From Bacteroidaceae bacterium (GTDB lineage: Bacteria; Bacteroidota; Bacteroidia; Bacteroidales; Bacteroidaceae): a DNA stretch of 47,685 nucleotides. The stretch spans positions 1-47,685 of the forward strand of contig JAGCGS010000005.1 in the NCBI GenBank assembly GCA_017649485.1. Reading direction: 5' to 3'. Below the pieces are notes generated by a model. It worked only from the letters and a program-made list of their open reading frames with translations, did no database searches and was not told the DNA's origin. This document shows, piece by piece, positions 1 to 47,685 of this stretch (the first letter of the stretch is position 1; the number at the start of each line of letters is the position of its first letter). A program made the position numbers and the translations under genes.

Positions 1-2
1 AA

Positions 3-443
3 GTAGGCTCCAACATCGCCTCAGAGTTAGGCACCATGCGTGTTACCCAGCAGATTGACGCTTTGGAAATCATGGGTGTGAACTCAGCCAGCTATCTGAT
101 ATTACCCAAGATAACAGCTTTGGTGAGTTTCATCCCTGTCATGGTGGTATTCAGCATCTTTGCCGGCATTATAGGAGCTTTTTGCACATGCTGGTTTGGA
201 GGCATCATGACAGCAGAGGACTTGGAGTATGGCTTGCAATACGCCTTTGTAGAGTGGTTTGTATGGGGTAGTTTTATCAAGTCATTCTGCTTTGGTTTCA
301 TCATCAGCAGTGTGGCCTCATTTTTCGGCTATACCGTCGAGGGAGGATCCATCAGCGTAGGAAAGGCATCTACCGATGCGGTGGTGGCAAGTAGTGTACT
401 GATATTGTTTGCCGACTTGATGCTAACCAATATTTTGGCGTGA
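3..443 (+). CDS. mlaE: MlaE-type ABC transporter permease, 3' part (partial)
   Basis: Integral inner-membrane permease of the MlaE family, which with an MlaF-type ATPase and an MCE-domain protein moves phospholipids between the inner and outer membranes. The reading frame is open from base 3, before the first ATG at 36, and that upstream stretch reads GSNIASELGTM, the conserved cytoplasmic segment of MlaE, followed by QIDALEIMGV. The true start is therefore outside the window. Three or four hydrophobic segments follow, and the protein ends with a short C-terminus at the TGA. No ATPase gene follows it: the next gene is tig, with its own promoter. An MlaF-like ATPase lies about 42 kb away on the other strand, and whether the two are partners cannot be told from here. 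Confidence 0.88.
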   Translation, partial: VGSNIASELGTMRVTQQIDALEIMGVNSASYLILPKITALVSFIPVMVVFSIFAGIIGAFCTCWFGGIMTAEDLEYGLQYAFVEWFVWGSFIKSFCFGFIISSVASFFGYTVEGGSISVGKASTDAVVASSVLILFADLMLTNILA

Positions 444-447
444 TTTC

Positions 448-478
448 TTTGATATTTGAAAGATAAAAGCTAATTTTG
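448..478 (+). promoter_or_regulatory. Bacteroidota-type promoter for tig
   Basis: TTTG at 448-451 and TAATTTTG at 471-478 with a 19-base spacer. This fits the primary-sigma consensus of Bacteroidota (TTTG, about 19-21 bases, TAnnTTTG). It lies about 45 bases upstream of the tig ATG and just after the stop of the permease gene. Confidence 0.75.
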
Positions 479-522
479 CACCCTCAAATTGAATTTAGTA
501 ACTAAAACAAATAATTGTCATA

Positions 523-1890
523 ATGAACGTATCATTACAAAACATTGACAAGGTAAGCGCACTGCTTACAGTTGATATGGTAAAAGCTGACTATCAGGAG
601 AACGTAGAGAAGCAGCTGAAAAAGATTCGCAAAGACGCCCAGATGCCTGGTTTCCGCAAGGGTATGGTTCCAATGGGCTTGGTTAAGAAAATGTATGAGA
701 AGTCTGTGATTGCCGACGAGGTGAACAAGCTGCTCGGCGATGCAATCAATAAGTATATCCAAGATAATAAGGTGCACATGCTGGGTGAACCATTGCCAAA
801 CGAAAACCAGCAACAGTTGGATTTCGACACTCAGGATGAGTTCAAGTTCCCGTTCGACATCGCATTGGCTCCTGTCATCAACTTCACGTTGAGTGCAGAC
901 GACAAGGTGCCTTATTACGATGTGACTGTTACAGACGAGATGGTGGACAACCAGGTGGCTTCATACGCTCAGCGTGGTGGCTCTTACGAGAAGGTTGACT
1001 CTTTCGATGCTGCTCAGAACGATATGCTGAAGGGTTTGCTTTGCGAGCTCGATGAAGCTGACAACGTGAAGGAAGGCGGCATCCGTGTGGAAAGTGCCGT
1101 GATGATGCCATCTTACATGAAGGTAGATGACGAAAAGGCAAAGTTTGCTGGTGCTAAGGTTGGCGATACCGTAACCTTCAACCCCAACAAGGCTTGGGAG
1201 GGTAATGCTCCTGAGTTGGCTTCACTGCTGAAGATGGATCGCGAGGAAGCTGTGAAAGTAACCTCAGACTTCTGTTATCAGGTTGAGGAGATTACCCGCT
1301 ATATGCCAGGTGAGATGAATCAGGAGTTGTTCGACCAGGTGTTTGGCAAGGATGTGGTGAAGAGCGAAGAAGAGTTCAAGCAGAAAGTGCGTGAGATCAT
1401 CGCTAACCAGTTCAAGTCAAATAGCGATTATAAGTTCTTGACGGATGCTCGCAAGTACATCATGGACAAGGTGGGTAAGCTGGAGTTCTCTGAGCCTTTG
1501 ATGAAGCGCATTATGAAGACCAACAATCCTGACAAGGATGATAAGTTTGTTGACGAGAACTACAATCAGACTATCGATGTATTGTCTTGGCAACTTGTCC
1601 GTGACGTGCTGGTATCACAGGAAGGTTTGAAAATTGAGCAGAATGATATCATGGAGGAAGCTAAGGCTGCTACCCGTGCTCAGTTTGCTCAGTATGGTAT
1701 GCTGAATTTACCAGACGATATGATTGCCAACTACGCAAGCGAAATGCTGAAGAAACGCGAAACCGTTGAGAATCTGGCCGATCGCGTTATTGATAGCAAG
1801 TTGGCTGATGTGCTGAAGAAGAAGGTTACCTTGGAACACCAAGCAATCTCTGCAGAGGATTTTGGCAAGATGATTCAACCAGAAGCTTGA
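523..1890 (+). CDS. tig: Trigger factor (ribosome-associated chaperone)
   Basis: Cytosolic chaperone that binds at the ribosome exit tunnel and shields nascent chains. The protein is 455 residues, normal for Bacteroidota. The N-terminal ribosome-binding domain carries the signature GFRKGMVPMG around residues 43-52, where the classical motif is GFRxGxxP. A divergent middle FKBP-like region (about 150-260) and a helical C-terminal domain follow. Bacteroidota trigger factors usually keep a weakly conserved PPIase domain, and this one matches that. The start is the ATG at 523, about 45 bases after a consensus promoter. It is followed by a strong terminator and then clpP-clpX, the common tig-clpP-clpX order that links folding and proteolysis. 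Confidence 0.95.
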   Translation: MNVSLQNIDKVSALLTVDMVKADYQENVEKQLKKIRKDAQMPGFRKGMVPMGLVKKMYEKSVIADEVNKLLGDAINKYIQDNKVHMLGEPLPNENQQQLDFDTQDEFKFPFDIALAPVINFTLSADDKVPYYDVTVTDEMVDNQVASYAQRGGSYEKVDSFDAAQNDMLKGLLCELDEADNVKEGGIRVESAVMMPSYMKVDDEKAKFAGAKVGDTVTFNPNKAWEGNAPELASLLKMDREEAVKVTSDFCYQVEEITRYMPGEMNQELFDQVFGKDVVKSEEEFKQKVREIIANQFKSNSDYKFLTDARKYIMDKVGKLEFSEPLMKRIMKTNNPDKDDKFVDENYNQTIDVLSWQLVRDVLVSQEGLKIEQNDIMEEAKAATRAQFAQYGMLNLPDDMIANYASEMLKKRETVENLADRVIDSKLADVLKKKVTLEHQAISAEDFGKMIQPEA

Positions 1891-1917
1891 CTTCATTGAT
1901 ATTTCTTCCTTTTTTAT

Positions 1918-1964
1918 AAAAAAACACGTGGTAACCGCTTGGTAATGCCATGTGTTTTTCTTTA
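1918..1964 (+). terminator. Intrinsic terminator after tig
   Basis: A 12-base stem pairs 1920-1931 (AAAAACACGTGG) with 1948-1959 (CCATGTGTTTTT), including one G-U pair. The loop is 16 bases and contains a small ACC/GGT inner stem. The 3' arm ends in five T and is followed by more T-rich sequence. It starts about 30 bases after the tig stop. A-rich on one side and T-rich on the other, it could work in both directions, but both flanking genes are on the plus strand. Confidence 0.8.
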
Positions 1965-1969
1965 TTTTG
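1938..1969 (+). promoter_or_regulatory. Possible clpP promoter inside the tig terminator
   Basis: CTTG at 1938-1941 and TTATTTTG at 1962-1969 are 20 bases apart. Each differs from the Bacteroidota consensus at one position. The upstream element falls in the loop of the tig terminator hairpin. It is the only promoter-like pair in the short gap before clpP. Confidence 0.4.
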
Positions 1970-1990
1970 CATCTAAATTAGATTTTGTAT

Positions 1991-2668
1991 ATGAATATGA
2001 TGAAAGACGATTTTAGAAAGTATGCCACCCAACACTTGGGTATGAATAGTTTAGTGCTTGATGAAGTAATGAAATCACAAGCCAGTTACCTGAATCCATA
2101 CATCCTGGAAGAGCGTCAGCTGAATGTTACTCAGTTGGATGTTTTCTCACGCCTTATGATGGATCGCATTATCTTCTTGGGCACCCAGATAGACGACTAC
2201 ACGGCAAACACGCTACAAGCCCAACTGCTTTACCTCGACTCTGTAGATTCCGGCAAGGACATCTCCATTTATATCAACTCCCCTGGTGGATCTGTGTACG
2301 CTGGTTTAGGCATCTATGACACCATGCAGTTTATTAGCAGTCCTGTAGCTACTATCTGCACAGGCATGGCAGCCAGCATGGCAGCCGTTTTGCTCGTGGC
2401 AGGTGCCGAAGGCAAGCGTTCAGCTCTAACCCACTCACGCGTAATGATTCATCAGCCGATGGGTGGAGCTCAAGGTCAGGCATCTGACATCGAAATTACC
2501 GCCCGTGAAATCCAGAAACTGAAGAAGGAACTTTATACCATCATCGCCGAACATTCACACACTCCATTCGACAAGGTATGGGCAGACTCCGATCGCGACT
2601 ATTGGATGACAGCTCAGGAAGCTATGGAATATGGAATGATTGATGAAGTGTTGACCAAGAAGAAATAA
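1991..2668 (+). CDS. clpP: ATP-dependent Clp protease proteolytic subunit
   Basis: Serine protease that forms the barrel-shaped proteolytic chamber of the ClpXP machine. With the start at ATG 1991 the product is 225 residues. Catalytic Ser129 sits in GMAASMAA, His154 in MIHQPMGG and a candidate Asp203 in DRDYWMTAQEA. The INSPGGSVYAG oxyanion segment lies at 96-105. An in-frame TTG at 1985 is a less likely start. The N-terminal extension before the conserved core is longer than in E. coli, as is usual in Bacteroidales. It is followed after three bases by clpX, so the two subunits are surely co-expressed. Confidence 0.95.
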   Translation: MNMMKDDFRKYATQHLGMNSLVLDEVMKSQASYLNPYILEERQLNVTQLDVFSRLMMDRIIFLGTQIDDYTANTLQAQLLYLDSVDSGKDISIYINSPGGSVYAGLGIYDTMQFISSPVATICTGMAASMAAVLLVAGAEGKRSALTHSRVMIHQPMGGAQGQASDIEITAREIQKLKKELYTIIAEHSHTPFDKVWADSDRDYWMTAQEAMEYGMIDEVLTKKK

Positions 2669-2671
2669 GCA

Positions 2672-3907
2672 ATGGCTATAAGGACAGTGAACAAATGCAG
2701 TTTCTGTGGTCGCACGGATAAAGAAGTTAAGTTGATGATAACGGGCATCAATGCCTATATCTGCGATGAATGTGTGCAACGTGCCAGCGAGATTTGTCAG
2801 GAGGCTTTGGAAACTTCATCGAAGCAGAAGTTTGGCCTCAACCTTAAGTCCATCCCCAAGCCTCGTGAGATCAAGGATTTCCTCGATCAATACGTGATTG
2901 GTCAAGACGAAGCAAAGCGATATCTCTCTGTAGCCGTCTATAACCACTACAAGCGTCTTCTGCAAAAGGCTGACGATGACGAGGTGGAGATAGAGAAGTC
3001 AAATATCATCATGGTGGGAGCCACTGGTACGGGAAAGACCCTGCTGGCTCGCACCATCGCCAAGTTCCTCAGTGTACCTTTTACCATTGTGGATGCGACT
3101 GTGTTGACAGAGGCTGGTTATGTAGGTGAGGACATCGAGAGCATCCTGACCCGTCTGTTGCAGGTGGCAGACTACGACGTGAAGGCTGCAGAAAAAGGCA
3201 TTGTATTTATTGACGAGATTGACAAAATAGCACGCAAGGGCGACAACCCATCTATCACCCGTGATGTTAGTGGCGAGGGTGTGCAACAAGGTTTGCTCAA
3301 ACTGTTGGAAGGTTCTATCGTGAATGTTCCACCTCAGGGAGGTCGCAAGCATCCTGAGCAGCGAATGATTCCTGTAAATACCAAGAACATTCTATTCATT
3401 TGTGGTGGTGCTTTCGATGGCATCGAGCGTAAGATAGCCCAGCGACTGAACACCCATGTGGTGGGTTACCATTCTGTGGAAAATACGGCGAAGATCGACA
3501 AAGACAATATGATGCAATACATCGCCCCGCAAGACCTCAAGGCTTTTGGCTTGATTCCTGAAATCATTGGCCGTATGCCTATCCTCACCTATCTCAATCC
3601 TCTTGACAGGACAGCCCTGCGGTCTATCCTGACTGAGCCAAAGAACTCTATCGTGAAGCAATACATCAAACTGTTCGCCATGGATGGGGTGAAATTGGAC
3701 TTCAAGGAAGACGTGTTGGAATATGTGGTGGATAAGGCCATTGAGTTCAAATTGGGAGCAAGAGGACTGCGTTCCATTGTCGAGGCAATCATGATGGATG
3801 TGATGTACGACCTGCCTTCCACCAAGAAGAAAACATTCACCGTGACGATGGAGTATGCCAAGAGTCAACTGGAAAAAGCCAACATTTCTCGCTTGCAAAA
3901 CATTTAA
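2672..3907 (+). CDS. clpX: Clp protease ATP-binding subunit ClpX
   Basis: AAA+ unfoldase that recognises substrates and feeds them to ClpP. The 411-residue protein opens with the zinc-binding domain, a CSFC pair and a CDEC pair within the first 35 residues. Walker A is GATGTGKT (about 113-120), Walker B is IVFIDEIDK, and a sensor/arginine-finger region and a C-terminal small domain follow. Walker A has Ala where Pro is common. The ClpP-docking loop, IGF in E. coli, appears to read VGY here (HVVGYH), which keeps the hydrophobic-Gly-aromatic pattern. It lies three bases after clpP in the same operon. Confidence 0.95.
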
Positions 3908-3972
3908 TAGTGCGTTTTTTTCGCCTAAAGTCTCTTTTTTTTGCTTTTAAGATAAAAAAAAAGGCTTTTGCA

Positions 3973-4003
3973 TTTGAAATATTGTAAGTTGTTTATATCT
4001 TTG
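3973..4003 (+). promoter_or_regulatory. Bacteroidota-type promoter for recQ
   Basis: TTTG at 3973-3976 and TATCTTTG at 3996-4003 with a 19-base spacer, a full consensus match. It lies 47 bases before the recQ ATG, in the 143-base gap after clpX. That gap also has a T-run/A-run pair (about 3929-3963) that may be a weak AT-only terminator for clpX. Confidence 0.78.
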
Positions 4004-4050
4004 TTTGCATGCCCAAAAGGCTCCCCCAAACATTAACCTAAAAACAACTT

Positions 4051-6237
4051 ATGGCTATGGTTGAGAAGTACAATTTGACCGAGGAGCTGAAGAAATATTT
4101 CGGCTTTGATACCTTTAAGGGAAACCAAGAAGCGATTATAGAAAATCTGCTGGCTGGCAACGATACATTTGTATTGATGCCAACAGGTGGCGGTAAATCC
4201 CTGTGTTACCAGTTGCCTTCTTTGTTGATGGAGGGTACGGCCATTGTAATTTCTCCACTCATCGCACTGATGAAGAATCAGGTGGATGCCATGCGCAATT
4301 ACAGCGAGGAAGATGGCATCGCCCACTTTATCAATTCATCGCTGAATCGCACCGCCATCGAGCAGGTTAAGGATGACATCCTGAATGGCAAGACTAAGTT
4401 GCTCTATGTGGCTCCTGAATCTCTCACCAAAGAAGAGAATGTAGAGTTCCTCAAATCAGTTAAGATCTCTTTCTATGCCATCGACGAGGCACATTGTATT
4501 TCAGAATGGGGACATGATTTCCGCCCTGAGTATAGAAAGATACGCCCCATCGTTAACAAGGTGGGCAAAGCTCCTCTCATCGCCTTGACGGCTACTGCCA
4601 CCCCCAAGGTGCAACATGATATTCAGAAGAACTTGGGCATGATGCATGCCAAAGTGTTCAAATCGTCATTCAATCGTCCGAATCTGTATTATGAAGTAAG
4701 ACCCAAGACCGATGATGTGGATAAGGACATCATCAAATACATAAAGGCAAACCCTGAGAAGTCTGGTATCATTTACTGCCTAAGCCGAAAGAAAGTGGAG
4801 GAGCTGGCAGAAATTCTGATGGCAAATGGCATCAAGGCGAAGCCTTATCATGCAGGCATGGACAGTGTAACCCGCACTGAGACACAAGACGATTTCCTGA
4901 TGGAGAAGATTGATGTCATCGTGGCAACCATAGCCTTTGGTATGGGCATCGACAAGCCTGATGTGAGATTTGTGATACACTATGACATTCCTAAGAGCTT
5001 GGAAGGTTACTACCAAGAAACAGGTCGTGCAGGTCGTGACGGTGGCGAAGGCCAATGTATCGCGTTCTATAGTGATAAAGACTTACAGAAGTTAGAGAAA
5101 TTCATGCAGGGCAAACCCGTGGCTGAGCAAGAGATAGGTAAACAACTTTTGCAGGAAACGGCTGCTTATGCCGAGTCTTCGGTTTGCCGTCGCAAAACCT
5201 TGTTACACTATTTTGGCGAGGAGTACAAGGAAGCTAATTGTGGCAACTGCGACAACTGCTTAAATCCTAAGAAACAAGTGGAAGCTCAAGATTTATTGTG
5301 TACCGTGATTGATGCGGTATATGCTGTAAAAGAGAATTTCAAACAAGACTATATAGTTAATATCATCAGGGGTGATGAAACAAATGAGGTACTCGACCAT
5401 CACCACGAGGATTTGGAGATATTCGGATCCGGTATGGGTGAGGATGAGCGTGTGTGGAACAATGTGGTACGCCAGGCTCTCATTGATGGTTATCTGAGCA
5501 AAGATGTAGAAAACTACGGCCTCATCAAGGTAACCTCAGCTGGCAAGAAGTTCCTAAAGCACCCCAAATCGTTCAAGATTGTAGAAGAAGGTGATTTCGA
5601 GGAGGCGGAGGAAGAAGCTCCAATGCATGGAGGTGCGTCACTGGCGCTCGACCCCACATTGTTCAGCATGCTTAAGGACTTGCGCAAGAAAATGTCCAAG
5701 CAACTTAACTTGCCACCATACGTCATCTTCCAAGATCCATCTTTGGAAGCAATGGCTACTACCTACCCTGTCACATTGGAAGAGTTGCAGAACATTCCAG
5801 GTGTGGGAGCTGGCAAGGCTAAACGCTATGGTGAAGACTTCTGTAAGCTCATCAAACGTCATTGTGAAGAGAACGAGATAGAACGCCCAGAAGACTTGCG
5901 TGTACGCACGGTGGCTAACAAGTCGAAGCTCAAAGTGAGCATCATCCAAGCTATAGATAGGCAGGTTGCTCTCGACGATATCGCCAGTTCAAAGGGTATG
6001 GAGTTCGACGAATTGCTGGATGAGGTAGAAGCCATTGTATATTCAGGAACGAAAATCAACATTGACTATTTCTTGCGAGAGGTGGTGGATGAAGACCATA
6101 TGTTGGACATCTACGATTACTTCCAGGAGTCGGAAACCGATGACTTGGAGGTGGCATTCGACGAGTTAGGAGAGGACTATACAGAGGAGGAAATCCGTTT
6201 GGTTCGCATTAAGTTTATCAGTGAGATGGCGAATTAG
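4051..6237 (+). CDS. recQ: ATP-dependent DNA helicase RecQ (long form with HRDC)
   Basis: 3'-5' superfamily 2 DNA helicase acting in recombination and repair of stalled forks. The product is 728 residues. Motif I MPTGGGKS is at 43-50 and the DEAH box at 145-148, inside AIDEAHCISEWGHDFRP. Motif VI is QETGRAGRDG. A RecQ zinc-binding cluster with Cys at about 378-402 (CRRKTLLHYFGEE, then CGNCDNC) is followed by a winged helix and an HRDC domain at about 535-615, including IPGVGAGKAKRYG. A further acidic tail of about 100 residues is longer than E. coli RecQ (about 610 residues) and may add a helix-turn-helix. A second, shorter RecQ lies at 29075-30784. The next gene starts 31 bases downstream. 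Confidence 0.93.
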   Translation: MAMVEKYNLTEELKKYFGFDTFKGNQEAIIENLLAGNDTFVLMPTGGGKSLCYQLPSLLMEGTAIVISPLIALMKNQVDAMRNYSEEDGIAHFINSSLNRTAIEQVKDDILNGKTKLLYVAPESLTKEENVEFLKSVKISFYAIDEAHCISEWGHDFRPEYRKIRPIVNKVGKAPLIALTATATPKVQHDIQKNLGMMHAKVFKSSFNRPNLYYEVRPKTDDVDKDIIKYIKANPEKSGIIYCLSRKKVEELAEILMANGIKAKPYHAGMDSVTRTETQDDFLMEKIDVIVATIAFGMGIDKPDVRFVIHYDIPKSLEGYYQETGRAGRDGGEGQCIAFYSDKDLQKLEKFMQGKPVAEQEIGKQLLQETAAYAESSVCRRKTLLHYFGEEYKEANCGNCDNCLNPKKQVEAQDLLCTVIDAVYAVKENFKQDYIVNIIRGDETNEVLDHHHEDLEIFGSGMGEDERVWNNVVRQALIDGYLSKDVENYGLIKVTSAGKKFLKHPKSFKIVEEGDFEEAEEEAPMHGGASLALDPTLFSMLKDLRKKMSKQLNLPPYVIFQDPSLEAMATTYPVTLEELQNIPGVGAGKAKRYGEDFCKLIKRHCEENEIERPEDLRVRTVANKSKLKVSIIQAIDRQVALDDIASSKGMEFDELLDEVEAIVYSGTKINIDYFLREVVDEDHMLDIYDYFQESETDDLEVAFDELGEDYTEEEIRLVRIKFISEMAN

Positions 6238-6268
6238 CGACAGAATAATACAGTTTATAATAGGTGAA

Positions 6269-7732
6269 ATGAAAATTGGTTTTGATAATGATAAGTATCT
6301 GAAGATACAGTCAGAGCATATCCGTGAGCGTATCGCCCAGTTCGATGGCAAGCTATATATGGAACTGGGTGGCAAGTTATTCGACGACCATCATGCTTCC
6401 CGCATCCTGCCAGGATTCCAACCAGACAGTAAATTACGTATGCTTGCACAACTGCGTGAAAGCATTGAGATTGTCATCGTCATCAGTGCAGAAGATATTG
6501 AGAAGAATAAGATACGTGCCGACTTAGGCATCACCTACGATGAAGATGTACTGCGTCTGAGAGATGAGTTCATGAAACGCGACTTTATGGTGGGATCGGT
6601 GGTAATCACCCATTACAATGGCCAGATGGCGGCAGATCAGTTCAGACATCGTCTGGGGCGCATGGGCATCAAGACTTTCATACATTATCCCATTGAGGGC
6701 TATCCACATAACGTGAAGTTGATTGCCAGTGATGAAGGCTATGGTAAGAATGATTATGTGGAGACTTCTCGTGAGCTGGTCATTGTGACTGCTCCTGGTC
6801 CGGGAAGCGGCAAGATGGCTGTGTGCTTAAGTCAGTTGTACAACGAGAACCGTCGGGGTAAACGCGCAGGTTACGCAAAGTTCGAGACCTTCCCAGTGTG
6901 GAACCTGCCACTAAAGCACCCCATTAACATCGCTTATGAAGCCGCTACTGCCGACCTTAACGATGTGAATATGATCGACCCCTTCCACTTGGAGGCTTAC
7001 GGTAAGATTGCAATCAACTACAACCGTGACATTGAAATTTATCCCGTGCTCAACGCCCTATTCGAAGGCATTTATGGTGAAAATCCTTACAAGTCGCCTA
7101 CTGATATGGGTGTGAACATGATTGGTTTCTGCATCTGCGATGACGAGGTGTGTTGCCAGGCATCACGCGACGAAATTATTCGCCGTTACTATACGGCTAC
7201 AAATAAGTTGGCAGATGGTGCTTGCAACGAGAATGAGGTAAATAAGATTCGCATGTTATTTAATCAGGCGAAGATTACCACAGCCGACCGTAAGACAACG
7301 GTGGCGGCCAACGAACGCAAGCAGCTGACTGGTCAGCCTGCTTCGGCAATGGAGCTGGACGATGGTACCATCATCACCGCTAAGACAACCACATTGCTGG
7401 GATGCAGTGCGGCATTAATATTGAATGTCATTAAGTATCTGGCAGGCATCAGTCACGATGTGAAGTTGATTCCACAGAGTATGATTGAGCCAATCCAGAA
7501 AACAAAAATAGAATACTTGGGTGGCAACAATCCTCGCCTTCACACCGATGAGGTGCTGGTAGCTCTCAGCGTGTTGTCCCAGCACGACGAACTGTGTCGC
7601 CATGCTTTGGAGCAGTTGCCCAAGCTTCGTGGCTGTCAGGTACACACCACCATCATGTTGGGTGAAGTAGATCGTAAGATCTTCAAGAAATTAGGTTGCG
7701 ACCTTACCTGCGATCCTATCAAGAAGAAATGA
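6269..7732 (+). CDS. DUF1846 domain-containing protein
   Basis: Member of the DUF1846 family, a conserved, probably cytosolic protein of about 500 residues with no settled function that I know of. The chosen start, ATG 6269 (MKIGFDNDKY), gives 487 residues and matches the usual family N-terminus. The open frame extends 48 bases upstream to 6221, but that part overlaps recQ and is not family-like. Typical family segments are DGKLYMELGGKLFDDHHASRI near residue 30 (split here: DGKLYMELGG, then KLFDDHHASR) and the glycine-rich TAPGPGSGKMAVCLSQLY near residue 175, which resembles a phosphate-binding loop. It probably shares the recQ transcript. Its last 14 bases overlap the convergent glycosidase gene. 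Confidence 0.88.
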   Translation: MKIGFDNDKYLKIQSEHIRERIAQFDGKLYMELGGKLFDDHHASRILPGFQPDSKLRMLAQLRESIEIVIVISAEDIEKNKIRADLGITYDEDVLRLRDEFMKRDFMVGSVVITHYNGQMAADQFRHRLGRMGIKTFIHYPIEGYPHNVKLIASDEGYGKNDYVETSRELVIVTAPGPGSGKMAVCLSQLYNENRRGKRAGYAKFETFPVWNLPLKHPINIAYEAATADLNDVNMIDPFHLEAYGKIAINYNRDIEIYPVLNALFEGIYGENPYKSPTDMGVNMIGFCICDDEVCCQASRDEIIRRYYTATNKLADGACNENEVNKIRMLFNQAKITTADRKTTVAANERKQLTGQPASAMELDDGTIITAKTTTLLGCSAALILNVIKYLAGISHDVKLIPQSMIEPIQKTKIEYLGGNNPRLHTDEVLVALSVLSQHDELCRHALEQLPKLRGCQVHTTIMLGEVDRKIFKKLGCDLTCDPIKKK

Positions 7733-9158
7733 GGTACGAGACAACTCCATTAGCTGGCAAATTGGCCACAAAGGCTGGTTTGCCAGCTATTTGTATATTC
7801 ACCTGTCTTGCATCACCTCGGTTACTCACCACCAAACCATAGGAGCCATCGGGATTCACGAAAGCGGCGTAGATGACACCTTGCCCTGCATCACCACTCG
7901 ACTCTATGCGATAAGCCCCTGGTTTGGCTACCACACTCATGTGAGCCATAGCATAAAAGTGCGAATTACGGGTAATGGTAGTATAGTCAGTATTGTCAAT
8001 ATCCACCACGCCATAACAGGTGGCACAGGCTCCCTCTCCACGATGCGGTCCTCGGTCGTTGTCCAGCATAAGATTCCACACCACAACACCGCGACACCAG
8101 CCATTCACGGTGGCGAGTCCGAGTTGCTCAACATCCCTCAACAGCGACTTCTCCAGATCCCTGCCATTATTCCAAGTGCCGATGCTCGCCTCGCTAAACA
8201 CTAGCTCCTTATCGGGAGCTTCCTTGTAAATACGTAACAGTTCGTCTGCCTTTCCACCATAGTTGTGATAAGCGGCCCCAGCAAAGAATCTTGCAGCTTC
8301 TGCATCAGCATAGATATGCAACGGATATTGCTGTTGGTCTGCCATATCATCATAGTTGTAGTTATGGTCAAAAGCATAAACTTTTACATCCAGCCCTGCT
8401 TTGCGAAGAGCAGGTCCCAATGCCTGCTTCACAAATGCCAGTTGCTCTTGCCAACCCATAAAAAGAGAAGCTGAGTTACCACGATTCAGCGGTTCATTTT
8501 GAGGAGTAACGCAATAGATAGGCACACCAGCCTGCTGCATAGCCTCAATCCACAACACGAAATAACGGCCGTAGTCCTGATAGCAAGCAGGATTCAACTG
8601 TCCACCTGTCCATGAGTCGTAAGGCACAGGCTCATCCAAGCTTTTTACTTTCATCCACTTGGGACAAGTCCAAGGTGTCCCCATAATCTTTAGCGACGGA
8701 TTGATGGCAAGGATCTCCCGCAAAGCCGGAATCACATATTTCGTCTCCTCTATCGTCAACCCAAAATGCTCGATACCTGGCTCATCGCACAACGTATATT
8801 CACTCAGCGAAAAGTCGGAACAGCCAATGCTTACCCTTACATAACTGAAGCCCACCTTGTCAGGAGCAAAGGTCTCCTGTAAGAATGCATGCCTGGCCTC
8901 TGCTGACATTAGTGAAAGATTATACGCAGTGGAGCCTGTGATGGCAGCCCCGAATCCATCAATCTCCTGGTGTCGTACGGCAGGATTGAGGTTGATCACA
9001 GGTATTCCTGTTTGAGCAGTCCCCCATTCAGCTTTTCCCTGTGTCATATCCATCGTACGAGTTACATCAGTGGCATAGCTTTTTACCACCTGCTGCGCAT
9101 AGGTTGCCAAGTTCACAAACAGCAACCCCAACCCTATCAGTATCAAATTCTTTTTCAT
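7719..9158 (-). CDS. Secreted glycoside hydrolase family 30 enzyme
   Basis: Glycosidase of family GH30 (clan A, retaining), whose members cleave beta-glucosyl, beta-xylosyl or related bonds; many are called glucosylceramidases. The start is ATG at 9158, giving 479 residues. Bases up to 9275 stay open but lack signal-peptide character. A signal peptide (MKKNLILIGLGLLFVNLATYA) ends near residue 21, so it is exported. The family hallmark IDGFGAAITGS is at about 66-76. The acid/base is predicted as Glu222 in TPQNEP and the nucleophile as Glu323 in VFSEASIGTW. The final 75 residues form the usual beta-sandwich. No SusC/D genes flank it, so the substrate cannot be inferred. It has its own promoter and overlaps the DUF1846 gene tail to tail. 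Confidence 0.92.
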   Translation of the reverse strand: MKKNLILIGLGLLFVNLATYAQQVVKSYATDVTRTMDMTQGKAEWGTAQTGIPVINLNPAVRHQEIDGFGAAITGSTAYNLSLMSAEARHAFLQETFAPDKVGFSYVRVSIGCSDFSLSEYTLCDEPGIEHFGLTIEETKYVIPALREILAINPSLKIMGTPWTCPKWMKVKSLDEPVPYDSWTGGQLNPACYQDYGRYFVLWIEAMQQAGVPIYCVTPQNEPLNRGNSASLFMGWQEQLAFVKQALGPALRKAGLDVKVYAFDHNYNYDDMADQQQYPLHIYADAEAARFFAGAAYHNYGGKADELLRIYKEAPDKELVFSEASIGTWNNGRDLEKSLLRDVEQLGLATVNGWCRGVVVWNLMLDNDRGPHRGEGACATCYGVVDIDNTDYTTITRNSHFYAMAHMSVVAKPGAYRIESSGDAGQGVIYAAFVNPDGSYGLVVSNRGDARQVNIQIAGKPAFVANLPANGVVSYLISS

Positions 9159-9183
9159 TATTCGCCTTTCTTGAAATTTCCTA

Positions 9184-9214
9184 CAAATATACAACATTTT
9201 GGGATAAATGCAAT
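9184..9214 (-). promoter_or_regulatory. Probable promoter for the GH30 gene
   Basis: On the minus strand TATATTTG (complement of 9184-9191) lies 19 bases from ATTG (complement of 9211-9214), a three-of-four match to TTTG. It lies 26 bases upstream of the GH30 start codon, in the 239-base divergent gap shared with the DJ-1/PfpI operon. Confidence 0.55.
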
Positions 9215-9336
9215 AGCTATTGTTTACTTTTGCTTTTTTCCATGCTTTTCTACATCCAACAGTTTGACAACGCATTCAAAAATCTGTTATGGGTCGTGGG
9301 AAACTTCAAAAATCGACTAACTTTCCTGCCGCAAAA

Positions 9337-9368
9337 CTTGCATCTCGGTGTTTTATTATATATCTTTG
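9337..9368 (+). promoter_or_regulatory. Promoter for the DJ-1/PfpI-ispD-recG operon
   Basis: CTTG at 9337-9340, a 20-base spacer, then TATCTTTG at 9361-9368. It lies 30 bases before the first ATG and matches the Bacteroidota consensus except for one base in the upstream element. Confidence 0.7.
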
Positions 9369-9397
9369 CATAGATTTAGCATAACGAAAAAACAAGG

Positions 9398-9955
9398 ATG
9401 ATTATGAAGAAAGTTTATGTGTTTTTTGCTGATGGCTTTGAAGAAATCGAGGCCTTGACATCGGTTGACGTGCTGAAACGTGCGGGTGCCGATGTGGTGA
9501 TGGTATCAGTAACTCCAAACGAGATAGTAATGGGTGCTCATGAGGTGCCTGTACTGTGCGACAAGAACATCGACAGCTGTGACTTGATGGATGCCGACCT
9601 GCTGCTACTCCCTGGTGGCATGCCTGGCGCACAGTCTTTGAGCGAGTGTGAATTCCTGGGCAAAGCACTGTTGAGACAGGTGGAGGGGGGCAAGCCCGTG
9701 GCTGCCATTTGTGCTGCTCCAATGGTACTGGGTAAGTTGGGCATCCTGCAAAGTAAAAAGGCTACCTGCTATCCTGGTTTCGAAGTTTATTTGACAGGTG
9801 CTACCTATACGGGGGCTTCTGTTCAGCGTGACGGTCTTATCATCACAGGCAAAGGTCCTGGCGTTTCGCTGCCTTTCTCTTTCGCCGTGGTTGACCTGTT
9901 GTTTGGCGCTGACAAGGTAGCTGAATTGAAAGATGCAATGATGGTGGAGGCATGA
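9398..9955 (+). CDS. DJ-1/PfpI family protein (YajL/ThiJ-like)
   Basis: Cytosolic protein of the DJ-1/PfpI superfamily (class I glutamine-amidotransferase fold). Relatives include YajL and human DJ-1, linked to oxidative and carbonyl stress; the exact reaction here is unknown. The product is 185 residues. The conserved nucleophile Cys sits in [10 protein letters not shown] (near residue 106), and the Glu that polarises it is in [12 protein letters not shown]. This is the DJ-1-like, not the PfpI protease-like, arrangement. Two starts compete, ATG 9398 and ATG 9404 (MKKVYVFF); the second gives the more family-like N-terminus and is close to AAGGA. Its stop overlaps the ispD start (ATGA). Confidence 0.9.
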
Positions 9956-10626
9956 AACGATATGCCATTATCGTGGCAGGAGGCAAGGGCCTACGGATGG
10001 GCGGTGAAGTCCCTAAGCAGTTCCTACAGATAGGCGATACCCAACCCGTTTTGATGCATACACTTGAGACATTCAATCACTTCGACTCCGAGATGCGACT
10101 GATTGTGGTGTTGCCTGCCGACCAGCAGGGTACATGGCAAGAGCTATGTCATCAGTACGGATGCGACATCGCTCATCAGATAGTGACAGGTGGAGAAACA
10201 CGGTTCCACTCCGTCAAGAATGGCTTGGCTGTAATCCCCGACGAGACCGACGCTGTAGTAGGTGTACATGACGGCGTACGCCCTTTCGTCTCGCAAGAGG
10301 TGTTGCAACGCTGCTTTGAGTTGGCTGAGGAAAAACGAGCTGTGATACCTGTCGTGCCGGTGGTTGAAACCATTAGGAAACTGGTTGGCTATGAGGCGTC
10401 AATTACCGTTAATCGCAACGTGTATCGTTTAGTTCAGACCCCGCAAGTATTTAATGTTTCACTATTGAAACAAGCCTATTCACAGCCTTACACAAATGCT
10501 TTTACCGATGATGCTTCTGTGGTCGAGGCTTTAGGTCAGCAAATATGGCTCACAGAGGGTAACCGCGAAAACATCAAGCTCACTACTCCATTTGACTTAA
10601 AGATTGCAGAGATCTTATTGAAATGA
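9952..10626 (+). CDS. ispD: 2-C-methyl-D-erythritol 4-phosphate cytidylyltransferase
   Basis: Third step of the MEP isoprenoid pathway: couples CTP with methylerythritol phosphate to give CDP-ME. The 224-residue protein begins with the nucleotide-binding signature [16 protein letters not shown] at residues 9-24. Other family segments are [23 protein letters not shown] and the C-terminal [11 protein letters not shown] and [10 protein letters not shown]. It overlaps by four bases with the DJ-1/PfpI gene before it and with recG after it, so all three are probably translated in a coupled way. Other MEP-pathway genes are not in the window. Confidence 0.94.
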
Positions 10627-12713
10627 TCGAACAACTGGACGTGAAATATATCAGTGGCGTAGGGCCTCAACGAGCTACCCTGCTTGCCAAAGAGCTGGAC
10701 ATCCATTCAGTTCGTGACCTGCTATACTATTTCCCCTATAAATACGTAGATCGCAGTAAGATTTACTCCATCAATGAGGTGACAAGCGACATGCCTTACA
10801 TCCAAGTGCGTGGACAGATCGCTTCGTTTGAGACAGCTGGAGAAGGTCGTGGCAGACGACTCATTGCTCACTTCACCGATGGCACAGGTTTCATCGACCT
10901 TATCTGGTTTCAAGGTGTCAAATACGTAACCAACCGCTATAAATTACATCAAGACTACATCGTGTTTGGCAAGCCAAGTATATTCAATGGGCGCGTGAAT
11001 ATCGCCCACCCCGATCTGGATCCTGCCAGTGAGGTACAACTGAGCAACTTGGGTATGCAACCCTATTACAACACCACAGAGAAGATGAAGCGCAGTTTCC
11101 TCAACTCACATGCCATCGAAAAGATAATGCATAGTGTAATGCCCTTGCTGAAGGATCCTTTACCTGAAACACTAACCCCAGAAATCATCGCACAACAGCA
11201 TCTGATGCCGCTTACGGAAGCCTTGCAAAACATCCACTTCCCCCAAAACAATGAAGCCCTGCGTCAGGCAAAGCTACGTTTGAAATTTGAAGAGTTATTC
11301 TATGTGCAGCTGAACATCCTACACTATGCCAATGATAGGCGAAGGAAATACAAAGGTTATGTTTTCCCCCACGTAGGAGCTTATTTCAACACATTCTATC
11401 GCGACTACCTGCCCTTCGAGTTGACCAATGCCCAGAAACGTGTAATCCGTGAGATACGCACCGACTTAGGCAGTGGGAAACAGATGAACCGCCTGCTTCA
11501 AGGTGATGTGGGTAGCGGCAAGACCATGGTAGCACTGATGAGTATGCTCCTTGCTATCGACAACGGCTATCAGGCTTGTCTGATGGCACCTACTGAAATA
11601 CTCGCCAATCAGCACTATGAAACGCTCTGTCGCCAGTTGGATGGTTTGGGTGTACAGGTGGAACTGCTTACCGGCTCTATCAAGGGCAAGAAACGAGAGG
11701 ATATCCTACAACGACTGACTAACGGAGAGGTGCATATCTTGATAGGCACTCATGCACTGATTGAGGATGGAGTAAGCTTTAAGCACCTCGGACTGGCAGT
11801 TATTGACGAACAACATCGATTCGGTGTGGCACAACGAGCCCGCTTGTGGAGCAAGAGCATGCAACCTCCCCATGTCTTGGTAATGACAGCCACCCCCATC
11901 CCCCGTACTTTAGCCATGACTCTCTATGGTGACCTGGATGTTTCGGTGATAGACGAGTTGCCCCCCGGAAGGAAACCTATCGCTACCTTGCATCAGTTCG
12001 ACAATCGCAGGCAACAGCTCAATGCATTCATACGTAAGCAGGTGAATGAGGGCAGGCAGATTTACATCGTCTATCCACTTATCAAGGAAAGCGAGAAGAT
12101 AGACTTGAAAAACCTGGTAGAGGGCTATTCACAAGTGTGCGATGACTTTCCAGACTTAACTGTTTGCCAAGTGCACGGACAGATGAAGCCTGCGTTGAAA
12201 GAGGAGCAGATGTCGCGTTTCGTACGAGGCGAAGCCCAAATCTTGGTTGCCACCACTGTGATAGAAGTGGGTGTAAATGTGCCCAACGCTTCAGTGATGG
12301 TGATTCAGAACGCTGAGCGTTTTGGTTTGTCACAACTCCACCAGCTGAGGGGGCGTGTAGGTAGAGGTGCCGACCAATCTTATTGTATTTTAGTGACAGG
12401 TTTCAAGCTGGCAGAGGAAACACGGAAACGTATAGAAATCATGGTCCGCACCAACGATGGATTCGAGATTGCAGAGGCCGACTTAAAGCTTCGTGGCCCT
12501 GGCGATTTGGAGGGTACCCAACAAAGTGGCATGGCGTTCGACTTGAAAATTGCCGACCTTGCCAGAGACGGACAGATACTGCAATTGGCTCGTGATGTTG
12601 CTGAACACATCGTGGAAGAGGATCCCACCTGCCAGTTACCCAAATACGATCTTTTGTGGCGTCAACTCAAGGTGTTACGCAAGACTCATATCAACTGGTC
12701 TGCCATCAGCTAA
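10623..12713 (+). CDS. recG: ATP-dependent DNA helicase RecG
   Basis: Double-stranded DNA translocase that reverses stalled forks and processes Holliday junctions. The product is 696 residues, normal for the family. An N-terminal wedge/OB domain with [15 protein letters not shown] covers about residues 1-200. Then come the helicase motifs: Walker [13 protein letters not shown] near residue 295, DEQH box ([16 protein letters not shown]), motif [16 protein letters not shown], motif [11 protein letters not shown], and the C-terminal TRIP-like segment containing [17 protein letters not shown]. It overlaps the ispD stop by four bases. No clear terminator follows. Confidence 0.95.
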
Positions 12714-12755
12714 ACATGTTATTCAACATAATTAGGGGTTTTTTACTTAAAAGTT

Positions 12756-12787
12756 TTTGGCAAAAAGATGAAATAGTCTTACCTTTG
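12756..12787 (+). promoter_or_regulatory. Promoter for the M23/LysM gene
   Basis: TTTG at 12756-12759, a 20-base spacer and TACCTTTG at 12780-12787. It is a full consensus match in the 127-base gap after recG and 53 bases before the next ATG. Confidence 0.75.
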
Positions 12788-12840
12788 TGCGATTAGTGGA
12801 GTTATAGCGTCGTGTAAACGACTCTAAAAAATAGTAATTT

Positions 12841-13749
12841 ATGAAGATTAGTTTAATTAAGACTATCATATTTTCTGCCTCTTGCATGTTCTGTACAGGG
12901 ATATCCGCACAAGACTTGATAGCACGTCAAGCGCCTGTGGACGTTAAACTGAAGAGCGTAGATTCCCTGGCATTACAAAAAGCCATCCGTGCAGAGCAAT
13001 CTGAGTTTCCAAGTTTAGATATTTACCAATCGTGGGATAATGAGTTCGTAAACTCTTACGGCGATGCCGTACTCCCAGACAGCTATACCTTCGACCTGAC
13101 AGGTTTCAGCATGCCTACCCCCAGTACCAAAATCAATGATACTTTCGGATACCGCCCTCGTCGTCGCCGTGCACACAGTGGCCTGGACATCAAAGTAAAT
13201 GTGGGTGATACCATTCGCTCAGCATTCGATGGCAAGGTACGCATTGTTAAGAACCAGGGTCGCAGGGGTTATGGTAAGTATATAGTGATTCGCCATGACA
13301 ATGGACTTGAAACAGTATATGGCCATTTGTCCAAACAACTGGTTGAAGAAGACCAACTGGTACGTGCAGGTGACGTGATTGGCTTAGGTGGCAACACAGG
13401 TCGTTCAACGGGCTCTCATCTTCATTTCGAGACTCGTTTCTTAGGTGTAGCCATTGATCCTGCCTCAATGTTTGATTTTGAGAAACAAGATGTTGTGGCA
13501 GACAACTATACTCATGTGTTCAAGAAACAGCCTGCAGAAAAACGTACCAAGACCAGAGCCTCTTCTGTAGCCTCAACGACTAAGTTGGAAACGACCAGTG
13601 GTGAGGGTATTTACTACAAGGTAAAGAGTGGAGATACGTTGTCGAAAATTGCAGCCAAGCAAGGAGTTAGTGTGAACCAGCTCTGCAGACTCAATGGCAT
13701 CACTACCAAAACGGTGCTGCAAATCGGGCAGGTATTGAGATGCTCTTGA
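12841..13749 (+). CDS. Secreted M23 (LytM-type) peptidase with C-terminal LysM
   Basis: Envelope peptidoglycan endopeptidase or amidase activator of the M23 family. The 302-residue product has a signal peptide (residues 1 to about 23, cleaved near GISA/QD). The M23 domain spans about 100-210 with the zinc ligands His112 and Asp116 (HSGLD) and His195 in HLHFETR; His162 and His193 complete the active-site set. Because the LytM residues are intact, it is likely to be an active hydrolase. A linker rich in K/R/S/T (225-255) leads to one LysM module (257-300, YKVKSGDTLSKIAAKQGVSV), which binds glycan strands. It has its own promoter and a terminator, so it is monocistronic. Confidence 0.93.
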   Translation: MKISLIKTIIFSASCMFCTGISAQDLIARQAPVDVKLKSVDSLALQKAIRAEQSEFPSLDIYQSWDNEFVNSYGDAVLPDSYTFDLTGFSMPTPSTKINDTFGYRPRRRRAHSGLDIKVNVGDTIRSAFDGKVRIVKNQGRRGYGKYIVIRHDNGLETVYGHLSKQLVEEDQLVRAGDVIGLGGNTGRSTGSHLHFETRFLGVAIDPASMFDFEKQDVVADNYTHVFKKQPAEKRTKTRASSVASTTKLETTSGEGIYYKVKSGDTLSKIAAKQGVSVNQLCRLNGITTKTVLQIGQVLRCS

Positions 13750-13771
13750 ACTATTCATTTTGTATAATTTA

Positions 13772-13810
13772 GGGTGCTTTCATAGAAATTATGGGCACCC
13801 TTTTTATTTT
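13772..13810 (+). terminator. Intrinsic terminator after the M23/LysM gene
   Basis: The stem GGGTGC (13772-13777) pairs with GCACCC (13795-13800), with an inner CATA/TATG stem. It is followed directly by TTTTTATTTT. It starts 22 bases after the stop codon. Confidence 0.82.
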
Positions 13811-13825
13811 ATCCCACTTTTTCAC

Positions 13826-13833
13826 TATCTTTG
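13826..13833 (+). promoter_or_regulatory. -7 promoter element before the DUF1599 gene
   Basis: TATCTTTG, an exact match to TAnnTTTG, 19 bases before the ATG at 13853. The matching upstream position falls in the T-run of the preceding terminator, so the -33 element is degenerate (TTTT, no G). Confidence 0.6.
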
Positions 13834-13852
13834 CAGAATAAATAAAATAGAC

Positions 13853-14395
13853 ATGAAAGATACCAAAGCACAGTTTGAACAAGTGATAGCCGAATGTCGC
13901 GATCTGTTCGTGAAGAAATTGCACGACTACGGAGCCGCTTGGCGCATCATGCGTCCTTCGTCAGTGACCGACCAGATATTCATCAAGGCCAATCGTATCA
14001 GAACCTTAGAGGTGAAAGGTGTTTCAATGGTAGGTGAAGGAATTAAGCCGGAATTCATGGGTATCGTGAACTATGGCATCATCGCTTTGATACAACTGGA
14101 GTTAGGTTATGCCGAGCATGAGGATATAAGTGTTGAACACGCCATTGAGCTGTACGACAAATACGCCAAGACCGCTATGGAGTTGATGCTGGCGAAGAAC
14201 CATGACTATGACGAAGCTTGGCGCAACATGCGCATCACTTCTTACACCGACTTGATACTTATGAAGATTAACCGCACAAAACAAATAGAGGACTTGGCGG
14301 GCAATACATTGGTGTCGGAGGGTGTAGATGCTAACTATATGGATATGATTAATTATTCCGTATTCGGACTGATTAAACTGGACTTTGGCGACTAA
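13853..14395 (+). CDS. DUF1599 domain-containing protein
   Basis: Small protein of the DUF1599 family; I know no established function. With the start at ATG 13853 ([10 protein letters not shown]) it is 180 residues. The frame is open further upstream to 13760, but that segment crosses the terminator and promoter and is not coding. The protein consists of two tandem copies of one motif: [20 protein letters not shown] near residue 20, and [20 protein letters not shown] near residue 120. Each is followed by a KxNR segment ([11 protein letters not shown] and [11 protein letters not shown]). The repeated HDY-AW-MR-TD residues suggest an internal duplication with a shared binding or catalytic site. 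Its end overlaps the next gene by 11 bases. Confidence 0.9.
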
Positions 14396-16433
14396 GTGGC
14401 GAAATAGCGTAACATGGAAGACGGTAGTTAACATCTGCCGCTTTATCCCGGGGATTGTATTTGTGTTCTCAGGCTTTGTGAAAGCTGTTGACCCATTGGG
14501 AACATCCTATAAGATACAGGATTACCTAACTACCTTTGGATTGTTGCAGTTGACACCTGACATTGTACCTTTAGCATTGTCTGTGGCACTGGCTGTTTTG
14601 GAGTTTGGCATTGGTATTCACTTATTGTTGGGCATTAAGCGACGTGCCACTACCAGGTTGGCACTGTTGGTAATGCTGGTGATGACTCCCTTGACGCTTT
14701 ACCTGGCGCTGACGAACCCCATCAGTGACTGTGGGTGCTTCGGTGATGCACTGGTACTGACCAATTGGCAGACATTCGGCAAAAATGTGGTGTTGCTGAT
14801 TTGTGTTATAGTGGTGTTCCTCACACCTTGGAACATGGTGAGGTTCCTGACAAAGAAGATGGAATGGACACTATCAATGTATAGTGTGTTATTCGCCCTC
14901 ATCTTGGCTGGATATTGCCTGATGATCTTGCCGGTGTTTGACTTCCGTCCTTACAAGATAGGCAACAACATTCGACAAGGTATGGAGATTCCCGAGGGTG
15001 CCAAGCCAACGGTCTTTGATACTCGCTTCGTGATGGAGAAGGAAGGGGTAAAGCAAACTTTCAAGGTTGATGACTATCCTGACAGTACATGGACCTTTGT
15101 GAGTGCGGAAACAGTAGTTTTGGAAAAAGGTTATGAACCACCTATCCACGACTTCGTGATAGAGAAAATGGAAACGGGAGAAGACATCACCGACGATGTG
15201 TTGGATGACCCTAACTACACTTTCCTGTTGGTGATGCACCGTACAGAGGAAGCCGAAGAGGGATATATCGACCTCATCAACGAATTGTTCGACTACAGCG
15301 TTGAGAACGGTTACCGTTTCTACGCCCTGTCATCATCTTCGGCAGAAGCCATTGAGCAATGGCGTGACCGAACTGGAGCTGAATATCCTTTCTGCATCAT
15401 GGATGACATCACCCTGAAGACCATGATACGCAGCAATCCAGGATTGATGCTCATTAAGGAAGGTGTGATACTGAACAAGTGGTGCGACTCGCAGATACCC
15501 GATGAGTTTGAGTTGACTGACCGTTTAGAAAAGCTGCCATTGGGACAGGTGAAAGAGGTGAATGACCTTAAAACCTTAGGATGGATTTGTGTGTGGTTCA
15601 TGGTGCCACTGGCATTGATTGTATTGATTGACAGAATATTTAATCGTTATAATAACAAAAAAACAAGGAAAAGTATGAGAAAGAAAATTGTAGCAGGTAA
15701 CTGGAAGATGAACATGAACCTGCAAGATGGTGTAGCTTTGGCTAAAGAGTTGAACGAGGCATTGACAGCTGATAAGCCTAACTGTGGCGTCGTAATCTGC
15801 ACTCCGTTTATTCACTTAGCAACTGTAGCTCAGTTTCTGAACCAGGACATTATCGGTTTAGGTGCAGAGAACTGTGCAGACAAGGCTAAGGGTGCCTACA
15901 CAGGTGAGGTATCTGCAGAGATGGTGAAGAGCACTGGCGCACAGTATGTAATCCTGGGCCACTCAGAACGTCGTGAATACTACAAGGAGACTCCTGAGAT
16001 TCTGAAGGAGAAGGTGCTGTTGGCACTGGCTAACGGTCTTAAGGTTATCTTCTGTATCGGTGAGAGCCTGGAAGAACGTGAGGCTAACAAGCAGAATGAG
16101 GTTGTAAAGGCAGAGTTGGAAGGTTCTGTATTCAACTTGAGCGCAGAGGACTTCGCCAAGATCATCATCGCTTACGAGCCAATCTGGGCTATTGGTACTG
16201 GCAAGACCGCTACCGCTGAGCAGGCAGAGGAGATCCATGCATACATCCGCAGTTGTGTGGCAGACAAGTATGGCGCTGAAGTGGCTGACGACACTACTAT
16301 CCTTTATGGTGGTAGCTGCAAGGCAAGCAACGCTCCTGAACTGTTCGCTAAGCCTGACATCGACGGTGGCCTGATTGGTGGTGCTTCTCTGAAGTGCGCT
16401 GATTTCAAGGGCATTATTGATGCTTGGAAGTAA
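14385..16433 (+). CDS. DoxX/MauE-like membrane protein in frame with triosephosphate isomerase
   Basis: The frame starts at TTG 14385 and runs without a stop through the tpiA start at 15675, giving 682 residues. Residues 1-430 are a membrane protein. An N-terminal block of four hydrophobic helices resembles DoxX/MauE proteins ([21 protein letters not shown] near 20-40). One more helix (about 160-185) is followed by an extracytoplasmic region with thioredoxin-like character (about 270-400) and a final helix near 400-420, ending in the basic tail [11 protein letters not shown]. Residues 431-682 are a complete TPI. Relatives, as far as I recall, are separate genes. An A7 tract at 15657-15663 precedes the join, and losing one A would end the membrane gene at a TGA overlapping the tpiA ATG. 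The predicted topology puts TPI in the cytoplasm. No in-frame ATG was found near the start. Confidence 0.72.
15675..16433 (+). CDS. tpiA: Triosephosphate isomerase (internal start of the fused frame)
   Basis: Glycolytic enzyme that interconverts dihydroxyacetone phosphate and glyceraldehyde 3-phosphate. From ATG 15675 it is 252 residues, the normal length. N9 and K11 lie in AGNWKMN, the electrophilic His in [10 protein letters not shown], the catalytic Glu in [14 protein letters not shown] (with the mobile loop 6), and the phosphate-binding ends are YGGSCKASN and GLIGGASL. The A-rich region AAACAAGGAAAAGT before the ATG could serve as a ribosome-loading site. Codon choice here is more uniform than in the upstream membrane part, as expected for a highly expressed gene. 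It probably starts independently even if read-through fusion also occurs. Confidence 0.93.
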
Positions 16434-16443
16434 TAAGACAAGA

Positions 16444-16473
16444 GAGGTTTTCCGTCTTTCGACGGAAAACCTC
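16444..16473 (+). other. Perfect 13-bp hairpin between tpiA and the SPOR gene
   Basis: GAGGTTTTCCGTC (16444-16456) and GACGGAAAACCTC (16461-16473) are perfect complements around a TTTC tetraloop. The sequence after it (ATCCTAATTATC) is not T-rich, so it does not look like an efficient intrinsic terminator. It may be a 3' mRNA stabiliser for tpiA or a partial terminator that lowers expression of the next genes. Confidence 0.7.
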
Positions 16474-16491
16474 ATCCTAATTATCAACAAT

Positions 16492-16959
16492 ATGAAAAAA
16501 ATAACGACAGCTATTTTATGCTTATTAGCGATGTCAATATCAGCCTATGCACAGCGTGACATCGTAAAGAGCCTGCAAACAGATGTGGCAGGGCAAGGCA
16601 AGGTGACCATTCACCAAGATGCTAAAATTTCTACTCTACTGATGGGTGGTTCTACCAGTACCACAGTCAAGGCTGGCGAAAAGAAAGAGTTGAAACGACA
16701 GGGATATCGTGTGCAAGTATATGCCGGCAATAACACCAGCCGCTCACGCAACGAAGCACAGCAGATGGCAAGTAGGGTGAAGCAGCATTTCCAGGATGCA
16801 CAGGTGTATGCCTATTTCGTATCTCCCCGTTGGCTATGCCGTGTAGGCAACTATCCGAGCATTGAGGAAGCAGATGCTATGATGCGTCAACTCAAATCGA
16901 CAGGCGTGTTTAAAGAAGTCTCCATCGTGAGAGATCAGATTACAATCGACCTTAATTAA
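16492..16959 (+). CDS. Secreted SPOR domain-containing protein
   Basis: Small exported protein predicted to bind denuded peptidoglycan glycans at the septum. The start is ATG 16492 ([20 protein letters not shown], a signal peptide cleaved near residue 20 before QRD), giving 155 residues. The open frame upstream to 16417 overlaps tpiA and the hairpin. The SPOR domain fills the C-terminal half (about 75-150): [20 protein letters not shown], later [20 protein letters not shown]. It has no catalytic domain. It lies between tpiA and folE, an order I recall in other Bacteroidales; folE starts seven bases after its stop. Confidence 0.9.
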
Positions 16960-16966
16960 AAGAAAT

Positions 16967-17557
16967 ATGTTAGGTAAGGAATATGTGGCAGAAACGCCAG
17001 AGTTAGAAGAATTAAAAGGTCATATTTATCGTATGCTCACCTTGATGGGTGAAGACGCTGATCGCGAGGGGTTGCTAAAGACACCTGAGCGGGTAGCGAA
17101 GGCTATTATGACACTCACAGGAGGTTATGCCATCAATCCCCACGAGGTGCTGAACTCTGCCAAGTTCAAGGAGGACTACAGTCAAATGGTGATTGTAAAA
17201 GACATTGACTTCTACTCGCTCTGTGAACACCATCTTCTGCCTTTCTTCGGCAAGGCTCATGTCGCATATATTCCTAACGGCTACATCACTGGGCTGAGTA
17301 AGATTGCCCGTGTGGTGGATATCTTCTCTCATCGTCTGCAAATCCAAGAACGCATGACCTCACAAATCAAGGAATGCATCCAAGAAACGCTTAATCCTTT
17401 GGGCGTGATGGTGGTAATTGAGGCAAAGCACATGTGTATGCAGATGCGAGGAGTGGAGAAGCAAAATTCCATTACTACTACCTCCGATTTTACAGGAGCT
17501 TTCAAACAGGCAAAGACACGTGAGGAGTTTATGAACCTCATCAGGAGTAGAGTGTAA
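16967..17557 (+). CDS. folE: GTP cyclohydrolase I
   Basis: First enzyme of tetrahydrofolate synthesis, converting GTP to dihydroneopterin triphosphate. The 196-residue product carries the zinc and active-site signature [20 protein letters not shown] (near residues 80-100) and the second cysteine in [29 protein letters not shown] holds the substrate-binding residues and QERMTSQI follows. It is therefore a canonical type I zinc enzyme, not FolE2. Seven bases separate it from the SPOR gene, so they probably share a transcript. It ends 14 bases from the convergent dnaG stop, with no visible terminator between. Confidence 0.95.
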
Positions 17558-17571
17558 CGGAATATTAGACT

Positions 17572-19617
17572 TTAGAATGTCAAGACTACTCGTTCGCCCA
17601 AGCGCTTAGCCAAATCGACTTGCACTTCCCGCAATTCAGTATACCGCTGGATGATTTGGGCACATTTCACTGTATCGTTTGCAACAACTGGGTCTTGTAG
17701 CTGCCTCATCACATCTTTCATCAACTCATTGACTATGGCATACTTATAGCTGGTGGCTATCTCTACTGCTAATTCTTCCAGACGTTTGTCGTCGGTAACA
17801 ATCGTTTGATTCTTGAAATGATACTTACTGAGCTCATAACGGTTTTCAATCAGGTTCAATGCCACACTACTGATAGCTGCATCCGGATGGTTAATGAAAT
17901 ATCTCTCCGCACTAAAGCCGGTGTCATGTAAATGCTCCACAGCTTGCTTGAACATCTCCCTGTATAGAGGGTCAGACAATTCAATGCTATCTTGTAAAAG
18001 GTTGTTGTGCAAGAAATCAATAACGGTCACAGTCACGAGTTGCCCCTCTTCATCTGTAAGCTCACACATGGTTTGCTCACCATAGCGAACCACTAACTGC
18101 ATAAACAACCTTTCGTATTTACTTAGAACAGTTACCCGCTGAGCATCAACCATTGAGCTTAGAGGTATATCTTTCGGAGCTTTTTCTGATGGCAAAGGTG
18201 GATTCTCGGGTGGAGTTTGTTCTGCTGGTTGATTCTTCTTTTCCTCCGCCTTCTTATTCGCCTGTCGCTGATCCGCCACATACCCCACTAAGCGTTTTTC
18301 CTCAATGCCCAACATATCAGCAGCCTCCTTGATAAATATATCACGCATAATGGCTTCTGGGATAACGGCTATGGTCTTGGTCAGATCTCTTATGGCCTCA
18401 CCACGTTTCAAAGGATCATCACCAGCCTGGCGCAACAGTAAGTTGGTCTTGAAGCGGATATAGTCGGTAGCATTGTCGGTGATAAACTGTCGATACTCCT
18501 GAGCTGTATGCTTACGCGCAAAAGAGTCAGGGTCATCACCATCGGGCAAGAGACATACCTTCACAGTCATTCCCTCTTGCAACAGCATCTCAGCACTACG
18601 AATGGTTGCATGGATACCAGCCTCATCACCGTCATAGAGCAACACAATGTTGTTCGTAAATCGATGCAACATACTGATTTGGTACTTACCGAGAGCTGTT
18701 CCAGAGTTGGCCACCACATTCTCCAAGCCACACTGGTGCATGGATATAACATCTGTATAGCCCTCCACCATATATACACAGTCCTCTTTCACAATGGCTT
18801 TCTTTGCCTGGAAGATGCCATACAGCTCACGTTCTTTGTGATAAATCTCCGAATCCAGTGAATTGACATACTTCTGACTCACCCCCTTGGTGCGAGAATC
18901 GAGCACTCGGGCACCAAAACCTATTACCTTACCGCTCAAACTGATCCAAGGAAAGATTACGCGCCCGGCATAACGGTCCACCAACTGCCCATCCTCACGC
19001 TTGTAGCAGATGCCTGCACCTTTAATCACCATCTCATCATGGTCATTTATCTTAACCTTGGTCTCGTATGAGGTAAGGAATTTCTCGTTATATCCTTTAG
19101 CTACTGCCGCTTTGGGGAAGGCATCACGCTTAGGTAAGGCATAACCCAACTGGAACTTCTCTATGATGTCATCCCGAAAGCCACGGGAGCGGAAATACGC
19201 CAAGCCAACGCTCCGTCCTTCAGGGTTATTCAGCAAAATATCATGATAATAGTCTCGTGCAAACTGATTGATAATAAAGGCACTCTCACGGTCATTCTGC
19301 GCCTGACGCTCCTCCTTGCTCAACTCTCGCTCCTTCACCTCTATGTTATATTTCTTGGCAAGATACTTCAACGCCTCCACATAGGTAACCTGTTCATGCT
19401 CCATAATAAAGTGCACAGGGTTGCCTCCCTTACCGCAGGCAAAGCACTTGCAAATGTTGCGTGAAGGGGACACGGAGAATGAGGGTGTACGGTCGTCGTG
19501 GAACGGACACAACCCCACATAATTCACCCCTCGCTTGCGCAATGTGACGAAATCAGACACCACATCCACTATCTGGGCGGCATCAATAATCTTATCTATG
19601 GTAGCCTGGTCAATCAT
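17572..19617 (-). CDS. dnaG: DNA primase
   Basis: Makes RNA primers for chromosome replication. From ATG 19617 (MIDQATIDKIIDAAQIVDVV) the product is 681 residues; the open frame to 19668 adds an unlikely N-terminus. The CHC2 zinc finger has the ligands Cys, His, Cys, Cys in LCPFHDDRTPSF and CKCFACGKGG (about 37-65). The DnaG core follows, then the TOPRIM domain at about 255-340 with VEGYTDVISMHQ, SGTALG and LLYDGDEAG. A low-complexity K/E/P/Q linker near 450-480 leads to a C-terminal helicase-binding region that diverges from E. coli. It diverges from the symporter gene (77-base gap). Confidence 0.94.
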   Translation of the reverse strand: MIDQATIDKIIDAAQIVDVVSDFVTLRKRGVNYVGLCPFHDDRTPSFSVSPSRNICKCFACGKGGNPVHFIMEHEQVTYVEALKYLAKKYNIEVKERELSKEERQAQNDRESAFIINQFARDYYHDILLNNPEGRSVGLAYFRSRGFRDDIIEKFQLGYALPKRDAFPKAAVAKGYNEKFLTSYETKVKINDHDEMVIKGAGICYKREDGQLVDRYAGRVIFPWISLSGKVIGFGARVLDSRTKGVSQKYVNSLDSEIYHKERELYGIFQAKKAIVKEDCVYMVEGYTDVISMHQCGLENVVANSGTALGKYQISMLHRFTNNIVLLYDGDEAGIHATIRSAEMLLQEGMTVKVCLLPDGDDPDSFARKHTAQEYRQFITDNATDYIRFKTNLLLRQAGDDPLKRGEAIRDLTKTIAVIPEAIMRDIFIKEAADMLGIEEKRLVGYVADQRQANKKAEEKKNQPAEQTPPENPPLPSEKAPKDIPLSSMVDAQRVTVLSKYERLFMQLVVRYGEQTMCELTDEEGQLVTVTVIDFLHNNLLQDSIELSDPLYREMFKQAVEHLHDTGFSAERYFINHPDAAISSVALNLIENRYELSKYHFKNQTIVTDDKRLEELAVEIATSYKYAIVNELMKDVMRQLQDPVVANDTVKCAQIIQRYTELREVQVDLAKRLGERVVLTF

Positions 19618-19694
19618 ATCAGATGCGAAAATACAAATAAACTGGCAAAATCCCAAGTGAAATCTCAAATAAAAACATTACCTTTACAACCGAT

Positions 19695-21131
19695 ATGACA
19701 AACTCATGGACGGACATATTCGCTGCCAATGGCTCATTAAACCAGAATATCTTGGTTGTGAGCGATGTTATCTGGACTTACCTCTTGGTGGCTCTGCTCA
19801 TAGGCTGTGGATTGTATTTTACTTATAAGACACGCTTCGTACAGTTCCGTATGCTTAGGGAGATGATACGCCTGCTCACTGAGTCTGCCGTAACAAAGCA
19901 AGGAGAGAAACACATCTCCTCGTTCCAAGCCTTTGCCGTATCAGTTGCCACTCGCGTAGGCACAGGCAACTTGGCTGGTGTTGCCACCGCCATTACCATA
20001 GGCGGGCCAGGTTCAGTGTTTTGGATGTGGGTCATTGCCCTGATAGGCTCGGCATCTGCTTTCGTAGAATCTACTTTAGCACAGCTCTTTAAACAGAAGC
20101 ATCGTGACTCCTTCATCGGAGGTCCTGCCTATTATATATTAAAAGGTATGAAGCTGAAGTGGATGGCTGCCTTGTTTGCAGTACTCATTACCATTACCTT
20201 CGGTCTCTCCTACAACTCCATCCAGAGCAACACCATTTGCAGTGCCATGCAGCAAGCCTTTGGCTTCAGTCCCCTCTGGATAGGTATAGTCATAGCCATC
20301 TTAGCTTTGGCAGTGGTATTTGGAGGCATCCATCGCATTGCAAAAGTGAGCAGTGTGCTGGTACCTCTGATGGCTGTAGGCTATTTCCTGTTGGCCTTTA
20401 CAGTGGTTTTACTCAATATCAGCATCCTGCCAGAGATCTTGAAACAAATTGTACAGGGAGCCTTTGGAATTGAGCAGTTTGCAGGAGGCACCTTGGGAGC
20501 TACCATGATGACGGGCATCAAGCGAGGTCTGTTCAGCAACGAGGCAGGTGAAGGTTCCGCGCCTAATGTAGCCGCCACTGCCCACACCTCACATCCAGTA
20601 AAACAAGGACTGATCCAAGCGTTAGGAGTTTTTACCGACACCTTATTGGTGTGCAGTTGCACAGCTTTCATCATCTTGCTCAGTGGGGCTTACCAGACAA
20701 CCGATTTCAATGGCATCGCCTTGACACAAGAGTCGTTACAGAGCGAGATAGGCTCTTCAGGTCCTATATTTGTAGCTGTGGCGGTTTGTCTCTTCGCATT
20801 CAGTAGCATCATCGGCAATTATTATTATGGTGAGGCAAACATCCGCTTCCTTACACCCAAGAAAAGTATATTATACTTTTATCGTATATGTTCAGCAGGT
20901 TTAGTCGTGTTGTTTGGCGCTATTGCCAGCTTAGACATTGTATGGAACATAGGCGATGTATGCATGGCTTGCTTGGCAGCCTGCAACTTAGTGGCCATCA
21001 TCTGCTTAGGCAAATATGCCTTCCGCCTTCTTGACGACTATCGTGCCCAAAAGAGGAAAGGCATAAAAGAACCTGTTTTCACCAAAGACAAACTGCCTGA
21101 GATTGCTGACAGGATAGAGTGCTGGGAATAG
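19695..21131 (+). CDS. Sodium:alanine symporter (AGCS family)
   Basis: Inner-membrane carrier that takes up alanine or glycine with sodium. The 478-residue protein has about 10-11 hydrophobic helices. Family segments include ATRVGTGNLAGVATAITIGG near residue 90, GGPAYYILKGMKLKW near 142 and RGLFSNEAGEGSAPNVAATA near 280, the substrate/ion-binding stretch. A basic cytoplasmic tail of about 40 residues ends the protein. A near-consensus TACCTTTA at 19679-19686 is the only promoter-like element in the gap and is very close to the ATG. The gene is single; the convergent repeat-protein gene begins 31 bases after its stop. Confidence 0.92.
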   Translation: MTNSWTDIFAANGSLNQNILVVSDVIWTYLLVALLIGCGLYFTYKTRFVQFRMLREMIRLLTESAVTKQGEKHISSFQAFAVSVATRVGTGNLAGVATAITIGGPGSVFWMWVIALIGSASAFVESTLAQLFKQKHRDSFIGGPAYYILKGMKLKWMAALFAVLITITFGLSYNSIQSNTICSAMQQAFGFSPLWIGIVIAILALAVVFGGIHRIAKVSSVLVPLMAVGYFLLAFTVVLLNISILPEILKQIVQGAFGIEQFAGGTLGATMMTGIKRGLFSNEAGEGSAPNVAATAHTSHPVKQGLIQALGVFTDTLLVCSCTAFIILLSGAYQTTDFNGIALTQESLQSEIGSSGPIFVAVAVCLFAFSSIIGNYYYGEANIRFLTPKKSILYFYRICSAGLVVLFGAIASLDIVWNIGDVCMACLAACNLVAIICLGKYAFRLLDDYRAQKRKGIKEPVFTKDKLPEIADRIECWE

Positions 21132-21162
21132 TACAATGATTGATTTCCGATGAACATGTTCA

Positions 21163-21561
21163 CTACAAATCCCAGAAGTGGAAAAAGAAGATCAAAGCCA
21201 AAACTGTATGGTCAATACTACTTCCACGCCCTATTAAAGATCCACTGGCATTATAGATACGATCGCCTTCAATACGCCCCAACAGGCTTCCACTCCGATT
21301 ATAAACTCGGTTGCCATCAATACGCCCCATCAAGCTCCCGCTTTGGCTATAAAACCGGTCACGATCAACTCTGCCTATAAAGCTACCCGACTGGTTATAC
21401 AACCTCTCGCCGTCAATTCTACCCTTGAGACTACCACTTCTGTTATAGATTCTACCATTCTCTACCTTGCCCATCAAGCTTCCACTGGCATTATAAAATT
21501 GTTGTGCTGATGAAGTAAGCACGAACGTCATAAAACTTAACAACAATAATAATCTTTTCAT
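21163..21561 (-). CDS. Small exported protein of six 16-residue repeats (5-fold beta-flower-like)
   Basis: From ATG 21561 (MKRLLLLLSFMTFVLTSSAQ, a signal peptide cleaved near residue 20) the product is 132 residues. The mature part consists of six tandem units with consensus (hydrophobic)-Y-N-x-S-G-S-L-x-G-R-(I/V)-x-G-x-R, starting at residues 22, 38, 54, 70, 86 and 102; the last is incomplete. It ends with a hydrophobic tail, LALIFFFHFWDL, that could be a membrane anchor or a buried strand. The pattern resembles a Bacteroidota family that I recall being called 5-fold beta-flower proteins; the match is from memory and the function is unknown. It lies 49 bases downstream of the next gene on the same strand and may share its transcript. 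Confidence 0.8.
   Translation of the reverse strand: MKRLLLLLSFMTFVLTSSAQQFYNASGSLMGKVENGRIYNRSGSLKGRIDGERLYNQSGSFIGRVDRDRFYSQSGSLMGRIDGNRVYNRSGSLLGRIEGDRIYNASGSLIGRGSSIDHTVLALIFFFHFWDL
21226..21498 (-). repeat. Tandem 48-bp coding repeats
   Basis: Five full units and one partial unit of 48 bases each encode the 16-residue repeats of the small exported protein. The units differ at many third positions and at several variable codons, so they are diverged and not recently amplified. Confidence 0.85.
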
Positions 21562-21610
21562 CTTTAATGTAATAAACAAATAACTCAACTACGATAATCT
21601 TCCATCCATC

Positions 21611-22231
21611 TTACTTCTCGCGATGATCGATGTAAGTATAATCTGCATATAACTGCTCTGGAAAGACGAAAGTTTCATCTGGGATGTCACCATGATAGAA
21701 ATTGGAGATCTTAATGGTGGTGGAGAAGATGAAAACTTTGACACGAAGACTTTCTGGATAGCCAGTTTCCTTATCTATAAAGCATTTGGCTTCCTTGACA
21801 CCTTTCACACCTTTCTTGGCTTTCAGGGTAATGACATACTGACCCTTTTCCTCATGGGCGGAATAGGTATAATTGTCGGGTTCGAAAGTGAATTTGGAAG
21901 CATACTTATCACGGGCTTCGTCAGTTATGCTATAGACATCTACCAGGCGCTTGTTTCGATCAACGCGCGTATATGTAGAGCCATCATTCCAAGCGTTGTA
22001 TTTCTCATCAATAAACTTGCTCTTGTTCTGCTTGTACCAGATGGTGCCTTCGGTCTTGTAGATGCCAATGATATTGACGGCATAATGAAGTGTACAGCCT
22101 TCATCGCCGAATACCATCTTGTATTTTTCATCAAACAGGCGGCGGGCTTCATCTGCCGTATAGGCCTGCTGACCCATAACAGAAAGCCCAGCCATCACAC
22201 AAAGGAGCAATAACAACAATCCTTTCTTCAT
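21611..22231 (-). CDS. Exported protein, LolA/MucB-like fold suspected
   Basis: I do not recognise the exact family. From ATG 22231 (MKKGLLLLLLCVMAGLSVMG, signal peptide, then QQAYTADEA) the product is 206 residues; another in-frame ATG is at 22246. The mature protein alternates short strands with charged turns: TLHYAVNIIGIYKTEGTIWY, later GQYVITLKAKKGVKGVKEAK and CFIDKETGYPESLRVKVF. This is the arrangement of LolA/LolB/MucB-type lipid- or lipoprotein-binding sheets in the periplasm (inference). It has no lipobox. It lies 45 bases after tyrA on the same strand with no terminator, and 49 bases before the repeat protein, so both may be read through from the aromatic operon. Confidence 0.7.
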   Translation of the reverse strand: MKKGLLLLLLCVMAGLSVMGQQAYTADEARRLFDEKYKMVFGDEGCTLHYAVNIIGIYKTEGTIWYKQNKSKFIDEKYNAWNDGSTYTRVDRNKRLVDVYSITDEARDKYASKFTFEPDNYTYSAHEEKGQYVITLKAKKGVKGVKEAKCFIDKETGYPESLRVKVFIFSTTIKISNFYHGDIPDETFVFPEQLYADYTYIDHREK

Positions 22232-22276
22232 AACCCCGACATCCAATTAATCAGAAGAGAACTAACATAACTGATT

Positions 22277-23053
22277 TCAGCCCAACACATTACCACGTAT
22301 CTTGGCGAGGTAGTGCTTGAACCCTTCACCATCTTTGTCGCTCAGGATTTGAAGCAGTTCCTTTAGCTCACGACGGATATTCTCAACCTGTGGCATGGTG
22401 CGAGGATTGAACAATATTTCCTGCAAGAGGTAATCATCCTCGTTCATCACCCCACGAGCTATTGCCATATGCTTCTTGAAAGTGGTACCTGGCGCATCCT
22501 GATGTTTCATCACAGCAGCAAACACAAAGGTGGATACAAACGGAATACTAAGTGAGTAAGCCACTGTCTCGTCATGCTCATCGAAGGTATATTCAAAAAT
22601 ATTCAAATGTAGGCTCTGGTACAGGTCCTTAAAAAAGATTCGTCCCAAATGATCGCCCTCCTTGATGATGATGGCGTTCTCGCTACTCAGGTTACTCAGC
22701 GAGGCAAATGTAGGACCGAACATCGGGTGTGTGGACACATAACGGAAGCCACTCTTCTCATAGTACTCCTGCAAACCAGTCTTCACTGAGGCAATATCGC
22801 TGATAATGCAGTCTTTAGATAATGCAGGAAGCACCAAATCAAAGGCATCGAACGTATATTTCAAGGTCACTGCGTTAATCACCAACTCTGGGTTGAAAGC
22901 CTTGATTTCATCCACTGTAGTATAGCGATAGGTATGATATACGAACCTCAGCTTCTGAGGGTCGGTATCGAACACAGCCGTTTCATGCTGAAAACTAAGC
23001 ACATCGGTTAGGAAGGTGCCCATCTTGCCGGCACCAAGAATCAATATTCTCAT
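22277..23053 (-). CDS. tyrA: Prephenate dehydrogenase
   Basis: Oxidative decarboxylation of prephenate to 4-hydroxyphenylpyruvate, the last committed step to tyrosine. The 258-residue protein starts with the nucleotide-binding glycine motif ILGAGKMGTFL at residues 4-14. The catalytic region includes THPMFGPTF, which holds the conserved His, and a helical C-terminal domain follows. It is a stand-alone dehydrogenase without chorismate mutase or ACT domain, since the mutase is fused to the DAHP synthase upstream. The gap to that gene is two bases. It is the last gene of the attenuator-controlled aromatic operon. Confidence 0.9.
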   Translation of the reverse strand: MRILILGAGKMGTFLTDVLSFQHETAVFDTDPQKLRFVYHTYRYTTVDEIKAFNPELVINAVTLKYTFDAFDLVLPALSKDCIISDIASVKTGLQEYYEKSGFRYVSTHPMFGPTFASLSNLSSENAIIIKEGDHLGRIFFKDLYQSLHLNIFEYTFDEHDETVAYSLSIPFVSTFVFAAVMKHQDAPGTTFKKHMAIARGVMNEDDYLLQEILFNPRTMPQVENIRRELKELLQILSDKDGEGFKHYLAKIRGNVLG

Positions 23054-23055
23054 AG

Positions 23056-24123
23056 TTACATGTTTAAGATTTCCAACTGCTGACGCACACTCTCCTCATG
23101 AATGGCTTCAAAAATTTTGCGTACACACATTGGGCTGACACCACAGAGTGCACCCTGTGAGCCTCGTTTATCGAGAATCTCGCTATAACGTCCTGTCTGC
23201 AAAACTGTCATGTTGTGTTCTTTCTTAAACACACCGATTTCGCGAGCCACACGCATACGCTTAGACAACTCCTGAATCAGGTTGTCGTCACATTCGTCAA
23301 TTTGTTTACGCAACTCATTCAGACTCTCTGTAGAATATGTTTCCTTACGGATAACCAACAGATTGAGAATGTAGTCGAGGATATCAGGAGTGACTTGCTG
23401 GGCAGCATCACTCCAAGCCAGGTCAGGCGTGCAATGGCTCTCAATAATCAGTCCGTCCATGCCTAAGTCCATGGCTTGCTGGCACAATGGAGCCACCAAC
23501 TCGCGTCTGCCTCCTATATGACTTGGGTCGCAGAACAGAGGCAAGGTAGGAATGCGGCGACGCAGTTCGATAGGGATATGCCACTGAGGTATGTTACGAT
23601 AGATCTTTTTGTCGCTACTGCTGAATCCGCGATGGATGGCACCCAAGCGCTTGATGCCAGCTTGGTTCAGTCGCTCCATGCCACCAATCCACAACTCGAT
23701 ATCGGGATTCACAGGGTTCTTCACCAATACAGGGATATCCACGCCTTTCAAAGCATCGGAAATTTCCTGCATGGCAAACGGACTGGCAGTGGTACGCGCG
23801 CCAATCCACAGCATATCCATGCCATACTTCAACGCCAGTTCCACATGCTCAGCATGGGCCACCTCGGTAGTGATGTACATGCCCGTTTCCTGCTTCACTC
23901 GCTGCATCCAAGGCAAAGCTATCTCGCCATTGCCCTCAAAACCACCTGGTTTCGTGCGAGGCTTCCACACACCAGCACGGAAGATTTTCACGCCGTTGTT
24001 TGCCAACGCATGGGCAGTATTCATCACTTGCTCTTCGGTTTCCGCACTACACGGACCAGCTATCACAATGGGACGTTCCTTCTTTACGCCCGCTAACTCA
24101 ATAGGAAGTAAATCTAGTTCCAT
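23056..24123 (-). CDS. Bifunctional DAHP synthase / chorismate mutase (type II)
   Basis: Catalyses the first step of the shikimate pathway (phosphoenolpyruvate plus erythrose 4-phosphate to DAHP) and the conversion of chorismate to prephenate. The product is 355 residues. The DAHP synthase part (about 1-260) shows IVIAGPCSAETEEQ near 19-32, RAGVWKPRTKPGGFEG near 49-64, LVKNPVNPD and the metal-site motif CDPSHIGGRRE. The last 90 residues form an AroQ-type chorismate mutase, ESLNELRKQIDECDDNLIQE, with the usual helical KKEHN segment. The fusion allows prephenate or chorismate to feed back on entry to the pathway. It is four bases from the aminotransferase gene and two from tyrA. Confidence 0.93.
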   Translation of the reverse strand: MELDLLPIELAGVKKERPIVIAGPCSAETEEQVMNTAHALANNGVKIFRAGVWKPRTKPGGFEGNGEIALPWMQRVKQETGMYITTEVAHAEHVELALKYGMDMLWIGARTTASPFAMQEISDALKGVDIPVLVKNPVNPDIELWIGGMERLNQAGIKRLGAIHRGFSSSDKKIYRNIPQWHIPIELRRRIPTLPLFCDPSHIGGRRELVAPLCQQAMDLGMDGLIIESHCTPDLAWSDAAQQVTPDILDYILNLLVIRKETYSTESLNELRKQIDECDDNLIQELSKRMRVAREIGVFKKEHNMTVLQTGRYSEILDKRGSQGALCGVSPMCVRKIFEAIHEESVRQQLEILNM

Positions 24124-24127
24124 ATTA

Positions 24128-25312
24128 TTATTTGTTTAGTTTTTTCACTCTTTCTAAAGCTTCTGCCAACTTATCATCTTTACAACAAAGAGAGATGCGA
24201 ACGAATCTTGCGCCATTACTACCAAAGATGAAACCAGGCGTGATGAACACCCGCGCTTCATGCAGCACACGCTCTGTCAGTTCCTCCACATCTTCATAGC
24301 TATCAGGTATCTTGCCCCAAAGGAACATACCCACCTGCCTCTCGTCGTAGGTACAGCCCAGCTCGTGCATGATGGCACCTGCCAAGGCACGGCGGTTGCA
24401 ATAATTGCGGTTATTGCCCTCATACCAGTCGGCTTCGGCATCAAGGGCAGTGGCAGCTGCTAACTGTACAGCGCGGAACATACCACTGTCGATATTGCTC
24501 TTCACCTTCAGAATCCATTGCACAAAATCGGCATTCGACGCCAGCATGCCCACACGCCATCCAGGCATGTTGTGGCTCTTGCTCATCGAGTTGAACTCAA
24601 TGCAACAGTCCTTGGCACCTGGCACACTCAATATGCTCTGCGGATGGTCATTCAAGATAAAGCTATACGGATTGTCATTCACTATAACGATGTCCTTCTC
24701 TTTCGCCAACTTCACCAGTCTCTCGTAGAGTTCAGGCGTAGCGTTCGTTCCTGTCGGCATATGCGGATAGTTCGTCCACATCAGTTTCACCTTACTCATG
24801 TCCATCTGCTCCAATGCCTCGAAGTCTGGCATCCAACCGTTCTCCTCCTTCAGGTCATAATACACCACCTCGGCACCCAATATCTTACTCAGCGAGGTGT
24901 AGGTTGGATAGCCAGGGTTTGGCACTAACACCTGATCGCCAGGATTCACGAAAGCCAAAGTCACATGCAGGATACCTTCCTTCGAGCCTATCAGTGGCTG
25001 GATCTCCTTGTTGGCATCCAGGTCAACATTATACCAACGCTTGTACCAGCGCGCAAAGGCCTGTCGCAACTCAGGTATGCCCACATATGGCTGATAGCCA
25101 TGACCATTAGGGTCTTGAGCCGCCTCGCACAAACATTGCAATGTCTCTGCCGACGGTGGCATATCCGGACTACCAATACCTAAGCTAATCACATCCTTGC
25201 CCTCTGCATTCATATGTGCCACTTCTTTCAACTTGCGTGAAAAGTAATACTCGCTCACACTGCCCAGTCTATCGGCTGGTCTTATCTTAGATTGTTGATT
25301 TTCCTGCTTCAT
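24128..25312 (-). CDS. PLP-dependent aminotransferase (aspartate/aromatic type)
   Basis: Class I/II aminotransferase, probably transaminating phenylpyruvate and 4-hydroxyphenylpyruvate in the final step to Phe and Tyr; this role is inferred from position. From ATG 25312 it is 394 residues. A TTG start nine bases earlier is possible, but GGAGA sits at the right distance before the ATG. PLP-binding Lys is in EFNSMSKSHNMPGWRVG, the substrate-carboxylate Arg is likely in FVRISLCCKDD near the C-terminus, and NPGYPTY and NDNPYSF are family motifs. Its start overlaps the pheA 3' end by 26 bases. Confidence 0.9.
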   Translation of the reverse strand: MKQENQQSKIRPADRLGSVSEYYFSRKLKEVAHMNAEGKDVISLGIGSPDMPPSAETLQCLCEAAQDPNGHGYQPYVGIPELRQAFARWYKRWYNVDLDANKEIQPLIGSKEGILHVTLAFVNPGDQVLVPNPGYPTYTSLSKILGAEVVYYDLKEENGWMPDFEALEQMDMSKVKLMWTNYPHMPTGTNATPELYERLVKLAKEKDIVIVNDNPYSFILNDHPQSILSVPGAKDCCIEFNSMSKSHNMPGWRVGMLASNADFVQWILKVKSNIDSGMFRAVQLAAATALDAEADWYEGNNRNYCNRRALAGAIMHELGCTYDERQVGMFLWGKIPDSYEDVEELTERVLHEARVFITPGFIFGSNGARFVRISLCCKDDKLAEALERVKKLNK

Positions 25313-26135
25313 ATTCTCCAAGTATTTTTAGTTCTTTAGTTAAAGGCATGATGGCAGCTATCGACTGCTTGTAACGCAGCAAGTTGTCATACACAACATC
25401 TATATAGAATTGGTATTCCCATTCGCGTCCGATGATGGGCAACGACTGAATCTTCGTAAGGTTTATCTGGTAGAACGAAAGGATGGACAGTACCTGTGAC
25501 AAGCTACCCTCCCTGTGCGGCAAGGTAAAAACCAGATTCGCCTTGTTGGGGGTCATGGGCTTCGATCGGTTCAGCGCATCTACCTGCCAGGGGTCAGCCA
25601 CCACCAAGAAGCGGGTGAAATTGTGCTTGTTCGTCTCAATGCCTTCCTGCAACACCTTCATGCCATATATCTCAGCGGCATACTTCGAGCATATGGCGGC
25701 ATGCCCATGCAGGTTGTTCTGCTTGATATTCTCTGCACTCAAGGCAGTATCCTCAGTTTCCACCACCTTCAAGCCCGGATGTTGCTTCAAGAACTCACGG
25801 CACTGCATCAATGCGATGGGGTGAGAGTTCACCTCAGTGATATCCTGCCAGTCATCATCTGGCAAACACACGAAACTATGAGATATCCTCAACTTATGCT
25901 CGCCGATAATCTGCACACCACTTTGCCTCAGCAACTCATTATTGTACAACAGGCTTCCCGCAATGGTATTCTCAATAGCCAGCATGCCAAGCACATGACT
26001 ATCCTCGCTAACGGCTTTGAACACATCCTCGAACGTGGCACAGCATATCAACTCAATCTCTTCATTATCAAAAAAATGATGTGCCGCAATATCGTGATAG
26101 GAGCCTATTCCACCTTGTATCGCTACTCTCTTCAT
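25287..26135 (-). CDS. pheA: Prephenate dehydratase
   Basis: Converts prephenate to phenylpyruvate, committing flux to phenylalanine. From ATG 26135 (MKRVAIQGGIGSYHDIAAHH) the product is 282 residues. The catalytic motif NFTRFLVVA, with the essential Thr-Arg-Phe, is near residue 180. The C-terminal ACT domain follows: FTLPHREGSLSQVLSILSFY, then KIQSLPIIGREWEYQFYID. In well-studied enzymes the second segment reads ESRP and binds Phe; here it is QSLP. The chorismate mutase domain of E. coli PheA is absent and is supplied by the downstream fusion gene. It is the first structural gene after the leader and terminator. Confidence 0.93.
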   Translation of the reverse strand: MKRVAIQGGIGSYHDIAAHHFFDNEEIELICCATFEDVFKAVSEDSHVLGMLAIENTIAGSLLYNNELLRQSGVQIIGEHKLRISHSFVCLPDDDWQDITEVNSHPIALMQCREFLKQHPGLKVVETEDTALSAENIKQNNLHGHAAICSKYAAEIYGMKVLQEGIETNKHNFTRFLVVADPWQVDALNRSKPMTPNKANLVFTLPHREGSLSQVLSILSFYQINLTKIQSLPIIGREWEYQFYIDVVYDNLLRYKQSIAAIMPLTKELKILGEYEAGKSTI

Positions 26136-26148
26136 ACGGTCTAAACTA

Positions 26149-26184
26149 TAAAAAAATCCCGCCACACAATGTGAAGCGGGATTT
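26149..26184 (-). terminator. Attenuator terminator before pheA
   Basis: On the minus strand AAATCCCGC (complement of 26176-26184) pairs with GCGGGATTT (complement of 26154-26162) around an inner CACA/TGTG stem. The hairpin ends in a run of seven T followed by AT. It ends 13 bases before the pheA ATG and is downstream of the operon promoter, so it can only act as a regulated (leader) terminator for this operon. Confidence 0.9.
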
Positions 26185-26228
26185 ATATGATTTCTTAATT
26201 CTTCATTTTTGGTTCTTAAGCGTCACTG

Positions 26229-26315
26229 TCACTTGACACATACAAACTCCCGCTCTACTTTATGGCTAAAGTAAAAGTAATAAAAGTAGTATGCAAAAGT
26301 AAACAATGCCTTCAT
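26229..26315 (-). CDS. Phe/Tyr-rich leader peptide of the pheA operon
   Basis: A 28-codon frame, too short for most gene callers, starts at ATG 26315 and stops at TGA 26231-26229. Its first 16 residues are MKALFTFAYYFYYFYF: ten of residues 5-16 are Phe or Tyr, mostly in TTT and TAC codons. It ends with SHKVEREFVCVK. The codons for ERE supply the GCGGGA antiterminator strand. The start lies about 25 bases after the promoter's -7 element. A three-codon ATGAAGATATGA precedes it, and its stop overlaps the leader ATG. It should be a cis-acting sensor of charged tRNA-Phe and tRNA-Tyr, with no role for the free peptide expected. Confidence 0.85.
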   Translation of the reverse strand: MKALFTFAYYFYYFYFSHKVEREFVCVK

Positions 26316-26339
26316 ATCTTCATTTCGTTCTTTCGGGTG

Positions 26340-26373
26340 CAAATGTAAGCAAAAAAATTAGAAAACAAGCAAA
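26340..26373 (-). promoter_or_regulatory. Promoter of the aromatic amino-acid operon
   Basis: Minus-strand TACATTTG (complement of 26340-26347) is an exact match to TAnnTTTG. Upstream, TTTG (complement of 26370-26373) is 22 bases away and CTTG (complement of 26366-26369) 18 bases away; either could be the -33 element. The site is only about 18 bases beyond the stop of the TPR gene, so the leader starts immediately after that gene. Confidence 0.7.
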
Positions 26374-26390
26374 TTATAAGAAAAATTTCT

Positions 26391-27350
26391 TCATAAATGC
26401 AAAATATCTATCTCCTTGATGCTTGCGGCGGGGTCAATCACCTCTGTTTTCACCTCTCCAGCAGCCTGCAGGTTGGCAGCTGACGCAGCATCCTTGGCTG
26501 CTCCCTCAGCATCGCCTGTCAGCTCCTTCATCTCAGCCCGCAGGGCGTAAGCCTCGGCAAACACAGGACTCATCTCTATGGCATCATCCATCAGACTGAT
26601 GGCATCGGCATAGCGTTTCTGTTCGCCATACAGCTTACCCAGACTCATGTAAGCCTGCTGGTTGAACGGATCCTGCTCCAGCACCTGCTGATAGTCAGCC
26701 TCAGCCTCGCCTGCCTGCTCCATCACCTCATGAACGGCACCGCGCAACAGCCATCCGCTCTCCGTCTCCCGCTCTGAGGCTATCACCCCATCGGCATCCT
26801 GCAGAGCCTCTGCCAGCTGTCCCTGACGCAGATACACCTCGCCTCGAAGCAACAGAGCCTCCGCATAGTCCTCCTGCAGGCTGACGGCCTGAGTCAGCAA
26901 AGTCAACGCCTCTCCATCCTTGTTCAAGGCATGGGCTGCCTTCCCCTTCAGGTAATATGCCTGGGCGTTCTGGGGCTCTGCGTCGATGGCTAACTGGGCG
27001 TTCTCCTCCATTTGCCGGTAATCCTCCAGCATGAAATACACGTTGGCGAGCGAGATAAAGTTGAGTGCTATCGTCGGCTCAGCCTGTGCCATGTGCTTCA
27101 GCGGCTCTATTGCGGCTTCTAACTCGCCCATCTCCACCAGCACCTGTGCCAAGTAGCCGTAAGTCTCATAGTCATCCTTCAGCTTGACCGCCTCTTCCAA
27201 GCATTTCCTTGCATAGTCCATCCGCCGCAGGCGATGTGCCCTGATGCCGTCATATTTCAGTGTCTCAAATTCATTCTGCAATTGCCTCTCGGTCTTGCCC
27301 TCAGACGAATTATCCGTCTTTCCGCCAAACAATGATTTGAACAATCCCAT
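26391..27350 (-). CDS. TPR repeat protein
   Basis: A 319-residue protein without signal peptide, so probably cytosolic. After an N-terminal MGLFKSLFGGK segment rich in G/K/S, residues about 40-300 form six to seven tetratricopeptide repeats. Examples are AQAYYLKGKAAHALNKDGEA, then ALLLRGEVYLRQGQLAEALQ, QAYMSLGKLYGEQKRYADAI and AEAYALRAEMKELTGDAEGA, all with the A/G/Y/A spacing of TPRs. The C-terminus ends in an Ala-rich helix and SIKEIDILHL. It is a scaffold by family; no partner is indicated. Its base composition is richer in G+C than the esterase gene upstream. Confidence 0.88.
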   Translation of the reverse strand: MGLFKSLFGGKTDNSSEGKTERQLQNEFETLKYDGIRAHRLRRMDYARKCLEEAVKLKDDYETYGYLAQVLVEMGELEAAIEPLKHMAQAEPTIALNFISLANVYFMLEDYRQMEENAQLAIDAEPQNAQAYYLKGKAAHALNKDGEALTLLTQAVSLQEDYAEALLLRGEVYLRQGQLAEALQDADGVIASERETESGWLLRGAVHEVMEQAGEAEADYQQVLEQDPFNQQAYMSLGKLYGEQKRYADAISLMDDAIEMSPVFAEAYALRAEMKELTGDAEGAAKDAASAANLQAAGEVKTEVIDPAASIKEIDILHL

Positions 27351-27399
27351 AATTCTTCCAGCTTTTTAGATGCATTTTTTCTTTTATAGCATCATTATG

Positions 27400-28947
27400 T
27401 TATTCCTGTGACCGCCTCCAGGCAAAGTAATCGTTAAGCACCCACATGGCGCCTTCAGATGCCACTGGTGCAGGATATGGACCTTCACCAGTAAGTACCA
27501 TCACTTTTGAATTATCGTTCTTAAACAATGGCCACAAAGGTAGGTCGGGATCGTCATTTTCGCCATTGGGATTACAGTATTTGGCGAAGTTGGTCCAATA
27601 TTTTAACATATACAAAGCCAAAGCTTGATCTGTAGGATTGTTACCAGGATTCAAGTTCTGAAATACAAAGTTTACATCCTGACCATGTGGTGAACGATGA
27701 CCATAGCGCCGATCTCCCTCTGGATACATGGGATCTTGATCAAAATAGTACATATAGACAGGTTGTTTACCTGTCTGGTTCTGCAGTCTTCCCCAGACCC
27801 AAGTACCCCAACCAAAAGCAGAGTCTCTTCCCAAGTCACGTGTTACTTTCCCAACTTTGCCTTTCACTAAAGGATAAACAGCCAAGAGTTTGTCAGCAAA
27901 GTCTTCATATCGTTCACGGACAGAAGCAATATGTTCAATAGGGTCTTCAGTGAATCCGAAACTATCACCCTCGTCAGCATTATAACCGATAAGCAAAGCC
28001 ACGTCGTTATAATCAGCTGCCTCATACATTTTGTACTGGTCATCTGGTATCACATAACCATCTACACAAGGCCATGCACCGCCTGTAACGACAGTCTGAC
28101 GACTTAAAACTGCAGGATCTAAAGCTCGAAGCGCATCGACTGTAGTTACACCCAAAGACTCAGCAAATTCAACACCTTCCTGCTCAACTTGGGCTAGCGA
28201 CTTCATATTCTCACCAGGATAAGATTTCGATCTAATAGGTCCAAAAGAACTGCCGCTTTGGGAGATAGCACCACGGAAGAGACCCTTTGCCAATGGCGAT
28301 GCACACAACATACTTACCGAAATTCCACCTGCAGATTCACCAAAGATGGTCACCTTTGAAGGGTCGCCACCAAAACCTGCAATATTGTCTTTTACCCATC
28401 TGAGGGCAGCAATCTGATCCAAAATACCATAGTTGCCAGACACATGCTCAGGATTCTCAGCACTTAACAATGGATGAGCAAAGTAGCCAAGTTTTCCTAC
28501 ACGATAATTGATGGTGACAAGTACCACACCTTGACGCGCAATTGGTGCACCATCATAAAAAGACGAGGTACCCATTGAGAAACCACCTCCATAAATCCAA
28601 ACCATCACGGGAAGTTTCTCCTTGGATGACTTAGCTGGAGTCCAGACATTGAGGTACAAGCAGTCTTCGCTTGCATCACGTTGCATCCCCATACTTGACA
28701 TGGGGCTAGGACCAAACTTATCGGCATCTCGAACGCCTTCCCAAGGTATAACTGGTTGCGGAGCTTTCCAGCGTAGTTCGCCTACTGGAGGAGCAGCGAA
28801 AGGAATACCTTTAAAAATTGTCATATCTTCTTCAACTATACCTTGAATCATGCCACCAGTTACTTTTACCAGACCTGGGGTTGATGACTGAGAGTTGCAG
28901 GACATCATAGCCAGTGCAACCAGAGAGAATAAAAATATTTTTTTCAT
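27400..28947 (-). CDS. Carboxylesterase type B lipoprotein
   Basis: Serine esterase of the carboxylesterase/cholinesterase family, with 515 residues. The N-terminus MKKIFLFSLVALAMMSCNSQ is a lipoprotein signal with Cys17 as the lipidated residue, so it acts in the periplasm or at the outer membrane. The nucleophile Ser is in FGESAGGISVSML, the oxyanion hole in WIYGGGFSMG, the acidic partner probably in GYNADEGDSFG and the His in RSPHGQDVNF. The early EDCLYLNVWTP segment is a family signature. In Bacteroidota such enzymes often deacylate plant glycans or lipids, but the substrate here is unknown. It has its own strong promoter. Confidence 0.92.
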   Translation of the reverse strand: MKKIFLFSLVALAMMSCNSQSSTPGLVKVTGGMIQGIVEEDMTIFKGIPFAAPPVGELRWKAPQPVIPWEGVRDADKFGPSPMSSMGMQRDASEDCLYLNVWTPAKSSKEKLPVMVWIYGGGFSMGTSSFYDGAPIARQGVVLVTINYRVGKLGYFAHPLLSAENPEHVSGNYGILDQIAALRWVKDNIAGFGGDPSKVTIFGESAGGISVSMLCASPLAKGLFRGAISQSGSSFGPIRSKSYPGENMKSLAQVEQEGVEFAESLGVTTVDALRALDPAVLSRQTVVTGGAWPCVDGYVIPDDQYKMYEAADYNDVALLIGYNADEGDSFGFTEDPIEHIASVRERYEDFADKLLAVYPLVKGKVGKVTRDLGRDSAFGWGTWVWGRLQNQTGKQPVYMYYFDQDPMYPEGDRRYGHRSPHGQDVNFVFQNLNPGNNPTDQALALYMLKYWTNFAKYCNPNGENDDPDLPLWPLFKNDNSKVMVLTGEGPYPAPVASEGAMWVLNDYFAWRRSQE

Positions 28948-28979
28948 CTTTATATATAATTTTAAAGATTAGTTTGCCA

Positions 28980-29011
28980 CAAATATAAAAAGATTATTCT
29001 GAATCTTCAAA
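28980..29011 (-). promoter_or_regulatory. Promoter for the carboxylesterase gene
   Basis: Minus-strand TTTG (complement of 29008-29011), a 20-base spacer and TATATTTG (complement of 28980-28987). It is a full consensus match, 33 bases before the esterase ATG and after the recQ-like gene ends. Confidence 0.78.
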
Positions 29012-29074
29012 TCTTACAATGGTTTTTTATTGCCGCTTTTATTAAGCCATGCTTAACAAAAAACGCACGTCATT

Positions 29075-30784
29075 TTAATCTATCTTTTGTCTGCAAACAT
29101 CACACAAACCGCATTCGTGTTCATTTTCTTCGCCAAAGTAATGCAGAAGAAGTCGGCTACGGCAAGTGACATGCCCCTCAACATAGTTGATCATGGCATC
29201 AATGCGGTTTTTCATGCGTTGTTTACGATCTTCATAAGCAGCAGGAGAAATAACAAGACGTTCTTTCTCCACCCTCTCGCGCGCGTATATTATATAAGGT
29301 GTACTCTTGCTAGGAATGTAACTGACAATGTGCTGTTGCGAAAGATAGCGGAAAATATGATAAACTTGGTCATGAGTAAGGAAGGTACGCAAGGCAAGAA
29401 ACTCTTCGTCGATATAAGCATAGTCGGAAAAGAGACCTGTATATGTCCGTAAGGTTACCTGAATAAGACGATCGGCATCAGCACTTACGTGGTGGAGGCG
29501 ATAGAGTTCGTCACGCTGCAATGTAAACATAAGACGAGATGCACGACGCTGCTCATCGGTATAAGATAGGTAACCAGCCTGAGTAAGGATACGCAAAGCA
29601 CTGTCAGCAGGTACGGGAAAGAACTTGAACTTACGGCAAAAATCTTCCAAATTGAATTCCTTGACACACCCCAAACCATCGCCCATCGCCATCTGGTAGT
29701 AGTATTGAAGTTTTTCATAAACATCACGAATGTAGTCTTTCTCAGGAAAGGATTCAGACAGACGACGACGCAAAGTTGAGATATCAGGACGTTCGAAGAG
29801 AATAACAGCATAAGCACGTAAACCATCACGACCTGCACGCCCTGCCTCCTGGAAGTAAGCTTCTATTGATTCAGGAAGGTCAATATGTATGACAAGACGC
29901 ACATCGGGTTTATCAATGCCCATACCAAAGGCATTGGTTGCCACGATGACACGGCAACGGTTTTCCTGCCAATCACGCTGACGGAGGTCGCGGGTAACCT
30001 GCTCCAAACCAGCATGGTAGTAGGTAGCGGTAAAGCCTTCGTGCACCAACATATCTGCTACTTCCTTGGTACGTCTACGATTACGCACATAAATGATGGC
30101 ACTCCCTGATACGTTGTTAAGGATATGAAGAAGTTCTGTTCGTTTGTCTTCGGTCTGCCGAACCACATAGGCAAGATTGGTTCGCTCGAAGCTCATACGG
30201 AAAACGTTCTCTTGGCGAAAATGAAGCTGACGTTGGATATCTGCCACTACTTCAGGAGTGGCGGTTGCAGTAAGAGCCAACACAGGTACCTCGGGCATGA
30301 GGTCGCGTATCTCGGCAATGTGTAGATAAGATGGACGGAAATCGTACCCCCATTGGGAGATACAATGGCTCTCATCTACAGTAATCATACTGATACGCAT
30401 ATGCCGAAGACGCTCACGGAAGAGGTCAGTTTCCAAACGTTCAGGGGAGATGTAGAGGAATTTATAGTCACCATAAATTGCATTGTCGAGCACCTGGTTA
30501 ATCTCTCCACGAGTCATGCCAGCATAAATAGCTAATGCACGAATACCTTGATTACGTAGGTGTTGCACCTGATCTTTCATCAAAGCAATAAGAGGGCTGA
30601 TGACAAGGCACATACCCGGCATAGCAATGGCAGGCACCTGAAAGGTAACTGACTTACCGCCACCTGTAGGCATCAAACCTAAGGTGTCTTTACCTGAACC
30701 GATGCTTTCGATGATATCTTGCTGTATGCCACGAAAAGAATCGTAGCCCCAGTATTGGCGCAATATGCTGAGATAATCGGCCAT
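29075..30784 (-). CDS. RecQ-family DNA helicase, short form with DESH box
   Basis: Second RecQ-like helicase of the window. From ATG 30784 (MADYLSILRQYWGYDSFRGI) it is 569 residues; a TTG three bases earlier is also open. Motif I is MPTGGGKS, and motif II reads VDESHCISQWGYDFRPSYL, with Ser replacing the Ala of DEAH. Motif VI is QEAGRAGRDG. A zinc-binding cluster lies at the extreme C-terminus (CRSRLLLHYFGEE, then CGLCDVC). It lacks the HRDC domain of the 728-residue paralogue. The helicase core is otherwise intact. It starts 18 bases after recJ, and RecQ and RecJ act together in end resection in the RecF pathway, so the pair is likely a functional unit. Confidence 0.9.
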   Translation of the reverse strand: MADYLSILRQYWGYDSFRGIQQDIIESIGSGKDTLGLMPTGGGKSVTFQVPAIAMPGMCLVISPLIALMKDQVQHLRNQGIRALAIYAGMTRGEINQVLDNAIYGDYKFLYISPERLETDLFRERLRHMRISMITVDESHCISQWGYDFRPSYLHIAEIRDLMPEVPVLALTATATPEVVADIQRQLHFRQENVFRMSFERTNLAYVVRQTEDKRTELLHILNNVSGSAIIYVRNRRRTKEVADMLVHEGFTATYYHAGLEQVTRDLRQRDWQENRCRVIVATNAFGMGIDKPDVRLVIHIDLPESIEAYFQEAGRAGRDGLRAYAVILFERPDISTLRRRLSESFPEKDYIRDVYEKLQYYYQMAMGDGLGCVKEFNLEDFCRKFKFFPVPADSALRILTQAGYLSYTDEQRRASRLMFTLQRDELYRLHHVSADADRLIQVTLRTYTGLFSDYAYIDEEFLALRTFLTHDQVYHIFRYLSQQHIVSYIPSKSTPYIIYARERVEKERLVISPAAYEDRKQRMKNRIDAMINYVEGHVTCRSRLLLHYFGEENEHECGLCDVCRQKID

Positions 30785-30802
30785 CAAACTGTCAACCCAT
30801 TG

Positions 30803-32518
30803 TTAGTTGGGCTGAATATCTTCTATCTGTAGCTGCACATCGCCCTTCTTGTGGGTATTCTCCTCGATAGTATAGCAGATATCGAACGACCGTTTGGTTT
30901 TGATAAAACGTACGTGTGAACTCTGGCCGAAGGCAATGCCATTCATAACCTTGCCAGACTTGTTATCCACTAATTCGAGTTTGATGTGCTCCTGTTCCTT
31001 GCCCACCACCTTACTAGTTCCGTAATCATAAACATTGTGAGTACAGAATACGGGTTTAAGATTGTCTGGCCCGAAGGGGTTAAACCTTTTCAAATCATTG
31101 CAAAACTTGCTGGTGATATCTTTGAAGTCTATTTCCGCATTAATGTCAATGACTGGCACGGTCTGTTCCTCCATGATATGCTTATCAACATATTCCTCAA
31201 AACGACGGGTGAACTCAGGTACATTCTCCACCTTCATAGAAAGGCCAGCAGCATAGGTATGTCCACCAAAGTTCTCGAGTAAGTCGCGGCAGTATTCCAC
31301 AGCCTGATAAACATCAAAGCCAGAAACAGATCGAGCAGAACCTGTGGCAAGGTCATTTGTACGAGTCAGCACCACTGCAGGACGGTAGAATACCTCGGTG
31401 AGACGAGATGCCACTATACCTATGACACCTTTATGCCAATCTGGGTTATAGAGCACAATAGCATGTTTGTCATTCAAGCCTTCTGCTTTCGAGACAATTT
31501 CATTTGCTTCTTCGGTCATCTGCTTATCAAGGTCCTTGCGCTGCTCATTATATTCATTAATCTGATTAGCTTTTTTTAGAGCCACCTTGAAATCCTTCTC
31601 AGTAAGCAAATCAACAGAGTCCTTACCGTTTTGCATACGGCCTGAAGCATTCAGTCGTGGACCTATCTTAAACACAATATCACCCATAGTAATCTCTTTG
31701 TCGGTCAGGCCACAAATATCAATAATAGCCTTTAGTCCGATACTCGGATTACTATTAATTTGTTTAAGTCCATGATAAGCCAAGATACGGTTCTCACCCA
31801 TAATAGGTACGATGTCTGAAGCAATGCTCACTGCACACAGGTCGAGCAATGGTATAAGACGATGAAACTCAATACCATTGCTTAAAGCAAAAGCTTGCAT
31901 GAACTTAAAGCCCACGCCACAACCACTTAAGTGTTCGTAAGGATAAGTATTATCCAACCGTTTGGCATTCAGAATAGCCAACGCAGGAGGCAACTCATCA
32001 TCAGGCACATGATGATCACAGATGATGAAGTCAATCCCTTTCTCTTTCGCATAGGCAATTTCTTCTATCGCCTTGATGCCACAATCCAACACGATGACCA
32101 GTTTAACACCAGTTTCTACAGCATAATCCACTCCTTTAAAAGACACGCCATAACCTTCTTCGTAGCGATCTGGTATATAGTAGTCAATATTGGAGTAAAA
32201 CTCCTGTATAAACTTGTAAACCAACGACACAGCTGTAGTGCCGTCCACATCATAGTCTCCGTAAACCAAGATGCGTTCTTTCTTACCCAGCGCTCTGTTC
32301 AAGCGATCTACTGCCACATCCATGTCTTTCATCAGGAAAGGATCGTGCAGGTCGGGCAGCTGTGGTCGGAAGAATTTTTTGGCAGACGGTACATCTGTGA
32401 TGCCTCGTTCTACCAGCAGTCTACCCAGGATTGGGCTGATACCCAGGTCCTGAGCCAGTTGACGGCTCGCCTCTGTCTGATCGGTTGAAATGGGCAGATA
32501 ATTCCATTTGTAAGTCAT
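30803..32518 (-). CDS. recJ: Single-stranded-DNA-specific exonuclease RecJ
   Basis: 5'-3' single-strand exonuclease of recombination and mismatch repair. The product is 571 residues, normal length. The DHH-family motifs are VYGDYDVDGTTAVSLVYKF near residue 80, VIVLDCGIKAIEEI near 140 and ICDHHVPDDELP near 165. Motif IV with NAKRL and GCGVGFK follows. The DHHA1 domain contains FGGHTYAAGLSM near residue 415, and a C-terminal OB-like domain completes the protein. It is the first gene of the recJ-recQ pair. The 165-base gap upstream (32519-32683) is AT-rich and shows no clear promoter, only TATCTTTA-like copies on the minus strand. Confidence 0.94.
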   Translation of the reverse strand: MTYKWNYLPISTDQTEASRQLAQDLGISPILGRLLVERGITDVPSAKKFFRPQLPDLHDPFLMKDMDVAVDRLNRALGKKERILVYGDYDVDGTTAVSLVYKFIQEFYSNIDYYIPDRYEEGYGVSFKGVDYAVETGVKLVIVLDCGIKAIEEIAYAKEKGIDFIICDHHVPDDELPPALAILNAKRLDNTYPYEHLSGCGVGFKFMQAFALSNGIEFHRLIPLLDLCAVSIASDIVPIMGENRILAYHGLKQINSNPSIGLKAIIDICGLTDKEITMGDIVFKIGPRLNASGRMQNGKDSVDLLTEKDFKVALKKANQINEYNEQRKDLDKQMTEEANEIVSKAEGLNDKHAIVLYNPDWHKGVIGIVASRLTEVFYRPAVVLTRTNDLATGSARSVSGFDVYQAVEYCRDLLENFGGHTYAAGLSMKVENVPEFTRRFEEYVDKHIMEEQTVPVIDINAEIDFKDITSKFCNDLKRFNPFGPDNLKPVFCTHNVYDYGTSKVVGKEQEHIKLELVDNKSGKVMNGIAFGQSSHVRFIKTKRSFDICYTIEENTHKKGDVQLQIEDIQPN

Positions 32519-32683
32519 TATATATGTTATTTTTATTTTTTATCATAAGCCAAAGCGTTGGAAAGGGTTAATAAAGATACATATTTTCCAACAAGCCGTA
32601 AAGATAGAAAATTATCTTCAATAATTCACTATAATAAAACGAAAAAATAACATCTATAAATGTAATTTATGTTAAATGAGGGT

Positions 32684-33142
32684 TTATGGTTGATATTTCT
32701 TTTCCTTTCTTACGTCTTTCCCCTCATGTTCACAAATAGCTTTTATCCATTCTTGACGCAAAGGGATGGATTCATGTGCCTTTAGATCATAAGTCACCAT
32801 CACGGATGTTCCCACGCATTTCACCTCTTGAGTACGCAAGTCGATGACGCGTTGCGCTAAGGTAAAACTCTTGGTGCCAATAGCTGTAACAGCCGTCTGC
32901 ACGGCTATTTCATCAGTTCCTCGGATTTGTGAGAGGAAATCGGCAGTAACATGCACTGCCACGATGCCGATTGCAGACCAATCAACATGAGGACAGACAG
33001 TAGCGAAATATTCACTCTTTCCCAAATCATAAAATTGGAAGTAGACCACATTGTTGACATGTCCAAACCTATCAACGTCATTAAACCGCAATTGGATGGG
33101 TAAAGTGTGGCGGTATTCGATATTATCACTAGGATTTTTCAT
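32684..33142 (-). CDS. Acyl-CoA thioesterase (hotdog fold, 4HBT family)
   Basis: Probable acyl-CoA or acyl-ACP thioesterase. From ATG 33142 (MKNPSDNIEYRHTLPIQLRF) the product is 152 residues; the open frame starts 24 bases earlier. The hotdog motif RFNDVDRFGHVNNVVYFQFY near residues 19-38 holds the active-site Asp and the helix start; the motif is that of the YbgC/FadM-type enzymes. The rest alternates strands as expected for 4HBT, ending in a charged tail. The natural substrate is not evident. It diverges from the tsaC operon; the intervening 99 bases carry one -7 element for each direction. Confidence 0.87.
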   Translation of the reverse strand: MKNPSDNIEYRHTLPIQLRFNDVDRFGHVNNVVYFQFYDLGKSEYFATVCPHVDWSAIGIVAVHVTADFLSQIRGTDEIAVQTAVTAIGTKSFTLAQRVIDLRTQEVKCVGTSVMVTYDLKAHESIPLRQEWIKAICEHEGKDVRKEKKYQP

Positions 33143-33163
33143 ATTTTGTTTTCTTATGCGCGA

Positions 33164-33171
33164 CAAAAATA
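33164..33171 (-). promoter_or_regulatory. -7 promoter element for the thioesterase gene
   Basis: Minus-strand TATTTTTG, an exact TAnnTTTG match, 21 bases before the ATG at 33142. A CTTG on the minus strand 23 bases upstream is the nearest -33 candidate, a little far. Confidence 0.5.
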
Positions 33172-33172
33172 C

Positions 33173-33180
33173 TAAATTTG
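33173..33180 (+). promoter_or_regulatory. -7 promoter element for the tsaC-clc-fmt-rpe-comEC operon
   Basis: TAAATTTG matches TAnnTTTG and lies one base from the divergent thioesterase element, so the two promoters cannot be occupied at once. The nearest TTTG (33145-33148) is 24 bases upstream, longer than usual. The leader to the first gene would be about 55 bases. Confidence 0.5.
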
Positions 33181-33241
33181 CAGATGAAAATGGTCAAGAA
33201 ATGTGAAAAGATGATGAGCGGGCTATTTAAAAAGTGTGAAA

Positions 33242-33814
33242 ATGAATCAAATGAATGAAGATATCAAACGGGCTTGCGAAGTAATGGAACGAGGTGGGGT
33301 AATTCTATACCCAACTGACACCATTTGGGGTATCGGTTGCGATGCTACCAATGAAGAAGCAGTGAAGCGTGTTTATGACATTAAACACAGGGCTGACAGT
33401 AAAGCCATGTTGGTACTGATAGATACAGCAGCCAAACTGAATTACTATGTAAAAGATATTCCCGAAATTGCTTGGGATCTTATAGAAATGACAGACAAAC
33501 CGATAACCATTATTTACGAAGGGGCGCGCAATTTTGCAGCTAACCTCTTGGCAGAGGATGGCAGTGTAGGCATACGCGTCACAAGCGAAGCGTTCTCAAA
33601 GCAGTTGTGCCAAAGATTTCGCAAGCCTATTGTATCTACCTCAGCTAATGTAAGTGGAGAATATTCACCTGCCAACTTTTTCGCTATTAGTGAGGAGATT
33701 AAACAAGCAGTAGATTATATCGTTGTGAGCCGACGGGATGAGGAGGTGAAAGCCAAGCCATCTAACATTGTAAAACTAAGTGCGAAAGGTGAAATCAAAA
33801 TAATCAGAATGTGA
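33242..33814 (+). CDS. tsaC: L-threonylcarbamoyladenylate synthase (Sua5/YciO/YrdC)
   Basis: Makes threonylcarbamoyl-AMP from threonine, bicarbonate and ATP for the t6A37 modification of ANN-decoding tRNAs. The start used is ATG 33242, giving 190 residues; a GTG at 33236 and an ATG at 33251 are alternatives. The YrdC signature GGVILYPTDTIWGIGCDATN is near residues 15-35, then KHRADSKAMLVLID, later SVGIRVTSEAFSKQL and KPIVSTSANVSGEYSPAN. Length matches the short TsaC type without the Sua5 extension. Its stop overlaps the next gene's possible GTG start (GTGA). Confidence 0.9.
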   Translation: MNQMNEDIKRACEVMERGGVILYPTDTIWGIGCDATNEEAVKRVYDIKHRADSKAMLVLIDTAAKLNYYVKDIPEIAWDLIEMTDKPITIIYEGARNFAANLLAEDGSVGIRVTSEAFSKQLCQRFRKPIVSTSANVSGEYSPANFFAISEEIKQAVDYIVVSRRDEEVKAKPSNIVKLSAKGEIKIIRM

Positions 33815-33819
33815 GTGTT

Positions 33820-35616
33820 ATGGAAGAACCTGTTATGAGAAAAACGCGCCTGGAACGATTTATCCTTTGGCGCCAACAACATATCAAAGAGCGTCAGTTC
33901 GTGCTAATGCTGAGCTTTTTCGTAGGTGTTGGTTGCGCTTTAGCTGGCTTGTTGCTCAAGATGCTCATAGCTTGGGTACAGTCTATCCTAACAGGCAGCT
34001 TTATTAGCTCAGAAGCGAATTTTCTATATTTGGTTTATCCTGTGATTGGTATTGCCCTCACGGGCTTATTCATCCGTAAAGTCGTAAAGGATGACATCAG
34101 TCATGGGGTGACAAAGATTTTGTATGCCATCTCTCGACGTGAAGGACATATCAAGCAACACAATACTTGGTCGAGCCTAATTGCAAGTTCTATTACCATC
34201 GGTTTCGGCGGTTCGGTAGGTGCTGAGGCTCCTATTGTGCTGACAGGTTCTGCTATTGGCTCACGATTAGGCACGCTGTTCAAGATGCCGCAGAATACAT
34301 TGATGTTGCTGGTTGGCTGTGGTGCCGCAGGTGCCGTAGCTGGAATCTTCAAAGCACCGATAGCTGGCGTTGTATTTACCATCGAGGTAATTATGATTGA
34401 CCTGACGATGAGCTCGCTGTTGCCATTGTTGATAGCATCCGTGACAGCAGCCACGGTGGCGTATCTGACTACAGGTCAGAATGCGATGTTTGAATTTCAT
34501 TTGGATGAGCATTTCGAATTAAGCCGCATACCTTATGTAATTTTGTTAGGCATTTTCTGCGGACTGGTATCATTATATTTCACGAGGGCAATGAATGCAA
34601 CGGAGAATGTATTTGGAAAGATTAACAAGCATTGGCAGAAACTACTTTTGGGTGGCTGTATCTTGAGTGTGCTGATATTCTTATTTCCCCCTCTATATGG
34701 AGAAGGATACGACACGATTACTCTTTTGCTAAACGGTTCGAGCAACGAAGATTGGAATGCTGTAATGAACAACTCTTTGTTCTATGGACATAACAACTGG
34801 TTGATTTTTTTCCTTATTTTGATTGTGCTTACGAAAGTGTTCGCTTCAAGTGCCACGAATGGAGGCGGAGGCTGTGGTGGTGTGTTTGCTCCTTCACTGT
34901 TCTTGGGTTGTATTGCAGGCTTTGTTTTTGCTCACTATAGCAACAGTATTGACTTTACAGGTTACCTTCCTGAAAAGAATTTTGCTCTAATGGGTATGGC
35001 AGGCATTATGAGCGGAGTGATGCACGCCCCACTGACAGGGGTATTCCTGATAGCAGAACTAACAGGTGGATATGACTTGTTCTTACCTTTGCTGATTGTG
35101 TCGGTAAGCGCATATCTGACTATTATCGTTTTTGAACCACATAGTATCTATTCGATGCGACTGGCGAAAAAGGGGGAGCTATTGACACACCATAAAGACA
35201 AAGCGATACTGACGCTGATGAAGACGGAAAATGTGGTGGAGAAAGATTTCAAAACAGTTAGGCCAGAGATGGACATGGGTGAGATGATTGGTGTGATTGC
35301 CACATCGAAACGAAATATTTTCCCAGTAGTGGATGACGCAGGTAAGTTATTGGGCATAGTGCTGTTGGATGATTTGCGAAACATTATGTTTCGACAGGAG
35401 TTGTACCATCGGTTTACGGTAGAGAAGTTGATGACGCTGCCTCCTGGAAGGTTACTGCAAACGGATAGTATGGAGGTAGTGATGCGGAAATTTGATGAAA
35501 CAAATGCTTGGAACCTACCTGTAGTGGAAGAGGATGGTACTTATATTGGTTTTGTGTCGAAATCTAAGGTGTTTAATTCATATAGAGGTTTGTTGCTTAA
35601 TTTAACTGCGGAATGA
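33820..35616 (+). CDS. ClC-family chloride channel/transporter with CBS domains
   Basis: Polytopic ClC protein, moving chloride either passively or in exchange for protons. From ATG 33820 it is 598 residues; a GTG at 33811 overlapping the tsaC stop is also plausible. The selectivity-filter motif GGSVGAEAPIVLTGSAIGS is near residue 135, and GGGGCGGVFAPSLFLG near 350 with the Cl-binding loop. About 10-11 hydrophobic segments follow the normal pattern. The gating Glu of E. coli ClcA (GREGP) is represented by GAEAP. Two CBS domains fill about 455-595 (NVVEKDFKTVRPEMDMGEMI and VEKLMTLPPGRLLQTDSMEV). It overlaps fmt by four bases. Confidence 0.9.
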   Translation: MEEPVMRKTRLERFILWRQQHIKERQFVLMLSFFVGVGCALAGLLLKMLIAWVQSILTGSFISSEANFLYLVYPVIGIALTGLFIRKVVKDDISHGVTKILYAISRREGHIKQHNTWSSLIASSITIGFGGSVGAEAPIVLTGSAIGSRLGTLFKMPQNTLMLLVGCGAAGAVAGIFKAPIAGVVFTIEVIMIDLTMSSLLPLLIASVTAATVAYLTTGQNAMFEFHLDEHFELSRIPYVILLGIFCGLVSLYFTRAMNATENVFGKINKHWQKLLLGGCILSVLIFLFPPLYGEGYDTITLLLNGSSNEDWNAVMNNSLFYGHNNWLIFFLILIVLTKVFASSATNGGGGCGGVFAPSLFLGCIAGFVFAHYSNSIDFTGYLPEKNFALMGMAGIMSGVMHAPLTGVFLIAELTGGYDLFLPLLIVSVSAYLTIIVFEPHSIYSMRLAKKGELLTHHKDKAILTLMKTENVVEKDFKTVRPEMDMGEMIGVIATSKRNIFPVVDDAGKLLGIVLLDDLRNIMFRQELYHRFTVEKLMTLPPGRLLQTDSMEVVMRKFDETNAWNLPVVEEDGTYIGFVSKSKVFNSYRGLLLNLTAE

Positions 35617-36584
35617 AGAAAGAGAGTTTGAGAATCATTTTCATGGGAACTCCAGAATTTGCAGTGGAGTCATTGCGATGCCTTGTGGAGGGTGGATACA
35701 ATGTGGTGGGTGTCATTACAATGCCAGACAAGCCTGCAGGTAGGGGACATAAAATCCAGTTCTCGCCAGTGAAGCAATATGCATTTGAACATAACTTGCC
35801 ATTGCTACAACCTGAGAAACTGAAAGACGAAAAGTTTGTTGAAGCTTTACGGGCATGGAAGGCTGACTTGCAGATTGTAGTGGCATTCAGGATGTTGCCT
35901 GAGGTAGTATGGAATATGCCACGACTGGGAACATTTAACTTACACGCCTCGTTGTTACCTCAGTATCGCGGAGCAGCTCCCATTAACTGGGCTGTGATGA
36001 ATGGAGATACAGAAACTGGAATTACAACTTTTTTCCTAAAGCATGAGATTGACACAGGAGAAGTGATTCAGCAGGTAAAGGTATCCATAGCCGATACCGA
36101 TGATGTGGGTATCATCCATGATAAACTAATGATATTAGGAGGTAAGTTAGTGACAGAAACAGTGGATGCCATCATTGACGGAACAGTGAAGCCTATCCCA
36201 CAGGAGAAGATGACAGTGGTGGGCAAGCTTCATCCGGCTCCAAAGATTTTCAAGGATACTTGTCGCATCGATTGGAGTCAGACTGTAAAGAAGATATATG
36301 ACCATGTTAGAGGCTTATCACCCTACCCTGCTGCCTGGACGGAGTTACACCAGTCTGGAGTGGATGAACCGTTGTTTGTGAAGATTTTCCAGACAGAAAA
36401 GATTGTGAAGCCTCACACCTATCCTATTGGTAGCATCCAGACAGATGGCAAGACATATCTAAATGTAGCTGTAGTAGATGGCTTTGTTGCCATCAAATCA
36501 CTACAACTGCCAGGCAAGAAACGTCTGCAGACAGATGAACTGCTGCGTGGATTCAAAATTACAAATGATTGTTATTTTAAATAG
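35613..36584 (+). CDS. fmt: Methionyl-tRNA formyltransferase
   Basis: Transfers a formyl group from 10-formyl-THF to initiator Met-tRNA. The 323-residue product has MGTPEFAVESL near residues 11-21, the active-site segment NLHASLLPQYRGAAPINWAV near 110 (with the catalytic Asn-His region) and TGITTFFLKHEIDTGEV. The C-terminal tRNA-binding domain starts near 210 and includes GLSPYPAAWT. It overlaps the ClC gene by four bases (ATGA). rpe begins seven bases after it. The placement between a ClC channel and rpe gives no mechanistic hint; it is simply a housekeeping operon. Confidence 0.95.
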   Translation: MKKESLRIIFMGTPEFAVESLRCLVEGGYNVVGVITMPDKPAGRGHKIQFSPVKQYAFEHNLPLLQPEKLKDEKFVEALRAWKADLQIVVAFRMLPEVVWNMPRLGTFNLHASLLPQYRGAAPINWAVMNGDTETGITTFFLKHEIDTGEVIQQVKVSIADTDDVGIIHDKLMILGGKLVTETVDAIIDGTVKPIPQEKMTVVGKLHPAPKIFKDTCRIDWSQTVKKIYDHVRGLSPYPAAWTELHQSGVDEPLFVKIFQTEKIVKPHTYPIGSIQTDGKTYLNVAVVDGFVAIKSLQLPGKKRLQTDELLRGFKITNDCYFK

Positions 36585-36591
36585 TAAATAT

Positions 36592-37242
36592 ATGAAACCT
36601 ATCATCTCTCCTTCTATTTTATCGGCAGACTTCGCCCACTTAGCTGAAGATATAGACACGCTGAACCAGAGCGAAGCTGACTGGATTCACTGTGATATTA
36701 TGGATGGTGTGTTTGTGCCGAATATCTCCTTCGGGTTCCCTGTGCTGAAACATGTAGTAAAGCTGTCAAATAAACCGCTTGACGTACACTTGATGATAGT
36801 GCAACCCGAAAAATTCATTCCTGAGTTGAAAGCCCTTGGAGCATACATCATGAATGTGCATTATGAGGTGTGCACACATCTGCATCGCGTGATTCAACAA
36901 ATCCGTGAGGCGGGGATGGAGCCTGCAGTCACCTTGAACCCATCTACACCAGTGTCTATGTTGAAAGATATTATTAATGATGTATATATGGTACAATTGA
37001 TGGGTGTGAACCCTGGCTTCGGTGGACAAAAGTTTATTGAACATACGGTGGAAAAGACTCGTGAATTGCGAGATTTAATTGACGAGAGCGGTTCACATGC
37101 GCTGATTGAGATAGACGGAGGTGTAAATGTGAATACGGGTGCCAGGCTCATTGAGGCTGGTGCAGATGTTCTTGTGGCTGGCAATGCGGTTTTTTCTGCT
37201 GCTGATCCTATCGCTGCTATTGAAGCATTGAAAAGCTTATAA
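36592..37242 (+). CDS. rpe: Ribulose-phosphate 3-epimerase
   Basis: Interconverts ribulose 5-phosphate and xylulose 5-phosphate in the pentose phosphate pathway. The start is ATG 36592 (MKPIISPSILSADFAHLAED), giving 216 residues; the open frame back to 36478 overlaps fmt in another frame. Metal and catalytic residues are in DWIHCDIMDGVFVPNISFG near 30, HLMIVQPE near 68, VNPGFGGQKF near 140 and IEIDGGVN near 175. The fold is a TIM barrel of normal size. comEC follows after eight bases. Confidence 0.95.
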   Translation: MKPIISPSILSADFAHLAEDIDTLNQSEADWIHCDIMDGVFVPNISFGFPVLKHVVKLSNKPLDVHLMIVQPEKFIPELKALGAYIMNVHYEVCTHLHRVIQQIREAGMEPAVTLNPSTPVSMLKDIINDVYMVQLMGVNPGFGGQKFIEHTVEKTRELRDLIDESGSHALIEIDGGVNVNTGARLIEAGADVLVAGNAVFSAADPIAAIEALKSL

Positions 37243-37250
37243 ATACCACT

Positions 37251-38831
37251 ATGTTGTCAGCTGCTTTTGAACGGCATCCGTCTCTCAGACTTTTGTTACC
37301 ATTGGCAACTGGCATTACGGTTGGATGGTTCATTCCTCTAACTAATGTAGACTGGCTATGGATGCTAATACTGGTTAGTTGGATTGGCTTGTTGGTTGCA
37401 TACCTGTTGGGAGGGCGTAACAAGTGGTTGTTTGGCGTGGCATTGAACATCTGCCTCATGGGATGGGGTTATGTACTTACTTCAAGGCAGTTGGCAAAGA
37501 CTAACTATTCTTTTTCTGATAAAAATGAGTATTTTATGGCTGTGGTCAAAGAGATGCCACAAGAGAAACCGCGCACATATCTATTGCCTTCGGATGTTTT
37601 TTCTCCTTCAAAGCAAACACACCGTTTTTTGTTGTATGTAGCTAAAGACTCTGCCTCGGCAACTATAACAAGTGGTGATACACTGTTGGTACAAGCCCGA
37701 CTTCAAGCACCCAATAACGATGCGATGACTGATGGCTTCGACTATGTGAAGTATTTGAAGCGTAAGGGAGTGACAGGCACAGCTTATGTAGCATCAGGTC
37801 ATTGGCAGCTACAAGGACATGGAGATGATGTAGGGTGGATGCAGCAATTACAGGATTATCGTACTCAGGTGTTGCTCAAGTATCAGCAGTTGGGGTTCGA
37901 AGGCGATGTATTTGCAGTGCTATCCGCCTTAACTACTGGTTTCAAGGAAGATTTGAGTGATGAACTGCGTGAAACTTATTCAGTGGCAGGGGTAAGTCAT
38001 GTGCTTGCATTGTCAGGTTTGCACATCGGGTTAATTTATGGTTTTTTATTGCTCTTGTTCATGCCCTTGTGGAGGCGTGGGACATGGGTCAAGTATCTGT
38101 CTTTGTGCATCATAGTTGTTTCAATTTGGTTTTTTGCTATCTTCACGGGATTATCCACCTCAGTTGTGCGCTCTGCCACAATGTTTAGCATCCATGCTTT
38201 AGCATCATGGGGGGAAGAACGACCTGCATCTTTACATGTGTTAGGCATGACAGCTTTTGGTATGTTACTAATCAAACCATTGTGGCTGTTCGATGCAGGC
38301 TTCCAACTCTCATTTGTAGCGGTTGCATCCATCGTCATCTTGCAACCCAGGTTGTCTGCCATGTTCCCAGAACCTTCTTTATGGGTTATAAGTAAAGTTA
38401 AGGACATCATGACGGTTTCCATCGCAGCTCAAATAGGTACTGCTCCTTTAGTGATTCTATATTTCCACCGTTTCTCTACACATTTCTTGCTTAGTAACTT
38501 GTTAGTGTTGCCTTTGATAACACTGATTATGTATGGAGGGGCATTATTGTTGCTATCAACACCCTTACCAATGATACAGGAATGGGTGGCAAAGGGAGTT
38601 AAAGGATTGATTGAGCTACTTAACGGCATTTTGAATCAAATTACAAGACTGCCCATGGCTTCAATAGATAATTTGTGGACAAATATTATGGAGATAATTA
38701 TCTTTTACGGTTGCGTTTATCTGTTTTTGAGATACTTGAATTTAAGATCAGCTCCGAGAGCCATAAGTGTTTTAAGTGGGGTGTGGCTATTGGTGAGTTG
38801 TCACCTGATTAATACCATTATTCGGCTATAA
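37251..38831 (+). CDS. comEC: ComEC/Rec2-family DNA uptake channel protein
   Basis: Inner-membrane protein of the ComEC family that in naturally competent bacteria conducts single-stranded DNA into the cytoplasm. The 526-residue product begins with several hydrophobic helices and a DUF4131-like extracytoplasmic part (about 60-190), followed by the competence domain with LRETYSVAGVSHVLALSGLH near residue 245 and then about eight helices. The family hallmark SGLHIGLIYGFLLLL is present. The C-terminal metallo-beta-lactamase domain of Bacillus ComEC is absent: the protein ends after the last helix and a short tail. No other competence genes are in the window, so the role in DNA uptake is inferred from family only. 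Confidence 0.9.
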   Translation: MLSAAFERHPSLRLLLPLATGITVGWFIPLTNVDWLWMLILVSWIGLLVAYLLGGRNKWLFGVALNICLMGWGYVLTSRQLAKTNYSFSDKNEYFMAVVKEMPQEKPRTYLLPSDVFSPSKQTHRFLLYVAKDSASATITSGDTLLVQARLQAPNNDAMTDGFDYVKYLKRKGVTGTAYVASGHWQLQGHGDDVGWMQQLQDYRTQVLLKYQQLGFEGDVFAVLSALTTGFKEDLSDELRETYSVAGVSHVLALSGLHIGLIYGFLLLLFMPLWRRGTWVKYLSLCIIVVSIWFFAIFTGLSTSVVRSATMFSIHALASWGEERPASLHVLGMTAFGMLLIKPLWLFDAGFQLSFVAVASIVILQPRLSAMFPEPSLWVISKVKDIMTVSIAAQIGTAPLVILYFHRFSTHFLLSNLLVLPLITLIMYGGALLLLSTPLPMIQEWVAKGVKGLIELLNGILNQITRLPMASIDNLWTNIMEIIIFYGCVYLFLRYLNLRSAPRAISVLSGVWLLVSCHLINTIIRL

Positions 38832-38832
38832 T

Positions 38833-38865
38833 ATTGTGAATAATGAACTTTTTTGTTTATTTTTG
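38833..38865 (+). promoter_or_regulatory. Promoter for nrnA
   Basis: ATTG at 38833-38836, a 21-base spacer, then TATTTTTG at 38858-38865, immediately after the comEC stop. It is 26 bases before the nrnA ATG. The upstream element differs from TTTG at one base. Confidence 0.65.
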
Positions 38866-38891
38866 TCTCCTTAATCAATAATGAAGACATT

Positions 38892-39944
38892 ATGCTAACT
38901 CAAATAATCAACCCTAAGCTTGTAGCAAAATTTACTCAGTGGCAGGACTCTTGTCACAAGTTTGTCATCGTGGCTCACACAAATCCTGATGGTGATGCCA
39001 TTGGATCTTCATTGGCTATGTATCACTATCTAAGATATTTACGCAAGAAGGTCTGTGTGATAGTACCTAATCCTTTTCCCGAATTCTTAAAGTGGTTGCC
39101 TGGAGCTGACTACATCATGCCTTATAATCGTTATGTCTATACGGCAGATAAGATTATAGCTGAAGCCGATGTGATTTGTTGCTTGGATTTTAACAGACTT
39201 AATCGGATAGATGAGATGGGCGAGAAGATTCGCGAATCGAAGGCAAAGAAAATATTGATTGACCATCATCTCGAACCCGAACCTTTTGCAGACATCACGA
39301 TTTCACATCCCGACCAGTCATCTACCTGCGAATTGCTATACCGATTTCTATGCGACTTGGGATATTACTATCGTATGAACACCACAGTGGCGACATGTAT
39401 TTATACGGGTATGATGACTGACACAGGTGGATTTACCTTCAACTCTAATAATCCAGAGATATTCTTTATAGTGAGCATGTTGCTGAGGAAGCATGTAGAT
39501 AAAGATTTGGTGTATCGCAAGGTGAACTATAATTTCTCTGCAAGTAGATTGTTGTTACAAGGACAGGTACTTTCAGGGATGGAGGTGCTACCTGAATATC
39601 ACACAGCTATCTTGACCTTGTCGAAAGCCCAACAACAGGAGTTTCAATATTCCAAGGGAGACAGCGAGGGATTTGTGAATCTTCCACTGCAAATCAAGGA
39701 TGTGATTTTTACTTGTTTCCTGAGAGAGGATACAGAGAAAGAGATGGTGAAGGTATCGCTACGCTCTATAGGTGAGTTCCCTTGTCAAGTGGTGGCAAAT
39801 GAATTTAATGGCGGGGGACATAAAAATGCGTCAGGAGGTGAACTGCCTGGCATGAGCGTGGAGATGGCGACAGAAAAGTTTAAAGAGGTACTCAAAAAAT
39901 ACAAAGATCAGCTTGAAGAATGCTTCAATCAGCACCCTAAGTAA
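38892..39944 (+). CDS. nrnA: DHH/DHHA1 phosphoesterase (NrnA-like oligoribonuclease / pAp phosphatase)
   Basis: Degrades short RNA oligomers and pAp; family members may also act on cyclic dinucleotides. From ATG 38892 (MLTQIINPKLVAKFTQWQDS) the product is 350 residues; the upstream frame to 38853 crosses the promoter. DHH motifs are VAHTNPDGDAIGSSLAMYHY near residue 30, CLDFNRLNR near 95 and ILIDHHLEPEPF near 120. The DHHA1 C-terminal motif is NEFNGGGHKNASGGELPG near residue 315. It is transcribed alone; the following gene starts 95 bases later with its own promoter. Confidence 0.9.
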   Translation: MLTQIINPKLVAKFTQWQDSCHKFVIVAHTNPDGDAIGSSLAMYHYLRYLRKKVCVIVPNPFPEFLKWLPGADYIMPYNRYVYTADKIIAEADVICCLDFNRLNRIDEMGEKIRESKAKKILIDHHLEPEPFADITISHPDQSSTCELLYRFLCDLGYYYRMNTTVATCIYTGMMTDTGGFTFNSNNPEIFFIVSMLLRKHVDKDLVYRKVNYNFSASRLLLQGQVLSGMEVLPEYHTAILTLSKAQQQEFQYSKGDSEGFVNLPLQIKDVIFTCFLREDTEKEMVKVSLRSIGEFPCQVVANEFNGGGHKNASGGELPGMSVEMATEKFKEVLKKYKDQLEECFNQHPK

Positions 39945-39983
39945 CTAAATAAGGTTAAAAGTTATGCGCTTTCAGGCCTTAAG

Positions 39984-40015
39984 TTCGTTCATTCGGACTA
40001 AATGACCTATTTTTG
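39984..40015 (+). promoter_or_regulatory. Promoter for the DUF4827-glmM pair
   Basis: TTCG at 39984-39987, a 20-base spacer and TATTTTTG at 40008-40015. The -7 element is exact, the -33 element a three-of-four match. It is 24 bases before the next ATG. Confidence 0.6.
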
Positions 40016-40039
40016 CAGAAAATAATTTGAAGATAGAAG

Positions 40040-40660
40040 ATGAAGAAACTGGTTATATGTTTTGTGGGCATGATTTTGGCCTGTATAGCTTTCAACGCTT
40101 GCTCTGACAATGTTACTTATGCAGAGTTGTTAGATGACGAGAAGAAAGCCATCAGTAATTTTATTAAGGATCATAACATCAAGGTTATTACGCAAAAAGA
40201 ATTTCAGGATGCGGGATGTGTGACTGATGTGACCAGGAATGAGTTTGTACAGACCACCAGTGGCGTTTATATGCAGATAATTGATAAGGGATCCACTAAC
40301 TTGGGTGACACGATTCGCAATAATGATATGGTATTGGTGCGCTATGCGGAATACAGACTTGAGAAGGATAGTGCAGAGCATTTAGTAATGAGCAATTTTG
40401 ATGTATCACAAATCTCTCAGGTGGACATTTTCCGTTATCAGAAATCAGGAACTAGCGCATCTGGAATCTTCAGTTCTGGTATGATGTATTATGTGTATCA
40501 GAACCAAACAGTTCCTCAGGGATGGCTGATCCCATTCAATTATGTGCGTGACGGAGCTCGAGTAAAACTAATTGTGCCTTCGAAGATGGGACATGAAACC
40601 GCGATGAGCTCTGTTAAGGCTTATTATTACGACATTCATAAATTCCAATTATTCCGATAA
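40040..40660 (+). CDS. DUF4827 domain-containing lipoprotein
   Basis: Membrane-anchored periplasmic protein of 206 residues. The N-terminus MKKLVICFVGMILACIAFNA is a lipoprotein signal peptide, with the lipobox FNAC and Cys21 as the modified residue. The rest (about 25-206) matches DUF4827, a Bacteroidota family with an FKBP-like fold by my recollection; it contains GVYMQIIDKGSTNLGDTIRN and NNDMVLVRYAEYRLEKDSAE, similar to FKBP-type isomerases, then QGWLIPFNYVRDGARVKLIV. Catalytic isomerase residues cannot be confirmed by eye. It is three bases before glmM and shares a promoter with it, which suggests an envelope role. Confidence 0.85.
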   Translation: MKKLVICFVGMILACIAFNACSDNVTYAELLDDEKKAISNFIKDHNIKVITQKEFQDAGCVTDVTRNEFVQTTSGVYMQIIDKGSTNLGDTIRNNDMVLVRYAEYRLEKDSAEHLVMSNFDVSQISQVDIFRYQKSGTSASGIFSSGMMYYVYQNQTVPQGWLIPFNYVRDGARVKLIVPSKMGHETAMSSVKAYYYDIHKFQLFR

Positions 40661-40663
40661 ATT

Positions 40664-42049
40664 ATGACTTTGATCAAATCTATTTCAGGCATCCGTGGAA
40701 CTATTGGCGGAGGCACTGGCAAAGGACTTACTCCCTTAGATATTGTAAAGTTTACTTCTGCTTATGCTACACTGATTCGTAGAACTTGTACAGTGAAGAA
40801 CAATAAGATAGTTGTGGGTCGTGATGCCCGCATCTCTGGTCCTATGGTGCGTAACGTTGTGGTTGGCACACTGATGGGTATGGGTTGGGATGTGGTGGAC
40901 ATCGACCTGGCTACTACTCCTACTACAGAACTGGCAGTGACAATGGAGGGTGCCAGTGGTGGAATTATCCTAACAGCATCACATAACCCAAAACAGTGGA
41001 ATGCATTGAAACTATTAAATGAAAAAGGTGAATTCCTGAATAAAGATGAGGGTAATGAAGTACTGCGCATTGCTGAAGCAGAAGACTTTAACTATGCCGA
41101 GGTGGATAAGCTGGGCTCATACCGGAAAGATTTGTCTTATAACCAGAAACATATTGATGCTGTACTGGCTTTGCCTCTGGTAGATGTGGATGCCATTCGA
41201 AAAGCTAACTTCCGTGTGGCTATAGATACGGTAAACTCTGTGGGTGGAGTGATTTTGCCAGAGTTGCTGAAACAATTAGGAGTAGAGACGGTAACAGGTC
41301 TTTACACAGAACCTACTGGTGACTTCCAACATAATCCCGAGCCATTGGAGAAGAATCTTGGGGATATCATGAAACTGATGAAGAAGGGGCAGCATGATGT
41401 GGCTTTCGTGGTGGATCCTGATGTTGACCGCCTGGCGATGATTTGTGAAAATGGCAAGATGTATGGTGAAGAATATACATTAGTTACTGTGGCTGATTAT
41501 GTGCTAAAACATACACCAGGCAATACGGTTTCTAACCTCAGCTCAACGCGCGCTCTACGTGATGTGACGCGCAAGTATGGCATGCAGTATTACGCTTCTG
41601 CCGTTGGCGAGGTGAATGTTACAACTAAGATGAAAGAGGTAGGTGCAGTTATTGGTGGTGAAGGCAATGGTGGCGTGATTTATCCTGCCATTCATTATGG
41701 AAGAGACGCTTTGGTGGGCATCGCCTTACTCCTGAGCCATATCGCTCATGAAGGAAAAAAGCTGAGCGAGTTACGTGACACTTATCCATCTTATTACATG
41801 GCAAAGAACCGCATCGACTTAAAGCCAGACACTGATGTGCCAGCTATCTTGGCTAAAGTAAAGGAATTGTATCAGAAGGAGGAAATCAACGATATCGATG
41901 GCGTAAAGATAGACTTTGCCGATGCTTGGGTGCACTTGCGTAGCAGTAATACCGAACCAATCATCAGAGTATATAGCGAAGCAAGCTCTCCAGAAAAGGC
42001 AGAGATCATTGGTCAGAGAGTGATGTCTGTGGTAATGGAGCTGATTTGA
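40664..42049 (+). CDS. glmM: Phosphoglucosamine mutase-type phosphohexomutase
   Basis: Member of the alpha-D-phosphohexomutase family; most likely interconverts glucosamine 6-phosphate and 1-phosphate for peptidoglycan and LPS precursors, though a broader phosphomannomutase role is possible. The 461-residue protein has the phosphoserine loop LTASHNPKQWNALK with Ser106, the Mg-binding loop VDPDVDRLAM, the sugar-binding loop GEGNGGVIY and the phosphate-binding RSSNTEPIIRVYSE near the C-terminus. All four domains are present. It is followed by a perfect terminator, so the DUF4827-glmM unit ends here. Confidence 0.9.
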   Translation: MTLIKSISGIRGTIGGGTGKGLTPLDIVKFTSAYATLIRRTCTVKNNKIVVGRDARISGPMVRNVVVGTLMGMGWDVVDIDLATTPTTELAVTMEGASGGIILTASHNPKQWNALKLLNEKGEFLNKDEGNEVLRIAEAEDFNYAEVDKLGSYRKDLSYNQKHIDAVLALPLVDVDAIRKANFRVAIDTVNSVGGVILPELLKQLGVETVTGLYTEPTGDFQHNPEPLEKNLGDIMKLMKKGQHDVAFVVDPDVDRLAMICENGKMYGEEYTLVTVADYVLKHTPGNTVSNLSSTRALRDVTRKYGMQYYASAVGEVNVTTKMKEVGAVIGGEGNGGVIYPAIHYGRDALVGIALLLSHIAHEGKKLSELRDTYPSYYMAKNRIDLKPDTDVPAILAKVKELYQKEEINDIDGVKIDFADAWVHLRSSNTEPIIRVYSEASSPEKAEIIGQRVMSVVMELI

Positions 42050-42077
42050 AGATCTTAGTTTTCCAATACTACCTTAT

Positions 42078-42109
42078 TATAGCGTTGCTAAGGCAACGCT
42101 ATATTTTTT
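42078..42109 (+). terminator. Intrinsic terminator after glmM
   Basis: TATAGCGTTGC (42078-42088) and GCAACGCTATA (42093-42103) form a perfect 11-base stem with a TAAG loop, followed by six T. It begins 28 bases after the glmM stop. Confidence 0.92.
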
Positions 42110-42153
42110 GCAAAAAACTTCTGTGTCTTGAAGCTGAAGACAACACTGGCAAA

Positions 42154-42379
42154 ACTGTCCTAAATTTCCCCTATTTTGCTGCTTCGAAATAGCTCCGAGC
42201 GGAAGGCTCATTTAGTTCAAGCAAAAGGGGCATCCGCTCGGAGTAAACAGCCCTTTTACCAGAACTAATTGCAGCTTTCCCTTCAAGCAAAAAAAAGACT
42301 GTCCTAAATGTCGCTTTTTCTACTATTGAGCATAGATAGTCAAACGAGAGGGAAGTTTGAAATAACCAAACTTCCCTCT
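42154..42379. repeat. Intergenic cluster of direct and inverted repeats
   Basis: Within the 373-base gap between glmM and mlaF lie several repeats. Direct repeats are ACTGTCCTAAAT at 42154-42165 and 42298-42309, and TTCAAGCAAAA at 42216-42226 and 42282-42292. An inverted repeat CTCCGAGCGGA (42193-42203) / TCCGCTCGGAG (42233-42243) has a 29-base loop. A second, AGAGGGAAGTTTG (42347-42359) / CAAACTTCCCTCT (42367-42379), is a perfect 13-base stem with a 7-base loop. None is followed by a long T-run in either direction, except that A8 at 42289-42296 reads as T8 on the minus strand. No convincing gene is present. It may be a degraded mobile element, an interspersed palindromic repeat or a structured RNA. 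Confidence 0.7.
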
Positions 42380-42422
42380 TGGAATAACCCAACTGACACT
42401 TTGCTATTTGCAAACTATCATC

Positions 42423-43214
42423 TTATTTTGCATATGCTTGATCGAGTATCTGATCAAGTTCTTCCACCTCTTTTACTTTCTTGAATAAGTCTGAAGCAAA
42501 GATGAAGTCGTTGAGCTTCTGGTTGGTAGAGGAAATGACCTCATGGCTTGTGCCTCGCCATTCCAAATTACCTTTGTAGATGAAGATGATGCTTTCGCCA
42601 ATACCCATTACGGAATTCATATCATGGGTATTGATGATGGTGGTCATATTGTATTCATGGGTGATGCTCTGAATCAAGTCGTCGATTACCAATGACGTCT
42701 TTGGGTCAAGACCTGAATTGGGCTCATCGCAGAACAAGTACTGAGGATTAAGAGCTATGGCTCTGGCAATGGCTACACGCTTCTGCATACCACCACTGAT
42801 CTCGCCAGGATACTTGTCATGCGCCTCACTCATCAGATTGACACGTTCCAAACAGAAACGGGCTCGACGTGTACGGTCTCTCAAAGTGTCGTTGCTAAAC
42901 ATATTGAGAGGGAACATTACATTCTCAAGCACCGTCATAGAGTCGAATAGAGCCGCACTCTGAAATATCATACCCATCTCACGACGAAGCAGTTTCTTTT
43001 CTTTCTTGCTCAAGCCCAGAAAGTCGCGACCATCATACAACAACTGACCACGATCAGGGGTCAGAAGTCCCACGATGCATTTCATCAGGACAGTCTTGCC
43101 TGAACCACTTTGGCCAATAACCAGGTTGGTCTTGCCATTCTCGAAAACGGCACTAATGTCTTTCAAGACTTCAACGCCATCGAATGATTTGTATATATCG
43201 CGAAGCTCAATCAT
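42423..43214 (-). CDS. mlaF: MlaF-type ABC transporter ATP-binding protein
   Basis: ATPase of an Mla-type phospholipid ABC transporter; it powers a permease of the MlaE family. The 263-residue product has Walker [11 protein letters not shown] near residues 33-42, the signature [19 protein letters not shown] near 140, Walker [13 protein letters not shown] and the H-loop NTHDMNSVM. The NSGLDP D-loop and a helix near 180-200 are typical of the MlaF branch. It overlaps the der stop by four bases and is the last gene of the era-der-mlaF unit. No permease gene follows; the only MlaE in the window is at its far start on the opposite strand. Confidence 0.88.
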
Positions 43215-44521
43215 TTTTGTCTGATGAAGATATTAATAGGAGTACCCCTGAAATTCCACCTCTCACGCAACTTGTTCTCCAAGAATCGCTTATAAGGATC
43301 CTTGATGTATTGTGGCAAGTTGGCAAAGAACACAAAAGAAGGAACGGCCACATTGGGCAGTTGGGTGATGTATTTTATCTTAAGCATCTTACCTTTAGTC
43401 ATTGGAGGAGGATAGGCCTCAATGAGAGGAAGCAACTCTTCGTTTAGTTTAGCAGTTGGCACACGGTTTGATCTGTTCTTATAGACTTGGCGTGCCTCTT
43501 CCAAAACTTTTAATATGCGCTGTTTCGTCAGGGCAGAAGCAAAGATGATGGGAAAATCAATGAAAGGAGCAAAACGGTTGTAGATGGCATCTGTGAAGGT
43601 TTTGATGACTTTGTCATTTTTCTCTTCCACCAAATCCCACTTATTGACAACCACAACCAATCCTTTAGAGTTCTTCTGTATCAAGGAGAAGATGTTCAAG
43701 TCCTGACTCTCAACACCACGAGTGGCATCGAGCATGAGGATGCACACATCAGAGTTTTCTATAGCTCTAATGGAACGAACTACAGAATAATACTCAAGTT
43801 CCTCAGTCACCTTAGTTTTCTTACGAATGCCTGCAGTATCTACCAGATAGAAGTCGAAACCAAATTTATTATATCGGGTATAGATAGAGTCGCGAGTAGT
43901 GCCAGCAATATCTGTCACAATGTTGCGGTCTTCGCCTATCAAAGCATTGATAATGGATGACTTACCTGCATTGGGGCGTCCCACAACGGCTATGCGAGGC
44001 AAATTGTCTTCTAGCACTTCATCGTCTTTATTGAAATGGGAAACAACAGCATCAAGCAGATCACCTGTACCACTGCCTGTTAGGGCAGAAATGCAAAATG
44101 GGTCACCCAGTCCCAGACTATAAAATTCGGAAGCGCCAAATGCCAGATCATTATTGTCGGCCTTGTTGGCAACTAAGATAACAGGCTTCTTGGTTTTGCG
44201 AAGGATTACGCCCACTTCCCTATCCAAGTCATTCAATCCATATGCCACATCAACCACGAACAAAATAACATCGGCTTCATCTACTGCCAACAGTACTTGC
44301 TTATGAATTTCTTCTTCAAAAACATCCTCAGAATTGACAACCCATCCACCTGTGTCGATGACAGAGAACTCGCGTCCTCCCCATTCCGACTTTCCATATT
44401 GACGGTCACGGGTAGTACCTGCCTTCTCGGCAACAATAGCTCGACGGGTTTGCGTCAAGCGGTTGAAAATAGTGGACTTACCTACATTAGGACGTCCTAC
44501 GATGGCAACAATATTTCCCAT
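43211..44521 (-). CDS. der: Ribosome biogenesis GTPase Der (EngA)
   Basis: Double GTPase needed for 50S subunit assembly. The 436-residue protein has two G domains. The first carries G1 GRPNVGKST at residues 8-16, G3 DTGG and G4 NKAD. The second has G1 GRPNAGKSS near 181, G3 DTAGI and G4 NKWD. A C-terminal KH-like domain (about 350-436) follows, with [20 protein letters not shown]. All GTP-binding motifs are intact, unlike those of era upstream. It is separated from era by 42 bases and overlaps mlaF by four. Confidence 0.95.
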
Positions 44522-44563
44522 AATCTATTAGTTTATTAGGCTATCACAGCCTGGGTTTATGTA

Positions 44564-45448
44564 TCAATCTTTTTGGTCGTATCCAAAGTTACGCAATTCT
44601 TTATCAGAATTACGCCAGTCTTTATCTACTTTAACAAAGGTTTCCAAATATATGGTTTTCCTGAAGAATTTCTCAAGACTCTTACGAGCTTCGGTGGAAA
44701 CTTTCTTCAGTGCCTTACCTTGATGCCCTATGATAATACCTTTCTGAGAGTCACGCTCTACGTATATAACTGCATGGATGCTAATCTTTTGATCAGTCTC
44801 TTTGAATTGCTCCACTACTACTTCTACAGAATATGGTATTTCTTTATCATAATAGAGTAATATCTTCTCACGAAGAATCTCTGATACGAAAAACCGGGCA
44901 GGCTTATCTGTCCATTGGTCTTTCTCAAAATAAGGAGGACAATCAGGCATCAGTTCCTTTACCCTACGCAACACTACATCGACATTAAACTTATTGGATG
45001 CTGAAATTGGGATTATCTCAGCCTGAGGCAAGACTGCATGCCAAGCTTCAACAAGCTCCTCCAGCTTTTGCTGATTGCTCAAGTCTATCTTGTTAATCAA
45101 CACAATGACAGGCACATCCAACTCGCTCACCCTCTCGATGAAATCGTTGTTTTTTTCTGCCTTTTCAATCACATCTGTTACATACAAAAGCACATCGGCA
45201 TCTGTCAATGCAGATTTAGAGAACTCCAACATAGACTCTTGCAACTTGTATGCAGGTTTCAACACGCCAGGGGTGTCAGAAAACACGATTTGCATATCAT
45301 CGGTATTGTAAATACCCATGATGCGATGACGAGTTGTCTGAGCCTTAAACGTAGCAATGGAGATTCGCTCTCCCAATAAGGCATTCATCAATGTGGACTT
45401 GCACACATTCGGATTTCCAACAATGTTCACAAAACCTGCTTTATGCAT
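44564..45448 (-). CDS. era: GTPase Era, with a Cys in the P-loop
   Basis: GTPase that binds the 3' end of 16S rRNA and guides 30S maturation. The 294-residue protein has G3 FSDTPGVLK, G4 LINKIDL, G5 ISASNKFN and a C-terminal KH domain with RDSQKGIIIGHQGKALKKVS. The G1 motif reads GNPNVCKST at residues 11-19: Cys16 (codon TGC, complement of 45401-45403) replaces the near-universal Gly before Lys. All other motifs and the length are normal. The change would be one G-to-T transversion from GGC. It is preceded by a terminator at 45471-45508, so era may have its own promoter, but no consensus element was found. Confidence 0.92.
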   Translation of the reverse strand: MHKAGFVNIVGNPNVCKSTLMNALLGERISIATFKAQTTRHRIMGIYNTDDMQIVFSDTPGVLKPAYKLQESMLEFSKSALTDADVLLYVTDVIEKAEKNNDFIERVSELDVPVIVLINKIDLSNQQKLEELVEAWHAVLPQAEIIPISASNKFNVDVVLRRVKELMPDCPPYFEKDQWTDKPARFFVSEILREKILLYYDKEIPYSVEVVVEQFKETDQKISIHAVIYVERDSQKGIIIGHQGKALKKVSTEARKSLEKFFRKTIYLETFVKVDKDWRNSDKELRNFGYDQKD

Positions 45449-45470
45449 ATAACCTTTACAATATCAGGAC

Positions 45471-45508
45471 AAAAAAGCGCATCGTATGTATAAATATGAT
45501 GCGCTTTT
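45471..45508 (-). terminator. Intrinsic terminator between fabH and era
   Basis: On the minus strand AAAAGCGCATC (complement of 45498-45508) pairs with GATGCGCTTTT (complement of 45473-45483), ending in six T. It starts 18 bases after the fabH stop and precedes era by about 22 bases, so it should split the cluster into two transcripts. Confidence 0.82.
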
Positions 45509-45525
45509 CATCTATGTTATTAATA

Positions 45526-46563
45526 TTATTTATTTCTATCAGTGTGGTTAATCTTGTCTAAACGCTCCTGACCGTCATAACCCCAAACCAAATAGATTGC
45601 ACCCCAAGAATAACCTGCACCGAAAGTGGTAAGAATCAGCTTATCACCTTTCTTGAGGATATGCTCATAGTCCATCAAACACAAAGGAACAGACACTGCA
45701 CTGGTATTGCCATAATGCTCTATGTTGACCAGCACCTTTTCCTTTGATATCTGTAACATGTGGGCAACAGACTCAATAATACGCATGTTTGCCTGATGAG
45801 GAACAAACCATTTAATGTCGTCCTTAGTCAGTCCATTGTTCTCTATCACCTTGTTACAAGCCAATGTCATGTCTGTGACAGCATGCTTGAATACGGGACG
45901 GCCATCTTGGTAGATATAGTGCATCTGGTTGTCAACCGTAAAATAAGAAGGAGGACAGACAGAGCCACCTGCTTTCATGTGCAAAGATGGCAGGCCGAGA
46001 CCATCTGTACGCAAGTATGAATCTATCACTCCAATCTCTTCGTTTGTTGGCTCCAAGAAGCAAGCTGCGGCTCCATCTCCAAACAAAGGACAGGTATTAC
46101 GGTCATTGTAATTAACCATACATGACAACTTCTCAGCTGCCACAATGAGCACTTTCTTATATCTTCCTGCACGAATAAAATTAGCGCCTATCTCTAAAGC
46201 ATACAAGAAACCACTGCAAGCCGCTTCCATATCAAAAGCGAAAGCGTTCTTTAAACCTAACTTCTCACAAAGGATGGAAGCGGTTGAGGGGAAATGATAG
46301 TCAGGTGTAGTCGTTGCAACCACCACCATATCAATATCATCTACATTTGCACCTGTTTCTCTTATTAGTTTTCTACAAGCCTTACGTGCCAAATAGCCAC
46401 TACCCAATCCTTCTTCCTTTAAGATGTGACGTTCCTTAATACCAACATGGGACATAATCCATTCATCATTGGTATCAACCATCCTTGACAACTCTTCGTT
46501 AGTCAAGATATAATCAGGAACATAGCCTGCAAGCCCTGTGATAACGGCATTTATTTTTTCCAT
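45526..46563 (-). CDS. fabH: 3-oxoacyl-ACP synthase III (FabH)
   Basis: Starts type II fatty-acid synthesis by condensing an acyl-CoA with malonyl-ACP. The 345-residue enzyme has nucleophile Cys116 in DMEAACSGFLYALE, His in WFVPHQANMRIIE and Asn in EHYGNTSAVSVPL, the complete FabH triad. NEELSRMVDTNDEWIMSHVG near residue 22 is a family signature, and the glycine loop GAGYSWGAIY is near the C-terminus. It lies 100 bases after rpmF with a probable own promoter and ends just before a terminator. Confidence 0.95.
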   Translation of the reverse strand: MEKINAVITGLAGYVPDYILTNEELSRMVDTNDEWIMSHVGIKERHILKEEGLGSGYLARKACRKLIRETGANVDDIDMVVVATTTPDYHFPSTASILCEKLGLKNAFAFDMEAACSGFLYALEIGANFIRAGRYKKVLIVAAEKLSCMVNYNDRNTCPLFGDGAAACFLEPTNEEIGVIDSYLRTDGLGLPSLHMKAGGSVCPPSYFTVDNQMHYIYQDGRPVFKHAVTDMTLACNKVIENNGLTKDDIKWFVPHQANMRIIESVAHMLQISKEKVLVNIEHYGNTSAVSVPLCLMDYEHILKKGDKLILTTFGAGYSWGAIYLVWGYDGQERLDKINHTDRNK

Positions 46564-46588
46564 AGTTAGTTCTATAAATTGAGCTAAA

Positions 46589-46622
46589 CAAAGGTAAGCG
46601 AAATGGCTTGCTCTACGGCAAA
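46589..46622 (-). promoter_or_regulatory. Probable promoter for fabH
   Basis: Minus-strand TACCTTTG (complement of 46589-46596) is an exact -7 element, 25 bases before the fabH ATG. TTTG (complement of 46619-46622) is 22 bases upstream of it, slightly longer than the usual spacer. Confidence 0.5.
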
Positions 46623-46663
46623 CCTATTCTGCTTACCTGCCTAATTCATAATAGAACCACCGA

Positions 46664-46849
46664 TTAAACGGCAGCCTCTTTTTCAACTGCCAACTTACCA
46701 CGGTAATATCCACATGCTGGACATACAGTGTGATAAACATGCCACTCGCCACAATTTGGGCAAATTGCCAATGTAGGAGCAACTGCTACATCATGAGTTC
46801 TTCTCTTAGCAGTTCTAGTCTTAGACTGTCTTCTTTTAGGATGTGCCAT
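46664..46849 (-). CDS. rpmF: 50S ribosomal protein L32
   Basis: Structural protein of the large subunit, 61 residues. The N-terminus MAHPKRRQSKTRTAKRRTHD is the conserved basic segment of L32. The zinc ribbon has Cys pairs CPNC and CPAC (residues 31-34 and 44-47), so this is the zinc-containing C+ form. It follows the DUF177/YceD gene after 12 bases, the common yceD-rpmF pairing. Confidence 0.95.
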   Translation of the reverse strand: MAHPKRRQSKTRTAKRRTHDVAVAPTLAICPNCGEWHVYHTVCPACGYYRGKLAVEKEAAV

Positions 46850-46861
46850 TTTCTTATATTT

Positions 46862-47404
46862 TTAATTGTTATTTAATAATTTCTTCAAATCATTCCACCT
46901 GGGATCTATCACATTCTCCCCTGGAGGTTCACTATTCTCATCCTCAACAAATTGCTCTGAATGCTCTTTCAGGATTTTCATCATTTCCTTATTACACTCT
47001 CCTGGAGCATGAGTATGCTGAATAGGGATGGACAACGCAACAATTTCATAGAGGAACCATGCTACATTTACCTTTCCTTCATCCTCAGGAACTATCACCA
47101 AATCATCACCTTCGTCAAGATAAGCAGGACCAAACTTAACAAATAACTTATTGTTTGCATCAACAGGTTGAATCATATCATCCAGACATCTATCACACTG
47201 TATGATGACATGTCCATTAATGTACATGTCTAACTCAAACGAACTTGCCAGTTTCTTAACATGTACCTGAGCTTCTACGAGGCCACGAGTCACATCTTGA
47301 GTTTCTAATGCTGTAAAGAAATTGTCATCAAGAGAATAGGCGAACACTTTTTCATCTACCTCCATGATTTTCAAATCGATATCATATTTCTCTAACATGC
47401 CCAT
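46862..47404 (-). CDS. YceD/DUF177 family protein
   Basis: Member of the DUF177 (YceD) family, which is almost always encoded next to rpmF and has been linked to 23S rRNA processing or stability. The 180-residue product carries the conserved INGHVIIQCDRCLDDMIQPV segment near residue 65 with a CxxC pair, and the acidic EDEGKVNVAWFLYEIVALSI near 117, followed by PGECNKEM. ATG 47404 and ATG 47398 are both possible starts. A TAACTTTG -7 element lies 25 bases upstream. Confidence 0.88.
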   Translation of the reverse strand: MGMLEKYDIDLKIMEVDEKVFAYSLDDNFFTALETQDVTRGLVEAQVHVKKLASSFELDMYINGHVIIQCDRCLDDMIQPVDANNKLFVKFGPAYLDEGDDLVIVPEDEGKVNVAWFLYEIVALSIPIQHTHAPGECNKEMMKILKEHSEQFVEDENSEPPGENVIDPRWNDLKKLLNNN

Positions 47405-47429
47405 TTCTTCACTTAAACAGTTTGAGCTG

Positions 47430-47437
47430 CAAAGTTA
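47430..47437 (-). promoter_or_regulatory. -7 promoter element for yceD-rpmF
   Basis: Minus-strand TAACTTTG, an exact TAnnTTTG match, 25 bases before the ATG at 47404. No good -33 element is present at the usual distance. It lies downstream of the rRNA terminator, so the unit is separately transcribed. Confidence 0.5.
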
Positions 47438-47501
47438 CAAAATAATCTGTATATAAAATGCTTTTATAAGCAAAAATATTTATTAATTGCCTAATAATAT
47501 G

Positions 47502-47540
47502 TAAAAAAGCGGTCTTCAGGTAAAACCCAAAGACCGCTTC
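47502..47540 (-). terminator. rRNA operon terminator
   Basis: On the minus strand AAGCGGTCTT (complement of 47530-47539) pairs with AAGACCGCTT (complement of 47507-47516) around a 13-base loop, and the run continues with six T in all. It lies directly after the 5S rRNA 3' end. Confidence 0.92.
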
Positions 47541-47548
47541 TCAACAAA

Positions 47549-47659
47549 GACGGCGGCTACCTACTCTCCCACCTTGTGGGCAGTACCATCGGCGTAGCCG
47601 GGCTTAACTTCTCTGTTCGGGATGGGAAGAGGTGGAACCCCGGCACTATAGCCACCTGA
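47549..47659 (-). rRNA. rrf: 5S ribosomal RNA
   Basis: The minus strand carries the conserved 5S core: CCCATCCCGAACAGAGAAGT, then TTAAGCCCGGC and GGTGGGAGAGTAGGTAGCCG. The ends pair as helix I (GGTGGCTA, complement of 47649-47656, with TAGCCGCC, complement of 47552-47559). The length of about 111 bases fits Bacteroidales 5S. The exact ends are uncertain by a few bases. It is the last gene of an rRNA operon; the remaining 26 bases (47660-47685) are the 23S-5S spacer, and 23S and 16S lie beyond the window. Confidence 0.95.
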
Positions 47660-47685
47660 GTAAGTCTGACATGCCATACTTCGGC

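Follow-up and report, generated by a model that had tools for sequence, protein, structure and literature searches.

A predicted Phe/Tyr leader-peptide attenuator precedes the pheA-tyrA operon and is widespread in Bacteroidia

Results

Genes and leader elements at the locus

The window analyzed here is a stretch of 47,685 nucleotides from a Bacteroidaceae bacterium, and all features of the locus lie on its minus strand. The first gene, pheA, encodes a prephenate dehydratase of 282 amino acids (25287..26135, ATG at 26135; Pfam PDT, 5.9e-56). It is followed by a class I/II aminotransferase (24128..25321; Pfam Aminotran_1_2, 1.5e-61), for which the coordinates are given as listed from a TTG and the start is provisional, by a DAHP synthase fused to chorismate mutase (23056..24123; Pfam DAHP_synth_1 and CM_2) and by tyrA, encoding a prephenate dehydrogenase (22277..23053; Pfam PDH_N, 4.9e-9), with NCBIfam prephenate dehydrogenase matches below cut-off. 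In a set of near relatives, comprising the best 80 of 576 loci from a PheA search, the three other enzymes are encoded 3' of pheA in all 71 loci reaching 4 kb. The order pheA-aminotransferase-DAHP synthase/chorismate mutase-tyrA is found in 72/72 loci showing all four genes.

Upstream of pheA, the sequence contains a promoter element of the TAnnTTTG (-7) type (TACATTTG, 26340..26347), a form described as the -7 consensus in flavobacteria (PMC9723704). Downstream of it, a short open reading frame of 28 codons plus stop encodes the putative leader peptide MKALFTFAYYFYYFYFSHKVEREFVCVK (26229..26315). The frame starts with the ATG at 26315 and ends with a TGA at 26231-26229, and it is assigned from the sequence and from its conservation in relatives. 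Codons 9-16 (26268..26291), reading Y Y F Y Y F Y F, are assigned as control codons on the basis of Phe/Tyr conservation and folding. The last control codons together with AAAGTAGAG make up hairpin P1 (26253..26276), predicted by RNAalifold, whose TACTTTA/TAAAGTA stem with the loop GCCA lies at 26273-26256 in the window sequence.

Within the codons for E-R-E lies AGCGGGA (26248..26254), the putative antiterminator strand (strand 2), which pairs with the 5' arm of the terminator and could be extended over 26239-26255. The intrinsic terminator itself (26150..26184), recognized from the sequence and from its pairing in the alignment, combines a TCCCGC/GCGGGA stem with a run of seven T; its 5' arm TCCCGCT is located at 26181-26175, its 3' arm GCGGGA at 26162-26157 and the T run at 26156-26150. 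Folding and the alignment identify CATATAAATCCCGCTT (26174..26189) as the 3' partner of the extended antiterminator, overlapping the terminator 5' arm. In the window, this antiterminator can be extended to 16 pairs with one bulged G, formed by GAGCGGGA-G-UUUGUAUG with CAUAUAAA-UCCCGCUU. All attenuator parts that the preliminary description of this DNA had placed between the promoter box and pheA were thus found in the sequence, with one measure to be corrected: the distance from the terminator to the pheA ATG, given there as 13 bases, is 14 when counted from the T run. A further hairpin missing from that description, P2 (26212..26247), carries the stop codon in its loop. It is part of the RNAalifold consensus fold and shows covariation at a Val/Ile codon; it is absent from the window's own minimum-energy fold.

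The fold of the window leader has a z value of -2.82, with 1/200 shuffled sequences being equally stable, which represents a modest excess. A simple terminator scan of the window did not have the leader terminator among its matches. At gathering score, 5S rRNA was the sole Rfam match in the window, with no T-box or other cis-regulatory family found; the 5S ribosomal RNA gene is located at the window end (47548-47659, minus strand). Judging from the sequence comparisons described below, the decisive support for the leader comes from conservation and from the joint change of its strands, the stability of the fold alone being modest.

Conservation among near relatives

The near-relative set spans Bacteroides, Mediterranea, Caecibacteroides and assemblies from rumen and gut, and its closest member, with 92% PheA identity, comes from an assembly of a sheep-rumen Bacteroidaceae. 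An aromatic leader frame with an ATG start is kept in 76/80 near-relative loci. The four loci without an ATG leader are L011 and L059, whose upstream DNA is too short, L066, whose leader by eye reads in frame from a GTG, and L035, in which the leader start is, by eye, absent. In L027, as read from its sequence, the terminator 5' arm is absent; L027 and L035 each come from an environmental assembly in which an error is possible.

Among the 77 ATG leaders, window included, a TAnnTTTG box is found 24-42 nt upstream of the leader ATG in 76, and the last five positions of the aromatic run are Phe or Tyr in all of them. Near relatives show almost no variation in the core GAGCGGGAGTTTGTATG, synonymous sites included, or in the C-terminus EREFVC of the peptide. 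About 17 nt 3' of the stop codon are also largely invariant in these loci.

Secondary structure and covariation

Alignment A1 consists of 38 rows, i.e., the window and 37 of 79 core-bearing loci. Loci at least 93% alike were dropped, L011, L035 and L066 were left out for want of an ATG start and L027 for want of a terminator arm; L014 was re-added by hand, and the starts of L051, L052 and L070 were corrected by hand. RNAalifold applied to A1 resulted in three hairpins, namely P1 over the control codons, P2 around the stop codon and P3, which is the terminator. Four pairs of P1-P3 show a two-sided change in comparison to 0.5 in shuffled alignments, of which 0/500 had as many, and these four pairs are confined to P2 and P3.

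In P1, more than 99% of cells are paired, 5/9 pairs are invariant and none exhibits a two-sided change. P1 shares just 2 bases with the 7-base antiterminator strand and, compensatory pairs being absent, it was rejected as a proven protector. The terminator P3 is paired in 98.1% of cells, and two of its pairs exhibit a two-sided change. Covariation in P2 links the initial base of the Val/Ile codon to a base 3' of the stop codon, the counts being G-C 25, A-T 24, G-T 15, A-A 1 and A-C 0 in 65 motif-bearing sequences from which relatedness was not removed.

The pairing AGCGGGA:TCCCGCT is present in 100% of cells across the 38 rows and includes one two-sided change. For the 16-pair antiterminator, 95.5% of 601 cells are paired; its outer eight pairs receive no covariation support, with 434/500 shuffles scoring as high for pair types, and its outermost pair is missing in 20/36 rows. 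In one near relative, L014, strands 2, 3 and 4 are changed jointly (AGTGGGA, TCCCACT and GTGGGA), and a residue of the peptide changes from R to W alongside. The usual C-G-C set is kept in 74/80 core-bearing sequences. The three-strand change in L014 is a single event, yet it is of the kind that RNA pairing, and not peptide function, would predict.

Folding with a ribosome placed on the leader

The leader was folded at equilibrium with a ribosome placed on it, excluding from folding the RNA that lies under the ribosome or behind it and assuming a ribosome front edge 13 nt past the start of the A-site codon. For A-site placements at codons 11-13, the predicted probability of the antiterminator in the window was 0.96. 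It was 0.45 at codon 10, 0.13 at codon 9 and 0.05-0.12 at codons 14-16, and for a stall at codon 9 or 14-16 the terminator was favoured at equilibrium with a probability of 0.86-0.95. Without a ribosome, the terminator reached 0.994, and from codon 17 onward at least 0.99. Before the 3' arm of the terminator exists, the antiterminator is predicted at 0.93 even without a ribosome. The two-state fold put forward in the preliminary description is consequently clear for codons 11-13 and half realized at codon 10; at codons 9 and 14-16 the antiterminator is predicted only before the terminator 3' arm exists.

The same model was applied to 75/81 sequences (L011, L027, L035, L043, L059 and L066 were skipped), with codons numbered from the E of EREFVC. 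The mean probability of the antiterminator was 0.23-0.41 at the aromatic codons -11 to -5, and 0.17 one codon past the run; from the second codon past it, the value stayed at or below 0.01. The terminator reached at least 0.8 in 73/75 sequences without a ribosome and in 74/75 with the ribosome at the stop codon. The antiterminator attained a probability of 0.5 in 33 sequences, and in every one of them it peaked at a codon for Phe or Tyr. The remaining 42/75 sequences attained this value at no position at equilibrium, and the switch must therefore be kinetic there. The folding model thus supports the direction of the switch, not its basal level.

Occurrence in genomes selected by pheA alone

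A search of 158 genomes of the phylum detected prephenate dehydratase in 138. The upstream DNA was read in 90 of these 138, consisting of the 30 best-scoring loci and 60 fetched stretches, for which all same-class genomes besides the window's own and a spread of other families were chosen. A leader with at least six F/Y in 10 residues was found in 33/90 genomes in comparison to 1.9% of 1,800 shuffled regions, and one with at least seven in 31/90 genomes in comparison to 0.33% of shuffles. Within the same class (Bacteroidia), a leader lies directly 5' of pheA in 30/34 genomes (3.0% of 1,360 shuffles), and 29/34 contain at least seven F/Y (0.22% of shuffles). Outside the class, leaders were found in 3/56 genomes (0.8% of 1,120 shuffles); one of these three is weak, and L236, with a score of 6 and a TTG start, is likely chance. 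A joint retention of the short frame and the hairpins, suggested as a check in the preliminary description, is hence seen both at close range (76/80 near loci) and across the class (30/34 genomes).

Two more genomes of the class, G076 and G111, lack a leader at pheA and carry one 5' of a DAHP synthase gene instead; this gene, identified by eye, is situated 3.5-3.6 kb upstream of pheA on the same strand. In G012 and G095, which belong to one family, a leader ahead of pheA was not found. Some lineages (L090, L092, L101 and L107) have the Phe/Tyr leader in front of a gene for DAHP synthase.

In a later draw from the class, pheA was found in 14/42 genomes, eight of them from families new to the sample. 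Four of these eight carry a leader at a score of at least 6, in comparison to 0/320 shuffles, and four do not; one more, L302, possibly has a poorer leader, as judged by eye.

A model built on near relatives (R1) matched 62/395 genomes of the phylum at E ≤0.1. Of the 30 returned loci, 22 are at a Phe/Tyr leader by reading, window included, a count that takes in L095 and L100, whose downstream gene was not checked. The weak R1 matches L096, L098, L104, L105, L108, L110, L112 and L113 were rejected as apparent chance terminators. In a class draw, R1 matched 12/119 genomes at 0.001; a near-relative model is therefore no measure of breadth, and the pheA-anchored sample is.

Joint change of strands in distant leaders

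The distant set comprises 32 leaders, 30 from the same class and 2 others. All 32 are followed 3' by a terminator-like hairpin, and all 32 contain at least two Phe and at least two Tyr. The joint Phe/Tyr sensor, initially regarded as unusual, is thus not peculiar to this genome. Strand 2 was defined in these leaders as the stretch that pairs best within 48 nt, and its sequences are highly varied (AGGATTGT, GAGGCTTT, GCCGGGACT, CGAGACCT and others). Pairing each terminator arm with the post-run segment of its own leader gave a sum of 637, in comparison to 445 (sd 19) for permuted partners; the permuted maximum was 523, and 0/20,000 permutations reached the own-pair sum. Taken individually, 12/32 leaders beat 95% of foreign partners, and 19/32 showed p ≤0.05 against shuffled leaders. 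Compensated stem changes, the other check proposed at the outset, are accordingly represented by the three-strand change in L014 and by this own-pair excess over 32 leaders.

The start of strand 2 lies 5-16 nt past the last aromatic codon in 30/32 distant leaders, with 31% expected if it were evenly placed. Relative to the start of strand 2, the position of the stop codon ranges from 26 nt upstream to 30 nt downstream. Such a confined spacing of strand 2 together with a variable stop is what one would predict if it matters where the ribosome stalls. The distance from the hairpin to the pheA start ranges from 6 to 130 nt across the 32 leaders.

Other amino acid leaders in relatives

By reading, His-run leader frames, e.g., MKYTVAHHHHHFPNE, were found before hisG in 20/26 relatives; those at L145, L149, L150, L160, L162 and others lie ~100-220 nt upstream of hisG. 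Among 14 further hisG loci examined from a class draw, all 14 showed three or more His within six residues, in comparison to 1.8% of 553 shuffles, and 9/14 showed four or more, in comparison to none of the shuffles.

In an uncontrolled count, Leu/Ile-rich leaders of a common form, e.g., MIQNFTYILLCGIIILLARFSGSECCA, precede leuA in 10/25 loci (L259, L260, L261, L263, L264 and L271-L275); in 5 of the 15 other loci the start of leuA was not located. Leader-like frames with WWW or WW, likewise counted without a control, precede trpE in 4/24 loci (L178, L179, L182 and L192); MWW frames before trpE in L176 and L180 were set aside. In the window's own genome, we found no His leader close to hisG, no Trp leader ahead of trpE and no Leu/Ile leader in the 270 nt before leuA, near a contig edge. 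A frame with HHH starting 322 nt upstream of hisG in this genome was set aside. As read from these sequences, the His, Leu/Ile and few Trp leaders in relatives suggest that leader-peptide control is a general habit of the class.

Discussion

In the sequences compared, the frame, the control codons, the terminator and the strand complementary to it are conserved jointly and change together. We consider it very probable that the leader is a ribosome-mediated transcription attenuator ahead of pheA-tyrA that responds to both Phe and Tyr. As predicted from sequence, the family of Phe/Tyr attenuators to which it would belong is widespread in its class and has no Rfam match at gathering score.

According to this prediction, the antiterminator and the intrinsic terminator would compete for one strand. 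With ample Phe and Tyr, the ribosome would pass AGCGGGA toward the stop codon and cover the antiterminator strand, and the terminator would form. When Phe or Tyr is short, the ribosome would stall on the aromatic run with its front edge short of AGCGGGA; the freed strand would then pair with TCCCGCT, through up to 16 pairs in the window, and block the terminator. Polymerase would thus get as far as pheA-tyrA only under a scarcity of charged Phe-tRNA or Tyr-tRNA. The two kinds of codon alternate within a single run, so that running short of either amino acid should be enough, and sensing of either fits an operon that makes both Phe and Tyr. P2 would compete for the outer half of the 16-pair antiterminator and favour termination, although the role of this hairpin is a guess.

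The T run ends just 14 nt from the pheA start and could hinder initiation, so that the leader might control translation of pheA, i.e., act by translation attenuation and not by termination. We regard this as improbable, given that the hairpin possesses a T run at all and that its distance from the gene start varies between 6 and 130 nt in the 32 distant leaders, unlike a structure masking a start site. Still less probable is a T-box- or riboswitch-like arrangement in which the RNA is sensed by a protein, a tRNA or a metabolite and the frame is incidental. The core GAGCGGGAGTTTGTATG and the ~17 nt after the stop codon are indeed more invariant than pairing obviously requires, as such an arrangement would lead one to expect; however, no Rfam family is matched at gathering score, and distant relatives differ in the core and retain the Phe/Tyr run and the pairing.

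The near-invariance of EREFVC among near relatives could also indicate that the frame encodes a functional small peptide, with the hairpins being secondary. The codons for these residues, however, are nearly invariant at synonymous sites too, the R to W change in L014 leaves the pairing intact, and the C-termini of distant leaders are diverse. A functional peptide consequently appears very improbable, more so than either translation attenuation or direct sensing by the RNA, and ribosome-mediated attenuation of transcription is the reading that we retain.

On a broader proposal our judgement is evenly balanced, namely that leader-peptide attenuation may be an ancestral and general control of amino acid operons in Bacteroidia, although Shine-Dalgarno initiation is hardly used in this class, with a dual Phe/Tyr switch before pheA or DAHP synthase, His-run leaders before hisG, Leu/Ile leaders before leuA and Trp leaders in some members, and that P2, in Bacteroides, may make the finishing ribosome a second input. 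P2 and the antiterminator share a stretch of eight bases. Ribosome-mediated attenuation requires a ribosome that closely trails RNA polymerase. An attenuator family across a class of Bacteroidota would imply that transcription-translation coupling probably works there too. The leaders might then serve as reporters of coupling in gut Bacteroides. They would further constitute a family new to Rfam and would name a regulator of aromatic amino acid synthesis in common gut bacteria.

In the enterobacterial pheL attenuator, a short Phe-rich leader, a terminator and an antiterminator precede pheA, and the leader described here shares these elements. Unlike pheL, the window leader alternates Tyr with Phe codons, carries an extra hairpin around the stop codon and has no Rfam match at gathering score; in the window and in near relatives, the antiterminator strand moreover lies inside the frame, 5' of the stop codon. 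Multivalent leaders of the ilv type, e.g., that of ilvGMEDA and also the ilvBNC attenuator of C. glutamicum, have in common with it that one leader mixes codons for several products of the operon. These leaders concern other amino acids, and they are likened here by description, not by sequence.

According to a study from 2010, which set aside the atypical ermC leader, leader peptide systems had to its authors' knowledge been demonstrated in no group other than Proteobacteria and Actinobacteria until their own case in Firmicutes (PMC2965389). In 5' UTRs of Bacteroides thetaiotaomicron, short frames reminiscent of leader peptides have been described, in a passage that does not mention pheA (PMC7366714). 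None of the matches listed in the open full-text literature dealt with a Phe/Tyr attenuator of Bacteroidota as such. A transcriptome of Flavobacterium psychrophilum, published in 2021, presented strong clues for leader-peptide attenuation before amino acid operons, together with structured elements 5' of pheA and hisG that occur in other Flavobacteriaceae and have no Rfam hits (PMC9723704). The passages of that article on the pheA and hisG elements give no sequence, strand anatomy, Phe/Tyr content or range beyond Flavobacteriaceae. The initial remark that few leader-peptide attenuators are described in Bacteroidota needs qualification in view of the F. psychrophilum elements (PMC9723704). The Phe/Tyr attenuator was partly foreseen by that work, and an earlier mention is possible, e.g., in a 2010 survey of attenuators (Mol Biol 44:128). 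With the pheA element of F. psychrophilum, as far as it is described in the passages concerned, our leader shares the phylum, the target gene, the proposed leader-peptide attenuation and the absence of an Rfam hit.
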